Positions 1 to 64,000 of a stretch of 64,000 nucleotides of DNA are shown piece by piece. Origin of the DNA: Bradyrhizobium sp. AZCC 1693 (lineage in GTDB: Bacteria > Pseudomonadota > Alphaproteobacteria > Rhizobiales > Xanthobacteraceae); the NCBI RefSeq assembly GCF_036924745.1, contig NZ_JAZHSD010000001.1, positions 5,022,001-5,086,000 on the forward strand, written 5' to 3'. The notes beneath the pieces were generated by a model. It made no database searches. It was not told the origin of the DNA and saw nothing but the letters and a program-made list of their open reading frames with translations. The first letter of the stretch is position 1; every line of letters starts with the position of its first letter. The translations under genes were made by a program, and so were the position numbers.

Positions 1-47
1 GGAGACTATGCGTCTCCATATCCAAATCAGGGCGCGTCTCGAAACGC

Positions 48-84
48 AAAAAACGCGGGCCGATCCCAAGGATCACGCCCGCGT
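48..84 (-). terminator. Rho-independent terminator of the hsp20-DUF1150 operon
   Basis: On the minus strand an 8-bp GC-rich stem (77-84 with 53-60) encloses a smaller inner hairpin and is followed by a run of T (plus-strand A at 48-53). It lies about 75 bp beyond the DUF1150 stop codon, where the heat-shock operon should end. Confidence 0.75.
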
Positions 85-160
85 ATGGTGAACTCTCATT
101 GCGGCCTCAACCGGCCGTCAAGTCAGCGACTGCCGAGCTGATGCGGCAGCACGCGTCGTG

Positions 161-427
161 TCAGTGCACGCTGACGGCCTGAAGCTCGTTGCTCCATGCG
201 TTGGCGATCGCCGCTTCACGGCTGTCGGTCAGCATGATCGGGGTGCCGTCGGCGGCATGCAGCGCGAACAGTTTCAGCCCCGGCGCGATTTTCGGCGCCT
301 GCGGAAACAGTCCCGGCACGTCCTCGGAACGGACTTGTTTCACGTAGGCGATGTGGCCTTCACCAAGATGGGCCAGCGCCTCAACGGAAACTTTTTCGGG
401 TTCGAAGGTAACACTCACGTCACTCAT
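161..427 (-). CDS. DUF1150 family small protein
   Basis: An 88-residue soluble protein beginning MSDVSVTFEP, recognised as DUF1150, a short alphaproteobacterial family without assigned function. The frame is open 24 codons further upstream, but the ATG at 427 has a clear GAAGGAG ribosome binding site, so the shorter form is chosen. It starts about 50 bp after the hsp20 stop on the same strand and is followed by a terminator, so it is the second gene of a heat-shock operon. A role in protein quality control is inference from this position only. No membrane segment or cysteine is visible. Confidence 0.85.
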   Translation of the reverse strand: MSDVSVTFEPEKVSVEALAHLGEGHIAYVKQVRSEDVPGLFPQAPKIAPGLKLFALHAADGTPIMLTDSREAAIANAWSNELQAVSVH

Positions 428-476
428 GGTCTCGACTCCTTCTGGGTCTAAGCGGTCGAGTCCGCTACTTGTTCCA

Positions 477-902
477 TTATTCGTGCTCATTGATAGCAAT
501 TGTCTTAACGACCCTTTCAGGCTCCGGCCTGGCGAGGTCGATCGACAACAGCCCGTTTTTCAGATCCGCGCCCAGCACATGCATCCCCTCCGCCAGCACG
601 AAGGTGCGCTGGAAGTGGCGCGCGGCGATGCCGCGATGGATGTACTGCCGGGCCTTGTCGTCCTGCTGGCGGCCCCGGATCACGAGCTGGTTTTCCTCAA
701 TGGTCACATCGAGTTGGTCACGGGTAAAACCCGCCACCGCGAGCGTGATGCGCAGCCGTTCGGGCTGGCCGTTGGCACGGTCACACCGCTCGATGTTGTA
801 GGGAGGATAACCGTCGGCGCCTTTGACGACGCGGTCGAGCGCACGCTCGATTTCGTCGAACCCAAGCAGGAACGGACTGGATAACGAAGGAACACGAGAC
901 AT
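477..902 (-). CDS. Small heat shock protein, Hsp20/alpha-crystallin family
   Basis: A 141-residue holdase-type chaperone that should bind unfolding proteins in the cytoplasm under heat stress. The alpha-crystallin domain spans roughly residues 35-130. It includes the beta-strand signature around RLRITLAVAGFTRDQLDVT and the strand NGLLSIDLARPEPE near the C-terminus. The start MSRVPSL at 902 is preceded by AGAGGA at a 7-nt spacing; a longer frame exists upstream but has no site. The leader holds a sigma-32-like promoter and a hairpin that would sequester the ribosome binding site. Rhizobia carry many hsp20 paralogues, so no specific symbol is given. Confidence 0.95.
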   Translation of the reverse strand: MSRVPSLSSPFLLGFDEIERALDRVVKGADGYPPYNIERCDRANGQPERLRITLAVAGFTRDQLDVTIEENQLVIRGRQQDDKARQYIHRGIAARHFQRTFVLAEGMHVLGADLKNGLLSIDLARPEPERVVKTIAINEHE

Positions 903-985
903 TACAAAGTCCTCTCGAAGCGACTTTGAGGGGCCCTTGCGGCGCCCCATTCAACCGGCCGGCCGACTTGCCGTCCGGTCAAGGA
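903..985 (-). promoter_or_regulatory. Candidate ROSE-like RNA thermometer in the hsp20 leader
   Basis: The leader RNA of about 80 nt can form successive hairpins. The last, at 928-905, is a perfect 7-bp stem (CAAAGUC with GACUUUG) whose loop and 3' arm contain the AGAGGA ribosome binding site. The 5' arm contains UCGCU, which fits the conserved U(U/C)GCU of ROSE elements, and would face the AGGA as in known ROSE structures, including a G opposite G. A second hairpin lies at 948-930. ROSE elements are known to control rhizobial hsp20 genes; assignment here is by motif and position. Confidence 0.65.
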
Positions 986-988
986 ACA

Positions 989-1017
989 ATATGGGGGTGA
1001 TTTGGGAACGGTTCAAG
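989..1017 (-). promoter_or_regulatory. Sigma-32 (RpoH)-type heat shock promoter
   Basis: Reading the minus strand, CTTGAA (1017-1012) and CCCCATAT (996-989) are separated by 15 nt. This matches the heat-shock sigma consensus CTTGAA / CCCCATNT almost exactly. Transcription would begin near 982, giving an 80-nt leader for hsp20. Confidence 0.8.
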
Positions 1018-1098
1018 CGCCTCTGAAAGCTGCGTAAATCGGCCGCGGCGGGTTAATTCGCGTTAATCTGGCCTCGTTTTGCGTGACAGGAATGGTGT

Positions 1099-2190
1099 TC
1101 AGGAACCCACCCGCTTGCGGCCGTCGGCGGTAAATAGATGCAGCTTGTCGGGCGCCGCAACGGCCTTGATTCGCTCGCCGATGCCGGGGGCTATGGCGCC
1201 GGGAATTCGCACGATCACCTCGCCCGGCGGCAGTTCGCCCGGAGTGGCGGCGACGCCCTGAACCTCGTGCTGCCGGGTGCCGTAAACAAAAGTTTCGGCG
1301 CCGACGCGCTCGATCGCCTCCACGGTGAGGCCGAGCGCCACGCCGCCGGAAACCGTTTCGTTCGTGATGACGAAATCCTCGGGGCGAATGCCGAGGATGG
1401 CAGCTTCGCCGACGCGGGCATCGCCGGCCAATTGTGACTTCAGTTCGTCGGAGCGCAGCGGCATCAGATTCATCGGCGGGGCGCCGATGAAGGAAGCCAC
1501 AAAGGTGGTCGCGGGCTTCTGGTAGATATCGAGCGGGTTGCCGATCTGCTCGACCTGGCCGCCGTTCATGACCACGAGAATATCGGCCAGCGTCATCGCC
1601 TCGAGCTGGTCGTGGGTGACGTAGATCGAGGTCGTCGAGAGGCGGCGCTGCAATTTGCGGATTTCGACCCGCATGGCGATGCGCAGCTTGGCGTCGAGAT
1701 TCGACAGCGGTTCGTCGAACAGAAACACCTTTGGCTGCCGCACGATCGCGCGACCCATCGCCACGCGCTGGCGCTGGCCGCCGGACAATTGCCGCGGCTT
1801 GCGCTCGAGCATCGCGCCAAGTTCGAGAATGCGCGCGGCTTCTTCCACGCGCGTCTTGATCTCGCCTTCGGCCATGCGGCGGTTGCGCAGGCCGTAGGCC
1901 ATGTTGTTGTAGACGCTCATGTGCGGGTAGAGCGCGTAGTTCTGGAACACCATCGCGATGTCGCGGTCGGCCGGCTCGATCTGGTTGACGACGCGCCCGC
2001 CGATATCGATCTCACCGCCGGTAATGGTCTCCAGCCCCGCGACCATGCGCAACAGCGTGGACTTGCCGCAACCGGACGGACCGACCAGTACGCAGAACTG
2101 GCCGTCGCCGACGTCGAAATCGATGCCCTTGATGGCTTCGAAGCCGCCGGCGTAGGTCTTGCGGACGTTGCGGAGGGTGACGTTGGCCAT
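1099..2190 (-). CDS. ugpC: sn-glycerol-3-phosphate ABC transporter, ATP-binding protein
   Basis: A 363-residue ATPase that energises import through UgpA/UgpE at the inner membrane. Visible motifs are Walker [10 protein letters not shown], the Q-loop in [10 protein letters not shown], signature [14 protein letters not shown], Walker [14 protein letters not shown] and switch histidine YVTHDQLEA. The C-terminal third (about 240-363) is the MalK/UgpC-type regulatory OB fold. The ATG at 2190 lies one base after the ugpE stop, so the pair is translationally coupled; the longer upstream frame runs through ugpE and is not used. Last gene of ugpBAEC. Confidence 0.95.
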
Positions 2191-2191
2191 T

Positions 2192-3040
2192 TCACTTTTC
2201 CGTCTGGACCAGGCCGCGCACGAACAGCCGCTGCATGAAGATGACGACCGCGACAGGCGGCAGCATGGCAAGGACCGCGGTTGCCATCGCGAGCTGCCAT
2301 TCAGCGAGCTCGTCCGTGGCCACCAGCATCTTCTTGATGCCGATCACGATGGTCTGCATCGAATCCTGCGTGGTGATCAAAAGCGGCCAGAGATACTGAT
2401 TCCAGCCATAGAGGAACTGGATCACGAACAACGCGGCCATGGTCGTGACCGACAGCGGCAGCAGCGTATCCCAGAAGAAGCGGAAGGGGCCGGCGCCATC
2501 GATGCGCGAAGCTTCCAGGAGTTCATCCGGCACGGTCATGAAGAACTGGCGGAACAAGAGCGTGCCGGTGGCGGATGCAATCAGCGGCAGGATCAGGCCG
2601 GCATAGGTGTCAAGCATCTTGAGATCGGCAACCACCTTGTAAGTCGGATAAATGCGCACCTCGACCGGCAACATCAGCGTGATGAAGATGATCCAGAACG
2701 CGGTCTTGCGGAAGGGAAAGCGGAAATAGACGACGGCGTATGCCGAGAGAATCGAGATGAAAATCTTACCGACCGCAATGCCGATCGCCGAGACGAATGA
2801 ATTGATCAGCATGTTGGCGACCGGCTCGCGGCTGGTGCGCGAGCCGCCGACGAAGATCGCGCGGTAGTAATTCTCCAGCGCGTGCGTACCGGGCGTTGCC
2901 GGCATGTGGCCGCCGACCACGGTCGCGGCGTCATGGGTCGAGGCAACCAGCGCCAGCCAGACCGGGAAGGCGACGATGAATACGCCGAGGGTGAGGATCA
3001 CATAGGCAATGATATCGTTGAGCGGGCGGTGCTCGACCAT
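2192..3040 (-). CDS. ugpE: sn-glycerol-3-phosphate ABC transporter, permease UgpE
   Basis: A 282-residue inner-membrane permease with about six hydrophobic segments and the EAA loop ([22 protein letters not shown]) that contacts the ATPase. The start [10 protein letters not shown] at 3040 shares one base with the ugpA stop; the longer frame reads through ugpA and is rejected. With UgpA it forms the channel for sn-glycerol-3-phosphate or its diesters. Substrate assignment follows from the well-matched binding protein upstream. Confidence 0.95.
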
Positions 3041-3921
3041 CAGTACTGCACCTTGCGTTCGACATAGCGGAACTGGATCGCGGTCAACGCGATCACGATC
3101 ACCATCAGTACCACCGATTGCGCCGCCGAGCCGCCGAGGTCGCCGCCGAGCCGGCCGTCCGCATAGACCTTGTAGACCATGGTGGTGGTGGCCCCGGCGG
3201 GGCCGCCGCCGGTCACGGCGTCGATGATGCCAAAGGTATCGAAGAAGACGTAGACGACATTGACCACCAGCAGGAAGAAGGTGGTCGGCGACAGCAGTGG
3301 GAAGACGATCGTCCAGAACCGCCGCATCGGGCGCGCGCCGTCGATGGCGCCGGCCTCGATCACGCTCTTGGGGATCGATTGCAGACCGGCGAGGAAGAAC
3401 AGGAAATTGTAGGAGATCTGCTTCCACACCGAGGCCATCACCACGAGGAGCAAGGCATGGTCGGCATTGAGCAGCGGATTCCAGTCGATGCCCATGCCAC
3501 GCAGCGGCCGCGCCAGCATGCCGAGCGAGGGCTGAAACATGAAGAACCAGAGCACGCCGGCGACTGCGGGCGCTACCGCATAGGGCCAGATCATCAGCGT
3601 CTTGTAGGCGGGCGCGGCCTTGAGGTTCTTGTCGGCCTGCGTTGCGAACAACAGCGCGATCGAGAGCGAAAGCGCCCCGACCAGTGTCGAGAAGATCGCG
3701 GTCGTCAGCATCGACCGGTAATATTCAGGCTGGGCGAACAGCGCCTGGTAATTTTCCAGACCGACGAACTCGGAGACGAGACCGAACGCATCCTCACGCA
3801 GAAAGGACTGCCACACCGCCTGGCTCGCCGGCCAATAGAAGAAAACGACGGTGATGACGAGCTGCGGCAGAAGCAGCAGGTACGGCAGCAGGCGGTTATT
3901 GAAGACGGTGGATTTTTCCAT
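3040..3921 (-). CDS. ugpA: sn-glycerol-3-phosphate ABC transporter, permease UgpA
   Basis: A 293-residue membrane permease of the MalF/UgpA type. There is a first hydrophobic segment at about residues 10-32, further segments through to the C-terminus, and an EAA motif ([20 protein letters not shown]) near residue 205. It overlaps ugpE by one base (TGATG), which suggests coupled translation. It is separated from ugpB by about 75 bp containing a strong hairpin. Confidence 0.95.
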
Positions 3922-3954
3922 TCATGCGCCGCGTTCTTCCGGGTGATGCAAGCA

Positions 3955-3979
3955 CTCCCTCCCGGATCACGGGAGGGAG
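3955..3979 (-). other. Intercistronic hairpin between ugpB and ugpA
   Basis: A perfect 10-bp GC-rich inverted repeat (3955-3964 with 3970-3979, loop of five) without a T-run. Such hairpins after binding-protein genes usually protect the 3' end of that message, so that the binding protein is made in excess over the permeases; that role here is inference. Confidence 0.6.
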
Positions 3980-3997
3980 CGCCGGTAGTAGCTCAGT

Positions 3998-5311
3998 CTA
4001 TTTTGCCGTCTTCTCGAACGTGCGCAACATGGCATTGCCACGCGCCACCGCCGCGTCGAGGGCCTCCTTGGGGGTCTTCTTGCCGTCCAGCGCCGCCTCG
4101 ATCTCCTCGGCCCAGAGGTCGCGCATCTGCACCATGTTGCCGAAGCGCAGGCCGCGCGAGTTCTCGGTCGGCTCCTTGTTGGTGAGTTCCTTCAGCGGAG
4201 TCTGCAGGGTGGGGTTCTTCTCATAGAAGCCGTCCTTGATCGACTTCTCGTAGGCCGCCTTGGTGATCGGCAGATAGCCGGATTCCTGGTGCAGCTTGGC
4301 CTGCCGGTTGGTGTCGGACAGGAAGGCGAAGAACTTTGCGACGCCCTTGTACTCTTCCGGCTTCTTGCCGCCCATCACCCACAGCGAAGCGCCGCCGATG
4401 ATCGAGTTCTGCGGCGCACCCGCAACATCCGGGTAATAGGGCATCGGCGCCGAGGTGAAGTCGAACTTTGCGGTGCCCTTCGCGGTGCCGTAGTAGCCCG
4501 ACGAGGTCAGGAAAATCGCGCATTCACCGGAGCCGAAGCGGGCCTCGTTTTTGGCGTCGCGTCCGCCATAGCTGTAGATCTTCTCTTTTTGCAGGTCGAC
4601 GAGGTTCTGCAGGTGTTTGACGTGCAGCGGGGAGTTGAATTTCAGCACGGTATCGAAACCGTCGAGGCCGTTGGCCTTGGTGCCGATTGGCGCGTTGTGC
4701 CAGGCCGAGAATTGCTCGATATGCGCCCAGGAGACCCAGGCGTTGGAGAAGCCGCAGGTGTCGTGGCCGGCCGCCTTCAGCTTCCTGGCGGCGGCGAACA
4801 CGTCCGGCCAGGTCTTCGGAATCTCGGTGACGCCGGCCTTCTTCAACTCATCCTTGTTGATCCACATCACCATGGAGGACGAATTGAAGGGGAAGGACAG
4901 CATCTCGCCCTTCGAGGTCGAATAATAGCCGGTGATGGTCGGCAGGTAGGCCTTCGGGTCGAAGGGCTCGCCGGCATCCTTCATCAGTTGGTAGACCGGC
5001 TTGATGGCGCCGGTGGCGCTCATCATGGTGGCGGTGCCGACCTCGAACACCTGCATGATATGCGGCGCGTTGCCGGCGCGGAACGCGGCAATGCCGGCGT
5101 TCATAGTGTCGGCATAGGTGCCCTTGTAGGATGGGACGATCTTGTAGTCGGACTGGCTGGCGTTGAATTCCTCGGCAAGCCTGTTGACGACGTCGTTGTT
5201 GCCGCCGGTCATGGCGTGCCACCACTGGATCTCGGTCGCAGCGTGGGCGGGCGCGGCGAGCGCCAGCGCAACAGTCACTGCCGCCGCAGCGCCGAATTGT
5301 CGAAGTGCCAT
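3998..5311 (-). CDS. ugpB: sn-glycerol-3-phosphate ABC transporter, periplasmic binding protein
   Basis: A 437-residue secreted binding protein. Residues 1-24 form a classic signal peptide ending APAHA. The mature part matches UgpB closely, for instance YKIVPSYKGTY, GNAPHIMQVFEVGTATMM, IIGGASLWVM and ESGYLPITKAAYE. It captures glycerol-3-phosphate or glycerophosphodiesters in the periplasm and passes them to UgpAE. The ATG at 5311 follows GGAGGAATTCC; the much longer upstream frame runs through a repeat and is not coding. First gene of the operon, and often phosphate-regulated in relatives; no Pho box was identified here. Confidence 0.96.
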   Translation of the reverse strand: MALRQFGAAAAVTVALALAAPAHAATEIQWWHAMTGGNNDVVNRLAEEFNASQSDYKIVPSYKGTYADTMNAGIAAFRAGNAPHIMQVFEVGTATMMSATGAIKPVYQLMKDAGEPFDPKAYLPTITGYYSTSKGEMLSFPFNSSSMVMWINKDELKKAGVTEIPKTWPDVFAAARKLKAAGHDTCGFSNAWVSWAHIEQFSAWHNAPIGTKANGLDGFDTVLKFNSPLHVKHLQNLVDLQKEKIYSYGGRDAKNEARFGSGECAIFLTSSGYYGTAKGTAKFDFTSAPMPYYPDVAGAPQNSIIGGASLWVMGGKKPEEYKGVAKFFAFLSDTNRQAKLHQESGYLPITKAAYEKSIKDGFYEKNPTLQTPLKELTNKEPTENSRGLRFGNMVQMRDLWAEEIEAALDGKKTPKEALDAAVARGNAMLRTFEKTAK

Positions 5312-5457
5312 GGAATTCCTCCGGGTTGGGGTCGTCACCTTCGTTTCGCGCGATAACAGCGCCGGATGACGTGCAAATGACCGTATAAGCGAAAGGATCG
5401 TATGGGGAAAGCGTTCGAAAAGGGAAGCCGGAAAATAGGCGAAGGCCAGAGCTCTCA

Positions 5458-5576
5458 GTCGCCCCTGCGAAAGCAGGGGCCCATAACCACAGGAGGGTGT
5501 GATCGAAAAAGGGCGACTGCCACGGCGCCCAACAGTAAGGCCGCGGCGTATGGGCCCCTGCTTCCGCAGGGGCGAC
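5458..5576. repeat. Intergenic inverted-repeat element (family A)
   Basis: Two 28-bp arms (5458-5485 and 5549-5576) are inverted copies with 27 of 28 matches. Each arm is itself a hairpin (CCCCTGC stem, four-base loop). A related copy lies at 52118-52234. It sits between the CoA-transferase stop and the ugpB start, and could also stop transcription arriving from the CoA-transferase gene. Confidence 0.85.
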
Positions 5577-5588
5577 AACGAATCGTGG

Positions 5589-6794
5589 CTAGCGCTTGCG
5601 ATCGGCGCCGCAGACCGCGCCCTTGGCGACCAGCGCCTCGATCTCGCCCCTGGAATAGCCGAACTCGCCCAGCACCTCCGACGTGTGCTGGCTGAATTTC
5701 GGCGGCGTCCGGCGCAGGCTCGGCTTGGTCCGCTCGAGCCGGATCGGGGAGGCGACGCCCTTGTACCAGTCCTTCTCAATGATATCGCCGCGATGCAGCG
5801 TATGCGGATTGGTCAGCGCCTGGTCGATCTTCTGCACCGGCCCTGCGGGCAGTCCGGCCGCCAGCAGGCGATTGCAGAGCGGTTCGGCCTCATGCTGGCT
5901 GAACACGGCGGCCAGTTCGGCGCGTAGCGCGTCGCGGTTGGCGATGCGGTCCTTGTTGCGGGCAAAGCGCGGATCGGTGCCGAGTTCAGGCTTGCCGATT
6001 TCCTTGGCCAGCTTTCGGAAGGTGCCATCATTGCCGACGCCGATGAAGATGTTGTCGGTCTTGGTCGGGAAGATCGCGTAGGGCACGAGGTTGGGATGCT
6101 CATTGCCGGTCAGCCCCGGCGGCTTGCCATGCATGAAATAATTCGCGGTATGCGGATGCATGATCGCCAGGCCGGTTTCGTACAATGTGGTTTCGAGAAA
6201 CTGACCAAGCCCCGAACGCTGCCGCTCCGACAGCGCCATCAGGATGCCGATCGCCGCGTAGAGACCGGTGGTGATGTCGACCAGGGGGACGCCGATCCGC
6301 ATCGGGCCGCTCTCGGGCGAGCCGGTGGCCGCGATCATGCCGGTCATGGCCTGGATGATCGCGTCATAGCCGGGATTGCCGCCGCGCGGGCCGTCGGCGC
6401 CGAAGCCGGAAATCCGGCAATGCACGAGTTTTGGAAATTTCGCGCGCAGCACGTCGTTGCCGATGCCCCATTTGTCGAGCGTGCCCGGCTTGAAATTCTC
6501 AATCAGGACGTCGGCGGTCTCCAGCATCTTCAGCAGCACCGCGCGGCCGCCTTCGGAGGCGAGGTCGAGGCCGATCGAGCGCTTGTTGCGGTTGATGCCG
6601 ACGAAATAGGCCGCATCCTCCTGGTGGAACGGAGGGCCCCAGTCGCGCACCTCGTCGCCGGCCGGCGGTTCGACCTTGATGACGTCGGCGCCGTGGTCGG
6701 CGAGGATCTGCGTGCAATAGGGGCCGCCGAGCACGCGCGTCAGATCGATCACGCGCAGGCCGGTCATCGCGCCGGGAGCGGCTACAGAACTCAT
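5589..6794 (-). CDS. CaiB/BaiF family CoA-transferase
   Basis: A 401-residue class III CoA-transferase that moves CoA between carboxylic acids. The N-terminal LRVIDLTRVLGGPYCTQILADHGADVIKVEPP is the family hallmark. PGYDAIIQAMTGM carries the expected catalytic aspartate, and the C-terminus contains the characteristic VASPIRLERTKP. The ATG at 6794 with AAGG about nine bases upstream is preferred over a TTG two codons earlier. The specific acid is not deducible; formyl-CoA, succinyl-CoA and carnitine types share these motifs. It stands alone. Confidence 0.9.
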   Translation of the reverse strand: MSSVAAPGAMTGLRVIDLTRVLGGPYCTQILADHGADVIKVEPPAGDEVRDWGPPFHQEDAAYFVGINRNKRSIGLDLASEGGRAVLLKMLETADVLIENFKPGTLDKWGIGNDVLRAKFPKLVHCRISGFGADGPRGGNPGYDAIIQAMTGMIAATGSPESGPMRIGVPLVDITTGLYAAIGILMALSERQRSGLGQFLETTLYETGLAIMHPHTANYFMHGKPPGLTGNEHPNLVPYAIFPTKTDNIFIGVGNDGTFRKLAKEIGKPELGTDPRFARNKDRIANRDALRAELAAVFSQHEAEPLCNRLLAAGLPAGPVQKIDQALTNPHTLHRGDIIEKDWYKGVASPIRLERTKPSLRRTPPKFSQHTSEVLGEFGYSRGEIEALVAKGAVCGADRKR

Positions 6795-6971
6795 GGACAA
6801 GAACCTTCGCTCAAGAAGAAAATCGAAGTCTTGAGCTAGCGGTCTTCAGGCGCTGCGGCAATGGCGTCTCGCGCACAGGCGCATGACGCCACCGCCGTAG
6901 CAAAGCTGCAAAAAATTCCGCGGGGTGAACGGCCCGCCAGCGATCGCGAGCGGGCCGCCCGAATCCCGTCG

Positions 6972-7397
6972 TCAGACGACGGTCAGGCGGACATCGATGT
7001 TGCCGCGGGTGGCGTTGGAATACGGGCACACCTGATGCGCCTTCGCCACCAGCGCTTCCGCATCCGCCTTGGCAACGCCGGGCAGCGAGACGGCGAGTTC
7101 GACATCGAGGCCAAAGCCGCCGGCCGCACGCGGGCCGATGCCGACGGTGGAAGTCACCGAGGCGTCCGCAGGCACCTTCGGGCCGCCCTGGGAAGCTACG
7201 AATTTCATCGCGCCGATGAAGCAGGCGGCATAGCCGGCCGCAAACAGCTGCTCGGGATTGTTGCCGGCGCCACCGCCCCCGCCGAGTTCTTTCGGGGTGG
7301 CAAGCTTGACGTCGAGCGCGCCGTCGAGGGTTTGCGCGGTGCCATCGCGGCCGCCGGTGGCCTTGGCGCTGGTCTTGTAGAGCACGTTCACGGACAT
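6972..7397 (-). CDS. ohr: Organic hydroperoxide resistance protein, Ohr/OsmC family
   Basis: A 141-residue thiol peroxidase that reduces organic hydroperoxides in the cytoplasm. The two redox cysteines are seen in [12 protein letters not shown] and [13 protein letters not shown], and the start [18 protein letters not shown] is typical of Ohr. The ATG at 7397 follows GGGGAG; the longer frame would include the operator and is rejected. It is divergent from ohrR, with two palindromes in the 165-bp gap, consistent with peroxide-induced derepression. Confidence 0.95.
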
Positions 7398-7433
7398 GTC
7401 GGTCTCCCCTGGGTTGCCGTTTCGGTGAGAAGT

Positions 7434-7464
7434 ATATTGCACACAATTAGATTGTGCGCAATAT
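7434..7464. promoter_or_regulatory. Primary OhrR operator
   Basis: A 31-bp near-perfect palindrome: arms 7434-7448 and 7450-7464 match at 13 of 15 positions around one central base. The core resembles the AT-rich OhrR boxes of rhizobia. It lies 37 bp upstream of ohr and about 100 bp upstream of ohrR, so one repressor dimer could control both directions. Confidence 0.75.
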
Positions 7465-7488
7465 AAATTCTTGCAAGCGGCGCGATTT

Positions 7489-7502
7489 AATTGTATGCAA
7501 TT
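7489..7502. promoter_or_regulatory. Secondary OhrR-like half palindrome
   Basis: ATTG-TATG-CAAT (7490-7501) repeats the arm sequence of the larger palindrome 25 bp away and lies nearer to ohrR. It may be a weaker site for autoregulation; this is inferred from sequence similarity alone. Confidence 0.5.
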
Positions 7503-7562
7503 GAAATCAAGCGCTTAGCTCCCCAAATCAGTGCCCGGGCACTGCCCGTTAGCGAGGTCGTG

Positions 7563-8021
7563 ATGGCCAGGAAATCTGCAGCGGACTTTCCGCTCCGGCT
7601 CGATAATCAAATTTGCTTCGCGGTGTATTCCACCGCGCACGCGTTCAACCGTGTCTACAAGCCGTTGCTCGACAAACTCGGCCTGACCTACCCGCAATAT
7701 CTCGTCATGCTGGTGCTGTGGGAGCGCGACGGCGTGCCGGTCAAGCACATCGGCGAACGGCTGCTGCTGGATTCCGGCACGCTGACGCCGCTGCTCAAAC
7801 GGCTGGAGGCAGCCGAACTGGTCAGGCGCACGCGCAGCACCGAGGACGAGCGGCAGGTGCTGATCGCGCTGACGCCAAAGGGCGAGGCGCTGCGGGAAAA
7901 GGCCCGTGCCGTGCCGCAATCGATCCTGGCGGCGTCGGCCTGCTCGGTCGGCGAACTCGTGGCGACGAAGAACGAGATCGTCGCGTTGCGCGATCGGTTA
8001 AACGCGGTGTTGGGGGTGTAG
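7563..8021 (+). CDS. ohrR: Organic hydroperoxide sensor and repressor, MarR family
   Basis: A 152-residue winged-helix repressor. RLDNQICFAVYSTAHAFNR contains the N-terminal reactive cysteine (Cys18 in this numbering). GLTYPQYLVMLVLWERDGVPVK and DSGTLTPLLKRLEAAELVRRTRS are the DNA-binding region of OhrR. A second cysteine, in ILAASACSVGEL, suggests the two-cysteine type that forms an intersubunit disulfide. GAGGTC precedes the ATG at 7563; the frame starts further upstream but would overlap the operator. Divergent from ohr. Confidence 0.94.
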   Translation: MARKSAADFPLRLDNQICFAVYSTAHAFNRVYKPLLDKLGLTYPQYLVMLVLWERDGVPVKHIGERLLLDSGTLTPLLKRLEAAELVRRTRSTEDERQVLIALTPKGEALREKARAVPQSILAASACSVGELVATKNEIVALRDRLNAVLGV

Positions 8022-8050
8022 GGGGCTTCGCCCTGTGGGCTACGCCGCGG

Positions 8051-8125
8051 CAGCCTTCGCTCGCTTCGCTATGACAGGGGCACGGTCTGGCCTGCCCAGC
8101 CGAAGCTCGCGAAGCGAGCGAAGGC

Positions 8126-8127
<2 letters not shown>
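8051..8127. repeat. Inverted repeat abutting the tRNA 3' end
   Basis: A 19-bp perfect inverted pair, 8051-8069 and 8109-8127. The right arm overlaps the final bases of the tRNA-Ala gene. On the minus strand it lies directly downstream of the tRNA, so it may fold in the trailer. No T-run is present. Confidence 0.7.
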
Positions 8128-8201
<74 letters not shown>

Positions 8202-8292
8202 TTCACAGTCAAGGCACGGTCTCTTGGACCATGCTTCCCGCAAGCCTTGGGCGACTTGCGGGGGAGACCCAGAACACAGTTCTGGGCCGATC

Positions 8293-8718
8293 TCAAGTCT
8301 CTTCGTCACCTCCGACATCACCGATGATGTCGGTGACGTCCTCATCGCCTTCTTCCTCGTCGGGAATGAAGGTGGAATCGTCGTCGTCATCGCCCTCGAT
8401 GGTCTCGTCGATCTCGATGTCGTCTTCCGATTCGGGAACCACGGCCTTGACCTTGCCGGTATTCTCTTCGGCGTCAGCCTCCTCGAGCGAGACCAACTCT
8501 TCGGCCTCGGCGGCCTCCGGCATGTCGGCAGCGGCGGTGGCCGAAGCGGCGGCTGCGGCGCGTGCGGCATCGCCACGGGCGGCCCGCGGCGGGGCAATCG
8601 GCGCAATCGGCACGACCTCGCCAGTGTAGGGCGAGATCACCGGGCTCTTGTTAAGGTCATAGAATTTCTTACCCGTCGTCGGGCAAATGCGCTTGGTTCC
8701 GAGATCGGATTTGGCCAC
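8293..8718 (-). CDS. TIGR02300 family protein (FYDLN acid domain)
   Basis: A 141-residue cytoplasmic protein starting MAKSDLGTKRICPTTGKKFYDLNKSPVISPYTGE, the FYDLN-acid family signature. Two single cysteines or a CxxxxK context hint at a lost zinc-binding element. From about residue 65 the chain is extremely acidic, with a run of six D/E near 110 and another near 120. Function is unknown. It lies immediately downstream of aroA's divergent start, a position often seen in Rhizobiales. Confidence 0.88.
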   Translation of the reverse strand: MAKSDLGTKRICPTTGKKFYDLNKSPVISPYTGEVVPIAPIAPPRAARGDAARAAAAASATAAADMPEAAEAEELVSLEEADAEENTGKVKAVVPESEDDIEIDETIEGDDDDDSTFIPDEEEGDEDVTDIIGDVGGDEET

Positions 8719-8861
8719 GTGTGGATCCTGGGAAATTCTGAAAAACGGTGCTTCACTTGGCTAGTTAAAGGGCTGGTGTCAATAGCGCTTTGAAGCATTC
8801 GAAGGCCGCGTGACGCCGGTTGACCCATGTGATACTGCCGCCCCCGCAGAGGACCGCAATC

Positions 8862-10199
8862 TTGACCGATTCAACCACCCAAACCCCGCTGGAATCACGC
8901 GCAAGCGGCCCTTTGAGCGGCAAAGTCCGCGTTCCCGGCGACAAGTCGATTTCGCACCGCGCCCTCATCCTGGGGGCGCTTTCGGTCGGAGAAACCCGGA
9001 TTTCCGGCCTGCTGGAGGGCGAAGATGTCCTCAATACCGCCAAATCGATGCAGGCGCTGGGCGCCAGGGTCAAGCGGACGGGGCCATTTGCCTGGCAGGT
9101 CGCCGGCGTAGGCGTGGCGGGCTTCGCCCAGCCGGCCGCCCCGCTCGATTTCGGCAATTCCGGTACCGGGTGCCGGTTGGTGATGGGGGCGGTCGCCGGC
9201 TGCCCGATCACGGCCGTGTTCGACGGCGACGCCTCGCTGCGGTCCCGCCCGATGCGCCGGATCCTCGATCCCCTGGAATTGATGGGGGCCAAAGCCGGTG
9301 AGAGCAAGGAAGGCGGCCGCCTGCCGCTGACGCTGCACGGCGCCCGCGATCCCGTCCCGATTCGGTACCGGACCCCCGTGGCTTCGGCCCAGATCAAGTC
9401 GGCAGTGCTGCTGGCAGGGCTCGCCGCGCCGGGCGTCACGACCGTCATCGAACAGGAAGCCAGCCGCGATCACACCGAACTGATGCTGAAACATTTCGGC
9501 GCGGAAATCGTCTCCGTCAATGAAGGCAGCCATGGCCGCAAGATCGCGCTGACGGGCCAGCCCGAGCTGCATGGCGCCGAGGTCGTGGTGCCTGCCGATC
9601 CGTCCTCGGCCGCATTCCCGATCGTGGCGGCGCTGATCGTCGATGGTTCCGACGTGACCTTCTCCGACGTCATGACCAATCCGCTGCGCACCGGGCTGTT
9701 CACGACGCTGCGCGAGATGGGCGCTTCGATCGAGGAAAGCGAAGTCCGCGGCGATGCCGGCGAGCCGATGGCCCGCTTGCGCGTGCGCGCGTCGAAACTG
9801 CGCGGCGTCGAGGTGCCGCCGGAGCGCGCGCCCTCGATGATCGACGAATATCTGGTGCTGGCGGTCGCAGCCTCCTTCGCCGAAGGCACCACCATCATGC
9901 GCGGCCTGCAGGAATTGCGCGTCAAGGAATCCGACCGGCTGGAAGCCACCGCCGCCATGCTGCGCGTCAACGGCGTCAAGGTCGAGGTCGCGGGCGACGA
10001 TCTGATCGTCGAGGGCCGCGGCCACGTGCCCGGCGGCGGCCTCGTCGCCACCCACATGGATCACCGCATCGCGATGTCCGCGCTGGTGATGGGCTTGGCC
10101 GCCGACAAGCCGGTCAAGGTCGACGACACGGCTTTCATTGCCACCAGCTTTCCTGATTTTATCCCGATGATGCGCGGGCTCGGGGCGGAGTTTTCGTGA
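8862..10199 (+). CDS. aroA: 3-phosphoshikimate 1-carboxyvinyltransferase (EPSP synthase)
   Basis: A 445-residue enzyme of the shikimate pathway that joins phosphoenolpyruvate to shikimate-3-phosphate. Family motifs include [20 protein letters not shown] near residue 25, [30 protein letters not shown], and [19 protein letters not shown]. The Gly-to-Ala-sensitive region near 95-100 reads NSGTGCRL, characteristic of class II-like rhizobial enzymes. The start is set at TTG 8862, which has AGAGGA eight bases upstream; no ATG in frame has a site. It heads the aroA-cmk-rpsA block. Confidence 0.95.
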
Positions 10200-10209
10200 G
10201 GAAGGCGCG

Positions 10210-10323
10210 ATGAGTGCAGGCTTTGACCGCGACGCGCTCCTCGATGCCTTCGACAGGATTGGCCGTTCGGCGGCGCAGGCGAATCGCACGGGAGCGGCCG
10301 ATGCGCCCAAGTACCCTCGCTGA
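10210..10323 (+). pseudogene. N-terminal remnant of a DUF6036-like nucleotidyltransferase
   Basis: An ATG at 10210 with a strong GAGGAAGG site opens a 37-codon frame, MSAGFDRDALLDAFDRIGRS, that then stops. The opening resembles the first residues of DUF6036-type nucleotidyltransferases, normally followed by YGGSALML and a catalytic DVD; neither is present. It appears to be the 5' stump left by a deletion. The similarity is from memory of the family, so confidence is modest. Confidence 0.4.
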
Positions 10324-10708
10324 GGCGGTTGAAACGATTCAGGCCGGTTCGCCGCGGGACGCCGTCTTGGCCGAATTCGTCGATACTTTTGATTTGGCGA
10401 AAACCGACCAGGATCGCTACGCGTCTATCGAGCGCGAACCGAGATTGACGGGCGACAGCCGGCTTGACGCTCTCGTGGGCGCAATCGCCGACTATCTGGC
10501 AAAGCAGCGCCGGTTGGGGCACGTTCCACACTGGGTCTGTGATCCCGCACGCCGTCTGGATCGCCCCTGGTTTACGGCGGCAAACCCTTCGGACGCCATG
10601 CGCGAGTTCTTGACCTTCAGTAGTCCCGGCGAATTTGCATCGCGCAACATTTTCACCGAAGAACGGCCGCTGCGCCGCGCGCGCAGCCCGTATCCATCTG
10701 AGCAATAG
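10301..10708 (+). CDS. Hypothetical protein, possible partner of a lost nucleotidyltransferase
   Basis: A 135-residue soluble protein of unknown function. The chosen ATG at 10301 has GGGAG six bases upstream and overlaps the truncated upstream frame. The C-terminal half (HVPHWVCDPARRLDRPWF, PSDAMREFLTFSSPGEFASRNIF) resembles small proteins encoded next to MNT-type nucleotidyltransferase toxins. It would then be the surviving member of a two-gene cassette inserted between aroA and cmk, which are adjacent in related genomes. The pairing is inference. Confidence 0.6.
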   Translation: MRPSTLAEAVETIQAGSPRDAVLAEFVDTFDLAKTDQDRYASIEREPRLTGDSRLDALVGAIADYLAKQRRLGHVPHWVCDPARRLDRPWFTAANPSDAMREFLTFSSPGEFASRNIFTEERPLRRARSPYPSEQ

Positions 10709-10714
10709 GACATC

Positions 10715-11356
10715 ATGATCATCGCCATCGACGGGCCAGCGGCTTCCGGCAAGGGTACGCTCGGCAAACGCCTCGCCCATCATTACGGCTATCGCCACCT
10801 CGACACCGGCGTGATCTATCGCGCGGTCGCGAAAGCGCTGCTGGATGAGGGGTTTGACCTCACCGACGAGGCGCGGGCGGTGGCGGCGGCGATGGAGCTC
10901 GATCCCGAAAGCTTCGGCCATCCCGAGTTGAAGACGCAGCGCATCGGCGATGCCGCCTCTGTCGTGTCGGCAATACCCAGCGTGCGCGAGGCGCTGGTCA
11001 ATTTTCAGCGCCAGTTTGCGGCCGATCCGCCGGGCGCCGTGCTCGATGGGCGCGACATCGGAACCGTGATCTGCCCGAATGCCGATGTGAAGATCTTCGT
11101 CGTGGCCGACCCGCAGGTGCGAGCCCGCCGCCGGACGCTGGAAGCGCTGGCGCGTGGCGAAGCTGCCGACGAGGCGATGGTGCTGGCCGACATTCTCAAG
11201 CGTGATGAACGGGACAAGAACCGCGCTGCAGCCCCTCTGAAGGCGGCTGCGGACGCCCATATCCTCGACAATTCAAATCTCGACATCGAAGGTTGTGTGC
11301 GCGCCGCCATTGCGATCGTCGAGGCGGTCCGCGCCGGGCGGGGAAGTTCTCGGTAG
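10715..11356 (+). CDS. cmk: Cytidylate kinase
   Basis: A 213-residue kinase that phosphorylates CMP and dCMP with ATP. The P-loop is [13 protein letters not shown] near the N-terminus. [15 protein letters not shown] and [19 protein letters not shown] are the nucleoside-monophosphate-binding segments, and [12 protein letters not shown] with [13 protein letters not shown] forms the lid. AGGAC precedes the ATG. It follows aroA and precedes rpsA, a widely conserved order. Confidence 0.96.
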
Positions 11357-11371
11357 CCTGCGTCGATCCGC

Positions 11372-11479
11372 GCTAGAGCATGATCCGGAAAAGTGGGTAC
11401 CGGTTTTCCGAAAAGATCATGCTCAAATCAAAGAGGTAGAGCGGGATGACGATTCGAAGAAAAGTCATCACGCTCTAGC
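11372..11479. repeat. Nested palindromic intergenic element (family B, full length)
   Basis: A 108-bp element bounded by 8-bp perfect terminal inverted repeats (11372-11379 GCTAGAGC, 11472-11479 GCTCTAGC). The left half is a 49-bp palindrome (11376-11424) and the right half a second one (11437-11450 with 11464-11477). The left palindrome recurs at 18998-19045 with few changes. It lies downstream of cmk. Confidence 0.85.
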
Positions 11480-11502
11480 TGGCTCCTGAGCAAAATCTCC
11501 GA

Positions 11503-11673
11503 TCAGTTCTTCGAGCGCTCGCGGTTGAACGGCAATTGCTGTTCGGCCATCATGACGGGCTTCGACTTGGCGGCGGCAATCGCCTTGTCGGTCGCAAAGG
11601 CGCCCGGCTTGCCGGCAACGGCCGTGGCGACGGTAAAGACGGCGATGGCGGTCAGAGCGATCAGGCTCTTCAT
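11503..11673 (-). CDS. Small secreted protein of unknown function
   Basis: A 56-residue frame beginning MKSLIALTAIAVFTVATAVA, a textbook signal peptide, followed by a short charged tail (mature part about 35 residues, ending NRERSKN). An AGGGGTG site precedes the ATG. No cysteine, so not a lipoprotein. It is monocistronic, on the opposite strand from cmk and rpsA. Small secreted proteins like this are common in Bradyrhizobium and rarely characterised. Confidence 0.6.
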   Translation of the reverse strand: MKSLIALTAIAVFTVATAVAGKPGAFATDKAIAAAKSKPVMMAEQQLPFNRERSKN

Positions 11674-12159
11674 GGTGGCACCCCTGTTTTGGACGGTGCC
11701 ATCGTGTGGGGCGGCCCTTAAGGTCGGGTTCCATCTCGTCTGGGGTTGCGGAGCTTTCGCGTCGTGCGGTCAACAAGGCGTTGAAAGCGCAGCCCCTTGG
11801 TTAGCGCCCGTCAGCCTTAATGGCCCGTAAATTAGGCATTTCCGGCTTGCTGAAAATGGCCCTTGGGGCTATATCCACGCGGATCCGGGCCGCCATCGAT
11901 AAGATCAGGGCTGTCCGAGCGGGCCGGCGGGAGGTTTGAACCCCCGCTGTCATTGGAGGAAAGCCCGCTCCAGGTTCTTGAAGTCGATACGCTCGTTTCA
12001 GGCTCCGGATAAATCAAACGTACCGAACGTGCAGGCATGCTGCCGGCCCGCTTTTGCGCCTCGCGCAAATAGCGGTCGTTGGGATTTGCGGACCCCGACA
12101 CTTCACGCGCGATACGCCCTTTAACCCGAGTGGCCGGCAATACCGCATCTGGAGAACAT
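11674..12159 (+). promoter_or_regulatory. Long leader region of rpsA with candidate promoter
   Basis: This 486-bp gap holds no convincing gene. A candidate promoter is TTGCTG (11847-11852), a 17-nt spacer, then TATATC (11870-11875). That would give an rpsA leader of about 280 nt, long enough for the autogenous control known for S1 in other bacteria. The promoter match is moderate and the control is inference. Confidence 0.4.
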
Positions 12160-13860
12160 ATGGCTTCGACTGCTGCTTCTTATAATCCTACCCGAGACGA
12201 TTTCGCTGCAATGCTGGACGAGTCCTTCGCCGGCGGCAATCTGCAGGAAAGCTCTGTCATCAAGGGCAAGGTAGTTGCAATTGAAAAGGACATGGCCGTC
12301 ATCGACGTCGGCCTGAAGACCGAAGGCCGCGTGGCGCTGCGCGAATTCGCCGGCCCCGGCCGCGAAAGCGATCTCAAGGTTGGCGACGAGGTCGAGGTGT
12401 TCCTCGACAGAATCGAGAATGCGCTCGGCGAAGCCGTGCTGTCGCGCGACAAGGCGCGCCGCGAGGAAAGCTGGGGCAAGCTCGAGAAGGCCTTCAACAA
12501 CAACGAGAAGGTTCACGGCGTCATCTTCAACCAGGTCAAGGGCGGCTTCACGGTCGACCTCGACGGTGCTGTGGCCTTCCTGCCGCGCTCGCAGGTCGAT
12601 ATCCGCCCGATCCGCGACGTCGCGCCGCTGATGAACAACTCGCAGCCGTTCCAGATTCTGAAGATGGATCGCCGCCGCGGCAACATCGTGGTGTCGCGCC
12701 GCACGGTTCTCGAAGAGACCCGCGCCGAGCAGCGCCAGGAACTGGTGCAGAACCTCGAAGAGGGTCAGGTGATCGACGGCGTGGTCAAGAACATCACCGA
12801 TTACGGTGCGTTCGTTGATCTCGGCGGCATCGACGGCCTGCTCCACGTCACCGATATCGCCTGGAGGCGGGTCAATCACCCGACCGAAGTGCTCACCATC
12901 GGCCAGACCGTGAAGGTCAAGATCATCAAGATCAACCACGAGACCCACCGCATTTCGCTCGGCATGAAGCAGTTGCTGGATGATCCGTGGCAGGGCATCG
13001 AGGCCAAGTATCCGCTCAACGCGCGCTTCACCGGCCGCGTCACCAACATCACCGACTACGGCGCGTTCGTCGAACTGGAGCCGGGCATCGAAGGCCTGAT
13101 CCACGTCTCGGAAATGTCGTGGACCAAGAAGAACATGCACCCCGGCAAGATCGTTTCGACCTCGCAGGAAGTCGAAGTGCAGGTCTTGGAAGTCGATTCG
13201 GTCAAGCGCCGCATCTCGCTCGGTCTCAAGCAGACCATGCGTAACCCCTGGGAAGTCTTCGTCGAGAAGTTCCCGGTCGGCTCGACCGTCGAAGGCGAGG
13301 TCAAGAACAAGACCGAATTCGGTCTGTTCCTCGGTCTCGACGGCGACGTCGACGGCATGGTGCATCTGTCCGACCTCGACTGGAAGCTTCCGGGCGAGCA
13401 GGTCATCGACAACTTCAAGAAGGGCGACATGGTCAAGGCCGTGGTGCTCGACGTCGATGTCGAAAAGGAGCGCATCTCGCTCGGCGTCAAGCAGCTCGAA
13501 GGCGATCCCTTCGCAGAACCTGGCGACGTCAAGAAGGGCGCGGTCGTGACCTGCGAAGTGCTCGAAGTGAAGGAAGCCGGCATCGAGGTGAAGATCTCGG
13601 GCACCGACTTCACCACCTTCATCAAGCGCTCCGAGCTTGCCCGTGACCGCAACGATCAGCGCGCCGAACGGTTCGCCGTCGGCGAGAAGGTCGATGCCCG
13701 CGTGATCCAGTTCGACAAGAAGGCCCGCAAGGTGCAGGTCTCGATCAAGGCGCTGGAAGTCGCCGAAGAGAAGGAAGCCATCGCGCAGTACGGCTCCTCC
13801 GATTCGGGAGCGACGCTGGGCGATATTCTCGGCACCGCGCTGAAGAACCGCGACAAGTAA
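12160..13860 (+). CDS. rpsA: 30S ribosomal protein S1
   Basis: A 566-residue RNA-binding protein that helps the 30S subunit engage messenger RNA. Six S1/OB repeats run from about residue 35 to 545. Repeats 3 and 4 are nearly canonical (GVVKNITDYGAFVDLGGIDG, GRVTNITDYGAFVELEPGIEG), each ending with an ISLG-type strand. The ATG at 12160 follows GGAGAAC; an upstream open extension lacks a site. A strong terminator follows the stop. The order cmk-rpsA-ihfB (here with sppA between) is conserved. Confidence 0.97.
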   Translation: MASTAASYNPTRDDFAAMLDESFAGGNLQESSVIKGKVVAIEKDMAVIDVGLKTEGRVALREFAGPGRESDLKVGDEVEVFLDRIENALGEAVLSRDKARREESWGKLEKAFNNNEKVHGVIFNQVKGGFTVDLDGAVAFLPRSQVDIRPIRDVAPLMNNSQPFQILKMDRRRGNIVVSRRTVLEETRAEQRQELVQNLEEGQVIDGVVKNITDYGAFVDLGGIDGLLHVTDIAWRRVNHPTEVLTIGQTVKVKIIKINHETHRISLGMKQLLDDPWQGIEAKYPLNARFTGRVTNITDYGAFVELEPGIEGLIHVSEMSWTKKNMHPGKIVSTSQEVEVQVLEVDSVKRRISLGLKQTMRNPWEVFVEKFPVGSTVEGEVKNKTEFGLFLGLDGDVDGMVHLSDLDWKLPGEQVIDNFKKGDMVKAVVLDVDVEKERISLGVKQLEGDPFAEPGDVKKGAVVTCEVLEVKEAGIEVKISGTDFTTFIKRSELARDRNDQRAERFAVGEKVDARVIQFDKKARKVQVSIKALEVAEEKEAIAQYGSSDSGATLGDILGTALKNRDK

Positions 13861-13887
13861 GCGCTTAGCTTATCTGTCTGCGACATC

Positions 13888-13915
13888 AGGCCCCGGTTTC
13901 GACCGGGGCCTTTTT
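13888..13915 (+). terminator. Rho-independent terminator of rpsA
   Basis: A 10-bp stem AGGCCCCGGT / ACCGGGGCCT with a TTCG tetraloop and a T-run, 28 bp after the rpsA stop. Confidence 0.93.
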
Positions 13916-13922
13916 CGTTCTT

Positions 13923-14104
13923 CCTTCTCCCCTTGTGGGAGAAGGTGCCTTGCCGAAGGCAAGGCGGATGAGGGGTTCTCTCCGCGGAGACAGACCCCTC
14001 ATCCGTCGCGGACTTCGCATAGCCGATGCAAAGCATCGGCGTTCCTACTAAAGGACGGCGGCCGGAGGCCGCCTATGGCCACCTTCTCCCACAAGGGGAG
14101 AAGG
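13923..14104. mobile_element. MITE-like element with 25-bp perfect terminal inverted repeats
   Basis: Ends 13923-13947 and 14080-14104 are exact inverted copies over 25 bp. The 182-bp interior holds further inverted repeats (GGATGAGGGGT near 13966 and its complement near 13993) and no gene. The end sequence is a repeat widely seen in Rhizobiales. It occupies the gap between the rpsA terminator and sppA. Confidence 0.8.
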
Positions 14105-14213
14105 GAAACAGGGGGTCTTGTTTTCTTCATATTGCATCGCAATTGATGTAATCAGATAACGCTTGGCTCACGCTGCGGATGCAAAACGCGCTGATTATTT
14201 CAGGAGAAATTCG

Positions 14214-15194
14214 ATGTCGCTCGATTCGGACGTGATCGTCGATCGCCGCAAGATCCGCCGCAAGCTGACCTTCTGGCGCGTCGCGGCCGGCCTGGTTGCG
14301 ATCGCGGCGATCGTCACCGTCGGCGCGATCGCGACAAGGAGCGGGCCGGCCGCGCTGACGGCATCGGGATCGATCGCGCGGGTCAACATCGAAGGGCTGA
14401 TCCGCAGCGACCAGCAGCGGGTCGAGGCGCTGGAGCGGCTGGAGAAAACGAGTCATGCCGCCGTCATCGTGCACATCAATTCGCCTGGCGGCACCACGGC
14501 CGGCTCCGAGCAGCTCTATGACTCCCTGGTGCGGCTGAAGGCCAAGAAGCCGCTCGTGGTGGTGGTCGAGGGACTGGCCGCGTCGGGCGGTTACATCACG
14601 GCGATGGCCGCCGATCATATCGTCGCCCGCCAGAGCTCGCTGGTCGGCTCGATCGGCGTGCTGTTCCAGTTTCCGAATTTCACCGAGCTGATGAAGACCG
14701 TCGGCGTCAAGGTCGAGGAGGTGAAATCCTCGCCGCTGAAGGCCGCGCCCAACGGTTTCGAGCCGACCAGCCCTGAGGCGCGCGCCGCGCTCGACGCGCT
14801 GGTGAAGGATTCCTATGCCTGGTTCCGCGGCCTGGTGAAGGAGCGGCGCGGCATGGACGAAGCGCTGCTTGAAAAGGTCGCGGACGGGCGGGTCTTCACC
14901 GGCCGTCAGGCGGTCGAACTGAAGCTGGTCGATCAGCTCGGCGATGAAAAAGCAGCTGTTGCCTGGCTGGTTTCCGAAAAGAAGGTCAAGAGCGACCTGC
15001 CGGTGCGCGATTACAAGCTTAATCCGCAATTCGGGGACCTGACGTTCCTCCGCGCGGCGGCTTCCATCGCGTTCGATGCGCTCGGCTTGAGTTCCATCGC
15101 GCGCCAGATCGAGCAGGCCGGCGTCGCCCAGGCGGTAGATCAGCTCGCACTCGACGGCATGTTGGCGCTGTGGCGCCCCGCGGCCGCCAATTGA
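14214..15194 (+). CDS. sppA: Signal peptide peptidase SppA, 36K type (S49 family)
   Basis: A 326-residue membrane-anchored serine protease that degrades cleaved signal peptides. One transmembrane segment lies at about residues 22-44 and the protease domain faces the periplasm. The nucleophile is in VVVEGLAASGGYITAMAAD and the general-base lysine in VKSSPLKAAPNGFEP, the Ser/Lys dyad of S49. SPGGTTAGSEQLYDSL forms the oxyanion region. CAGGAG precedes the ATG at 14214. It is the half-length form rather than the duplicated E. coli type. Confidence 0.94.
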   Translation: MSLDSDVIVDRRKIRRKLTFWRVAAGLVAIAAIVTVGAIATRSGPAALTASGSIARVNIEGLIRSDQQRVEALERLEKTSHAAVIVHINSPGGTTAGSEQLYDSLVRLKAKKPLVVVVEGLAASGGYITAMAADHIVARQSSLVGSIGVLFQFPNFTELMKTVGVKVEEVKSSPLKAAPNGFEPTSPEARAALDALVKDSYAWFRGLVKERRGMDEALLEKVADGRVFTGRQAVELKLVDQLGDEKAAVAWLVSEKKVKSDLPVRDYKLNPQFGDLTFLRAAASIAFDALGLSSIARQIEQAGVAQAVDQLALDGMLALWRPAAAN

Positions 15195-15365
15195 ACCGCA
15201 CCGGCTGCGCTTCGTCATATTCTCCCGCACTGCGGGCGCCGTCACAAACCTCCTCCGGGGTGCCTGTCGCGCCATTTCGCGTTGCCCAAAAGTGATTTAG
15301 CGTCTTGACAGTGCAAGGCATTTTCACGGAAATGGATGTCCGTACGATCCCGGACCCCAACCTCG

Positions 15366-15671
15366 ATGATCAAATCCGAACTTGTTCAGCGCATCGCCGA
15401 GCACAACCCGCACCTCTATCAGCGGGATGTGGAGAACATTGTGAACGCGATCCTCGATGAGATCGTTGCAGCGCTGGCGCGCGGCGACCGTGTCGAGCTG
15501 CGCGGTTTCGGTGCTTTCTCGGTCAAACATCGCCCGGCGCGCGCAGGCCGCAATCCACGCACCGGCGCGCATGTGCCGGTCGACCAGAAGAGCGTCCCGT
15601 TCTTCAAGACCGGCAAGGAAATGCGCGAGCGGCTCAACCGCGACGACGGCTCGCCCGAGGCCGGCGCGTAA
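15366..15671 (+). CDS. ihfB: Integration host factor subunit beta
   Basis: A 101-residue HU/IHF DNA-bending protein. It starts [23 protein letters not shown]. It carries the HU-family signature in [21 protein letters not shown], with the minor-groove arm containing RNPRTG and the intercalating proline. An alpha subunit would be encoded elsewhere. The frame extends ten codons upstream, but MIKSEL is the conserved N-terminus. Its place after rpsA/sppA matches other Rhizobiales. Confidence 0.95.
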
Positions 15672-15676
15672 TCATA

Positions 15677-15719
15677 GCGTTTTCAAGCGAAGTGGACCCG
15701 GTTCGCGTAAAGAAAACGC
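15677..15719. repeat. Short palindromic repeat related to family B
   Basis: GCGTTTTC at 15677 pairs with GAAAACGC ending at 15719, with the inner AAGTGGACCCGGTT block resembling the AAGTGGGTACCGGTT centre of the elements at 11372 and 18998. It lies 6 bp after the ihfB stop. Confidence 0.7.
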
Positions 15720-15810
15720 GTCAAATAATAGACTCTACGGGTTCGACTGGATGTAGCCGTGTTGCGGGGCTTGAGCCCCGCCTTTCTCCATCACTACGCG
15801 AGAGATGGTC

Positions 15811-16203
15811 ATGCGAAAGTTCTTCACGGCGCTGGTCGTCATTCCCTTAGGGCTGATCTTCATTGTCTTTGCGGTCGCCAACCGCCATTTCGTGACCGTG
15901 TCGTTCGATCCCTTCAATTCGGCCGATCCGGCGATCAAGGTGTCGATGCCGCTGTTCGCCGTGATCATTGTGGTGGCCATTCTGGGGGTGGCGGCGGGCG
16001 GCATGGCGACCTGGTTCCGCCAGCGCCACTGGCGCCGCGCGGCGCGCCAGCATGAGGCGGACGCCCGCCGGGCAAGGGCGGAGACGGCCGATCTGCGGGC
16101 TGCGGCGGCGGTTTCCCGGGCCGATCAGCAGCGGCTTCCGGCGCCGTCCCAGTACGGGATCTATGGGGCCACAGGGCGAGACAAGCAGGGCGCGACGTTG
16201 TAG
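15811..16203 (+). CDS. LapA-domain (DUF1049) inner-membrane protein
   Basis: A 130-residue protein with two hydrophobic segments (about residues 4-24 and 46-68) separated by a short loop, FAVANRHFVTVSFDPFN, as in the lipopolysaccharide assembly protein A domain. The C-terminal half is cytoplasmic, rich in Arg/Ala and probably coiled coil (RRAARQHEADARRARAETADL). The second in-frame ATG (15811) is chosen since MRKFF is the usual start. In E. coli LapA works with LapB in LPS regulation; no lapB is seen here, so the role is not certain. Confidence 0.85.
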   Translation: MRKFFTALVVIPLGLIFIVFAVANRHFVTVSFDPFNSADPAIKVSMPLFAVIIVVAILGVAAGGMATWFRQRHWRRAARQHEADARRARAETADLRAAAAVSRADQQRLPAPSQYGIYGATGRDKQGATL

Positions 16204-16266
16204 AACCCGCCCCGTCAGCCCTGTTCCAGTCGGTTACGGGGCTCGAAAATCCGCGCCCGAGATACC

Positions 16267-16922
16267 ATGTCCCTGCTCGTCAAAATTTGCGGCCTGTCCA
16301 CGCGTGAGACGCTCGACGCAGCGATTGAGGCGGGCGCCGACATGGTGGGATTCGTGTTCTTCTCCCCGTCGCCGCGCCATCTGAGTCTCGAGACCGGGCG
16401 GGAACTTGGCCGGCAGGCGAAGGGCCGCGCGGCCAAGGTGGCGCTGACTGTCGATGCCGACGACGCGACGCTTGAAAACATCGTCGAGACGCTGCAGCCG
16501 GATCTGCTGCAACTGCATGGCAGGGAAACCATCGCGCGGGTGCGCGACATCAAGGCGAAGTTCGCACTTCCGGTCATGAAGGTAATTGCGGTCGAGACGT
16601 CGGCCGATCTCGCCGTGCTGCCGGGCCATGCCAGCGTGGCCGACCGCATCCTGTTTGATGCCCGCGCGCCCAAGGGCGCCACCCGCCCCGGCGGATTGGG
16701 GGCCGTGTTCGACTGGCACGTTTTGGAAAAGCTCGACCTCCAATTGCCCTTCATGGTCTCGGGCGGGCTTGACGCCAGCAATGTCACGGAGGCGATCCGC
16801 GTCACCCGGGCCGGCGGCGTCGATGTGTCCTCCGGCGTCGAGAGTGCGCCCGGTGTCAAGGATCCCGAGATGATCCGCCATTTCATTCGCGCCGCGCGCG
16901 CCACCGAAGAATTGATGGTCCG

Positions 16923-16926
<4 letters not shown>
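16267..16926 (+). CDS. trpF: Phosphoribosylanthranilate isomerase
   Basis: A 219-residue TIM-barrel enzyme of tryptophan synthesis. The catalytic cysteine is in [12 protein letters not shown], and the catalytic aspartate is in the FDARAPKG segment. The phosphate-binding loops are [12 protein letters not shown] and [16 protein letters not shown]. Its stop overlaps the trpB start (ATGA), so translation is coupled. As in other alphaproteobacteria it lies with trpBA rather than with the trpE/trpGDC genes. Confidence 0.96.
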
Positions 16927-18136
<1,210 letters not shown>

Positions 18137-18140
<4 letters not shown>

Positions 18141-18973
18141 CCACCCGCATCGATGCAAGATTTGCCGAACTCGCCAAACAGGGCCGCTCGGCGTTCGTCA
18201 CCTTCCTGATGGCCGGCGATCCGGACCCTGCGACGTCGCTCGACATCATCAAGGCGCTGCCGACGGCCGGCGCCGACGTCATCGAGATCGGCATGCCCTT
18301 CACCGATCCGATGGCCGACGGGCCGTCGATCCAGGCCGCGGGCCTGCGCGCGCTGAAGGCCGGCATGACCCTGAAGAAGACGCTGGAGATGGTCCGCGGC
18401 TTCCGCAAGGACGACGACACCACGCCGCTGGTCCTGATGGGCTACTACAATCCGATCTACATCTACGGCGTCGATAAGTTCCTCAGCGATGCGAAAGCAG
18501 CCGGCGTCGACGGCTTGATCATCGTCGACCTGCCGCCGGAGGAAGACACCGAATTGTGCCTGCCGGCGATGAAGGCGGGGCTCAACTTCATCCGCCTGGC
18601 GACGCCGACCACCGACGACAAGCGCCTGCCCGCGGTGCTCGCGAACACGTCGGGCTTTGTCTATTACGTCTCCATCACCGGGATCACCGGCAGCGCCAGC
18701 GCGGACTCCAATGTGGTCGCTCAAGCCGTCGCCCGCATCAAGCGGCATACCAAATTGCCGGTTTGCGTCGGCTTCGGCATCCGGACCCCGGATGCGGCAC
18801 GGGCAATCGCGGAGAATGCCAATGGCGCCGTGGTCGGCACCGCGCTGGTCGATGCGCTCCGCGGCAGCCTGGATGCCGAGGGCCGGGCGACGCCCAGGAC
18901 GGTCGGTGCCGTTGCCGATCTGGTGTCCGCCCTGGCGCAGGGCGTGCGGGGAGCAAAACAGGCTGCGGAATAA
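18137..18973 (+). CDS. trpA: Tryptophan synthase alpha chain
   Basis: A 278-residue TIM barrel that releases indole from indole-3-glycerol phosphate. Catalytic Glu is in [19 protein letters not shown], and catalytic Asp in [30 protein letters not shown] forms the phosphate site. It starts with GTG at 18137, overlapping the trpB stop. A palindromic repeat follows 24 bp later and may separate it from accD. Confidence 0.97.
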
Positions 18974-18997
18974 GCCACAATTGCGTGGAATAGGCGG

Positions 18998-19045
18998 GGG
19001 CATGATCCGGAAAAGTGGAGACCGGTTTTCCGAGAGATCATGCCC
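18998..19045. repeat. Palindromic intergenic repeat (family B core)
   Basis: A 48-bp palindrome with arms GGGCATGATC and GATCATGCCC and centre CCGGAAAAGTGGAGACCGG. It is a near copy of the left half of the element at 11372-11479. It lies between trpA and accD. Confidence 0.85.
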
Positions 19046-19131
19046 AAAACTAAGAAGTCGCGGCTTGTTGGGTTCAGCCCGGGCCGCCATATATTCCAGT
19101 TAATGCGTCCAACCGCATTTCGGAGCGAACC

Positions 19132-20073
19132 ATGAATTGGCTCACCAATGTCGTCCGGCCGAAAATCCGCAACATCCTGCGCCGCGAGACGCCGGAGAAT
19201 CTGTGGATCAAGTGCCCGGATTCCGGGCAACTCGTATTCTACAAGGACGTCGAGGCCAACCAGTTCGTCATTCCCGGCTCGAACTACCACATGCGCATGG
19301 GCGCGGCGGCGCGGCTGAAGTCGATCTTCGACAACGAGACCTGGTACGACATTGCGCTGCCCGAAGTGACGCCCGATCCGCTGAAGTTTCGCGATGAGCG
19401 CAAATATGTCGACCGCATCAAGGATGCCCGCGCCAAGACCGGGCTGAACGATGCGATCAAGGTCGGCTACGGCAAGTTAGAGGGCGCCGGCGTCGTCATC
19501 GCGGTGCAGGATTTCGATTTCATGGGCGGCTCGCTCGGCATGGCTGCGGGTGAGGCGATCGTGCGCGGGCTCGAACTTGCGGTCGAGAAGAAGTCGCCGT
19601 TCATCATGTTTGCGGCCTCGGGCGGCGCGCGGATGCAGGAAGGCATTCTGTCGCTGATGCAGATGCCGCGCACCACCGTCGGCGTGCAGATGCTGCGGGA
19701 AGCGAAGCTGCCCTACATCGTGGTGCTGACCAATCCGACCACCGGCGGCGTCACCGCGTCCTACGCCATGCTGGGCGACGTGCAGATCGCCGAGCCCGGC
19801 GCTCTGATCGGTTTTGCCGGCGCGCGTGTGATCGAGCAGACCATCCGCGAGAAACTGCCGGAAGGATTCCAGCGCGCCGAATATCTGCTCGACCACGGCA
19901 TGGTCGACATGGTGGTGCATCGCCACGAGATGCGTCCGACGCTGGCGCGGCTGTGTCGGCTCTTGACCAAATCCCCGGCGCTCGACGTCGCTTCGAAGCC
20001 TTCGCCGCAGGTCACGGACCCAGCGCAGATCGTCTCGGCGCCGGAAGCCGTACCGGCTGCGCCGCACGCGTGA
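19132..20073 (+). CDS. accD: Acetyl-CoA carboxylase carboxyltransferase subunit beta
   Basis: A 313-residue subunit that, with AccA, transfers carboxyl from biotin to acetyl-CoA in fatty acid synthesis. Carboxyltransferase motifs are plain: [53 protein letters not shown] is the oxyanion region, and [17 protein letters not shown] follows. The N-terminal zinc ribbon is degenerate: only Cys28 remains where E. coli has four cysteines. The C-terminal tail beyond 290 is Pro/Ala-rich. GGAGCG precedes the ATG. It overlaps folC by four bases. Confidence 0.96.
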
Positions 20074-21410
20074 GCCTGCCTGCCGCCAAACCCCGGCCGC
20101 TCGGTGAGTTGATCGCGCGGCTGTCCGCCTTGCATCCGAAGCGCGTCGATCTCAGCCTCGATCGCGTACACCGCCTGCTGGCGCGGCTCGACCACCCGGA
20201 AGCCACGTTGCCGCCGGTGATCCATATCGCGGGCACCAACGGCAAGGGCTCCACCATCGCCTATCTGCGCGCGATCCTCGAGGCCGCAGGCCTGCGCGTG
20301 CACGTCTACACCTCTCCCTATTTGGTCAGGATCAACGAATGCTTCCGCATCGGCGAGAAGGGCGGCGGCCGGTTGGCCAGCGATGCCGAGTTGCGCCGGG
20401 TGCTGGAGCACTGCGAAAAGGTCAATGCGGGCGAGCCGATCACGATTTTCGAGATGGAGACCGCGGCGGCATTTTGCCTGTTCGCGGAGCATGAGGCCGA
20501 TGTCGTGCTGCTGGAAACCGGCCTTGGCGGGCGGCTCGACGCCACCAACGTCATCGAGCGGCCGATCGCAACGGTCATCACGCCCGTCAGCATGGATCAC
20601 ACGGAATTTCTCGGCAGCACGCTGACCGCGATCGCCGGCGAAAAGGCCGCCATCATCAAGCGCGGCGCGCCGGTGATTTGCGCCGAGCAGGCGCCGGAGG
20701 CGATGTCGGTGATCGAGGCGCAGGGAAAGCGCATGCGCGCACCGATGCACGCGGCCGGACAGCAATGGCATGTTGGCGTCGAGCGCGGGCGGCTGGTCTA
20801 TCAGGACGAGCGCGGCCTGATGGATCTTGCGGCGCCAAAGCTGTTCGGGCGGCATCAGTTCGACAATGCAGGCCTTGCCATCGCAACGTTGCGGGCGATC
20901 GAAACATTCAAAATCGGGATGGGCGCATTCGAGGCCGGCATCGTCAATGCCGAATGGCCGGCGCGGATGCAGCGGCTGGTCGCAGGTGCACTGGTCGATC
21001 AGGGGCCGAAGGGGTGCGAGATCTGGCTCGACGGCGCGCACAATGCGGAAGGCGGCCGCGTCACGGCTGCGGCGCTCGGCGATCTCGAAGAGCGGGTGTC
21101 GCGGCCGCTGGTGGTGATCGCGGGCATGATGGCGAACAAGGATGCGGGCGCGTTCCTCGCCAATTTCGCCGGCCTGACGCGCCACATCGTGGCGGTGCCG
21201 ATTCCCGGCCGCGACAACGCGATGCCGCCGGACTGGCTGGCGGATGCGGCGCGCGCGCTCGGCATGCGCGTGGAAAATGCTGCAAGCGTCGAAGCCGCGC
21301 TACATGCGCTGTCGCGCCTCGCCTACGAAGTGCCGCCCCGCATCCTGATTACCGGTTCGCTCTATCTCGCTGGCCATGTGCTTGCGATCAATGGCACGCC
21401 GCCGGGATAG
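20070..21410 (+). CDS. folC: Bifunctional folylpolyglutamate synthase / dihydrofolate synthase
   Basis: A 446-residue Mur-ligase-like enzyme that joins glutamate to dihydropteroate and to folates. The P-loop is [36 protein letters not shown] and [23 protein letters not shown] are family motifs, and [13 protein letters not shown] is in the C-terminal domain. The start is GTG at 20070 inside the accD stop (GTGA); the much longer upstream frame is a shadow of accD. The accD-folC pair is conserved across proteobacteria. Confidence 0.96.
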
Positions 21411-21440
21411 CGAAGAAAATTGGTCCGAAGAAAATTAAAT

Positions 21441-21466
21441 GGCCGCTGAAATTGCTTCCAGCGGCC
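21441..21466. other. Hairpin downstream of folC
   Basis: An 8-bp stem GGCCGCTG / CAGCGGCC with a 10-base loop, 30 bp after folC. No T-run follows on the plus strand, so it is at best a weak terminator. The remaining 220 bp before the phosphoesterase gene show no recognisable signal. Confidence 0.4.
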
Positions 21467-21684
21467 GCCCGGGAGAAATAATTGATTGCTTATGAATTCT
21501 CCAGCCCCGGTCTTGTAAAGACTAGCCAAGACGCCTGCGAACTGCGAGTCGGAACCCGGGTTCCATCGTAGGACCAAAGGAGGATGTTGCGGGGCGGCCT
21601 CACCCAAATGAGGTAGATCGCCATAGCATCGTTCTTGCAGGGTGTATGACGTCGCTTCTCGAAAGCTGGAATTGAGAAATTAAC

Positions 21685-22425
21685 ATGCGCTTTGCCGCGA
21701 TTGCCGATGTGCACGGAAACTATCTCGCGCTGGAAGCCGTGCTGGCCGACATCCGCGCGCAGGGCGTTGGCGAGATCGTCAATCTCGGCGACATGGCGAG
21801 CGGCCCGCTCGACGCGCGGCGAACCATGGACGCACTGATGGCGCTCGATGCCGTTCACGTCCTTGGCAATCATGATCGCTGGCTGATCGACCGGCCGGTC
21901 GAGAAGATGGGATCATGGGATCGGCCGGCCCACGCGCAACTCGCCACCGAGCATCTCGATTGGCTGCGCACGGTGCCATCAACGCGGATATTTCGCGACC
22001 AGGTGTTTCTCTGTCACGCTACGCCTGCCGACGATAACGTCTACTGGCTCGAGACAGTGATGCCTGATGGCTCGGTCAGGATGTCGCCGCTGGAGGCGAT
22101 CGAGAAAGAGGCGGAGGGAATTTCGCAGTCGCTGATTCTGTGTGCCCATACCCATATCGCGCGCGCGGTCAGACTCGGCGACGGACGCCTGGTGGTCAAT
22201 CCCGGTAGCGTCGGCGTTCCTGGCTTTTCTTACAACGTTCCGTTCCCGCATCTGATTGAAGCCGGCACGCCTGATGCGCGCTACGCGATTCTGGAATTCG
22301 CCGATGCATCCTGGCGCGTAACCTTCCGCCATGTGCCCTACGATCACGATGCGATGGCAGCATTGGCGCGACGGAACGGCGACGCTGAGTTTGCATCCGC
22401 GCTTTCGACGGGGTGGATCCGTTGA
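21685..22425 (+). CDS. Metallophosphoesterase, YfcE/MJ0936-like
   Basis: A 246-residue cytoplasmic calcineurin-fold phosphoesterase. The dimetal ligands are visible as IADVHGN (Asp8, His10), NLGDMASGP, VLGNHDRW and CAHTHIARA, followed by VVNPGSVGVP. Relatives act on phosphodiesters or diadenosine polyphosphates; the substrate is not deducible. It is a single gene between folC and the convergent trxA. Confidence 0.9.
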   Translation: MRFAAIADVHGNYLALEAVLADIRAQGVGEIVNLGDMASGPLDARRTMDALMALDAVHVLGNHDRWLIDRPVEKMGSWDRPAHAQLATEHLDWLRTVPSTRIFRDQVFLCHATPADDNVYWLETVMPDGSVRMSPLEAIEKEAEGISQSLILCAHTHIARAVRLGDGRLVVNPGSVGVPGFSYNVPFPHLIEAGTPDARYAILEFADASWRVTFRHVPYDHDAMAALARRNGDAEFASALSTGWIR

Positions 22426-22474
22426 AAAATTCGTAGATCCGGATGGAGCCAACGGGGCTGCGAGATCATCCGCC

Positions 22475-22506
22475 ACAAAAACAAACGGCCGGCGATTCGC
22501 CGGCCG
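22475..22506 (-). terminator. Rho-independent terminator of trxA
   Basis: A 9-bp stem (22486-22494 with 22498-22506, CGGCCGGCG / CGCCGGCCG) followed on the minus strand by a T-rich stretch TTTGTTTTTG. It lies 30 bp beyond the trxA stop and between convergent genes. Confidence 0.85.
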
Positions 22507-22535
22507 CTTCATCACAATGATCGATTGAAGCCCGA

Positions 22536-22856
22536 TCAGACCGCAGCCGTGATCCACTGCTGCAGCTTTGCCTTCGGCGCGGCGCCGACCTGACGGGAGG
22601 CCATTTCGCCGCCCTTGAAGATCATCAGGGTCGGGATCGACATCACGCCGTATTTCGAGGCCGTCTTCGGGCTCTCGTCGACATTCAGCTTCACGATCTT
22701 GACCTTGTCGCCCATGGCGCCGGAAATCTCGTCGAGTGCGGGAGCAATCATGCGGCAGGGGCCGCACCATTCGGCCCAGAAATCGACGACCACCGGCCCG
22801 GTCGCCTTGAGCACTTCGGCTTCGAAATCGGCGTCAGAAACCTTGCCAACGGCCAT
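22536..22856 (-). CDS. trxA: Thioredoxin
   Basis: A 106-residue cytoplasmic disulfide reductase with the active site WCGPC (Cys31, Cys34) and the cis-proline in [14 protein letters not shown]. It starts [15 protein letters not shown]. It lies 105 bp downstream of addA, the usual order in alphaproteobacteria, and ends at a terminator. Confidence 0.98.
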
Positions 22857-22961
22857 GGGAATTACCTCGTTCAGTTAGGAATTAAGGGGCGCGGGATGAG
22901 AATCGCGCCCGGGATGATAGGGTCAAACCTATGAACGCGATCCTGCCGGGTCAAGCACAGG

Positions 22962-25900
22962 TCACGCCGAGATGATGGATGCCAGCTCGGCCTCCAGCGC
23001 GGGGGCCGAAATCTCCATTAATTCAGCGCTTTCGGTCCAAAGCAGCGCCGCGCGAACCACCCGCTGGGGATAAAGCTTGCCGAGCACCGCCCGGTACAGC
23101 GCGAGCTGGCGGACATAGCCCCTCGGGGCCTCTTCGGGCCGGCTGGGCGGGGCATGGTTGGTCTTGAAATCGACGATCAGGACCTCGCTGTCGGTGACGA
23201 CGAGGCGGTCGATCTGTCCGGATACCAGCGCTGGCCGGCCGCCCGGCCGCTCCAGCCGCCCGACGATCGAGACCTCGGCGCGGCTGCCGGGGGCGAACAC
23301 CGGCGCGAAACGTCCATCTGCGATCAAGGCCAGCGTGCTTTCGGCAAGCCGCTGCCGTTCCTCCTCGATCCAGCCGTCGGCATTGCGGGCCAGATAGGCC
23401 AGCGCGGCCTCGCGGCGGCGCTCCGCGGCAATATCGGGCATCGATTGCAGGAGCCGGTGCACCAGCGTGCCGCGTTGCAGGGCGCGGGCGCGCTGGGTGA
23501 GCGATTCGGCCGTCCGTACCGGATGGCGCTCGTTGTCTGCGGGGTCCGAGGGCCGCAACAGGCTTTCCGGGGAGACCTCAGGCTGGGCCGGGGTCAGCAG
23601 CCAGTTGGGCAGCGCCATCGGCGCCGGCTGTGGCGGCGCCGCAGCGGGAGCGGCCGACGCCGCGACCTCCTCAGGGCGCGCATAGCGCTTCACCCGGCCT
23701 ATGGCGGTCTCGATCTCCTGAAGCTGCAAGGTAGAACCGGCGAGTCCTTTGGTGATCAGATCGTACCAGGACAGCGGGCGGACGGTTTTCATGTTGCCGG
23801 GCATGCAGCCGCCGACGATCAGGCGGTCCGCGGCGCGCGTCATCGCGACATAGAGCAGGCGGCGGTATTCATCCTCGGTATCTTCGATCATCGCCGCGCG
23901 CGCCGCGACGACGGCGGGGGGATCCTCGGCCTTGCGGCCGGCCCAGACCACGACACCGGGCGCATGCGGATCGGCATTGCCCTGCGGCAAATTGATGAGT
24001 TTCAGCCGCTGCGTATCCGAGGGCGAGGTCGTGGTGTCCACCAGGAACACGACGGAAGCTTCCAGGCCCTTGGCGCCATGTACCGTCATGACGCGGACCT
24101 CATCGCGCGAGATTTCCATGTCGCGCTTCACTTCGAGATCGGCCGTGCGCAGCCACGCCAAAAAACCCTGCAACGAGGCCGGCGCCTTGCGTTCATAGTT
24201 CAGCGCCAGCTCCAGAAACTCATCCAGCGCGTCGTTCGCCTCGTGCCCGAGCCGGCGCAGGATTCGCGCGCGGCCGCCGTCGCCGCCGAGCAGCCAGGCA
24301 TAGAACCCAAACGGCGTTTCGCTGGCGAAACGGCGCTCGCACTGCTCGAGCCGCCACAGCGCATCCCGCAGCCGGCCATCGGCCGAAGCGCGCTCCGCCA
24401 GCGCCGCGCGCAACGATCCCTTGCGCTGCCAGGCGATCTTGAACAGGTCGTCATCGCCAAGCCCAAACAGCGGGCTCTTCAGCGCCACCGCCAGCGCCAG
24501 GTCGTCCTGCGGCAGCAACAGCGCGTCAGCCAGGTTCATCAGGTCGATGATCGCGATGTGCTCGGTCAGCTTGAGGCGATCGGCGCCAGCGACCGGAATG
24601 CCGGCATGCTTGAGCGCCTGGATCACGGCATCGAACGCGTTGCCGCGCCGCCGTACCAGCACCAGCATGTCGCCATAGCGCAGCGGCCGACGGTCGCCTT
24701 TGCTGCCGGTTGTTACACCGCTGCCGACCAGTGCCTTGATCTCGGCCTGAATGCGCCGGGCAAGCTTCACTTCCGGGCTGGTCGCGGCGACGCCGTCGAA
24801 CGGCGCACGCCAGCCTTCGATGTCCTGCCGATCGTCCGCTTCCGCAAGTTCCCAGAGATCGATCTGGCTGGGACCTGCGTCGGCCAGCGCATGATGAATC
24901 GGATTTCCGATATCGACCGCATGAATGCTGCGAAAAATATCCTGCTCGCGAAACACCTGGTCGACCGCATGCAGGATCGCCGGTCCCGACCGGAACGAAT
25001 AGGTAAACGACACCGGATCGAACTTCAGTCCGGCGCCCTCGAACTTCCTCTGTAAGGCCCGGCGGCGGAGGTCGAATTCGCGGGGCGCTGCGCCCTGAAA
25101 CGAAAAGATCGACTGCTTCTCGTCGCCGACCGCGAACACCGTTCGCACCACACCTTCGCGCGCGCCTGCGCCCGAGGTGAATTCGGAGATGATGTGCGCA
25201 ACGATGTCCCATTGCCGGGGGCTGGTATCCTGCGCCTCGTCGATCAATACATGATCGACACCGCGGTCGAGCTTGTAATGCACCCAGCCCGAGGAGACGC
25301 GGTCGAGCATCTCCAACGTCTTGTCGATCAGATCGTCATAGTCGAGCAGGCCGCGTTCCTGCTTCTCGCGGCGATAATTGGCCGCCGCAGCGGTTGCGAT
25401 ATGAAGCAGCGCCTCGGTGCGGTCGCGCGCCACCACGGCGCGGCGGCGTTCGATCAGGGGTGCGAGGCGGTCAATTTCCGAATCAAACAGTCGACCAATA
25501 GCAGGATTCTTCTTTACGAAGCTGCTGGTAACGACCGTCGCTCGCGGCGTTCGCTCATCCGTAAGAAACACCCCGAGATACTCGTCGACCTGCGCAGCTC
25601 CAGCAAACGCTAGCGCCCCACGAAGGCGGTCGGCCTGTTTTTGATCGGCTTTGCTACTTGTATCCAGAACCAGGGCGATGTCCTGCCATCGTGATCGCGG
25701 CAGGTTGGGTCCGTCGACGATGTCACGCTCGACATCCTCGATCCGGTCGCTGGGGCCGACGCCGAGCGCTGCGGAGATCTGCGCGGCAGCGGTATGCGCG
25801 CTGCCGGCCGCATCTGTCCAGGCCATGAAATGATCGCGGCTGAGACAGGCCTCGCGTACCACGTCCTTGAAGGTAACGTCGGCGGCGCTCGCCATCGCCG

Positions 25901-26456
25901 TCATCAGCGCGCGGCCCGTCGCGCTGTCGGGGTTGCGCGACGCCTCGAGGAAAACGCCGAGATTGGCGCGCTCCATCATCTCGTTCTGGTCGCGGTCGTC
26001 GAGCACGGCAAACCGCGCCGGGACATTGGCCTCGAACGGGAATTGCTGCAGCAGCCGCGTGCACAGCGCGTGGATGGTCTGCACCTTCAGCCCGCCCGGC
26101 GTTTCCAGCGCGCAGGCGAACAGCTTTCGCGCCGACTTCCGCAGGCGTGCGCCGGGATTGGGAATGCCGGCCTCGCGGATCGCCGCGTCCAGCGCGTCGT
26201 CGTCGAGCGTCACCCAATGGCCGAGGGTGGTGAACACCCGCTCCGCCATGTTGGCGGCGGCAGCTTTTGTAAACGTGATGCAGAGGATCTTTTCCGGGGC
26301 CACGTCGTCGAGCAGCAGCCGGATCACCCGCTGCACCAGCACATGGGTTTTGCCTGATCCTGCATTCGCCGAAACGAACGCGGACGCCACCGGATCGGAC
26401 GCGCGCGCCTGCGTGGCGCGGACGGCGTCGGGAATGATGCGGACAGCCCTCACCAT
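22962..26456 (-). CDS. addA: Double-strand break repair helicase AddA
   Basis: A 1164-residue UvrD-like helicase-nuclease, partner of AddB in RecBCD-type end resection. Walker A is SANAGSGKTHVLVQR, motif II is DHVLIDEAQDTSPRQWD, and motif VI is EEYRRLLYVAMTRAADRL-like (DTEDEYRRLLYVAMTRA). The C-terminal PD-(D/E)xK nuclease shows VLIVDFKTNHAP and GYVRQLALYRAVL. The ATG at 26456 overlaps the addB stop by seven bases, so the two are made together. Confidence 0.96.
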   Translation of the reverse strand: MVRAVRIIPDAVRATQARASDPVASAFVSANAGSGKTHVLVQRVIRLLLDDVAPEKILCITFTKAAAANMAERVFTTLGHWVTLDDDALDAAIREAGIPNPGARLRKSARKLFACALETPGGLKVQTIHALCTRLLQQFPFEANVPARFAVLDDRDQNEMMERANLGVFLEASRNPDSATGRALMTAMASAADVTFKDVVREACLSRDHFMAWTDAAGSAHTAAAQISAALGVGPSDRIEDVERDIVDGPNLPRSRWQDIALVLDTSSKADQKQADRLRGALAFAGAAQVDEYLGVFLTDERTPRATVVTSSFVKKNPAIGRLFDSEIDRLAPLIERRRAVVARDRTEALLHIATAAAANYRREKQERGLLDYDDLIDKTLEMLDRVSSGWVHYKLDRGVDHVLIDEAQDTSPRQWDIVAHIISEFTSGAGAREGVVRTVFAVGDEKQSIFSFQGAAPREFDLRRRALQRKFEGAGLKFDPVSFTYSFRSGPAILHAVDQVFREQDIFRSIHAVDIGNPIHHALADAGPSQIDLWELAEADDRQDIEGWRAPFDGVAATSPEVKLARRIQAEIKALVGSGVTTGSKGDRRPLRYGDMLVLVRRRGNAFDAVIQALKHAGIPVAGADRLKLTEHIAIIDLMNLADALLLPQDDLALAVALKSPLFGLGDDDLFKIAWQRKGSLRAALAERASADGRLRDALWRLEQCERRFASETPFGFYAWLLGGDGGRARILRRLGHEANDALDEFLELALNYERKAPASLQGFLAWLRTADLEVKRDMEISRDEVRVMTVHGAKGLEASVVFLVDTTTSPSDTQRLKLINLPQGNADPHAPGVVVWAGRKAEDPPAVVAARAAMIEDTEDEYRRLLYVAMTRAADRLIVGGCMPGNMKTVRPLSWYDLITKGLAGSTLQLQEIETAIGRVKRYARPEEVAASAAPAAAPPQPAPMALPNWLLTPAQPEVSPESLLRPSDPADNERHPVRTAESLTQRARALQRGTLVHRLLQSMPDIAAERRREAALAYLARNADGWIEEERQRLAESTLALIADGRFAPVFAPGSRAEVSIVGRLERPGGRPALVSGQIDRLVVTDSEVLIVDFKTNHAPPSRPEEAPRGYVRQLALYRAVLGKLYPQRVVRAALLWTESAELMEISAPALEAELASIISA

Positions 26457-29400
26457 TCCTCGATCCCCAGTCCGCCGGCCGCCGACCATTCCTTGATGCG
26501 GGCGAGATCGTCATAGGCGCCGTAGCGGTTCGACCACATCGACAGGTTCAGCGAGGTGTAGGCGGTCTCCTCGTTCTCGAATTTCCGGATCAGCGCTTCA
26601 AGCTGTTCAAGAGCGTAGTCGGCCGCTTCGTCCGGCCGCTGCGGCGTATCGTTGTTCCTGATTTTCAGCTCCAGCGACCGCTGCTCGCCGGGCGGATTGT
26701 TGCCGCTGAGCCTGACATAGACGAGCTCGCCGACGGATGACCCTGCGTGGATATTCTCAAAGCCGCCTTCGCGCAGGATCGCGGCCTCCAGCGTCAATTG
26801 CGGCGAGAGGCCCATGCGCACCTGCTTTCCGGTCGGCGGCTGCCCCGTCTTGTAGTCGAGGATCGCAAAGCTGCCGTCACCGTGCTGCTCGATCCGGTCG
26901 GCGCGCGCCGACAGCGTGAAGATGCGTTCATTGTCGAGCGGAATCTTGATCTCGCCCCTGATCTCGGCGGCAATTTTTTCAATCGCGCCGCGCCGCGCCA
27001 GCTCCCAATCCGCAAACCATGCGGCGATGCGCTGAAACCGCGGCCACCACAGCGCCCGCGCCTCGGGACGCTCCATCAGCGGCGCAAAGTATTTTTCACC
27101 GATACCGCGCAGCACCAGCGCGGGCTGTGGGGGAAGAGCATCGGCGAATTCTTGCGTGAATTCGCCGAGCGCGTCATGGATCGCGGAGCCGCGATCGGCC
27201 GCCGACAGCGGCATGTCGACGGGATCGAGCGGATCGAGCCGCAAAATATACTTCGCGTAGATCGTATAGGGATCGCGCAGCCAGTCCTCGATCGCCGTGA
27301 CCGATAGTTTTAGCGGCCGCGTCGCGACCGGCGGCTTCGGCGCGGGCTGTTCGATCGGTTCGACCGTGTCGGGCTGGTCCAGTTCGGCGGCGAAGCGGAC
27401 GTAATTTTCACCAGTACTTTTGGCCGCATCCCAGCGTGCTTCGCCGGCAACGGCCTCCAGGCGGTGCAGAAAGCGCGAGGCGACAGCCGGCGCGCCGCCG
27501 ACCTTGGCCGAATGAGTCAGGATCACGTCGTCCGTTCCCAGCAATTGCGCAAAATCGTGCGCGGAGAGACCGATGCGCCGCTCCGGCAGATCGAGGCCGA
27601 GTTCATGGCGCATCGGCCGGCTCAGCCAGGGATCAACCCGCGGCGCCGGCGGCCATACGCCTTCGACCAGCCCGCCAAGAATGACGCGGTCGGTTTCGGT
27701 GAGCCGCGCTTCGAGCTGGCCGTAGATGTGCAGTTGTGCGTTGGCCTGCTCCGGCCGCCGCACCATGCGATCGGCATAGGCGGTCTGGAACACATCGGGA
27801 TAGTCGCCAAGCTGGACCATCAGGCCGCTCGGCTTTTGCTCGGCGAGCAAGTCGTCGAACGCGGCTGACAGCGCCGAGCCTTGCGCTTCCTCGAAGGCAA
27901 CGGCAACGCCGTTTTGATCCAAGGATAGCGCGATCAGCGCTTCGCGATGGCGTAGCGCCAGCTCGGCGAAATCGAACGGTTTTGACGAGCCCATGATTTC
28001 CAGCGGCGCCAGCGCCTTCTGCAACGCCGCGATCAGCGCCTGCGCCTGGTCGAGTTCGCCGTCCTTCAATTTAGCGCGCGGTTCGGAGACGTGAAGCGAT
28101 GAGGTCTCATGGCTCCTGAGTTTCCTGAGCTCGACGCGGAAACGATCGAAGTCGCGCGCCAAGCCGGCCGTTCCCGCCTGCGGCCGGGTGCCGCGCAGCA
28201 GCGCCAGTTCGAGGGTCTCGATCGCGTGCCTGAACGCGCCGGATGCCTGGCCGAGCCGAAACAACGGATGTTTCAGCAGCGCGAGCAAGGTCGGCGGCTC
28301 CAGCCCCTTGCTGGCGGCTTCCGCGGCGAGGCGGGCAAAAATGCCGCTTGGCGTATCCATCAGCGCGTCGCCGCCGGAATCGTCGAATTCGAGATTCCAG
28401 CGCCTCAGCGCCGCCATCACCCGCCGCGCCAGCGCGCGATCCGGCGTCACCAGCGCCGCCGATTTGTTCAGATGCCGCGCCTCCCGCATCGCCACCGCGA
28501 TCGCCAGCGCCTCCATCTCCGAATTCGGCGCCTCGACGACGGCAAGCTTCATCATGCCGCCTGCAATCCTTGCCGAAACATCCGGCTGAGCCAGACGGTC
28601 ATGCCACTGTTCGGTCGCACTCGACGGCCGCATCGTCTCGGACACCAGTACGTCGCGTCCCTGCTGTGCCGGCGTACCCAGGATTTCGACGTCGCTTCGC
28701 TTGATGCCGAAGCGATCCAGCAAGCCGTGCATCGCGAATTGCGGATGGTTCGAGGAAGGTTGCGTGGTGAATTTACCCTGCGCGTCCCTGACGCCGCCGA
28801 TCGTCTGCCAGGCCTCCTCGTCGAGATCGGTGTCGAGCCCCGGCAGCACCACGGCGCCCAGCTTCAGGCCGGCCACGGCGTTGAGGAATTTCGCGGTTGC
28901 CGGCATCGAACCGGTCGAGCCGGCTGCAATCACCGGCCCCTCGTGATGCGCGGTGAGGCGCGCGGCTTCCGCCTCGATCAGGCGGTCGCGCCGTTCGGCG
29001 GGTTCGATCCTGCCGATTTCCCTCAGATGTTCCGGCCACGCCTTGCGCGCGATGCGCAGGAATTCGAGCGAGTGCTGCCAGTATTTGTCGAACTGGTCGG
29101 GCACCAGTTTGTCGAGGGCTTCCCAGGCGACGCCGCGTGTCACCATGTCGTCCATCAGCCGCGCCAGGTCGCCGGCCAGCGCCAGTGTCGAGGCTGGGCC
29201 GCCGACCACGAGCGGCGCCGACACCGGGCTTTTCGCCCATGCCGCAACCAGATGGGCCAACGTCAGCCGGCGCTCCAATTCACCGAGCCTCGGCGGAATG
29301 TCGAGCGGCGCCACGCCGCTGAATTGTTCCGAGCCTTCCGCAAACGCCAGCTCGTCCTCGTCGATGTCGCCGAGCGCCACGATGCGCGGCAGGATCGCCG

Positions 29401-29596
29401 CGTCCGTCTTCAATTCATCGAGAAAGATCTCCCGCGCCAGCCTTCCTGCGCGCCGGGTCGGCAAATAGAGCGTCGCCGTTGCCAGATTGAGCGGGTTGCT
29501 GCGCGCCTCGAATCCCTCGACAAGACGGCCGTCGACCAGCGCCGCGATGACGGTGCGCAGGAACGGCACGGAGAGGGGAACGCTGAAAACGCGCAT
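26450..29596 (-). CDS. addB: Double-strand break repair protein AddB
   Basis: A 1048-residue partner of AddA. The N-terminal region is a degenerate UvrD-like fold without an intact Walker A, as expected for the alphaproteobacterial AddB type. The C-terminal nuclease site is seen in FAILDYKTGQPPTGKQVRMGLSPQLTLEAAILREGGF. The ATG at 29596 opens with MRVFSVPLSVPFLRT. Upstream lies the accessory insertion that separates addB from murU. Confidence 0.95.
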   Translation of the reverse strand: MRVFSVPLSVPFLRTVIAALVDGRLVEGFEARSNPLNLATATLYLPTRRAGRLAREIFLDELKTDAAILPRIVALGDIDEDELAFAEGSEQFSGVAPLDIPPRLGELERRLTLAHLVAAWAKSPVSAPLVVGGPASTLALAGDLARLMDDMVTRGVAWEALDKLVPDQFDKYWQHSLEFLRIARKAWPEHLREIGRIEPAERRDRLIEAEAARLTAHHEGPVIAAGSTGSMPATAKFLNAVAGLKLGAVVLPGLDTDLDEEAWQTIGGVRDAQGKFTTQPSSNHPQFAMHGLLDRFGIKRSDVEILGTPAQQGRDVLVSETMRPSSATEQWHDRLAQPDVSARIAGGMMKLAVVEAPNSEMEALAIAVAMREARHLNKSAALVTPDRALARRVMAALRRWNLEFDDSGGDALMDTPSGIFARLAAEAASKGLEPPTLLALLKHPLFRLGQASGAFRHAIETLELALLRGTRPQAGTAGLARDFDRFRVELRKLRSHETSSLHVSEPRAKLKDGELDQAQALIAALQKALAPLEIMGSSKPFDFAELALRHREALIALSLDQNGVAVAFEEAQGSALSAAFDDLLAEQKPSGLMVQLGDYPDVFQTAYADRMVRRPEQANAQLHIYGQLEARLTETDRVILGGLVEGVWPPAPRVDPWLSRPMRHELGLDLPERRIGLSAHDFAQLLGTDDVILTHSAKVGGAPAVASRFLHRLEAVAGEARWDAAKSTGENYVRFAAELDQPDTVEPIEQPAPKPPVATRPLKLSVTAIEDWLRDPYTIYAKYILRLDPLDPVDMPLSAADRGSAIHDALGEFTQEFADALPPQPALVLRGIGEKYFAPLMERPEARALWWPRFQRIAAWFADWELARRGAIEKIAAEIRGEIKIPLDNERIFTLSARADRIEQHGDGSFAILDYKTGQPPTGKQVRMGLSPQLTLEAAILREGGFENIHAGSSVGELVYVRLSGNNPPGEQRSLELKIRNNDTPQRPDEAADYALEQLEALIRKFENEETAYTSLNLSMWSNRYGAYDDLARIKEWSAAGGLGIEEW

Positions 29597-29926
29597 GGGC
29601 TTCCTGATTCGATCTCAGTCGCAATATAGGGAGGTAATCATGGAAGGTCATGTGGGTGAGGGCGGCGTCCCCGCTACCCACTGCCAAAGCAGGAGATCAC
29701 GTTGGGCCGCGACAGATGGGCCAGCGTGGGCGCTAGTCGTAAGCTTCAGCTAACCTGAAGGGTTCGAAATGTCTGTTGGGCGTCTGGGGCTTCGAGGAGC
29801 CGTAGCGCTCTGGAAACTTCCGCTTTCGGGGCACCGCACACATGGCTTGAGCTGCTGTCGGATCGACCCGGTCGCGATTGACCCAACTGAGACATTGGCG
29901 CGGGGCTTCTGTCCCGCGTTTTGCGT
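29597..29926. other. Gene-poor stretch at the left edge of the accessory insertion
   Basis: No credible gene. A minus-strand TATATT (29624-29629) could be the -10 element of an addB promoter. The plus strand shows a strong GGGAGGT site before a 37-codon frame of unremarkable composition at 29640. The interval 29740-29920 reads in translation like degenerate copies of dispersed rhizobial repeats, but this is weak. Confidence 0.4.
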
Positions 29927-30145
29927 TTAGGACCACGGCGGCTCTTCGCTCGCCCCGGCTGCCTCGTGGTGGATCGTGACACCCGCCGAACGCAACCCGG
30001 TCAGCAATACAGTTCTTACAGAGGCGGGATCAAATCCAATATCCTTGGCGTTTGGTGGATGTGCCTCGCTGTCCTTCAATCGGAGCGCCAAGTGCAATTG
30101 CTCGCAAAGGTGCTGAACGACGAGATTGACTTGATCGTCAGTCAT
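29927..30145 (-). CDS. Hypothetical small protein
   Basis: A 72-residue soluble protein, MTDDQVNLVVQHLCEQLHLA at the start. The ATG at 30145 has a good AGGAG site at nine-base spacing. The N-terminal third is probably helical, with one cysteine and two close histidines near residues 58-60. No family is recognised. It lies inside the accessory insertion, convergent with nothing and antisense in orientation to the serine hydrolase gene. Confidence 0.5.
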   Translation of the reverse strand: MTDDQVNLVVQHLCEQLHLALRLKDSEAHPPNAKDIGFDPASVRTVLLTGLRSAGVTIHHEAAGASEEPPWS

Positions 30146-30523
30146 GATCGGCTTCTCCTGACCATCTTGCTACCGAACTAGGTAGCACACATGAAAATTG
30201 GGCGGTACGCGATTGGACCGCCCCCAGGGATCAACCTCACGCGATTGCCCATGGGCGGGCCCCCAATCGTCCGGCAATCGGAGCAGACCGGAAGTGACCA
30301 GCGGCGACTAGAACGCGCTTTTGACCAAAGCGACATGCCCCGTTTGAGCACAAAAAGCACGGCGCGCTGAGGCCGGGATGCGCTCCAAAGCAGACATAGA
30401 CTAGTCGCTCTGCGACAGCGCCAGCTTTTGCATCTGGTAGCTCTTCCTCGCCGGAACAATGAGCGGGCAGCTTCGGACGTGCCAGACATTATGACTCGTT
30501 TTTCTTCGCTATATTCATCAGCC
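30146..30523. other. Gene-poor stretch upstream of the serine hydrolase-ClpS gene
   Basis: About 380 bp without a supported gene. Just before the coding region, TATATT (about 30510) lies downstream of a weak TTATGA at about 16-nt spacing and may be the promoter of the serine hydrolase gene. The base composition is more AT-rich than the flanking core genes. Confidence 0.35.
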
Positions 30524-30573
30524 ATGAAACTTGTTTTTCTCTATGGCGCGTGCCTTCATTGCCGGATCGCGGT

Positions 30574-32193
30574 ATGTTTTTTGGATTATGCTTCATGACG
30601 AGCACGTCGGCGAACGCAGGACCTCTACCCGATCGCGTCGAAAAGGCCGCGCAGGAACGGATTGCGGCGGGCACCTACCAGACGCTGGTGTTCGGCGTCG
30701 TGGATGGTGACAAGAGCGAGGTTGTGGACTTCGGCAAGCTCCATGATTGCAAGGCACCCGATGGCGAGACGGTTTATGAAATTGGTTCGATAACAAAGAC
30801 CTTCACAGCCACACTCTTGGCACAGGCAGTGCTCTCAGGGCGCTTGATGCTCGACACGCCGGTGGCACAACTTCTGGCGGACTTCAAAATCCCGTCCGGC
30901 GGTGACAAAGAAATTACGCTCGGCGATCTTGCCACGCATCACTCCGGCTTGCCGCGGATGCCGTCTAACTTCACGCCGAAGGACCCAGCCAATCCCTATG
31001 CCGACTACGATGCGGCGAAGCTAAAGGTGTTTCTTGCGGGATACCAACTGCCGCGCGATCCAGGGGCCTCCTACGAATACTCCAATCTGGGGTTCGGGCT
31101 CCTGGGCCATGCGCTTGCGCAATTTGTGCCCACGACCTATGGCACCCTAACCAACGACGAAATTCTGAAGCCGCTCGGCATGACGATGAGCGGTACGGCG
31201 TTCACCGACGCAATGCGCGCCCATCTCGCTCCCGGTCACGACGACACAGGCAAAGCGGCGAAGAACTGGGACCTCGACGCATTAGCAGGCGCGGGCGCCC
31301 TCCGATCCACGGCTAATGACATGCTGCGCTATCTGAGGGCCAACATGGGCATCGGTCAGTCGCCATTGGCCGCCGCGATGAACTTTGCGCAACGGCCGCG
31401 CAGCGATATGGCAAAAACTATACGCGTCGGCCTGGCCTGGGTGACGACCGATAAAGGGATCGTCTGGCACAACGGCGGGACTGGCGGGTACAGAAGTTTT
31501 CTCGGTTTCACAGCTAATCGGGAACGAGGCGTTATCATCCTCACTAACACGTCCGCGGACCCTGATGATCTGGGTTTCGCCACGCTCGACGCGGATGCGC
31601 CGCTTGCGCCTGCATATAAGGCGACTGTTCTGCCCAGTGCGTCGCTTGATGAATATGTGGGAATTTACAAGCTTGCCGACAATTTCCCGCTGAAGGTGTT
31701 CCGGATGAACGACAGGCTTTATACCCAGGCGATCGGACAAGATGCGATCCCCATTTTCCCGTCCGCGCCCAACGAGTTTTTCGCCAGGGTCGCCGGAATC
31801 AGCATGACCTTTAAGCGTAATCCCGAGGGCGCGGTGGATGGACTTGTACTACACCAGAATGGCGACCACGCCGCACCGAAACGGATGGAGACGAAAGAAA
31901 CCGAACGTCACAGCATCTCGGACCTAGCCTCGGGACTATTGAGCGAAGTACGGCTCCTGAATGACGACTACACTCCGATGGAGTTCGTGGCTTACGTATT
32001 GGAGTGGGTATTCGGTAAGGACCGCGAGACCGCCACTCGGATCATGCTTGAGATCCATAATGAGGGTGTCGGTGCGTGCGGTATCTATCCCCACCACGTC
32101 GCCGACGCGAAGGTGACAGAGGTACTTGACCTGGCACGCCAGCATAAGCATCCACTGCAATGCATGCGCGAGCGAATCACGTCCGCCTGTTAG
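30574..32193 (+). CDS. Serine hydrolase (beta-lactamase family) fused to a ClpS N-degron adaptor domain
   Basis: A 539-residue two-part protein. Residues about 25-340 form a class C beta-lactamase/penicillin-binding-type hydrolase, with catalytic SITK (Ser72, Lys75), YSN (Tyr169) and HNGGTGG (His299). Residues 358-435 look like the DUF3471 appendage of this family. Residues 457-536 are a complete ClpS domain: NDDYTPMEF holds the N-degron-binding Asn463, Asp464 and Asp465, and His495 in LEIHNEG completes the pocket, followed by a CG and HPLQC as in ClpS. The N-terminus [14 protein letters not shown] looks like a truncated signal peptide; a frame starting at ATG 30524 would complete it if one T were added to the T6 run at 30577-30582. 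A GTG at 30550 is an alternative start. Export would conflict with ClpS partnering ClpA in the cytoplasm. It lies alone in an insertion between addB and murU. Domain calls are firm; function is unknown. Confidence 0.88.
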
Positions 32194-32455
32194 TTTTCGC
32201 AATCTCCGATAAAGGCTGCTACATTGCCAGCGGCTTGGTTCTACGACGGTAAGCATCACTTCTGCTGTTGTGCCATCGCGAAATTTTCCGTCATGCAAAA
32301 CTTGGTTGCTATCGGGGTATGGCGGACATCGAGCAAGCCTCACCCCGTTCAATTTGGCCGAAGCTGCCTACTAGCAGCAGGTGCCCATTCTACTTTGCAT
32401 GGGGTTGTTTTCGAGATTTTTTGTCTGGGTCCTGCGGACGGACCGCCGAACAGTA

Positions 32456-33178
32456 TCAGGCCACGCTTTCCAGAAACGCCTCTTCCGCGGCCTGCACCGC
32501 GTCGGGGGTTCCGACGTGCATCCAGACGCCGTCGAGCCGCAGGCCGAACAGCCGCTCCTGCTCGTTGGCGCGGTCGAACATTTTGGTCAGCGAAAACTCG
32601 CCGGCGGGCGCGTCGGCAAACAGCGAGGGCGACATGATCGCCGCACCCGCATAGACGAACGGCACCACCTGGTGTTCACGCCGTTTGCGCAACGCGCCGT
32701 CCGGCAGCATCGCGTAGTCGCCGCGGCCGGCATAGCCGATGCTGCTCGTGGTCGGCGCCATCAGGAGCAGGATGTCCATCCGGTCAGGATCGAAGGTTTC
32801 GGCGAGCCGCGCCAGATTGGGCCGCACACCGTCGATCCACATCGTGTCGGCGTTGAGGTGGAAGAACGGCTCCTTGCCGAGCAGCGGCAGTGCCTTCACG
32901 ACCGCGCCGCCGGTGCCGAGCACCTCGTCGCGTTCGTCGGAAATGATGATGCGGGGCCGGGCCCGGCTCGCGGTGTGCTGGATGATCTGGTCGGGCAAAT
33001 AATGCACGTTGACCACGGCTTCGCTGACGCCGGCACCGGCGAGCTTGTCCAGCACGTGATCGAGCAAAGGCTGGCCGGCCACGCGCACCAGCGGCTTCGG
33101 CATATGGTCGGTGAGCGGGCGCATGCGCAAACCGAGACCGGCGGCAAGAACCATGGCTTTGGCGGGCGTAACGGACAT
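32456..33178 (-). CDS. murU: N-acetylmuramate 1-phosphate uridylyltransferase-like nucleotidyltransferase
   Basis: A 240-residue sugar nucleotidyltransferase with the motif MVLAAGLGLRMRPLTDHMPKPL at the N-terminus, the substrate loop GTGGAVVKALPLL and metal-binding HLNADTMW. It could equally be read as a mannose-1-phosphate guanylyltransferase. The operon with an AmgK-type kinase points to MurU, which turns recycled MurNAc-1-phosphate into UDP-MurNAc, bypassing de novo synthesis. Downstream on the same strand, addB is displaced by the accessory insertion. Confidence 0.85.
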   Translation of the reverse strand: MSVTPAKAMVLAAGLGLRMRPLTDHMPKPLVRVAGQPLLDHVLDKLAGAGVSEAVVNVHYLPDQIIQHTASRARPRIIISDERDEVLGTGGAVVKALPLLGKEPFFHLNADTMWIDGVRPNLARLAETFDPDRMDILLLMAPTTSSIGYAGRGDYAMLPDGALRKRREHQVVPFVYAGAAIMSPSLFADAPAGEFSLTKMFDRANEQERLFGLRLDGVWMHVGTPDAVQAAEEAFLESVA

Positions 33179-33317
33179 TCCTGGAATTTCTCTTGGATTT
33201 CTCGAACCATCAAATCGGGCTGCAGATCATACCACGGCGAGTGGCTTGAACCAGCAACCATGAGGCCTTAGTGGCCGCACATGACGGCCGTACGACAGCC
33301 GCCGGCGCTGCCAAACC

Positions 33318-33641
33318 TCAGGCTTCGGCGTCCTCGGCCCCGCGCTTGGCCGCCTTCTTCTTCTTGTCGCCCTGTTTCAGGAAGTTGACGCCGATCTGAT
33401 CGCCATTGACCCAGGCCAGCTCGCAGCGCCGATAGGCTAGCCCCGTGGACGACAGCAGCAGGAAGAATTCCTTCAGATGCAGGCCCTCGACCGAACCTTC
33501 GACCGTCAGCTTGGCGCCGGTCTCGGAGACGTCTTCCATGACGCAGTCGCGCCGCCAGGTGCCGTCGATGCCCATCATGTGCGCCGCAAAGCCGCGCTCG
33601 AATACGACCCGATCTCCCTTGCGCCGTTCCGCGCCCGCCAT
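33318..33641 (-). CDS. PilZ domain protein
   Basis: A 107-residue single-domain protein. RRKGDRVVFERG supplies the RxxxR of the c-di-GMP-binding loop, and DVSETGAKLTVEG is the DxSxxGxxL-type second motif, though with A for the usual G/A position. The C-terminal tail is Lys-rich. It probably binds cyclic di-GMP in the cytoplasm. It sits between murU and the TsaE-AmgK gene in the same direction, an arrangement that couples signalling to a cell-wall operon by position only. Confidence 0.88.
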   Translation of the reverse strand: MAGAERRKGDRVVFERGFAAHMMGIDGTWRRDCVMEDVSETGAKLTVEGSVEGLHLKEFFLLLSSTGLAYRRCELAWVNGDQIGVNFLKQGDKKKKAAKRGAEDAEA

Positions 33642-33732
33642 GGCCGTCGTCCCATTTCAAAAACTGGCTGGGCCACGCCGGCTCGGCATGGCCGGTTCCA
33701 GATTAAGTGCGGGGTGGCTAACAGGAGGTAAA

Positions 33733-35253
33733 TCAGGGGAGTGGCGGCGGCACGTTGGCGGCATACCATTCGCGAAATGCCGCCAGCGCCGGGTGCGCCA
33801 GCGAGCGGTTCAGGTAGGTCCAGATCCGGGGTTGGTGGCGCAGATATTGCGGCTTGCCGTCCCGCCGGTTGAGCCGGGCGAAGGTGCCGAGCAGCCGGGT
33901 ATTCCGCTGCGCCGACATGATGGCGTAAAGCTCGGCAAAGCTGGCCGGATCGAACTGATCATCCACCGCGCGGCGCGCCTTGATGTAGCGGGTCAGGAGC
34001 GTCAATTCGAGTTGCTCGGGAACGTCGAGCCGGGCGTCCTGCAGCAGTGACACCAGATCGTAGGCGGCGGGGCCAAGCACGGCATCCTGGAAGTCGATAA
34101 TCCCGACGCGCAAGATTCCCGTGCGCTCGCCGAGCCAGATGATGTTGGGCGAATGAAAATCCCGCATCACCCAGGTGCGCGGCGCGGCTGCCGGCTTTTC
34201 CAGCAACGTTCGCCACATCGCGACGAACTCGTCGCGCCGTTGCTGGCTGATTTCGGCGCCGCGATCCGGCAGATACCATTCGAGCATCAGGCTGATTTCG
34301 ACCAGCCATGCATGGATATCGTAGGGGGGAATTTGGTATGAGCCCTGCGGCTCCAGCGGCACCGTTTCGGGCAGGGGTTTGCGATGCAGCTCCGCCAGCA
34401 TGTCGGTCGCCGCCTCGTAGCACTCGACGATCGGCCGCGGCGGATCACCTTCGACGACGCCGGCGGTGCCAAAATCCTCGGTGATCAGGAAACCGGAATT
34501 CAGATCGGCGTGGCGGATGGCGGGCGCCGAAAAGCCGTGCGCACGCAGGCCGTTGTCGATGGCGACGAACGGCTTGACGTCCTCGGCGAGATGAACGGCC
34601 GCGCTGTAGGATTTTCCGTCATAGATCGCGGGCCCATCCGGACGGCGCGGCGAATTCATCAGGATCGACGTGCCGTCGTCGCGAATCAGCCGCGCATAGG
34701 AGCGCGTCGAGGCGTCGCCGGGCATGCGCTCGCGCGCCGCATCCAGGAAGCCGGCATCGCTGAGAAACTTTCGCAAGCTGCTCAATCGCGCCACCTGCGC
34801 CGCCGCCTTGCCGTAGCCGGTGATTTCGGCGGCGCGCGCCGTGGACCCGAGCGCCGGGCGATGGCTGAAGGCGATGTCGACGCGATCTTCGGGCAGCACA
34901 TCAGGTGCGCGCTCCGGCCATTCGATCAGCGCCAGCGTGCCTTCCGGTAGCGGCGACAATCCGATTTCCTCCAGCTCGCTCGAATCATTGATCCGATAGA
35001 GATCGGCGTGGAGAAGCGGAAACGGCACATCGTAGTTCTGTGCCAGCGTAAACGTCGGGCTTGGTACTTCCAGCGTTGGATCGTTGGCGAGATAGCGGAT
35101 CATCGCGCGCGCCGCGGCCGTCTTCCCCGCGCCGAGATCGCCCGAGAGCGTGATGACGTCGCCAGGGCCGACCAGCAGCGCGAGATCGGCCATCAGATGC
35201 GCCGTCGCGGTCTCGTTCGCAAGCGCTGCCGTAAATGTCGCGGGCGCGGTCAT
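33733..35253 (-). CDS. tsaE/amgK: Fusion of TsaE (tRNA t6A ATPase) and AmgK-like sugar kinase
   Basis: A 506-residue bifunctional protein. Residues 1-155 are TsaE, with Walker A GDLGAGKT (38-45), SPTFTLAQNY and the LIEWPE motif; it assists threonylcarbamoyl-adenosine formation on ANN-decoding tRNAs. Residues about 165-506 are an aminoglycoside-phosphotransferase-like kinase with catalytic VMRDFHSPNIIW and metal-binding GIIDFQDAVLGP. This matches AmgK, which phosphorylates recycled MurNAc/GlcNAc at the anomeric carbon. The fusion is known in Rhizobiales. Its start overlaps the divL stop by four bases (ATGA). Confidence 0.92.
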   Translation of the reverse strand: MTAPATFTAALANETATAHLMADLALLVGPGDVITLSGDLGAGKTAAARAMIRYLANDPTLEVPSPTFTLAQNYDVPFPLLHADLYRINDSSELEEIGLSPLPEGTLALIEWPERAPDVLPEDRVDIAFSHRPALGSTARAAEITGYGKAAAQVARLSSLRKFLSDAGFLDAARERMPGDASTRSYARLIRDDGTSILMNSPRRPDGPAIYDGKSYSAAVHLAEDVKPFVAIDNGLRAHGFSAPAIRHADLNSGFLITEDFGTAGVVEGDPPRPIVECYEAATDMLAELHRKPLPETVPLEPQGSYQIPPYDIHAWLVEISLMLEWYLPDRGAEISQQRRDEFVAMWRTLLEKPAAAPRTWVMRDFHSPNIIWLGERTGILRVGIIDFQDAVLGPAAYDLVSLLQDARLDVPEQLELTLLTRYIKARRAVDDQFDPASFAELYAIMSAQRNTRLLGTFARLNRRDGKPQYLRHQPRIWTYLNRSLAHPALAAFREWYAANVPPPLP

Positions 35254-37769
35254 TCGGCGGCGTTGCGATGCGCGTTCTGGTCGATCGGAAAGTCGCAGGT
35301 GACCGTCGTGCCCTTGCCGACCACCGAATCGACGCGCACCTTGCCGCCGTGCAGTTCGACAAAGGAGCGCACCAGCGACAGGCCGAGGCCGGCGCCGCGG
35401 TGACGCGAGCCGTGGGAGTGGCTCTCGAACCAGTCGAACACCTTGTCTTTCACATCAGCCGGAATGCCGGGGCCGGAATCGCTGACGGTGAAGATCACGC
35501 GATGCTCGGTCCGCCGCGCGCTGATCGTGACCGCGGCATCGTGCGGCGAAAATCCGACGGCGTTGGCAAGCAAATTATAGAGCACCTGCACCACGCGCCG
35601 CTCGTCGCCGGTGAAGTTGCCGATATTGGGATCGATGTCGACCTTGAGTTCGATGCGGTCGGTCGCCAGCCGGTCCTGGATGCCTTCGGCGGCTGCCTGG
35701 ATGGCCTTTTCGATATTCACCGGGCCGAGCTCGAGCTTCATGGCGCCGGCATCGATGGTGGCGAGATCGAGGATGTTGTTGGTGAGCGCCAGCAGCGCGT
35801 TGGTCGACTTGGTGACGTAATCGAGATACTCGGCCTGCTTCGGCGTCAGCGGGCCGGTCGAGGGATCGCTGAGGAAGTGCGCAAAGCCGATGATGGTGGT
35901 GAGGGGGGCGCGCAGTTCGTAGGAGACGTGGTGGACGAAATCGACCTTCATCTGGTCGGCGGCCTCCAGCGCCTCGTTGCGTTCGCGCAATGCGCGCTCG
36001 ACATTTTCGGTGTCGGTGATGTCCTGGAAGGTCAACATGGTCGCGCCGTCGGGCAACGGCATGGTCATGCAGTCCAGCACGCTGCCGTCCTTGCGCTCGA
36101 GCTTCAGCGCCACCTGCGCGCGGTTATCGATCGCAGTGATCGCCTCGCGCAGCGCCCGCCAGGTCAGCACATCGTCGAACAGCGGCGTGCACCAGGCTTC
36201 CACGGTCTCGATGTGCGGCTGTTCTTTGAGCGATTCCGCCGACAGCTTCCACATTTTCTCGAAAGCAGGATTGAACAGTTCCACGCGGCCATTGCTGCCG
36301 AAAACCGCGACCGCTTCGGCGAGATTATCCAGCGTCTCATGCTGGACCCGGGTCAGCCGGTCGTAGCGGCGTGCGAGATCGAGGCTTTCGGTGACATTGT
36401 CGAACAGATAGGTGACGCCGCCTTCGAGATTCGGTGTGGTGACGACGCTGACGGCGCGGCCGTCGGGCAGGAACCAGGTATAGTTCTCGGGCTCCATGGC
36501 GCGATAGGCTTCGTGCAGCTTGGCCTTCCAGGCCCGGAAGTCGGGCTGTTCGGGCAGTTTGCGCGCTGCGCGTAAGCGATCGAGCACGCTCGAATCGTCG
36601 GGATTGGAATCGAGGAAGGCCTGGTCGAGGCCCCACAGCCGCCGGTAGGATTCATTGTAGAAGGCAAGCCGCCGCTGGCCGTCGAACACGGCTACCCCCG
36701 ACGACAACTGGTCGAGGGTGCGGCGATGGGCTTCCGCCATCCGCTCCATGGCGTCGCGCAGAGCGGTCGCCTCGCTGGCGTCGATGGCGATGCCGGCGCT
36801 GCCGGCGCTGAGCCTGAGCGCCTGCACGTCATAGATGCGCCGCTCGCCGCCGACCACGATCGGCAGCCGCGCGCTGAAGGTGGAATTGTCGTTCAGCACC
36901 CGGCCCATCTCGGCGCGCTGGTCGTTCTCCAGGAGTTCGAGGTTGCGGTGGATGGTTTCCGCGACGCTTGCGCCCTCGGTAGCCCGCACATAGGCCGCAT
37001 TGGCGTAACGCAGATTGCCCTCTGCGCTCTTGGCCCAGATCGGCCACGGTACGGCGGCGGCGAAATCGCGCAACAGCTCAGTCTCCTCCAGAAGCGTTCT
37101 GTAGCGGAGATTGGATTCGGCGAGCTCCCGGCGCAACCCGCCGAGTTCGCGAATCCGCACAATGGCTTGCCCGCCAATGGCACGGCCCATCGCTTCGATG
37201 GCGCGGCCGTTCGAGGTGGAGAGATTGAGCAGAAAGCCTTCGCCGGCCTCGCGCAACGCGTCGACCGCATGGTCCATCTGCAGCGCCGGTTCCGGGGGCA
37301 GCCAGGTTCCAAAGGCGAGGATACGCTGCGGCGAATTGGACAGCGCGTCCGGCGAGATCAGAAGCGAGGTGTCGCCGCTGATCTGGGGCCGGTTGTCGCC
37401 CGCGGCCCAGGCGATCAGGATCTGGGGCTCGGCGAACAAGAGCGCGCGCAGGCGATCGGCCTGCACCTGCAGGTCGGCGATGTCGGAGCGCAGGTCGAGT
37501 TCCATCCGGGTGGCCCGAATGCGCGTGCGCATCAGCAGGATCGCCGCCACCACGGTAAAGCCGAGCAACGACAGCGCCGTCGTCAGTACTGCAAATTCCT
37601 GGTGATTGAGGTCGAGCAGGGCGGAAATCGTCTGCGTGATGCCCAGGTCAGCGGCCGACGCGGGTTCCGGAGCGGCGGCCAAAGCGGTGGCGAGCGCAAT
37701 CACGCCGTGGCGCGCCAGTGAGGTGCACGACAGCAGGGTTCGACGCATCGCCGCGACTACGCCTGACAT
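35250..37769 (-). CDS. divL: DivL-type tyrosine-bearing sensor kinase, cell-cycle regulator
   Basis: An 839-residue membrane protein. Residues about 8-42 include a signal-like segment, with a transmembrane helix near 63-85. Four PAS-like regions extend from about 230 to 590, followed by a HisKA-like region and an ATPase domain (NLLANAVGFSP, DSGPGIP, HRGAGLGLSLV). The phosphoacceptor histidine is replaced by tyrosine in HHVSYELRAPL (Tyr617), the hallmark of DivL, which in Caulobacter tunes CckA in response to DivK. The ATG at 37769 with GGGG upstream is preferred over a TTG. The neighbour tsaE also fits divL. Confidence 0.92.
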   Translation of the reverse strand: MSGVVAAMRRTLLSCTSLARHGVIALATALAAAPEPASAADLGITQTISALLDLNHQEFAVLTTALSLLGFTVVAAILLMRTRIRATRMELDLRSDIADLQVQADRLRALLFAEPQILIAWAAGDNRPQISGDTSLLISPDALSNSPQRILAFGTWLPPEPALQMDHAVDALREAGEGFLLNLSTSNGRAIEAMGRAIGGQAIVRIRELGGLRRELAESNLRYRTLLEETELLRDFAAAVPWPIWAKSAEGNLRYANAAYVRATEGASVAETIHRNLELLENDQRAEMGRVLNDNSTFSARLPIVVGGERRIYDVQALRLSAGSAGIAIDASEATALRDAMERMAEAHRRTLDQLSSGVAVFDGQRRLAFYNESYRRLWGLDQAFLDSNPDDSSVLDRLRAARKLPEQPDFRAWKAKLHEAYRAMEPENYTWFLPDGRAVSVVTTPNLEGGVTYLFDNVTESLDLARRYDRLTRVQHETLDNLAEAVAVFGSNGRVELFNPAFEKMWKLSAESLKEQPHIETVEAWCTPLFDDVLTWRALREAITAIDNRAQVALKLERKDGSVLDCMTMPLPDGATMLTFQDITDTENVERALRERNEALEAADQMKVDFVHHVSYELRAPLTTIIGFAHFLSDPSTGPLTPKQAEYLDYVTKSTNALLALTNNILDLATIDAGAMKLELGPVNIEKAIQAAAEGIQDRLATDRIELKVDIDPNIGNFTGDERRVVQVLYNLLANAVGFSPHDAAVTISARRTEHRVIFTVSDSGPGIPADVKDKVFDWFESHSHGSRHRGAGLGLSLVRSFVELHGGKVRVDSVVGKGTTVTCDFPIDQNAHRNAAE

Positions 37770-38047
37770 TATTTGCCCCAAAAACGCTCGACTGCAGGCC
37801 CGGAACTACCCCAGCGCATAAATCCGCCAAAGTGTGAGCGGTTTGGCGTTGAGATTATGCGCCAACTAATAGGATTGAGCGCGCCCGGACGCAAAACCGG
37901 ACCCCACTTTTGCTGGTCGCGCTCCGCACGAATCGGGTCGAGAGTATCTCCTTCGGGAGTCGACCGGTAAGAGTCCAGACCGTGAACGCAAATCTGGCTG
38001 TGAAGAATTCGACGGATTACCGCCGAGAGGCGGATTTACGCAACGAT

Positions 38048-38506
38048 TCAGTGTCCAGTCGAGCCGAAACCGCCACTGCCGCGATCGGTTGTTGAAAGCG
38101 ACACTACTGGAACCAGGTGCGCCTGCACGACCGGCGCGATCACGATCTGCGCGATGCGCTCGCCGCGCCGGATCGGGAATGGCGTGTCGCCATGGTTGAT
38201 CAGGAGGACGTTGATCTCGCCGCGGTAATCCGCGTCCACCGTGCCGGGCGAATTCAAGACGGTGACGCCATGCTTGGCGGCAAGCCCGGAACGCGGCCGC
38301 ACCTGCGCTTCATAGCCTGATGGCAGCGCGATCGTCAGCCCGGTCGGCACCATCGCATGTTTCCCGGGCGGCAGAATCAGCGGCGTGTCCGCGGGAACCG
38401 CGGCCAGCAGGTCGAGCCCGGCGGCATCAGCGCTTTGATAGGCCGGCAGCGCGAGATCTTCGCCATGCGGCAGTTGGTGGATTTCGACTTTCACGGTCGC
38501 GTTCAC
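38048..38506 (-). CDS. dut: Deoxyuridine 5'-triphosphate nucleotidohydrolase
   Basis: A 152-residue trimeric dUTPase that removes dUTP and supplies dUMP. The five motifs are present: [44 protein letters not shown] and [11 protein letters not shown] at the C-terminus. It starts with GTG at 38506 overlapping the coaBC stop (GTGA), so it is coupled to coaBC, the common dfp-dut arrangement. Confidence 0.97.
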
Positions 38507-39933
38507 GAATTCTGCTCCACCTTCTTTGCGATCTTCGCCACCAGCTCGGCTGCGACCTGTTCCTTGGTCATCACGGGCCAGGAATCAACCTTGATCTCGT
38601 CGGCACCGTCGCGCGTCAGCAAGTGAACGGTGTTGCGGTCGCCGCCCATCACCCCCAGTGCGGGCGAAACGTCGTTGGCGACGATCCAGTCGCAGCCCTT
38701 GCGCGCGATCTTGGCCTTGGCGTTGTCGATCAGATGCTCGGTCTCGGCCGCAAACCCGATCACCAGTGGTGGACGCTTGTCCGTCAGCTTCGAGATCGTC
38801 GCGAGAATGTCAGGGTTTTCGACCAGTTGCAGTGGCGGCATGCCGGCAGAAGTCTTTTTCAGCTTCTGCTCGCCCTCATTGGCGACGCGCCAGTCGGCAA
38901 CGGCGGCGGCGAAGATCGCGATATCGGCCGGTAGAGCGGCTTCCACCCGATGCAGCATGTCGCGCGCCGACTCCACGCGGATGACCGTGACGCCCGCCGG
39001 ATCGCGCAAGTCCACAGGCCCGGAGACCAGTGTGACATCGGCGCCTGCGGCCTGCGCCGCGGCGGCGATGGCAAAACCCTGCTTGCCGGAGGATCGGTTG
39101 GCGATATAGCGCACGGGGTCGATCGGCTCATGCGTCGGTCCGGCCGTGATCAGCACGCGCTTGCCGGCGAGCGGCCGCGGTTGCGGCGGACGCAGGATGT
39201 CGACGGCCGCCGCGGCGATTTCGATCGCCTCCGACATTCGCCCGACGCCGGCTTCGCCCGCTTCGGCCATTTCGCCGACATTGGGGCCGATCATGTGGAT
39301 GCCGTCGCGCCGCAACTGCAGCACGTTGCGGCGGGTAGCGGCGTTATTCCACATCAAGGGGTTCATCGCGGGCGCCAGCAGGATCGGACGGTTCGCCGCC
39401 AGCAGGATCGCGGTGGCGAGATCGTCGGCATGGCCGTGCGCCATCTTGGCCATCAGATCGGCGGTTGCCGGCGCTACCACGATCAGATCGCATTCGCGCG
39501 CGAGACGGATGTGACCGGCGTCGAATTCGCTCTCGGCGTCAAACAGGTCGGTATAGACGCGCTCGTTCGACAGCGCGCTGGCGGAAAGCGGGGTGACGAA
39601 TTGCTGTGCGGCCTTGGTCAGCACGCAGCGGACGCCGATATGCCGGTCCTTCAGGCGCCGGATCAGGTCCAGCGCCTTGTAGGCGGCGATGCCGCCGCCG
39701 ATGATCAGGGTGACATTCCGTTCACCGGTGGTGCTGCCGGGCCGCAGGGTCTGTGCGGGCCCCTCAGCGGATGGCGGCGAGGAAGTTGCGCCCGGCAGTT
39801 CGGGGCGCCCCTGGATCAACTCCCCGAGGATGACCCGGACTTCCTCCTCGACGGAGCGGCCGTTCCCGGCCGACCGGAGGCGCAGATAGGCTTTGACGGT
39901 CTCGTCCAGTTTTCGGATGGTCAGGCTGGCCAT
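38503..39933 (-). CDS. coaBC: Phosphopantothenoylcysteine decarboxylase / phosphopantothenate-cysteine ligase with N-terminal RHH domain
   Basis: A 476-residue coenzyme A enzyme. Residues about 73-245 are the flavin decarboxylase CoaC ([26 protein letters not shown] with the catalytic His, [13 protein letters not shown]). Residues about 258-470 are the ligase CoaB ([35 protein letters not shown]). The cysteine flap normally reading ACGD is AEAGE here. Residues 1-42 ([21 protein letters not shown], then [16 protein letters not shown]) form a ribbon-helix-helix resembling FitA antitoxins, joined by a Pro/Ser-rich linker. The ATG at 39933 has a perfect GGAGG and CoaC has no nearby start, so the extension is real. 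Confidence 0.95.
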
Positions 39934-39989
39934 GGCGGCCTCCAGCGAGGTATGCCATCAATGATAGCAAATTCATGCTTGCACTGCAA

Positions 39990-41564
39990 TCATAGCTGCC
40001 GGATGGCGATCAGAATTCCGATAAAGGTCGCCGCGATGATCCAGAGCGCCACCGTCCGCCAGCGGCTCTTGCGGCCCTCGGCCCGTCCCATCGCCGCGAT
40101 CGTCTCCGGCGACAAAGTCAGGCCCTCCCGGGTCATCTTCTCCATGTTCTCAAGCACGGCAACCGCCCGCGAGGCGATCGCAGGCAGGCCCGTCATCACG
40201 CGGCCGAGTTCGCCCGCGCCGGTCATCGCGCCCTGAACTCGCCCGAGCGGACCGAGATTGCGCTCGATCCATTCGCGCACCACGGGATCGGCGACCTTCC
40301 AGATGTCGAGCCTGGGATCGAAGCCGCGGGCGACCCCTTCGACCACCACCATGGTCTTCTGCAGCAGGATCAGTTCGGGCCGGGTCTGCATGTCGAACAG
40401 GCCGGTGACTTCGAGGAGAAGCGTCAGCAGCTTCGCCATCGAGATTTCTTCGGCGGTGCGGTTGTGGATCGGCTCGCCGATGGCGCGGATGGCTTGCGCG
40501 AAATTCTCCACCGAGTGATGGCCCGGCACGTAGCCGGCCTCGAAATGCACTTCGGCGACGCGGCGGTAGTCGCGCGTGATGAAGCCCAAGAGAATTTCGG
40601 CGAGGAAGCGCCGCTCCTTCAGCCCGAGCCGGCCCATGATGCCGAAATCGACCGCCACCAGCCGGCCGGCCTCGTCGAGAAACAGATTGCCGGGATGCAT
40701 GTCGGCATGGAAGAAACCGTCGCGCAGCGCGTGGCGCAGAAAGCTCTGGATCACCTTGCGGCCGAGATCGGGCAGATCGATGTGCGACTGCGCCAGTCGC
40801 GCATGGTCGTTCAGCGCGATGCCGTCGATCCACTCCATCGTCAGCACGTTGTGGGTGGTGCGATCCCAGTCGACGGTCGGCACGCGGAAATCCGGATCGT
40901 CGCGCGTGTTCTCCGCCATCTCGGACAAGGCGGCCGCTTCGAGCCGCAGGTCCATCTCCATTGCGACCGAGCGCGACATCGTGTTGATGACCTCGATCAG
41001 CCGCAGCCGCCGCGCTTCGGCCGAATGCGCTTCCGCATTGTGCGCGACGAAGAAGAAATCGGAGAGGTCGCGGCGAAAGCGCGCGGCGACATTGGGCCGG
41101 AGCACCTTTACGGCGACCGGCTGGCGCACGCCGTCGCGCTCGATCTCGGCGCGATGCACCTGCGCGATGGAAGCGGCGGCGACCGGCGGCCCGAGGCTGA
41201 CAAAGGCTTTTGCCAGCGGGCGTTCCAGCGACTGGGCGATGACGACCTCCGCCTCGGCTTGCGAAAACGGCGGCAGCCGGTCCTGCAGGGCTTCCAGATC
41301 GCGCGCCATCGCGACGCCGACCACGTCGGGCCGGGTCGCCAGAAACTGGCCGAGCTTGAGATAGGCCGGGCCGAGGCGCGTCAGCGCCCGCGACAGCCGC
41401 GGGCCGGATTTGGCGCCGGGGCGTTCGATCAGCCGCGCCAGCCGCAGCGCTAGCTGCCCGGGCGGCGGCACCAGGCTCGGATCGACGACGCCGAACACGC
41501 CTTCGCGCGCGAACACGTAAGCGGCGCGGACGAGCCGCGCGATGTGGGTCGCCGCAGAAATCAC
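39990..41564 (-). CDS. ubiB: Ubiquinone biosynthesis accessory kinase-like protein
   Basis: A 524-residue ABC1/UbiB atypical kinase-like ATPase needed for coenzyme Q synthesis. The family signature [14 protein letters not shown] (KxGQ), [10 protein letters not shown] and VKVLRPNV (with the ATP lysine), [12 protein letters not shown] and [12 protein letters not shown] are seen. Two C-terminal hydrophobic segments anchor it to the inner membrane (last one from about 505). The start is GTG at 41564, overlapping the ubiE stop (GTGA); the longer frame would overlap ubiE by 55 bp. Confidence 0.95.
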
Positions 41565-42322
41565 AAACGCCAGCCCGAATGCAACGCCACGATGCCGCCG
41601 GAGAGGCTTTCCCACTTCACCCGCGCAAAGCCGGCGTCGCGGATCATCTCGGCGAATTGATTGGGCCGGGGAAACTTGCGGATCGACTCGACGAGATATT
41701 GATAGGAGTCCGCATCGCCCGTCACGGCGCGGCCGAGCGGCGGTATCACCTTGAACGAGAAGAAGTCGTACAACCGGTCAAGCCCGGGGACGTCGACGGT
41801 GGAGAATTCCAGACACAGGAACCGGCTGCCGGGCCGCAGCACGCGATAGGCCTCGCGCAGCGCGGCATCGATCCGCGGCACGTTGCGAATGCCGAACGCG
41901 ATGGTGTAGGCGTCGAAAGAACGGTCCGGAAACGCCAACGTCTCGGCATTACCCTCGACAAACGACACCTGGTGGTCGAGATGACGCGCCAGCGCGCGGT
42001 TGCGGCCGACCCCGAGCATATCGGTATTGATGTCGCAGACGGTGGCGTGGAAGCCCAGGCCTGCCGCCTCGGCTGCACGGAAGGCGATGTCGCCGGTACC
42101 GCCGGCGACGTCGAGCAGGGCAAACGGCGCATCGTTTTTCGGCGGATTGAGCGCCGTGATCATGATGTCCTTCCAGACCCGGTGCAGGCCCGCCGACATC
42201 AGATCGTTCATCAGGTCGTAACGGGACGCCACGCTGTGAAATACGTCGTTCACCAGCGTCTGCTTGTCCCCCAGGGGCACGTCCCTGAAGCCAAAATGGG
42301 TGGTTTGATCCGGCCGATCCAT
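41561..42322 (-). CDS. ubiE: Demethylmenaquinone/ubiquinone C-methyltransferase
   Basis: A 253-residue SAM-dependent methyltransferase that methylates the benzoquinone ring in ubiquinone synthesis. Motif [28 protein letters not shown], and the family signatures [17 protein letters not shown] and [23 protein letters not shown] are clear. GGAG lies eight bases before the ATG at 42322. It is divergent from mutM, an arrangement conserved in alphaproteobacteria. Confidence 0.96.
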
Positions 42323-42401
42323 CAACTTTACTCCGTCTGGCCACCATAGCGCGGCGGCCGCAATGGCGCTATCACGTCACCTCCATAAGGTGAATGCCTG
42401 C

Positions 42402-43307
42402 ATGCCTGAATTGCCCGAAGTTGAGACTGTCCGCCGCGGCCTTCAGCCCGCCATGGAAGGGTCGAAAATCGTCAAAGCGGAAGCCCGGCGCAAGGATTTG
42501 CGGTTTCCCTTTCAAAAAGATTTTATCGCGCGGCTGGAGGGCCAGACCGTGACCGGTCTCGGCCGTCGCGCCAAATACCTGATGGCGGATCTTGGCTCCG
42601 GCGATGTGCTCTTGATGCATCTGGGCATGTCCGGCTCGTTCCGGGTGCTCGAAGGCAACGGCGACACTACGCCGGGCCAATTCCACCATCCGCGCAGCGA
42701 GGACCGCGCGCATGATCACGTGGTGTTTCACATGTCGTCGGGCGCGGCCGTCGTGTTCAACGACCCGCGCCGCTTCGGTTACATGAAAATCATCGCCCGC
42801 AACGCGCTGGAGGATGAGCCGCTGTTGAAGGACCTCGGCCCGGAGCCGCTCGGCAATGAATTCGACGCCGCGATGCTGGCGCGCTCGTGCTTCAACAAAA
42901 AGACCAGCCTGAAGGCCGCGCTGCTCGACCAGCGGGTGGTCGCGGGGCTCGGCAATATCTATGTCTGCGAGGCGCTGTACCGGTCGCATCTGTCGCCGCG
43001 CCGGTTGGCGGCGACGCTGGCGACGAAGGCCGGACAACACAATGGCGTTGCCGGGGGAGAGCCGACCGATCACGCCGTGCGGCTGGTGCATGCGATTCAT
43101 TCGGTGCTGAATCAGGCGATCAAGGCCGGCGGTTCCTCGATCAGCGATCATCGCCTGACGTCGGGCGAACTCGGCTATTTCCAGCACTCGTTCCAGGTCT
43201 ATGACCGCGAGGACGAAAAATGCCAGACCAAAGGCTGCGGCGGCATCGTCCGGCGCTTCGTTCAAAACGGCCGCTCGACTTTCTGGTGCCCCAAATGTCA
43301 GAAATAA
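42402..43307 (+). CDS. mutM: Formamidopyrimidine-DNA glycosylase
   Basis: A 301-residue base-excision repair enzyme that removes 8-oxoguanine. The processed N-terminal proline nucleophile and glutamate are in [14 protein letters not shown], and the intercalating and helix-two-turn-helix region is [19 protein letters not shown]. The C-terminal zinc finger has CQTKGCGG and CPKCQK. It is slightly longer than usual because of an insertion near residues 215-225 ([15 protein letters not shown]). The frame extends 13 codons upstream but the family start is MPELPE. Confidence 0.96.
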
Positions 43308-43861
43308 CCAAAACGCCGACGCTTCAAACGGCACGACTGATCTTGCGGCCGCTCGCGCTGTCAGATGCGCCGGCGATCCAGCGCCATTTCAACAACTGGA
43401 ACATCATCCAGCATCTCGCATCGGTTGTCCCCTGGCCCTATCCGGAGAACGGCGCGGAGACTTTCATCGCGAGGGAGCTGGAGAGGGTCGCCGCGGGGGA
43501 AGAGATCTATAATTGGATGCTGGTGCTGCGCGGCGGTGATGGCGAGGCGATCGGGAATATCCGCTTTCGCCCCGGGTCGGACGATGCGCAGGGCAACCGC
43601 GGCTTCTGGCTCGCGGAGCGCTATTGGAATCAGGGCCTGATGAGCGAAGCCGTCTCGGCGGTAAACGATTTTGCCTTCCGCACGCTCGGGATCGAGAGCT
43701 TCTACGCCTGCAATGCGGCGACCAACGTGGCGTCACGCCGGGTCAAGCAAAAGACCGGCGCCGAACTTGTCGGCTACATCGAGCTTGCCCATCATAGCGG
43801 TCAGACGCTCGCGGAAAAATGGCGCATGACGCGGGAAAACTGGCTGCGCCGAAATCCATAG
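43295..43861 (+). CDS. GNAT family N-acetyltransferase, RimJ/RimL type
   Basis: A 188-residue acetyltransferase, [20 protein letters not shown] being the standard opening of the RimJ-like group. The acetyl-CoA loop resembles [21 protein letters not shown], followed by [24 protein letters not shown]. It overlaps the mutM end by 13 bp and may be co-transcribed. The acceptor (ribosomal protein or small molecule) is unknown. Confidence 0.88.
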
Positions 43862-43940
43862 CGAAGCAACCCAGCCGGGGCTGGTGGTCTGGATTGCCTC
43901 CGCTTTCGCCTCGCGCATTTACCTTGCGCGAAGCGTGATA

Positions 43941-44711
43941 TCAGACGCGAGCGGGGGTTCTCAGGAAGAGTGCGCTGTCGGTGTCGAAAGACGGGAGCGC
44001 AGCCCATTTAGGAATAACTGCGGGTATTTCCACGAACTCCTCGATGATCGGTTCGTCAGTAGCCGCAACCGCGTTGCCCAGCCGCGATTCGGTCCACTGC
44101 CAGAGGGCGCGCATTTCCTCCGCGGACTTGCCGCCCGGTGCATGTTCGCAGACAGCGAGGCCGGCGCTCAGCGCGTCCTGGTGATCGTTGCGCATCACGA
44201 TAAGGGGTCTGGCAACGATATCGGCGATGTCGAGCGCGGCCTCGTTGCTCAACGCATTTTCCGCACCGGCGAGGCGTGCCGCGGCCCGGATCGGGGTCTG
44301 GTTCAGGACGTAGGCAAACGGCTTGTGCCAGGCCCTGATGACGCGGAGCGTCGCGGCGGTCGCCTCGATGTCGGCGATGCTCGGTCGCGTCGGAATCAGG
44401 CAGAGGTCGGAATAACGAATGGCCGAATTGGTCGCGGCGCTTTCGCCGCCGGCGGTATCCACGATCGTCACCGTAACGCCGTCGTACGCGAGCGATTGCA
44501 GGCGCTGTTCGACCTCCCGGGCGGCGTAGATCGGCTCGATGATCGGCGCGGCATAGGGACGGCGGCGCTTCCAGTTCGAAACGGTGCCCTGGGGGTCCGT
44601 CTCGATCAGGCGGACATTATGCCCGGCCCGGATGGCGGCAAGCGCAAGGCCGATGGCGAGCGTGCTTTTCCCGGAGCCACCCTTCTGGGTGGCCAATACG
44701 ATCGTCTGCAT
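43941..44711 (-). CDS. ParA/MinD-like ATPase, orphan
   Basis: A 256-residue cytoplasmic P-loop ATPase with deviant Walker A TQKGGSGKST (both lysines present), switch I ETDPQGTVSNWKRRR and Walker B-like VTIVDTAGGESAATNSAIR. The usual D of the second motif is retained. No parB, parS or capsule genes adjoin, so it is not an obvious plasmid partition gene. AAGGACC precedes the ATG at 44711. Such orphan ParA proteins position cellular cargo in other bacteria; the cargo here is unknown. The C-terminal 50 residues are divergent. Confidence 0.88.
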   Translation of the reverse strand: MQTIVLATQKGGSGKSTLAIGLALAAIRAGHNVRLIETDPQGTVSNWKRRRPYAAPIIEPIYAAREVEQRLQSLAYDGVTVTIVDTAGGESAATNSAIRYSDLCLIPTRPSIADIEATAATLRVIRAWHKPFAYVLNQTPIRAAARLAGAENALSNEAALDIADIVARPLIVMRNDHQDALSAGLAVCEHAPGGKSAEEMRALWQWTESRLGNAVAATDEPIIEEFVEIPAVIPKWAALPSFDTDSALFLRTPARV

Positions 44712-44956
44712 TTCAGGTCCTTTGGATAGCTTTCGGGTATTTGGGTGACGGCACACGAGCTGCGCCGCATTCTGCGACGCCGAGTTACGCGCTCGCTCAG
44801 ACGTGCCCAGCCCGATCCAAAGGTCAGGGGATCGCGGTTGTCCGAATCAGTCAGTTTGCAATGATGCCCGATTCTGGAATTGTGGTCATCCGGGCAAATA
44901 CTGCCGGGCGGTGCATTTGCGCCTGATGAAAACCACAACAAGAAACGAGAACAAGC

Positions 44957-45610
44957 ATGACCGGTCATTGGCGGGATCGTGCAGCCACCAGTTTTCAATG
45001 CCAAAAGCGGCCGGCGGCCGGGAGCCGCGGCATGGTGGTCAGCAATCATCCGCTGGCATCGAGCGCGGGCGCGGAAATGCTGGCGGCCGGAGGCAACGCC
45101 ATCGATGCCGCGATCGCGACGCTGTTTGCGCCGACGGTGGTCGAGCCGATGATGGTCGGCATCATCGGCGGCGGCATGGCCCATATCCGGCTGGCCGACG
45201 GCAGCCATCGTTTCGTCGACGGCCAGAGCACCGTACCGCTGGCGGTCAGGCCCGATACCTACACTTCCAAGCCTGGCTCGGCGCATGACGTGTTTGATAC
45301 TGTCGGCGATGAAAACCTCAGCGGCCGGAAAGCGGTGGCGGTGCCGGGCTCGCCGGTCGAAGCGCCGCGGGTGTGGACCGAAGGCAACGCGCTCGAGGTC
45401 GAACAGGCGGTGCCCGACGCTGTTCGCGCCAAACTTGTCGCGATGGGTCACAAGGTGCTGGCGGTGCCGACGGTTGCCGGCGGCATGAATGCCATCCAGT
45501 TTCACGAGGACGGTACGATATCGGGCGCGGCCTGCTGGCGCGCGGACGGCACGCCGATCGGCATCGCTGGCGGGTTAGCGCGCGCCGGCGTGAGGTTTGG
45601 GTTGGCTTGA
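44957..45610 (+). pseudogene. Gamma-glutamyltransferase with large internal in-frame deletion
   Basis: The 217-codon frame keeps the N-terminal region of the large subunit (GMVVSNHPLASSAGAEMLAAGGNAIDAAIAT, EPMMVGIIGGGMAHIRLADG, RKAVAVPGS), then jumps at about residue 133 to the end of the small subunit (EAPRVWTEGNALEVE, GGMNAIQFHEDGTISGAACWRADG). The missing middle of about 300 residues normally holds the substrate arginine region and the autoproteolytic nucleophile threonine. The product cannot be an active peptidase. The frame is intact and no stop has appeared, so the event seems recent, or a remnant is tolerated. Confidence 0.9.
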
Positions 45611-45612
45611 TT

Positions 45613-45734
45613 TCGGGCCCCGGACGCAGTGCAGCACGCAGTGATGCGCTGCAGAGCCGGGGCCCATCTTTCCGCGGCATAGGTCCCGGCTCTGCGGAGC
45701 AACGCTGACGCGCTGCACCGCGTCCGGGACACGA
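45613..45734. repeat. Imperfect inverted-repeat element (family C)
   Basis: Outer arms around 45613-45627 and 45720-45734 (TCGGGCCCCGGACGC and the complement of GCGTCCGGGACACGA) and inner arms containing GCGCTGCA and GCCGGG form a roughly 120-bp folded element between the transferase remnant and the pseudoprotease gene. It resembles dispersed Bradyrhizobium intergenic repeats. Confidence 0.6.
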
Positions 45735-45738
45735 ATTC

Positions 45739-47112
45739 TCACTTCCTTACGCAAATCACGCGGACGACCGACGTCCTCGCATCGGTCGCTCCGCCGGCCG
45801 CGCTGACGCCATTGGCCTTCAGGAAATCGCGCAACGTTTCGGCGGTTACCAGCACCGCCTGTGCTGCGGGTGCACCGTTCGCCGGCCCGGCTATTTGAAC
45901 CGGCTTCAACAGCGCGATGCCGGCAAACCTGCCGTCGCCATCAAGCGCGGGCGCGCCGGAAAAACCGAGCGCCGGCGCGGGCGTCAGCGCGATATCGCTG
46001 CCGCCGCCAAGCTGGGCCACCGAAGCCTTGACGCTGGTCACCGCGGCGCCGCCGCCCTGGTTCTGCGGATCGGCAATACCTGTGAGGTCGAGCGCGGTCT
46101 TGGTGGCGGCGTTGGCGAGGTTGAGGGCTTTCAGCCCGCGCGCGCCATAGATGCGCAATAGCGCGAGATCGTGCTCCTTGTCCTCAGCGACGCGATCGGC
46201 ATTGCCAAAGCCCGCGATCACGATCGTGAGGCAGCCGTCGGTGATCTGGCGGTCGGCAATGATCGCGCCGTCGTCACCGACGACGAGGCCGGTGCCGTAT
46301 TCCACGGTCTTGCGCGGAGGAGGCCCGGCTAGTTGAGCAGCCGCCGGAAACGCATTGAACGCGCTCGACATCGCGATCACGACTGGCTCCACGGTATTCT
46401 CGGTCGCCTGGTCGTAGAGGATGGTAAGGATGCGGACCTCGTCGCCCTTGAAGGTGCCGCGCATGTAGAATTTCTTCAGCCCCTGCAGGCCGGACAGCAC
46501 GAAGAAATCGGGCTTGACGACGGTATAATCGATCGTGCGCCCCGGCTCCTTCTTCTCCCGCTCTGCGAGCTTTGCCGTGGTGGGATTGGCTTCCTTGCGC
46601 CGCGCCAGTTGAACCTGGACCGTTCCGGTGGAGGAGGTCCATTTGGTGCCGTTGGCGTCGCTGGCCTGTTGCGGCACCAGTTTTGTGGGGATGCCGAGCC
46701 GCACGCCTGTGCCGGGATCGACGGCGATCTTCCACCCGACGCTTTCCTGCTTTCGCTTGGCGGTATCGGCGAGCACGCCGCGCTCCTGCGGATTGAGCAC
46801 GCCGGTCTGCTTGGCCCCGCGGGATTTCTGGAATTCCTTGATTGCGTTGACCATGCGCTCGCTGATATCGCCCGTGATCGCGCCGTTATACTGCCCGACC
46901 CAGGCGAGGTCCGACTGCAGCGCCAGCCGCTCGGCCTGTCCCATCGCGTTGGCCGTGTCCTCCGGCTTCTGCAGCGCGGGACGGATCGGTACCGTCGTCA
47001 CCGGTTTCGGCTTGGCGCCCACTGTGGAGGGGGGCGTCATTTGCGCCCGCGCGGCCGAGGCCGCCAAACCTAAGGCCGCGATCATCAATGTTGCCGAAAG
47101 CACCGATCTCAT
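45739..47112 (-). CDS. Secreted trypsin-fold protein with peptidoglycan-binding-like region, probable pseudoprotease
   Basis: A 457-residue exported protein. Residues 1-24 are a signal peptide ending ARAQ. Residues about 55-115 contain a peptidoglycan-binding-like repeat (LQSDLAWVGQYNGAITGD, MVNAIKEFQKSRG). A middle region of unknown type follows, then a trypsin-like domain from about 270. The catalytic Asp (EHDLALLRI) and Ser (GFSGAPALDG) positions are kept. The histidine position reads IIADRQIT where LTNAHVV is expected, so the triad is broken. It probably acts in the periplasm as a binding rather than cleaving protein. Confidence 0.8.
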   Translation of the reverse strand: MRSVLSATLMIAALGLAASAARAQMTPPSTVGAKPKPVTTVPIRPALQKPEDTANAMGQAERLALQSDLAWVGQYNGAITGDISERMVNAIKEFQKSRGAKQTGVLNPQERGVLADTAKRKQESVGWKIAVDPGTGVRLGIPTKLVPQQASDANGTKWTSSTGTVQVQLARRKEANPTTAKLAEREKKEPGRTIDYTVVKPDFFVLSGLQGLKKFYMRGTFKGDEVRILTILYDQATENTVEPVVIAMSSAFNAFPAAAQLAGPPPRKTVEYGTGLVVGDDGAIIADRQITDGCLTIVIAGFGNADRVAEDKEHDLALLRIYGARGLKALNLANAATKTALDLTGIADPQNQGGGAAVTSVKASVAQLGGGSDIALTPAPALGFSGAPALDGDGRFAGIALLKPVQIAGPANGAPAAQAVLVTAETLRDFLKANGVSAAGGATDARTSVVRVICVRK

Positions 47113-47238
47113 GACAAATCCAGGAGAATGCCGGAGTGGAATAAGGGAGCGTGCATTGAAGTCCCGCCAATTAAGCACATCTGCTTAGTCGGCAACAACC
47201 GCGCCCTGGTTCAGGGGATTGATTGAGGTAGTGCGACC

Positions 47239-48042
47239 ATGCTGACGGCCGACGAACTCGAACGTTACGCCCGCCATATCGTGCTGCGCGAAGTCGGTGG
47301 CCCGGGGCAAACCGCGCTGAAAGATGCGTCGGTGCTGGTGATCGGCGCCGGCGGCCTCGGTGCGCCGGTCCTGATGTATCTGGCGGCCGCCGGTGTCGGC
47401 ACGCTCGGTGCGGTCGATGACGACATCGTCTCGCTGTCCAACCTGCAGCGCCAGATTATCCACACCACGCCCGACATCGGACGACGCAAGGTCGACAGCG
47501 CCGCCGAAGTGATTCACGCGCTCAATCCGCATGTTCACTTCGAGGCGCACGCGGTGCGTCTCGATGCGAAGAACGTGATGTCGCTGATCGGCGGCTACGA
47601 TCTCGTGCTCGACGGCTCCGACAATTTCGAAACGCGTTATCTGGTGTCCGATGCCTGCTTCTTTGCCGGCAAGCCGCTGATCACGGCGGCGATCGGTCAA
47701 TTCGACGGATCGCTGACCACGATCCGCGCCCATGAGCGCAACGAGCAGGGCGAGTTCAATCCGACCTATCGCTGCCTGTTTCCCGAGTCGCCGCCGCCCG
47801 GCACCGTGCCGGCCTGTGCGGAGGCCGGCGTCATGGGCGCGCTGGCGGGCATGCTGGGCTCGATGATGGCGCTGGAGGCGATCCGCGAGATCGTCGGCTT
47901 TGGCGAGAGCCTGGTCGGCCGGCTGGTGATGGTGGACGCCCGCGCGATGCGGTTCGAGACGTTGCGCTACGGGCGCGATCCACAAAACCCGCTTAACGGC
48001 GATACGCCTGTCATCACCGATCTGAGCGGCCACGCGGCGTAG
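47239..48042 (+). CDS. moeB: Molybdopterin-synthase adenylyltransferase (MoeB/ThiF family)
   Basis: A 267-residue E1-like enzyme that adenylates the C-terminus of MoaD or ThiS. ATP binding is GAGGLGAPVLMYLAAAGVG, DDDIVSLSNLQRQIIH is the family signature, and PPGTVPACAEAGVMG carries a conserved cysteine. No CxxC zinc pairs are evident. No rhodanese domain is attached, unlike the eukaryotic MOCS3. No other molybdenum or thiamine gene adjoins, so the carrier protein is uncertain. Confidence 0.9.
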   Translation: MLTADELERYARHIVLREVGGPGQTALKDASVLVIGAGGLGAPVLMYLAAAGVGTLGAVDDDIVSLSNLQRQIIHTTPDIGRRKVDSAAEVIHALNPHVHFEAHAVRLDAKNVMSLIGGYDLVLDGSDNFETRYLVSDACFFAGKPLITAAIGQFDGSLTTIRAHERNEQGEFNPTYRCLFPESPPPGTVPACAEAGVMGALAGMLGSMMALEAIREIVGFGESLVGRLVMVDARAMRFETLRYGRDPQNPLNGDTPVITDLSGHAA

Positions 48043-48060
48043 CGTTCACCGGCCTTCATC

Positions 48061-49056
48061 TCACCGTTTCTCGCTATCCATATGCGCGAGTTGCGCCTCG
48101 GGATAGCGCGCGCCTGCGGCGGCGCCTGGCGGAAAAGCCTTGGCGAGCGCGGCGAGCTGCGTATCCGTCAATTTCACATCGAGCGCGCCGAGCGCTTCGG
48201 AAAGGCGGTCGCGGCGACGTGCGCCGACCAGCGGTACGATGTCGCTGCCCTGCGCTGCGACCCAGGCAATCGCGACCTGCGCCGGGGACGCGCCGACCTC
48301 GGCCGCAATGGCGCGCAGGGAATCCACCAGTGCCAGATTGGCGTCGAGATTGGAGCCCTGGAAGCGCGGGCTCATCTGACGAAAATCCTGCACAGCGGAG
48401 CGTTGCTTCGACCAGTGTCCGCTGATCAGCCCGCGCGCCAGTACGCCGTAGGCGGTGATGCTGATTCCGCGCTCGCGGCAGGTCTTGAGAATGTCGCTCT
48501 CGATGCCGCGTGCGAGCAATGAATATTCGATCTGCAGGTCGACGATCGGATGCACCGCGTGCGCCCTGCGAATGGTTTCGGAGCCCACTTCGGAGAGGCC
48601 GATATGCTTGATCCAGCCGGCCTTCACCATGTCGGCCATAGCGCCGACGGTTTCCTCGATCGGCACATCGGGATCAAGCCGCGCCGGCCGATAGATGTCG
48701 ATGGTGTCGACGCCGAGCCGCTGCAGCGAATAGGCGACAAAGTTCCTGATCGCCGCCGGCCGGCTGTCATAGCCGAGAAAGCCCTTGTTGGGATCGCGCA
48801 GGGCGCCGAACTTGACGCTGATCTGCAGATTGTTGCGATCGCGCCGCGTGAGCGCTTCGCGGATCAGCATCTCATTGTGGCCCATGCCGTAGAAATCGCC
48901 GGTGTCGAGCAGGGTGATGCCGGCATCGAGCGCGGCGTGGAGGGTGGCGATGCTCTCGCTGCGGTCGGCCGGGCCGTAGAAGTCCGACATGCCCATGCAG
49001 CCGAGGCCGATGGCCGAGACGGATGGACCTGTCGTGCCGAGTTTGCGCTTTTCCAT
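48061..49056 (-). CDS. Aldo/keto reductase
   Basis: A 331-residue TIM-barrel NADPH-dependent reductase of the AKR13-like group ([28 protein letters not shown]). Catalytic Asp/Tyr are in [14 protein letters not shown] and Lys in ISVKFG. The usual catalytic His of YxQHR is replaced: the segment reads [14 protein letters not shown] precedes the ATG at 49056. It is transcribed away from a LysR gene, which is probably its regulator. Substrate unknown. Confidence 0.9.
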
Positions 49057-49157
49057 GGTGGTTCTCCTCGAAATCGGTGGCGGGCATTCGCGCTGTGGTG
49101 ACGAGGCTGATATGAGGCATCTGGATCGCGCCGATAAGCTGGACAATCATGAATGGC

Positions 49158-49177
49158 TTGTTCACTATATCGAACAA
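49158..49177. promoter_or_regulatory. Palindromic operator at the LysR start
   Basis: TTGTTC (49158-49163), an eight-base spacer, then GAACAA (49172-49177) make a perfect inverted repeat touching the start codon of the LysR gene at 49177. It suits a LysR dimer site for autorepression and for activation of the divergent aldo/keto reductase gene. Confidence 0.65.
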
Positions 49178-50097
49178 TGAAGGATTTCGACCTCCGCGAC
49201 CTCGATGCTTTCGTCGCCGTGGCGCGCACCCGGAATTTCCGCCGCGCCGCGGTCGAGCAGCGCGTCTCCGTCTCAAGCCTCAGCCAGCGGCTGCGCGACA
49301 TGGAGGAGCGGCTCGGCGTGCGCTTGATGAACCGCACCACACGCAGCGTCGCGCTCACTGAGGCCGGCGAGTTGTTGCTCGCCCGTGTCGGCCCGGCGAT
49401 ATCAGATGTCGGGGAGGCGCTGGATCAGGTGCGCGGCCTGCGGGCCGTGCCGTCGGGGCGTCTGCGCATCAATGCGCCGCCGCCGGCGATCGATCTGGTG
49501 CTGGCGCCGATGGCCGCGCCGTTTCTTGCAGCGCATCCCAAGATCGATCTGGAGATCGTCGGCGAGAGTTCGTTCGTCGATATCGTTGCCGGAGGCTTTG
49601 ACGCCGGCGTGCGCTATGGCGAGCATCTGGCGCAGGACATGATCGCGGTCTCGCTCGGGGCGCCGCAGCGCTACGCGGTGGTGGCCTCGCGCGAATACGT
49701 CGCGCAGCATGGAATCCCAAAACATCCGAAGGATCTGCTGGAGCATTCCTGCATCCGCACCCGCTTCGGCAGCGGCGCGATGCTGGATTGGGAGTTCGAG
49801 AAAGCTGGCCGCGTCGTGAAAGTCTCACCGCCGCCAAAGCTGATCGCGACGTATCTCGGCCTGGCGCTGCGCGCCGTGCATGACGGCATCGGCTTCTGGC
49901 TGACGTTCGAGGGATACGTTCGCTATGGCATCAAGTCGGGCGCGCTGGTCAGCGTGCTCGACGACTGGTGTTCGCCGTTTCCGGGACCGTTCTTATATTA
50001 CCCGAGCCGCCGCCAGCCACCGCCGGCGCTCGCCGCGTTCGTCGCCTTTGTCGCGGAATGGCGAAAGCGGGAGCGGCGAAAGGGTAAGTCGCCATAG
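49177..50097 (+). CDS. LysR-family transcriptional regulator
   Basis: A 306-residue regulator. The N-terminal helix-turn-helix is in FRRAAVEQRVSVSSLSQRLRDMEERLG, followed by LMNRTTRSVALTEAGELLL. The remaining 220 residues are the effector-binding domain. The ATG at 49177 is preferred over one at 49153, because the earlier start would place the operator inside the gene. Divergent from the aldo/keto reductase, which it probably controls. The family members closest by eye act on aldo/keto reductases or oxidoreductases. Confidence 0.92.
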   Translation: MKDFDLRDLDAFVAVARTRNFRRAAVEQRVSVSSLSQRLRDMEERLGVRLMNRTTRSVALTEAGELLLARVGPAISDVGEALDQVRGLRAVPSGRLRINAPPPAIDLVLAPMAAPFLAAHPKIDLEIVGESSFVDIVAGGFDAGVRYGEHLAQDMIAVSLGAPQRYAVVASREYVAQHGIPKHPKDLLEHSCIRTRFGSGAMLDWEFEKAGRVVKVSPPPKLIATYLGLALRAVHDGIGFWLTFEGYVRYGIKSGALVSVLDDWCSPFPGPFLYYPSRRQPPPALAAFVAFVAEWRKRERRKGKSP

Positions 50098-50108
50098 CCC
50101 GCATCTCG

Positions 50109-50229
50109 CAGCCCGGATGGAGCCAACGGGTTGCGCGAACGCGCGCCCGATGACAGGCTCCGCGCAATCCGGGACGGTGGACTCATGGACTCAGTTATCC
50201 CGGATTTCGCTGCGCTCCATCCAGGCTAC
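50109..50229. repeat. Inverted-repeat element with GGATGGAGC arms (family D)
   Basis: The arm CAGCCCGGATGGAGC at 50109-50123 is inverted as GCTCCATCCAGGCTAC at 50214-50229, with inner CGGGTTGCGCG / CGCGCAATCCGGG pairs. A fragment of the arm (CCGGATGGAGCCAACGGGG) recurs at 22439-22457 beside the phosphoesterase gene. Confidence 0.65.
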
Positions 50230-50242
50230 AAGCGACATCCGC

Positions 50243-51244
50243 TCACAGCATGCTGGGCAGCACGCGATCCGGCGGCTTGTGGTTGTCGAGGAAGGTCCTG
50301 ATATTGATGATCACCTTCTCGCCCATTTCAACGCGGCCTTCGATGGTGGCCGAGCCCATATGCGGCAGCAGCGTCACCTTGCCGGCCTTGGCCAGCCGCA
50401 CCAGTTTCGGATTGATGGCGGGCTCGTGCTCGTAGACGTCGAGGCCGGCGCCGCCGATGTCGCCGGCTTCGATCAGCTTGATCAAGGTGTCTTCGTCGAT
50501 CACCCCGCCGCGCGCGGTGTTGACGATATAGGCGTCTTTCCGGATCAGCTTCAGCCGCCGTGCCGATAGCAAATGATAGGTCGCCGGCGTATGCGGACAG
50601 TTCACCGAGATGATGTCCATCCGCGCCAGCATCTGGTCGAGGCTTTCCCAATAGGTCGCGCCGAGCTCCTCGGCGATAACGGGCGCTACGGGGCGGCGGT
50701 TGTGATAATGGATCTGCAGGCCGAAGGCGCGCGCCCGGCGGGCCACGGCCTGTCCGATGCGGCCCATGCCGACGATGCCGAGGCGCTTGCCGCCGATGCG
50801 GTGGCCGAGCATCCAGGTCGGCGACCATCCCTCCCAGTTCTTGCCCTCGGTCAGAATGGTGGCGCCTTCGATCAACCGCCGCGGCACCGCAAGAATCAGC
50901 GCCATGGTCATGTCGGCAGTGTCTTCGGTCAGCACTTTCGGCGTGTTGGTCACCGTGATGCCGCGCGCATGCGCCGACGTGACGTCGATATTGTCGACGC
51001 CGTTGCCGAAATTGGCGATCATGCGCAGCTTGCATTCGGGGTCCTTGAGGAGCGCCTCACCGATCATGTCGGTGACGGTCGGCACCAGCACGTCGGCGGT
51101 GCGGACCGCGTCCGCGATCTGTTCCGGCGTCATCGGCGTGTCGTCGAGATTCAACCGCGCATCGAACAGCTCGCGCATCCGGGTCTCGATCGAGTCCGGC
51201 AGCTTGCGGGTGACGACGACGAGAGGTTTTTTCTTGACCGACAT
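50243..51244 (-). CDS. D-2-hydroxyacid dehydrogenase, glyoxylate reductase-like
   Basis: A 333-residue NAD(P)-dependent dehydrogenase. The Rossmann motif is LGIVGMGRIGQAVARRARAFG with NRRP after it, which favours NADPH. The catalytic Arg is in NTARGGVIDEDTL, Glu in GLDVYEHEP and His in LLPHMGSAT. IANFGNGVDNIDVTSAHARG is the family signature. The protein fits glyoxylate/hydroxypyruvate reductases (GyaR type). It is a single gene. Confidence 0.92.
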   Translation of the reverse strand: MSVKKKPLVVVTRKLPDSIETRMRELFDARLNLDDTPMTPEQIADAVRTADVLVPTVTDMIGEALLKDPECKLRMIANFGNGVDNIDVTSAHARGITVTNTPKVLTEDTADMTMALILAVPRRLIEGATILTEGKNWEGWSPTWMLGHRIGGKRLGIVGMGRIGQAVARRARAFGLQIHYHNRRPVAPVIAEELGATYWESLDQMLARMDIISVNCPHTPATYHLLSARRLKLIRKDAYIVNTARGGVIDEDTLIKLIEAGDIGGAGLDVYEHEPAINPKLVRLAKAGKVTLLPHMGSATIEGRVEMGEKVIINIRTFLDNHKPPDRVLPSML

Positions 51245-51585
51245 GTTCTGCTCTCATGAGGGACGGCGAGAAGCGCGCCGTTCAGACCTCATTAACCCGG
51301 TTGTTCGACACTGCGATGGCCACGCGGTCCCGGTATCCGGCTGTTTCCTGGGCAAGTCCCTTGGGTTCCCCAATACTTGCCTCGGATTTTCGGCAGAGAA
51401 TCCGGGCGTTCTGGGTCTTGGCGTTCTGTCCTCTCTAGCAGAAGGCCGGGCCAAGACAAGAACCCCTCGGACGTTCGCAAGCCGGGGTGCGACCAAAGCG
51501 CGGCACAGGGGTCTGGGGTTTTTCGGGCGTAGCGGGCGGTTTCAACTCGAAGAATTCGGGTTGCGGCTCGGCAGGAGACGGGTTG
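51245..51585. other. Intergenic stretch between the dehydrogenase and SH3 genes
   Basis: About 340 bp. No supported gene: the open frames on both strands are Arg/Pro/Ser-rich shadows. The interval probably holds the two divergent promoters, but no clear -35/-10 pair was found. Confidence 0.4.
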
Positions 51586-52110
51586 ATGGCGTTGGGGCGT
51601 TTCTGTTCGGTGGCGGTGCTGGCGGGGTGCTGGCTTTTGGCATCGGTCAGCACAGGGTTTTCGGCCAAGGATTCGGCCACCACGAGCGGCCTGCCGGTGC
51701 CGCGATATGTCAGCCTCAAATCCGACCACGTGAATGTCCGGGCCGGTCCGACCAAGGATAACGATGTCGCCTGGATCTATACCCGTTCGGGCCTGCCGGT
51801 CGAAATCACCGCCGAGTTCGAGAACTGGCGCCGCGTGCGCGATTCCGAAGGCTCCGAGGGCTGGGTCTATCATTCCCTGCTGTCCGGCCGCCGCACTGCG
51901 GTCGTCACCATGAAGACCAAGGACGAGCTTGCCTCGCTCTATGATCGTCCCGATCCGAGCAGCGCGATTGCGGCGCGCCTGCAGGTCGGCGTCGTCGCCC
52001 AGGTCAGGAAATGCGCCAATGGCTGGTGCCGCGTGGTCGGCAATGGCTTTGACGGCTGGATCGAGCAGCAGCGCCTGTGGGGCGTCTACGCCGACGAGAA
52101 GGTGGAGTGA
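51586..52110 (+). CDS. Secreted bacterial SH3-domain protein
   Basis: A 174-residue exported protein. A signal peptide spans about residues 1-28 (MALGRFCSVAVLAGCWLLAS...), with possible cleavage after GFSA. Two SH3b-like units follow: YVSLKSDHVNVRAGPTKDN with WIYTRSGLPVEITAEFENW and VYHSLLSG, then LYDRPDPSSAIAARLQVGVVAQVRKC and WCRVVGNGFDGWIEQ. They usually bind peptidoglycan. GGAG precedes the ATG at 51586. A family-A repeat follows the stop. Confidence 0.88.
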   Translation: MALGRFCSVAVLAGCWLLASVSTGFSAKDSATTSGLPVPRYVSLKSDHVNVRAGPTKDNDVAWIYTRSGLPVEITAEFENWRRVRDSEGSEGWVYHSLLSGRRTAVVTMKTKDELASLYDRPDPSSAIAARLQVGVVAQVRKCANGWCRVVGNGFDGWIEQQRLWGVYADEKVE

Positions 52111-52117
52111 GGTTCAC

Positions 52118-52234
52118 CGTCGTCCCTGCGAACGCAGGGACCCATACGCCGCGGCTTCTCAATGAGGCGCATAGGCAAACGCCTTCCCTCACAACGTAGA
52201 TTTGGGGTTATGGGTCCCGTTCGGAGGGACGACG
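52118..52234. repeat. Intergenic inverted-repeat element (family A)
   Basis: Arms 52118-52146 and 52209-52234 are inverted and share the pattern of the 5458-5576 element (GTCGTCCCTGCGAACGCAGG against GTCGCCCCTGCGAAAGCAGG). It lies between the convergent SH3 and irr genes and could terminate both. Confidence 0.85.
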
Positions 52235-52241
52235 AAAGCGG

Positions 52242-52733
52242 TTAGCGTTTCTTGCGCAGCCGCACGACCATGTCGACGCGCGCGATTTCGTAGCCTTCCG
52301 GCACGTCCGGCATCTTCGATAGCACCAGATGCGGGTCGGGAATGTCGACCAGCTCGTGGTTGTTCTCGAGATAGAAGTGGTGGTGCGCGGTGACGTTGGT
52401 GTCGAAATAGGTCTTGGTGCCGTCGACCGATACCTGGCGCAAGAGACCCGCATCGGTGAGCTGATTGAGCGTGTTGTAGACGGTCGCCAGCGACACCGGA
52501 ACCTTGGCCAGCGTCGCTTCCTCGTACAGCATTTCCGCGGTCAGATGGCGGGCGCCCTTGCCGAACAGCAGCCAGCCCAGCGCCATGCGCTGGCGGGTCG
52601 GCCGGAGACCGGCGGCCTGCAGCATTTCGTTGACGTCGTGCCAGGGACAGCCGGTCAACGCCGGCTGATGTCCGGCGGCCCGGGCGGCCGGATCGATCCC
52701 GTCGTCGTTCAGGGGTGAGGCTTGGTCGTTCAT
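52242..52733 (-). CDS. irr: Iron response regulator Irr (Fur family)
   Basis: A 163-residue regulator identical in length to Bradyrhizobium Irr. LTGCPWHDVNEMLQ carries the heme regulatory motif with Cys29-Pro30, which makes Irr decay when heme is plentiful. TAHHHFYLENNHEL holds the second heme-binding histidine cluster. The winged helix is RPTRQRMALGWLLFGK and VSLATVYNTLNQLTDAGLL. In rhizobia it represses heme and iron-storage genes under iron limitation. The longer upstream frame runs through the promoter and is rejected; ATG at 52733. Confidence 0.97.
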   Translation of the reverse strand: MNDQASPLNDDGIDPAARAAGHQPALTGCPWHDVNEMLQAAGLRPTRQRMALGWLLFGKGARHLTAEMLYEEATLAKVPVSLATVYNTLNQLTDAGLLRQVSVDGTKTYFDTNVTAHHHFYLENNHELVDIPDPHLVLSKMPDVPEGYEIARVDMVVRLRKKR

Positions 52734-52761
52734 GTCCACTTCGGGCACCACGCGCGCTAAC

Positions 52762-52808
52762 TTGGGCAATATTCTTGCCCAATATAAAAGGAAATCAGGT
52801 AGATGCAA
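52762..52808 (-). promoter_or_regulatory. irr promoter with overlapping palindromic operator
   Basis: On the minus strand, TTGCAT (52808-52803), a 16-nt spacer and TATATT (52786-52781) form a good promoter. Immediately downstream a perfect 8-bp inverted repeat, TTGGGCAA-N5-TTGCCCAA (52762-52782), overlaps the -10 element and would cover the start point. This is the layout of a repressor site. Fur or Irr itself are candidates; the identity is inference. Confidence 0.65.
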
Positions 52809-53070
52809 GTTTTTCGCAACTAGAACCGGCCCAAGGTCAAGAGGAACCAGCGTGCAAACCCAGCGTTTTAGCCCGTTCCGGTGCTTTGCCGGTCCCAAGT
52901 GCCTATGTTACAGAGCGCGCGGACCACATATGCGATTTCGGCAGAGGCTAATGCCGATTGCACCCAAAGTAGCGCCAATTTGCGGGAAACAAGTGTTCTC
53001 CCGTAGGGAAACGGGTCCGGTTCGCTCAGAAAGCGCTCCATCGGGACATCCAAGGTAGAGGCGGGACACG
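52809..53070 (+). promoter_or_regulatory. fabA upstream region
   Basis: About 260 bp between the irr promoter and fabA. It must hold the fabA promoter, but no convincing -35/-10 pair or FabR-like palindrome was found. A GGCGGGACAC stretch lies just before the fabA ATG. Confidence 0.4.
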
Positions 53071-53592
53071 ATGCTGGATCGGCGCAGCGGTTATGAATAC
53101 GAGGACTTGCTGGCCTGTGGCCGCGGCGAGATGTTCGGCCCGGGCAATGCGCAGCTGCCGCTGCCGCCGATGCTGATGTTCGACCGTATCACCGAGATCA
53201 CCGAAAAAGGCGGGGAATTCGGCAAGGGTCTGATTCGGGCCGAACTCGATGTGAAGCCGGACCTGTGGTTCTTCGGCTGCCATTTCAAGAACGATCCGGT
53301 CATGCCGGGCTGCCTCGGCCTGGACGCGATGTGGCAGATGGTCGGGTTCTACCTTGGCTGGATCGGCGGCGAGGGGCGCGGCCGGGCACTGGGTCTGGGG
53401 GAATTGAAGTTCTCCGGCCAGGTGCTGCCGAACGCCCGCAAGGTTGTGTACAACATCGACATGAAACGCGTGATGCGCTCAAAGCTGGTGCTTGGCGTCG
53501 GCGACGGCTGGCTTTCCATGGATGGCGAGATTATCTATCGCGCCAAGGACCTCAAGGTCGGGTTGTTCAAGCAGGGCTCTGCGCCGGGCTGA
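53071..53592 (+). CDS. fabA: 3-hydroxydecanoyl-ACP dehydratase/isomerase
   Basis: A 173-residue hot-dog enzyme that dehydrates 3-hydroxydecanoyl-ACP and isomerises the product to the cis-3 form, committing to anaerobic-type unsaturated fatty acid synthesis. The active histidine is in [23 protein letters not shown] with the partner aspartate, and the substrate tunnel motif [11 protein letters not shown] follows. It is the first gene of fabA-fabB, 60 bp apart. Confidence 0.97.
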
Positions 53593-53652
53593 GCAGCGCG
53601 GTCAAGCAACGAATTTCTCACGGACGAACGGAAACTGCAGGGCGAGGCGATC

Positions 53653-54876
53653 ATGAAGCGGGTTGTCATCACGGGGATGGGGATTGTCTCGTCCATCGGA
53701 AATAACACCCAGGAAGTGCTTGCGAGCCTTCACGACGCAAAATCCGGAATCAAGCGCGCGGAAAAATACGCCGAGCTGGGCTTCCGTTCGCAGGTGCAGG
53801 GCGCGCCGACGCTCAATCCGGCCGACGTCATCGACCGGCGCGCGATGCGCTTCCTCGGCGAAGGCGCGGCGTGGAATCACGTCGCCATGGAGCAGGCGAT
53901 CCAGGACTCCGGGCTTTCTCCGGAAGAAGTTTCCGATGTCCGCACCGGAATCATCATGGGCTCCGGCGGGCCGTCCGCGCGAACCATCGTGGAAGCGGCC
54001 GACATCACCCGAAGCAAGGGCCCCAAGCGCGTCGGACCGTTCGCGGTGCCGAAGGCGATGTCGTCGACGGCGTCCGCCACGCTCGCGACCTGGTTCAAGA
54101 TCAAGGGCGTCAACTATTCGATCTCCTCGGCCTGCGCGACCTCGAACCACTGCATCGGCAACGCCTATGAGACGATCCAGATCGGCAAGCAGGACATGAT
54201 CTTTGCCGGCGGCTGCGAGGAGCTCGACTGGTCGCTGTCGGTCTTGTTCGACGCCATGGGCGCGATGTCGTCAAAATACAACGACACCCCCGCCATCGCC
54301 TCGCGCCCCTACGACATCAGCCGCGACGGTTTTGTCATTGCCGGCGGCGCCGGCGTGGTGGTGCTGGAAGAGCTCGAACGCGCCAAGGCGCGCGGCGCGC
54401 GCATCTACGCCGAAGTGGTCGGCTATGGCGCGACATCAGACGGTTACGACATGGTCGCGCCGTCGGGCGAGGGCGCCGAGCGCTGCATGCGCATGGCGCT
54501 TGAAACCGTGAAAACCCCGATCGACTACATCAACCCGCACGCCACCTCGACGCCGGCCGGCGATCCCCCGGAAATCGAGGCGATCCGAAAGGTGTTCGGC
54601 ACCGGCGATAAATGCCCGCCGATCTCGGCGACCAAGGCGCTGACCGGCCATTCGCTCGGCGCCACCGGCGTGCAGGAAGCGATCTATTCGCTCCTCATGA
54701 TGAACAACGGCTTCGTCTGCGAGAGCGCCAACATCACCGAGCTCGATCCGGTGTTTGCCGACATGCCGATCGTGCGCAAGCGCATCGACAACGCCAAGCT
54801 CGGCACCGTGTTGTCGAACTCCTTCGGCTTCGGCGGCACCAACGCCACGCTGGTGTTCAAGCGGATGGATGCGTGA
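53653..54876 (+). CDS. fabB: 3-oxoacyl-ACP synthase I
   Basis: A 407-residue ketoacyl synthase that extends the cis-3-decenoyl intermediate made by FabA. The Cys-His-His triad is in [32 protein letters not shown] and [14 protein letters not shown], with the glycine-rich [12 protein letters not shown] at the C-terminus. It follows fabA directly and probably shares its transcript. Confidence 0.97.
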
Positions 54877-54960
54877 TTTCGTTGTTGCCTCTTCTCGCTT
54901 GTGGTGAGAGATCGGCAGGCAGCGGATGGTGACTTTGCAACAATCCAAAACGGGGTGCGC

Positions 54961-56133
54961 ATGATTATCGAACCGCGCGTGCGAGGCTTCATCTGCACGA
55001 CGGCACATCCTGTCGGCTGCGCCAGAAATGTCCGCGAGCAGATCGCTTATGTTCTCCGCCAGGGGTCGATTCGGGAGTGCCCCAAGCGTGTCGCCGTGCT
55101 GGGATGTTCAACGGGGTACGGCCTCGCGAGCCGCATTGTTGCGACCTTCGCCGGGGGCGCGGAGACCATCGGCGTGTCGTTGGAGCGCGAGCCCTCAGCG
55201 AGCAGAACGGGCAGTGCTGGCTGGTACAACAACCGAGCATTCGAGATCGAAGCCCGGAAGATCGGACGATCTCCCCTCACGCTGGAGGGCGACGCCTTCT
55301 CCGACGGCATGAAGAAAGACTTCATCGACCGCGTGCGCGAACAATTCGGACAGCTCGACATGCTCGTCTACAGCATGGCCGCTCCCGTCCGGACCGACCC
55401 GGACACGGGACAGACCTATCGCTCGGCGATCAAGCCGCTGGGTGCTCCTGTCGAAATCAAGACCCTCAACACTGAAACCGGCGAGGTCTTCGAGACGACG
55501 ATTACGCCGGCGAGTGAGGATGAAGCGGCCGCCACGGTCGCGGTGATGGGGGGCGATGACTGGAAGCGCTGGATCGATCAGCTCGCGGACGCCGGCGTCC
55601 TGGCGCCGGGTTTCCGGACGCTGAACTACACCTATATCGGCAGCGAACTGACTTGGCCGATCTACTGGAATGGTACTCTGGGGCGCGCCAAGGTCGATCT
55701 CGACCGCAAGGCGGAAGCGATCCGGGGCCGGCTCAGCCAGGACGCGGCCCGCGTGGTGGCGCTGAAGGCCGTGGTCACCCAGGCGAGTTCGGCCATTCCG
55801 GTGGTGCCGCTCTATGGGACGGTGCTGTTCAAGGTCATGAAGCAACTCGGGCTCCACGAAGGATGCATCGAACAAATCGATCGCCTGTTCCGGACGCGCC
55901 TTGGCCCGGGTGTCGCAGTTGACGAGGCCCAGCGCATCAGACTCGACGACTGGGAGCTTTCGCCCGAAGTTCAGGCGGAGGTGTTGCGACGATGGCCCCT
56001 CCTCTCCACGGAAACGCTCGTCGAGTTGGCAGACCTTGCGGAATACAGGAGCCAATTCCTTCGCCTGTTCGGGTTTGGCATCGAGGGCGTCGATTATTCG
56101 CAGGACGTAGACCCCCGCGTCGTCCCGGGTTAA
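54961..56133 (+). CDS. fabV: Enoyl-ACP reductase FabV
   Basis: A 390-residue NADH-dependent trans-2-enoyl reductase that completes each fatty acid elongation cycle. It is the FabV type and not FabI: MIIEPRVRGFICTTAHPVGCARNVREQI is the family N-terminus, GCSTGYGLASRI is the cofactor loop, and YTYIGSELTWPIYWNGTLGRAK supplies the Tyr-x8-Lys active site. FabV enzymes are generally insensitive to triclosan. Rhizobial fabA-fabB loci usually continue into fabI, so this is a replacement. GGGGTG lies upstream of ATG 54961; spacing to fabB is 84 bp. Confidence 0.95.
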   Translation: MIIEPRVRGFICTTAHPVGCARNVREQIAYVLRQGSIRECPKRVAVLGCSTGYGLASRIVATFAGGAETIGVSLEREPSASRTGSAGWYNNRAFEIEARKIGRSPLTLEGDAFSDGMKKDFIDRVREQFGQLDMLVYSMAAPVRTDPDTGQTYRSAIKPLGAPVEIKTLNTETGEVFETTITPASEDEAAATVAVMGGDDWKRWIDQLADAGVLAPGFRTLNYTYIGSELTWPIYWNGTLGRAKVDLDRKAEAIRGRLSQDAARVVALKAVVTQASSAIPVVPLYGTVLFKVMKQLGLHEGCIEQIDRLFRTRLGPGVAVDEAQRIRLDDWELSPEVQAEVLRRWPLLSTETLVELADLAEYRSQFLRLFGFGIEGVDYSQDVDPRVVPG

Positions 56134-56146
56134 GCAAGCTCCGCGC

Positions 56147-56743
56147 TTACCCGGCTGCGATCTTTTCAGCACGCTGGAACGCCGGGCGCGCCACGCAGCG
56201 GTCGATATAGGCGTCGAACGAGGGCCGCGGCGGCACCATCTTGAATAGCCGCACCGCAAAATTCAGCCCGGAGCCGAGCATGATGTCGGCGGCGGAGAAT
56301 TTTTCGCCGAGAATCCATGGACCCTTCTGCAAGGCGGCATCGAGCACGTCGAACGTCTGGGTCGCGCTGCCCCATGCCGCCGTGCTCGCCGGCACCTCAA
56401 GCTTCGTGAAGAGCTGGATCAGCGCCGGTTCGATGCAAGCAGGCGAGAAGAACAGCCATTGCAGGTATCTTGCGCGCAGCGGATCAGTTGCCGACGGGGA
56501 CAGCGCTGTTTCGGGATAACGGTCGGCGATGTAGGCGCAGATCGCCGCCGCTTCGCCCAGCGCAGCGTCGCCGTCCTTCAGCCCCGGCACCTTACCCATC
56601 GGATTGATCGCGAGATACTCCGCCGTCTTCTGTGCGCCGGTCGTGATGTCGGTGAGCACCCGCTCGTAAGGGAGCCCGGCTTCTTCGAGCAACCAGATGG
56701 CGGAGATTGAGCGCGAGCGCGGCGACCAATATAGTTCGATCAT
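56147..56743 (-). CDS. Glutathione S-transferase family protein
   Basis: A 198-residue protein with an N-terminal thioredoxin-like domain (IELYWSPRSRSISAIWLLEEAGLPYERVL) and the glutathione-binding cis-Pro region GKVPGLKDGDAALGEAAAICAYIADRYP, followed by an all-helical C-terminal domain. AAGGAAAC precedes the ATG at 56743; the long upstream frame is not supported. Convergent with fabV. Substrate unknown. Confidence 0.93.
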   Translation of the reverse strand: MIELYWSPRSRSISAIWLLEEAGLPYERVLTDITTGAQKTAEYLAINPMGKVPGLKDGDAALGEAAAICAYIADRYPETALSPSATDPLRARYLQWLFFSPACIEPALIQLFTKLEVPASTAAWGSATQTFDVLDAALQKGPWILGEKFSAADIMLGSGLNFAVRLFKMVPPRPSFDAYIDRCVARPAFQRAEKIAAG

Positions 56744-56834
56744 CACAGGTTTCCTTTTCGGATCATCTGCGAATGTGGCGCAGGATTGCGTCAGGGTGAC
56801 GACCGACGCGGGTGGAATGCAAACGGAACGCCGG

Positions 56835-57299
56835 TCAGCGTTGCTCTGCAAGCATCGCAGGCATGGTATGGTCGAGACTAGTGGCAAGTAATGCGCGAAC
56901 GCCATCGCGCAAGGCCGGATTGCTGGCGGCTTCCCCTGGCGTCGCCGGAAAAGACACATCCTCCAACTTGCGACTAGGTCCATGAATGGGATTCAAACCC
57001 AGCCCGCGTGAAATCAGAGATTCGTCGCCGGTTGACGCCGCGGCGCGCTTGATGATCGAGAAATTCTCTCCGTCAAGCACGAGGATATAGGTCAGAGCGA
57101 ACAAGTGGTTTCGGCCGGCCCAGCCGATGATTCCGATACCGCGTCCGTCCTGGTTAGTATTGCTGAACTGAGTGCTGGACCGCTGCACCAGGATGTACCG
57201 GTTGCAATGGGTGCCGGCCGCGCTCTGCCGGACGGCGGCAACCAGCTCTGCATTGGTGCGAGGATGCTTGGTGCCTCGGATCAGTCGCTCTTTTTCCAT
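56835..57299 (-). CDS. Hypothetical protein
   Basis: A 154-residue protein starting MEKERLIRGTKHPRTNAELV, with no recognised domain, signal peptide or clear membrane segment beyond a hydrophobic run near residues 66-76 (LFALTYILVLDG). It overlaps the end of the upstream acetyltransferase gene by 19 bp in the same direction, so it is probably co-translated. The region after residue 120 is Ala/Leu-rich. Confidence 0.6.
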   Translation of the reverse strand: MEKERLIRGTKHPRTNAELVAAVRQSAAGTHCNRYILVQRSSTQFSNTNQDGRGIGIIGWAGRNHLFALTYILVLDGENFSIIKRAAASTGDESLISRGLGLNPIHGPSRKLEDVSFPATPGEAASNPALRDGVRALLATSLDHTMPAMLAEQR

Positions 57300-57736
57300 C
57301 GATAATACTTCATCATAAAGCCGATCTTCGGTTCGAGCTCTTCCTTCTCGAACACAAAACCTTCGCGTTCGTACCAGCGCCACGCTTTTTCATTCTCGCG
57401 CACGCAGCGCAGCCAGATTTCGTCAGGCATATGATGCCGCGTGAAGGCAAGCAATTGGCGCCCGAGACCATTGCCCTGATACTCCGGAGCGACAAATAGC
57501 TGGTCGAGATAGCTGTCGGGCAAATGTATCGTGAGCATCGCAGCCAGTTTTCCGTTGTCGTCGGCAACGTAGAGGCTCGAGCCCTTCTCCACTCCCATCG
57601 CGACACGCGCGCGCAACCTTGCGAGCAGGGAATCGCTGGCGTCTTCCAGTCCGGTCGATACCCAACTGTTCATCCAGACCCGCGCTACTTCGTCATATTC
57701 GTCGGAGCGGGCAGGGCGGATCACGGGCTCAGGCAT
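57281..57736 (-). CDS. GNAT family N-acetyltransferase
   Basis: A 151-residue acetyltransferase. The acetyl-CoA motif is QLFVAPEYQGNGLGRQLLAF, a close match to the GNAT V/I-x-P-x-x-Q/R-G-x-G-x-G/A consensus. The following VRENEKAWRWYEREGFVFEKEE is the motif B segment. The ATG at 57736 starts MPEPVIRPARSDEYDEVARVW. Acceptor unknown. Confidence 0.9.
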   Translation of the reverse strand: MPEPVIRPARSDEYDEVARVWMNSWVSTGLEDASDSLLARLRARVAMGVEKGSSLYVADDNGKLAAMLTIHLPDSYLDQLFVAPEYQGNGLGRQLLAFTRHHMPDEIWLRCVRENEKAWRWYEREGFVFEKEELEPKIGFMMKYYRWKKSD

Positions 57737-57879
57737 GGCAAACTTCCAGGCTTCTCTTGCGACGGTCGGATTCGAGGCCGGCCCGTCCCCCATGAACATG
57801 GGAGGACAATGCCGCTGCGCACGGTGCACTTTCGGCCGTAACGGCCATGTCCGCAATGCCTCCATGCAAGGTATCCGCG

Positions 57880-58190
57880 CGGCCGCTTCTACGGCTTTCA
57901 CGGAGGAAGTGGCGTTGCTGACGCGCTGGATTCGCTCGCATCTGCCGACAAGCGCGGCCGGTTACAATCTTCTCAACAACCGGCTGCAGATATCAGCGGC
58001 GTTTGCGGCCGGCAGCGACAGCTTCGTCACCACGGCGTTCAGCCAGTCGCCCTGGCTCTATTCGGCGAGCATCGGACTGGCCTCGCAGCGAACGGAGAAG
58101 CTGGATCTCAGCGTGCGATACGGCGTGCAAGCCAGCCCTTCCGGGTCTCTGAATCAGACGGGATCGTTCACGCTCAGGATAAAGCTTTAG
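57880..58190 (+). pseudogene. Possible C-terminal remnant of an outer-membrane beta-barrel protein
   Basis: The frame ends in alternating polar/hydrophobic strands (FVTTAFSQSPWLYSASIGLA, KLDLSVRYGVQASPSG, TGSFTLRIKL) like the last strands of an autotransporter or porin barrel with a hydrophobic final residue. The N-terminal half of the open frame has no such pattern. It looks like a leftover 3' end rather than a gene. Assignment is tentative. Confidence 0.3.
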
Positions 58191-58232
58191 TGCGCGTTCG
58201 GCGCGGGCCGCGCCGCAGTGCCGTCAGGCCTT

Positions 58233-61412
<3,180 letters not shown>

Positions 61413-61464
61413 GGCTCTGCGACAAGGCACTTGCGCTGTTTGCGCGGAGCCATCCAGAAAAACG

Positions 61465-61492
61465 AAAAGGGCGGCCGAGAGGCCGCCCTTTT
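61465..61492. terminator. Bidirectional terminator between katG and sod
   Basis: A 12-bp perfect stem AAAAGGGCGGCC / GGCCGCCCTTTT with a GAGA loop gives a T-run in both directions. It serves the convergent katG and superoxide dismutase genes. Confidence 0.93.
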
Positions 61493-61506
61493 CACATGGT
61501 ATGCGA

Positions 61507-62256
61507 TCAGGCGCCGAGCGTGCCGGCCTTCGCCGCCGCATAGCGCTCGGCGATCTTGGCCCAGTTCACGGTATTCCACCACGCCTTGAGATAATCGGCG
61601 CGGCGGTTCTGGTAGTTCAGGTAATAGGCGTGCTCCCAGACGTCGTTGCCCATCAAAGCGCGCTTGCCGTCCATCATCGGGTTGTCCTGGTTCGGGCGGG
61701 TCTCGATCGCGAGCTTGCCGTCCTTGCTGACAGTGACGAACACCCACCCCGAACCAAACTGGCGTCCGCCGGCGGCGTTGAACTCGTTCTGGAATTTTTC
61801 CATGCCGCCGAGGTCGCGGTCGATCGCGGCCAGCACCTCGCCCTCCGGCTTGCCGCCGTTCGGGCCCATGATTTCCCAGAACATGGTGTGGTTGGCGTGG
61901 CCGCCGAGATTGTTACGGACGGTGAATTTGATGCTGTCGTCCAGCGCGTTCAGGTTGCCGAGCACATCCTCGATCTTCGCCGTTCCCAACTGCGGATTGG
62001 TCTTGGCGACATTGTTGAGGTTGGCGACATAGGCGGCGTGGTGCTTGTCGTGATGGATTTCCATCGTCTTGGCGTCGATATGCGGTTCGAACGCATTGGT
62101 CGGATAGGTGAGCGGCGGCAGCGTGAAGGGGCCGGTTGCGGCGGCGGGCGCCGGGGCAGGAGCGGCCGCCTGCGCAAAGACAAGGCGGGGGGCTGCAGCA
62201 ACGGCCGCAATACCGGTTGCCGCAAACATCAGATGGCGCCGGGACATGGATGACAT
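61507..62256 (-). CDS. Superoxide dismutase (Fe/Mn family) with Tat signal
   Basis: A 249-residue exported dismutase. The N-terminus MSSMSRRHLMFAATGIAAV is a twin-arginine signal ending near FAQA, followed by a 20-residue Ala/Pro linker. Metal ligands are visible in MEIHHDKHHAAYV, GGHANHTMFWEIMGPNGG and VWEHAYYLNYQNRRADYL. Tat export implies a periplasmic enzyme that folds with its metal in the cytoplasm. GGAG precedes the ATG at 62256; the 70-codon upstream extension is unsupported. Iron versus manganese is not settled. Confidence 0.94.
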   Translation of the reverse strand: MSSMSRRHLMFAATGIAAVAAAPRLVFAQAAAPAPAPAAATGPFTLPPLTYPTNAFEPHIDAKTMEIHHDKHHAAYVANLNNVAKTNPQLGTAKIEDVLGNLNALDDSIKFTVRNNLGGHANHTMFWEIMGPNGGKPEGEVLAAIDRDLGGMEKFQNEFNAAGGRQFGSGWVFVTVSKDGKLAIETRPNQDNPMMDGKRALMGNDVWEHAYYLNYQNRRADYLKAWWNTVNWAKIAERYAAAKAGTLGA

Positions 62257-62432
62257 CGACTTCTCCTTACCTGTAGATGAACTGGGTGAATATGCGTGGA
62301 CGAACGCCGTAAACCGCTGCGCGCGACAAGCTACCGGCGGCGGGTGGGATCGGGTTTCGTTTTCTGCCCTCGTGAGCCTGCGACGTAATCGCACAGGTGC
62401 TGCGACCCCGGCAATGTAACTCAGGCCGGCAA

Positions 62433-62459
62433 CAAAAAAGGGCGGCCGTTCGGCCGCCC
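62433..62459 (-). terminator. Rho-independent terminator of pnp
   Basis: On the minus strand an 8-bp GGGCGGCC / GGCCGCCC stem is followed by six T (plus-strand A at 62434-62439). It lies 24 bp past the pnp stop. Confidence 0.93.
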
Positions 62460-62482
62460 CCTTGTTCACATTTTTGCGATCG

Positions 62483-64000
<1,518 letters not shown>

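Follow-up and report, generated by a model that had tools for sequence, protein, structure and literature searches.

The fusion gene and its domain architecture

The window, which is the whole 64,000-nucleotide stretch of Bradyrhizobium DNA that was analysed, contains a fusion gene on its plus strand (30550-32193). The gene encodes in one frame a family-S12 hydrolase, a DUF3471 domain, a linker and a ClpS core, with a length of 547 amino acids counted from GTG 30550 in the translated list of open reading frames (Table 1). Pfam places Beta-lactamase (PF00144) at residues 32-340 (E 7.1e-52; 177 bits against a cut-off of 27), DUF3471 at residues 358-435 (E 7.5e-10) and ClpS (PF02617, above its cut-off) at residues 466-538, covering profile positions 7-79 of 80 (E 7.2e-27). 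By these Pfam boundaries, the ClpS core is attached on its N-terminal side to DUF3471 via a linker of ~30 residues. Because the hydrolase is attached at that side, the free N-terminal extension of normal ClpS is absent from the fusion. A sequence-only reading of this DNA had described a serine hydrolase fused to a complete ClpS adaptor. The fusion is real, and the SITK, YSN and HNG motifs as well as the Asn-Asp-Asp and His of ClpS are present as that reading described. It named the hydrolase and ClpS correctly but overlooked the DUF3471 domain between them, and "complete" applies to the folded ClpS core but not to the missing free extension.

Among 20 aligned fusions (19 distinct), 19 rows cover SxxK and all 19 have its Ser and Lys; the Tyr and Asn of YSN and the His and Gly of HxG are kept in all 20. 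The whole-protein structure prediction is poor outside ClpS (mean pLDDT 41), and for this reason domain contacts in the fusion are not claimed.

The DNA similarity of the window to two other fused genes (L145 and L147) begins at 30590, that to a third (L146) extends up to 30518, and position 30595 corresponds to the only possible start in two fused copies, L117 and L118. Given the L145/L147 boundary and the sole start of L117 and L118, ATG 30595 is better supported as the start codon than ATG 30574, which the sequence-only reading had chosen and which does lie inside the fusion frame.

Table 1. Features of the fusion gene and its surroundings in window coordinates
Feature	Position	Strand	Basis
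Fusion gene, longest reading from GTG	30550..32193	+	Open reading frame and Pfam
Preferred start codon ATG	30595..30597	+	Similarity with L145/L147 from 30590; sole start in L117/L118
Weakened signal-peptide-like stretch, only if translation starts upstream of 30595	30550..30594	+	Hydropathy
Beta-lactamase domain (PF00144, family S12)	30643..31569	+	Pfam
Active-site SITK (nucleophile Ser and Lys)	30787..30798	+	Residues 65-68 from ATG 30595; alignment
Active-site YSN	31078..31086	+	Residues 162-164 from ATG 30595; alignment
Active-site HNGG	31468..31479	+	Residues 292-295 from ATG 30595; alignment
DUF3471 domain (unfused P0158 has two)	31621..31854	+	Pfam
Linker from DUF3471 to ClpS, ending in HSxSDxxSGLLSEV	31855..31944	+	Linker pattern comparison
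ClpS core domain (PF02617)	31945..32163	+	
ClpS Asn-Asp-Asp, predicted N-degron pocket	31960..31968	+	Includes Asp458 from ATG 30595; fusion alignment
ClpS pocket His, single codon	32056..32058	+	Residue 488 from ATG 30595; pocket list in the excerpt of PMC12493166; fusion alignment
Insertion between addB and murU-like gene, absent from relatives	29693..32383	.	L204 alignment
Block ~97% common to two other Bradyrhizobium genomes, at unrelated places	29891..32281	.	L143 29891-32281; L144 29879-32273

Genomic site and apparent mobility

Alignment of the related locus L204 to the window stops at 29692 and resumes from 32384, leaving an extra 2.7 kb in the window. The start of addB directly adjoins the murU-like gene in 10 of the 12 same-genus relatives; in the remaining two (L207 and L208), addB lies outside the fetched stretch. 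An insertion in a conserved operon, as claimed earlier, is thus borne out by the 10 of 12 relatives, but importance of the operon for the fusion is not supported, given that the other five fused copies are all located elsewhere. An operon function of the addB/murU site is rejected, since none of these five copies has such neighbours in the fetched stretches, those of L145 and L147 lying near contig ends. The window neighbours at 32456-35253 (minus strand) are presumably MurU and a TsaE-AmgK fusion of cell-wall recycling.

A 2.4-kb block of the window recurs at ~97% in two of the other five fused copies, and L145 and L147 share flanks only with each other. Because the sites differ, a block is shared and the flanks mostly differ, the fusion gene seems, as far as these alignments go, to move or be transferred alone, with no partner gene travelling along. 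The Pfam families of 19 proteins that adjoin fused copies (and one of the unfused locus L148) vary by place, and 7 of the 19 have no match. They include ArgJ, rotamase, methyltransferase, zinc-ribbon/phosphoribosyltransferase, NMT1-like, DUF4403, DUF4118, PALP, methionine synthase, M20 peptidase and kynurenine-pathway families. Plasmid carriage was rejected, as no near match of the fusion gene was found in the plasmid collection. A sequence of ~53 bases at one end of the insertion (window 32384-32438) recurs inverted at L143 7307-7359 beside the shared block and is possibly an intergenic repeat linked to movement of the block. The moved block also holds a small open frame of 72 amino acids (window 29927-30145, minus strand; MTDDQVNLVVQHL...) that is divergent from the fusion gene.

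Distribution, intactness and selection

The window-type fusion is intact in six of 265 Bradyrhizobium genomes, three at 98-100% and three at ~81% identity, and in a family sample of 257 genomes from 47 genera (E<=1e-110) no genome but the window's own has a match. All three domains occur in 17 of the 55 significant proteins from a search that used the ClpS part alone as query and was restricted to proteins of about the full length of the fusion. Of these 17, 14 are of the window type and 3 (P0040, P0043 and P0045) of a longer type with 668-669 amino acids. Thirteen of the window-type clusters have 527-562 amino acids, and P0016, with 455, is without the N-terminal part; P0015 from B. jicamae, which is counted among the 14, is the same copy as that in genome G168. 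B. jicamae is a culturable soil strain with this rare gene. In a search for loci in genome contigs, the best 80 of 592 all match only query residues ~441-547, that is, the ClpS part.

Between the lineages of ~81% identity, dN/dS (Nei-Gojobori) is 0.14-0.20 for the hydrolase, 0.14-0.20 for ClpS, 0.11-0.26 for DUF3471 and 0.16-0.47 for the linker. The closer pair L116/L118 gives 0.23 for the hydrolase, 0.12 for DUF3471, 0.10 for ClpS and 0.33 for the linker. The ClpS values of 0.30-0.59 within the closest trio (L113-L115) derive from two to three synonymous and three to five other changes. Judged by these ratios, the fusion gene is under purifying selection, its ClpS part included. A sequencing or assembly error is ruled out by the intact frame in six genomes and 14 clusters together with the low dN/dS. 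Ancestry from split genes was likewise rejected, because the two nearest unfused loci (L148 and L149, 11 and 17 kb) contain no ClpS match; the relatives are not split there. The fusion therefore survives an objection that the sequence-only reading had raised against itself, homologues encoded as separate genes and a sequencing error joining them.

The hydrolase and its export signal

The closest unfused relatives in the genus are S12 hydrolases from genomes G186 and G097, which are 72% and 64% identical to the fusion over the hydrolase and first DUF3471. In the G186 protein (P0158, Bradyrhizobium sp. ARR65), Pfam finds two DUF3471 stretches. The DNA similarity of the window to the G186 and G097 genes stops at 31880 and 31868, just past the first DUF3471, and ClpS thus occupies the place that the second DUF3471 has in P0158. 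When the G186 hydrolase was used as query and scoring covered the 7999 candidates with the most shared words, 2161 proteins reached E 1e-100 or better, and no ClpS domain is annotated among the best 120 of these 2161. The best NCBIfam match of the hydrolase part is AmpH (NF007943, 134.9 bits, below the family cut-off of 266), and the class C beta-lactamase model NF033085 gives 110.4 bits, below its cut-off of 415. AmpH-type D-Ala-D-Ala carboxypeptidase/endopeptidase is the best-named relative of the hydrolase part, although the fusion scores well below that family's cut-off and has DUF3471 and ClpS in addition. The nearest characterised enzymes, those of the AmpH type, are envelope enzymes with D-amino-acid peptides as substrates.

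Export was gauged by a simple 10-residue hydropathy measure, not a trained signal-peptide predictor. The two unfused genomic copies from G186 and G097 (L119 and L120) each begin with a stretch that resembles a signal peptide; their hydrophobic scores are 2.71 and 2.68, at n-region charges of 2 and 3. Among the best 120 of the 2161 relatives, 3 are without the anchor motif, 38 have their start called near an inner Met and 79 carry 12 or more residues ahead of the motif; hydropathy reaches 1.6 in 75 of these 79, and the n-region charge is at least +1 in 73. The window copy, read from GTG 30550, scores 1.70 with a charge of 0, and L114 scores 1.34 with a charge of 0. In L115, the upstream frame is shifted relative to the window, and an ATG 34 codons up gives 1.85 with a charge of +2. 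By the hydropathy measure, no signal-peptide-like stretch is found in three of the six genomic fusions: L116 scores 0.89 whichever start is taken, and upstream starts are missing from L117 and L118. Metagenome cluster starts were set aside as export evidence, because callers also begin the 38 of 120 unfused relatives at the inner Met. An early reading that the signal peptide is lost in the window copy was dropped, as comparison with unfused relatives reveals a similar but weakened signal peptide in that copy. We read these N-termini as an export signal that has decayed in most fused copies, and the proteins of the window copy and L115 may still be exported. The signal peptides of the unfused relatives had escaped the sequence-only reading, as had the kinship of the ClpS module described below.

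Ancestry of the ClpS module

ClpS is an adaptor that feeds a single destination, ClpAP. Canonical ClpS (PF02617; Caulobacter 3dnj/3gq1, E. coli 2wa8) is a free small protein, whereas the ClpS of the fusion is not. In a tree of 86 ClpS domains, built from every window-type row and a sampling of the other groups, a single starred clade (97/87) unites the window type. This clade nests in a starred clade (98/92) of Clp_N-ClpS proteins and other fusions that stands apart from canonical ClpS in a tree of 80 columns with many open forks. The Clp_N-ClpS tree group also takes in other long ClpS proteins, such as P0026 and P0050, and P0045 was left out because the motif pattern missed it. The nearest Clp_N-ClpS domain (P0082) shares 88% identity with the window ClpS, the others 80% or less and the canonical rows 56-65%. 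The linker before ClpS looks by eye like that of some Clp_N-ClpS proteins, and a strict linker pattern matches 10 of 14 fusions, 8 of 53 Clp_N-ClpS proteins and none of 113 canonical sequences. By tree and identity, the ClpS of the fusion is a member of a separate, mostly Clp_N-ClpS subfamily. Its closest relatives differ in the partner of ClpS, which is the ClpA N-domain in Clp_N-ClpS proteins and the hydrolase in the fusion.

Clp_N-ClpS proteins constitute a large family, mostly of 250-300 amino acids (part of P0057-P0156). The N-terminal part of one member, P0064, is ~68% identical to the N-domain of Bradyrhizobium ClpA. Its structure model (pLDDT 85, pTM 0.78) suggests that the two domains dock on each other. 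A full-length P0064 match occurs in one of the 257 genomes of the family sample at E<=1e-75 (L202, G431) and in none of the 265 Bradyrhizobium genomes, where scans with P0064 and its ClpS part are dominated by ClpA and canonical ClpS matches. Five viral contigs (L233-L237) encode Clp_N-ClpS relatives that match residues 4-250 at 43-46% identity.

The N-degron pocket and the ClpA contacts

The excerpt of PMC12493166 lists the pocket residues of Caulobacter ClpS, with Asn47, Asp49 and His79 as the alpha-amino contacts. The window pocket is identical to that excerpted list except for I45L and V78I. The alpha-amino contact residues are present in the window, and across 20 fusions Asn is kept in 19, Asp in 20 and His in 19; the exceptions are Asn to Lys in P0013 and His to Asp in P0004, and Met75 is Thr in 4 of the 20. 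In the 19 distinct fusions, pocket columns are 97.4% conserved versus 84.9% for the other ClpS columns (p 0.0056 in a permutation test that ignores the relatedness of the fusions), and 9 of 12 pocket columns versus 21 of 62 others are invariant. The N-degron pocket residues are therefore conserved across the fusions, which removes the objection, raised beforehand, that homologues might have lost them.

The ClpA N-domain contacts Glu79, Glu82 and Lys84 of ClpS (E. coli numbering), according to the same excerpt of PMC12493166. The window has His, Asp and Lys at these positions. All 19 distinct fusions have His, Asp or Gln for Glu79, Ala for Thr83 and an unchanged Lys84, and Glu82 is kept in 1 and replaced by Asp in 17. 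Canonical ClpS, compared without ClpS2 rows, has Glu, Glu and Thr at positions 79, 82 and 83 in 63, 63 and 61 of 63 distinct rows. At Caulobacter position 50, 6 of 19 fusions have Tyr, versus 51 of 59 Clp_N-ClpS proteins and 63 of 63 canonical rows. Compared with canonical ClpS, the fusion module thus has changed ClpA-contact positions at 79, 82 and 83 as well as no free N-terminal extension.

The genome (7.6 Mb, one contig) encodes two free ClpS proteins besides the fusion, a Leu/Phe-tRNA-protein transferase, an ATE_C (Bpt-type) protein and one ClpA above the curated cut-off. Since these N-degron pathway genes are present, N-degron proteins should exist in the cytosol. The second free ClpS (L003, G000:C1:3045360-3045596) has Arg for the gatekeeper Met (NDDYTPREFV) and therefore perhaps a different specificity.

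Repeated unions of ClpS with enzymes

A branch of 3.66 changes per column separates the hydrolase of the longer fusions from that of the window, and unfused hydrolases fall on the same side as the window; the ClpS of the longer type stands elsewhere in the ClpS tree than that of the window type. Two separate unions of an S12 hydrolase with ClpS are supported by these trees. A third, reversed-order union is possible from one metagenome sequence, P0105, in which Pfam finds ClpS, then the hydrolase, then DUF3471. A common origin of P0105 and the window type is rejected by an AU test (p 1.6e-6) that was chosen after seeing the data and concerns a single sequence with a long branch and odd composition. 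The hydrolase tree does not show the window type as a clean single clade (2 changes), since its members have the long paralogue group and P0105 branching off between them; 20% of bootstrap trees recover it as one. In one further cluster, P0020, a ClpS from the subfamily of the fusion module has an M50 (site-2-type) membrane peptidase domain as its partner.

Proposed role and alternatives

We tentatively propose, as a reading that could well prove wrong, that the ClpS of the fusion holds an N-degron molecule for the hydrolase in the cytosol rather than feeding ClpAP. The proposal starts from the observed architecture, the intact active-site and pocket residues, the purifying selection and the Clp_N-ClpS kinship of the module. 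A family-S12 hydrolase of exported ancestry would have acquired ClpS in place of its second DUF3471 and would work in the cytosol. The pocket would grip a protein or peptide by an N-terminal Leu, Phe, Tyr or Trp; with no free N-terminal extension for ClpAP to pull on, the held molecule would not be handed to ClpAP, and the hydrolase may act on a peptide, amide or ester bond in it. The reaction of the hydrolase part is a guess from its family. Further points in favour of the proposal are the recurrence of the union, the three of six genomic copies that lack a signal-peptide-like stretch and the N-degron pathway genes of the host; points against it are the signal-peptide-like N-termini of the window copy and L115, the pocket exceptions, the higher ClpS dN/dS of the closest trio, the rarity of the fusion and the envelope location of AmpH-type activity. 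Delivery to ClpAP by the fusion is unlikely on its residues and layout, and the excerpt of PMC9663308 reports that blocking the ClpS N-terminal extension inhibits delivery. The fusion could nevertheless bind ClpA, because Lys84 is invariant.

Such binding underlies the main rival reading, that ClpS docks on the ClpA N-domain and either brings the hydrolase to ClpAP or competes with normal ClpS and thereby restrains N-degron proteolysis. The retention of Lys84 in every distinct fusion, the occurrence of the nearest ClpS modules in proteins that also bear a ClpA N-domain and the docking suggested by the P0064 model argue for it. However, positions 79, 82 and 83 are unlike those of canonical ClpS, Tyr50 is kept far less often than in Clp_N-ClpS and canonical proteins, and the blocked extension removes the normal second contact; we consider this reading unlikely. 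ClpS might instead attach the enzyme to ClpAP as a handle by which the enzyme's own level is set by proteolysis. Signal-peptide loss in several copies would bring the enzyme within reach of ClpAP, but such a handle would not need a conserved N-degron pocket and, in the excerpt of PMC9663308, ClpS is not degraded by ClpAP, and we regard it as very improbable.

Next after the docking reading stands continued export, in which the protein is periplasmic in this strain and ClpS is a peptide-binding or structural add-on that replaces the second DUF3471. The N-terminus from GTG 30550 is similar in frame to the signal peptides of unfused P0173 and P0162, and the window score lies within the unfused range (7 of the 79 among the best 120 of 2161 are below 1.7). 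The n-region charge of the window copy, by contrast, is below that of 73 of those 79 relatives, and the scores of L114 and L116 and the missing upstream starts of L117 and L118 point away from export, which leaves this reading distinctly unlikely in our judgement. Little credence is due to an accident of recombination that joined two genes and left ClpS as passive ballast. The fusion is rare and patchy and its position varies between genomes, as an accident would have it, yet ClpS is under purifying selection, its pocket is kept more than the rest of the domain, and at least one more separate union of an S12 hydrolase with ClpS exists.

If the proposed holding of N-degron molecules for the hydrolase is true, bacteria can read N-degrons for purposes other than degradation; this meaning is based on ClpS joined to enzymes more than once, a pocket guarded by selection and the loss of the delivery arm. 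A wider reading, which we find rather doubtful, is that the ClpS subfamily may be a reusable targeting module that is also combined with ClpA N-domains and, in one cluster, an M50-type membrane protease.

Among the matches listed in a search of full-text literature, with subscription journals mostly outside it, no publication was found on this hydrolase-ClpS fusion; PMC1779556, PMC12258705, PMC12419801, PMC7159879 and PMC7824862 concern, in their excerpts, other ClpS matters. The architecture is already present in automatic annotation, under names such as "CubicO group peptidase (beta-lactamase class C family)/ATP-dependent Clp protease adapter".
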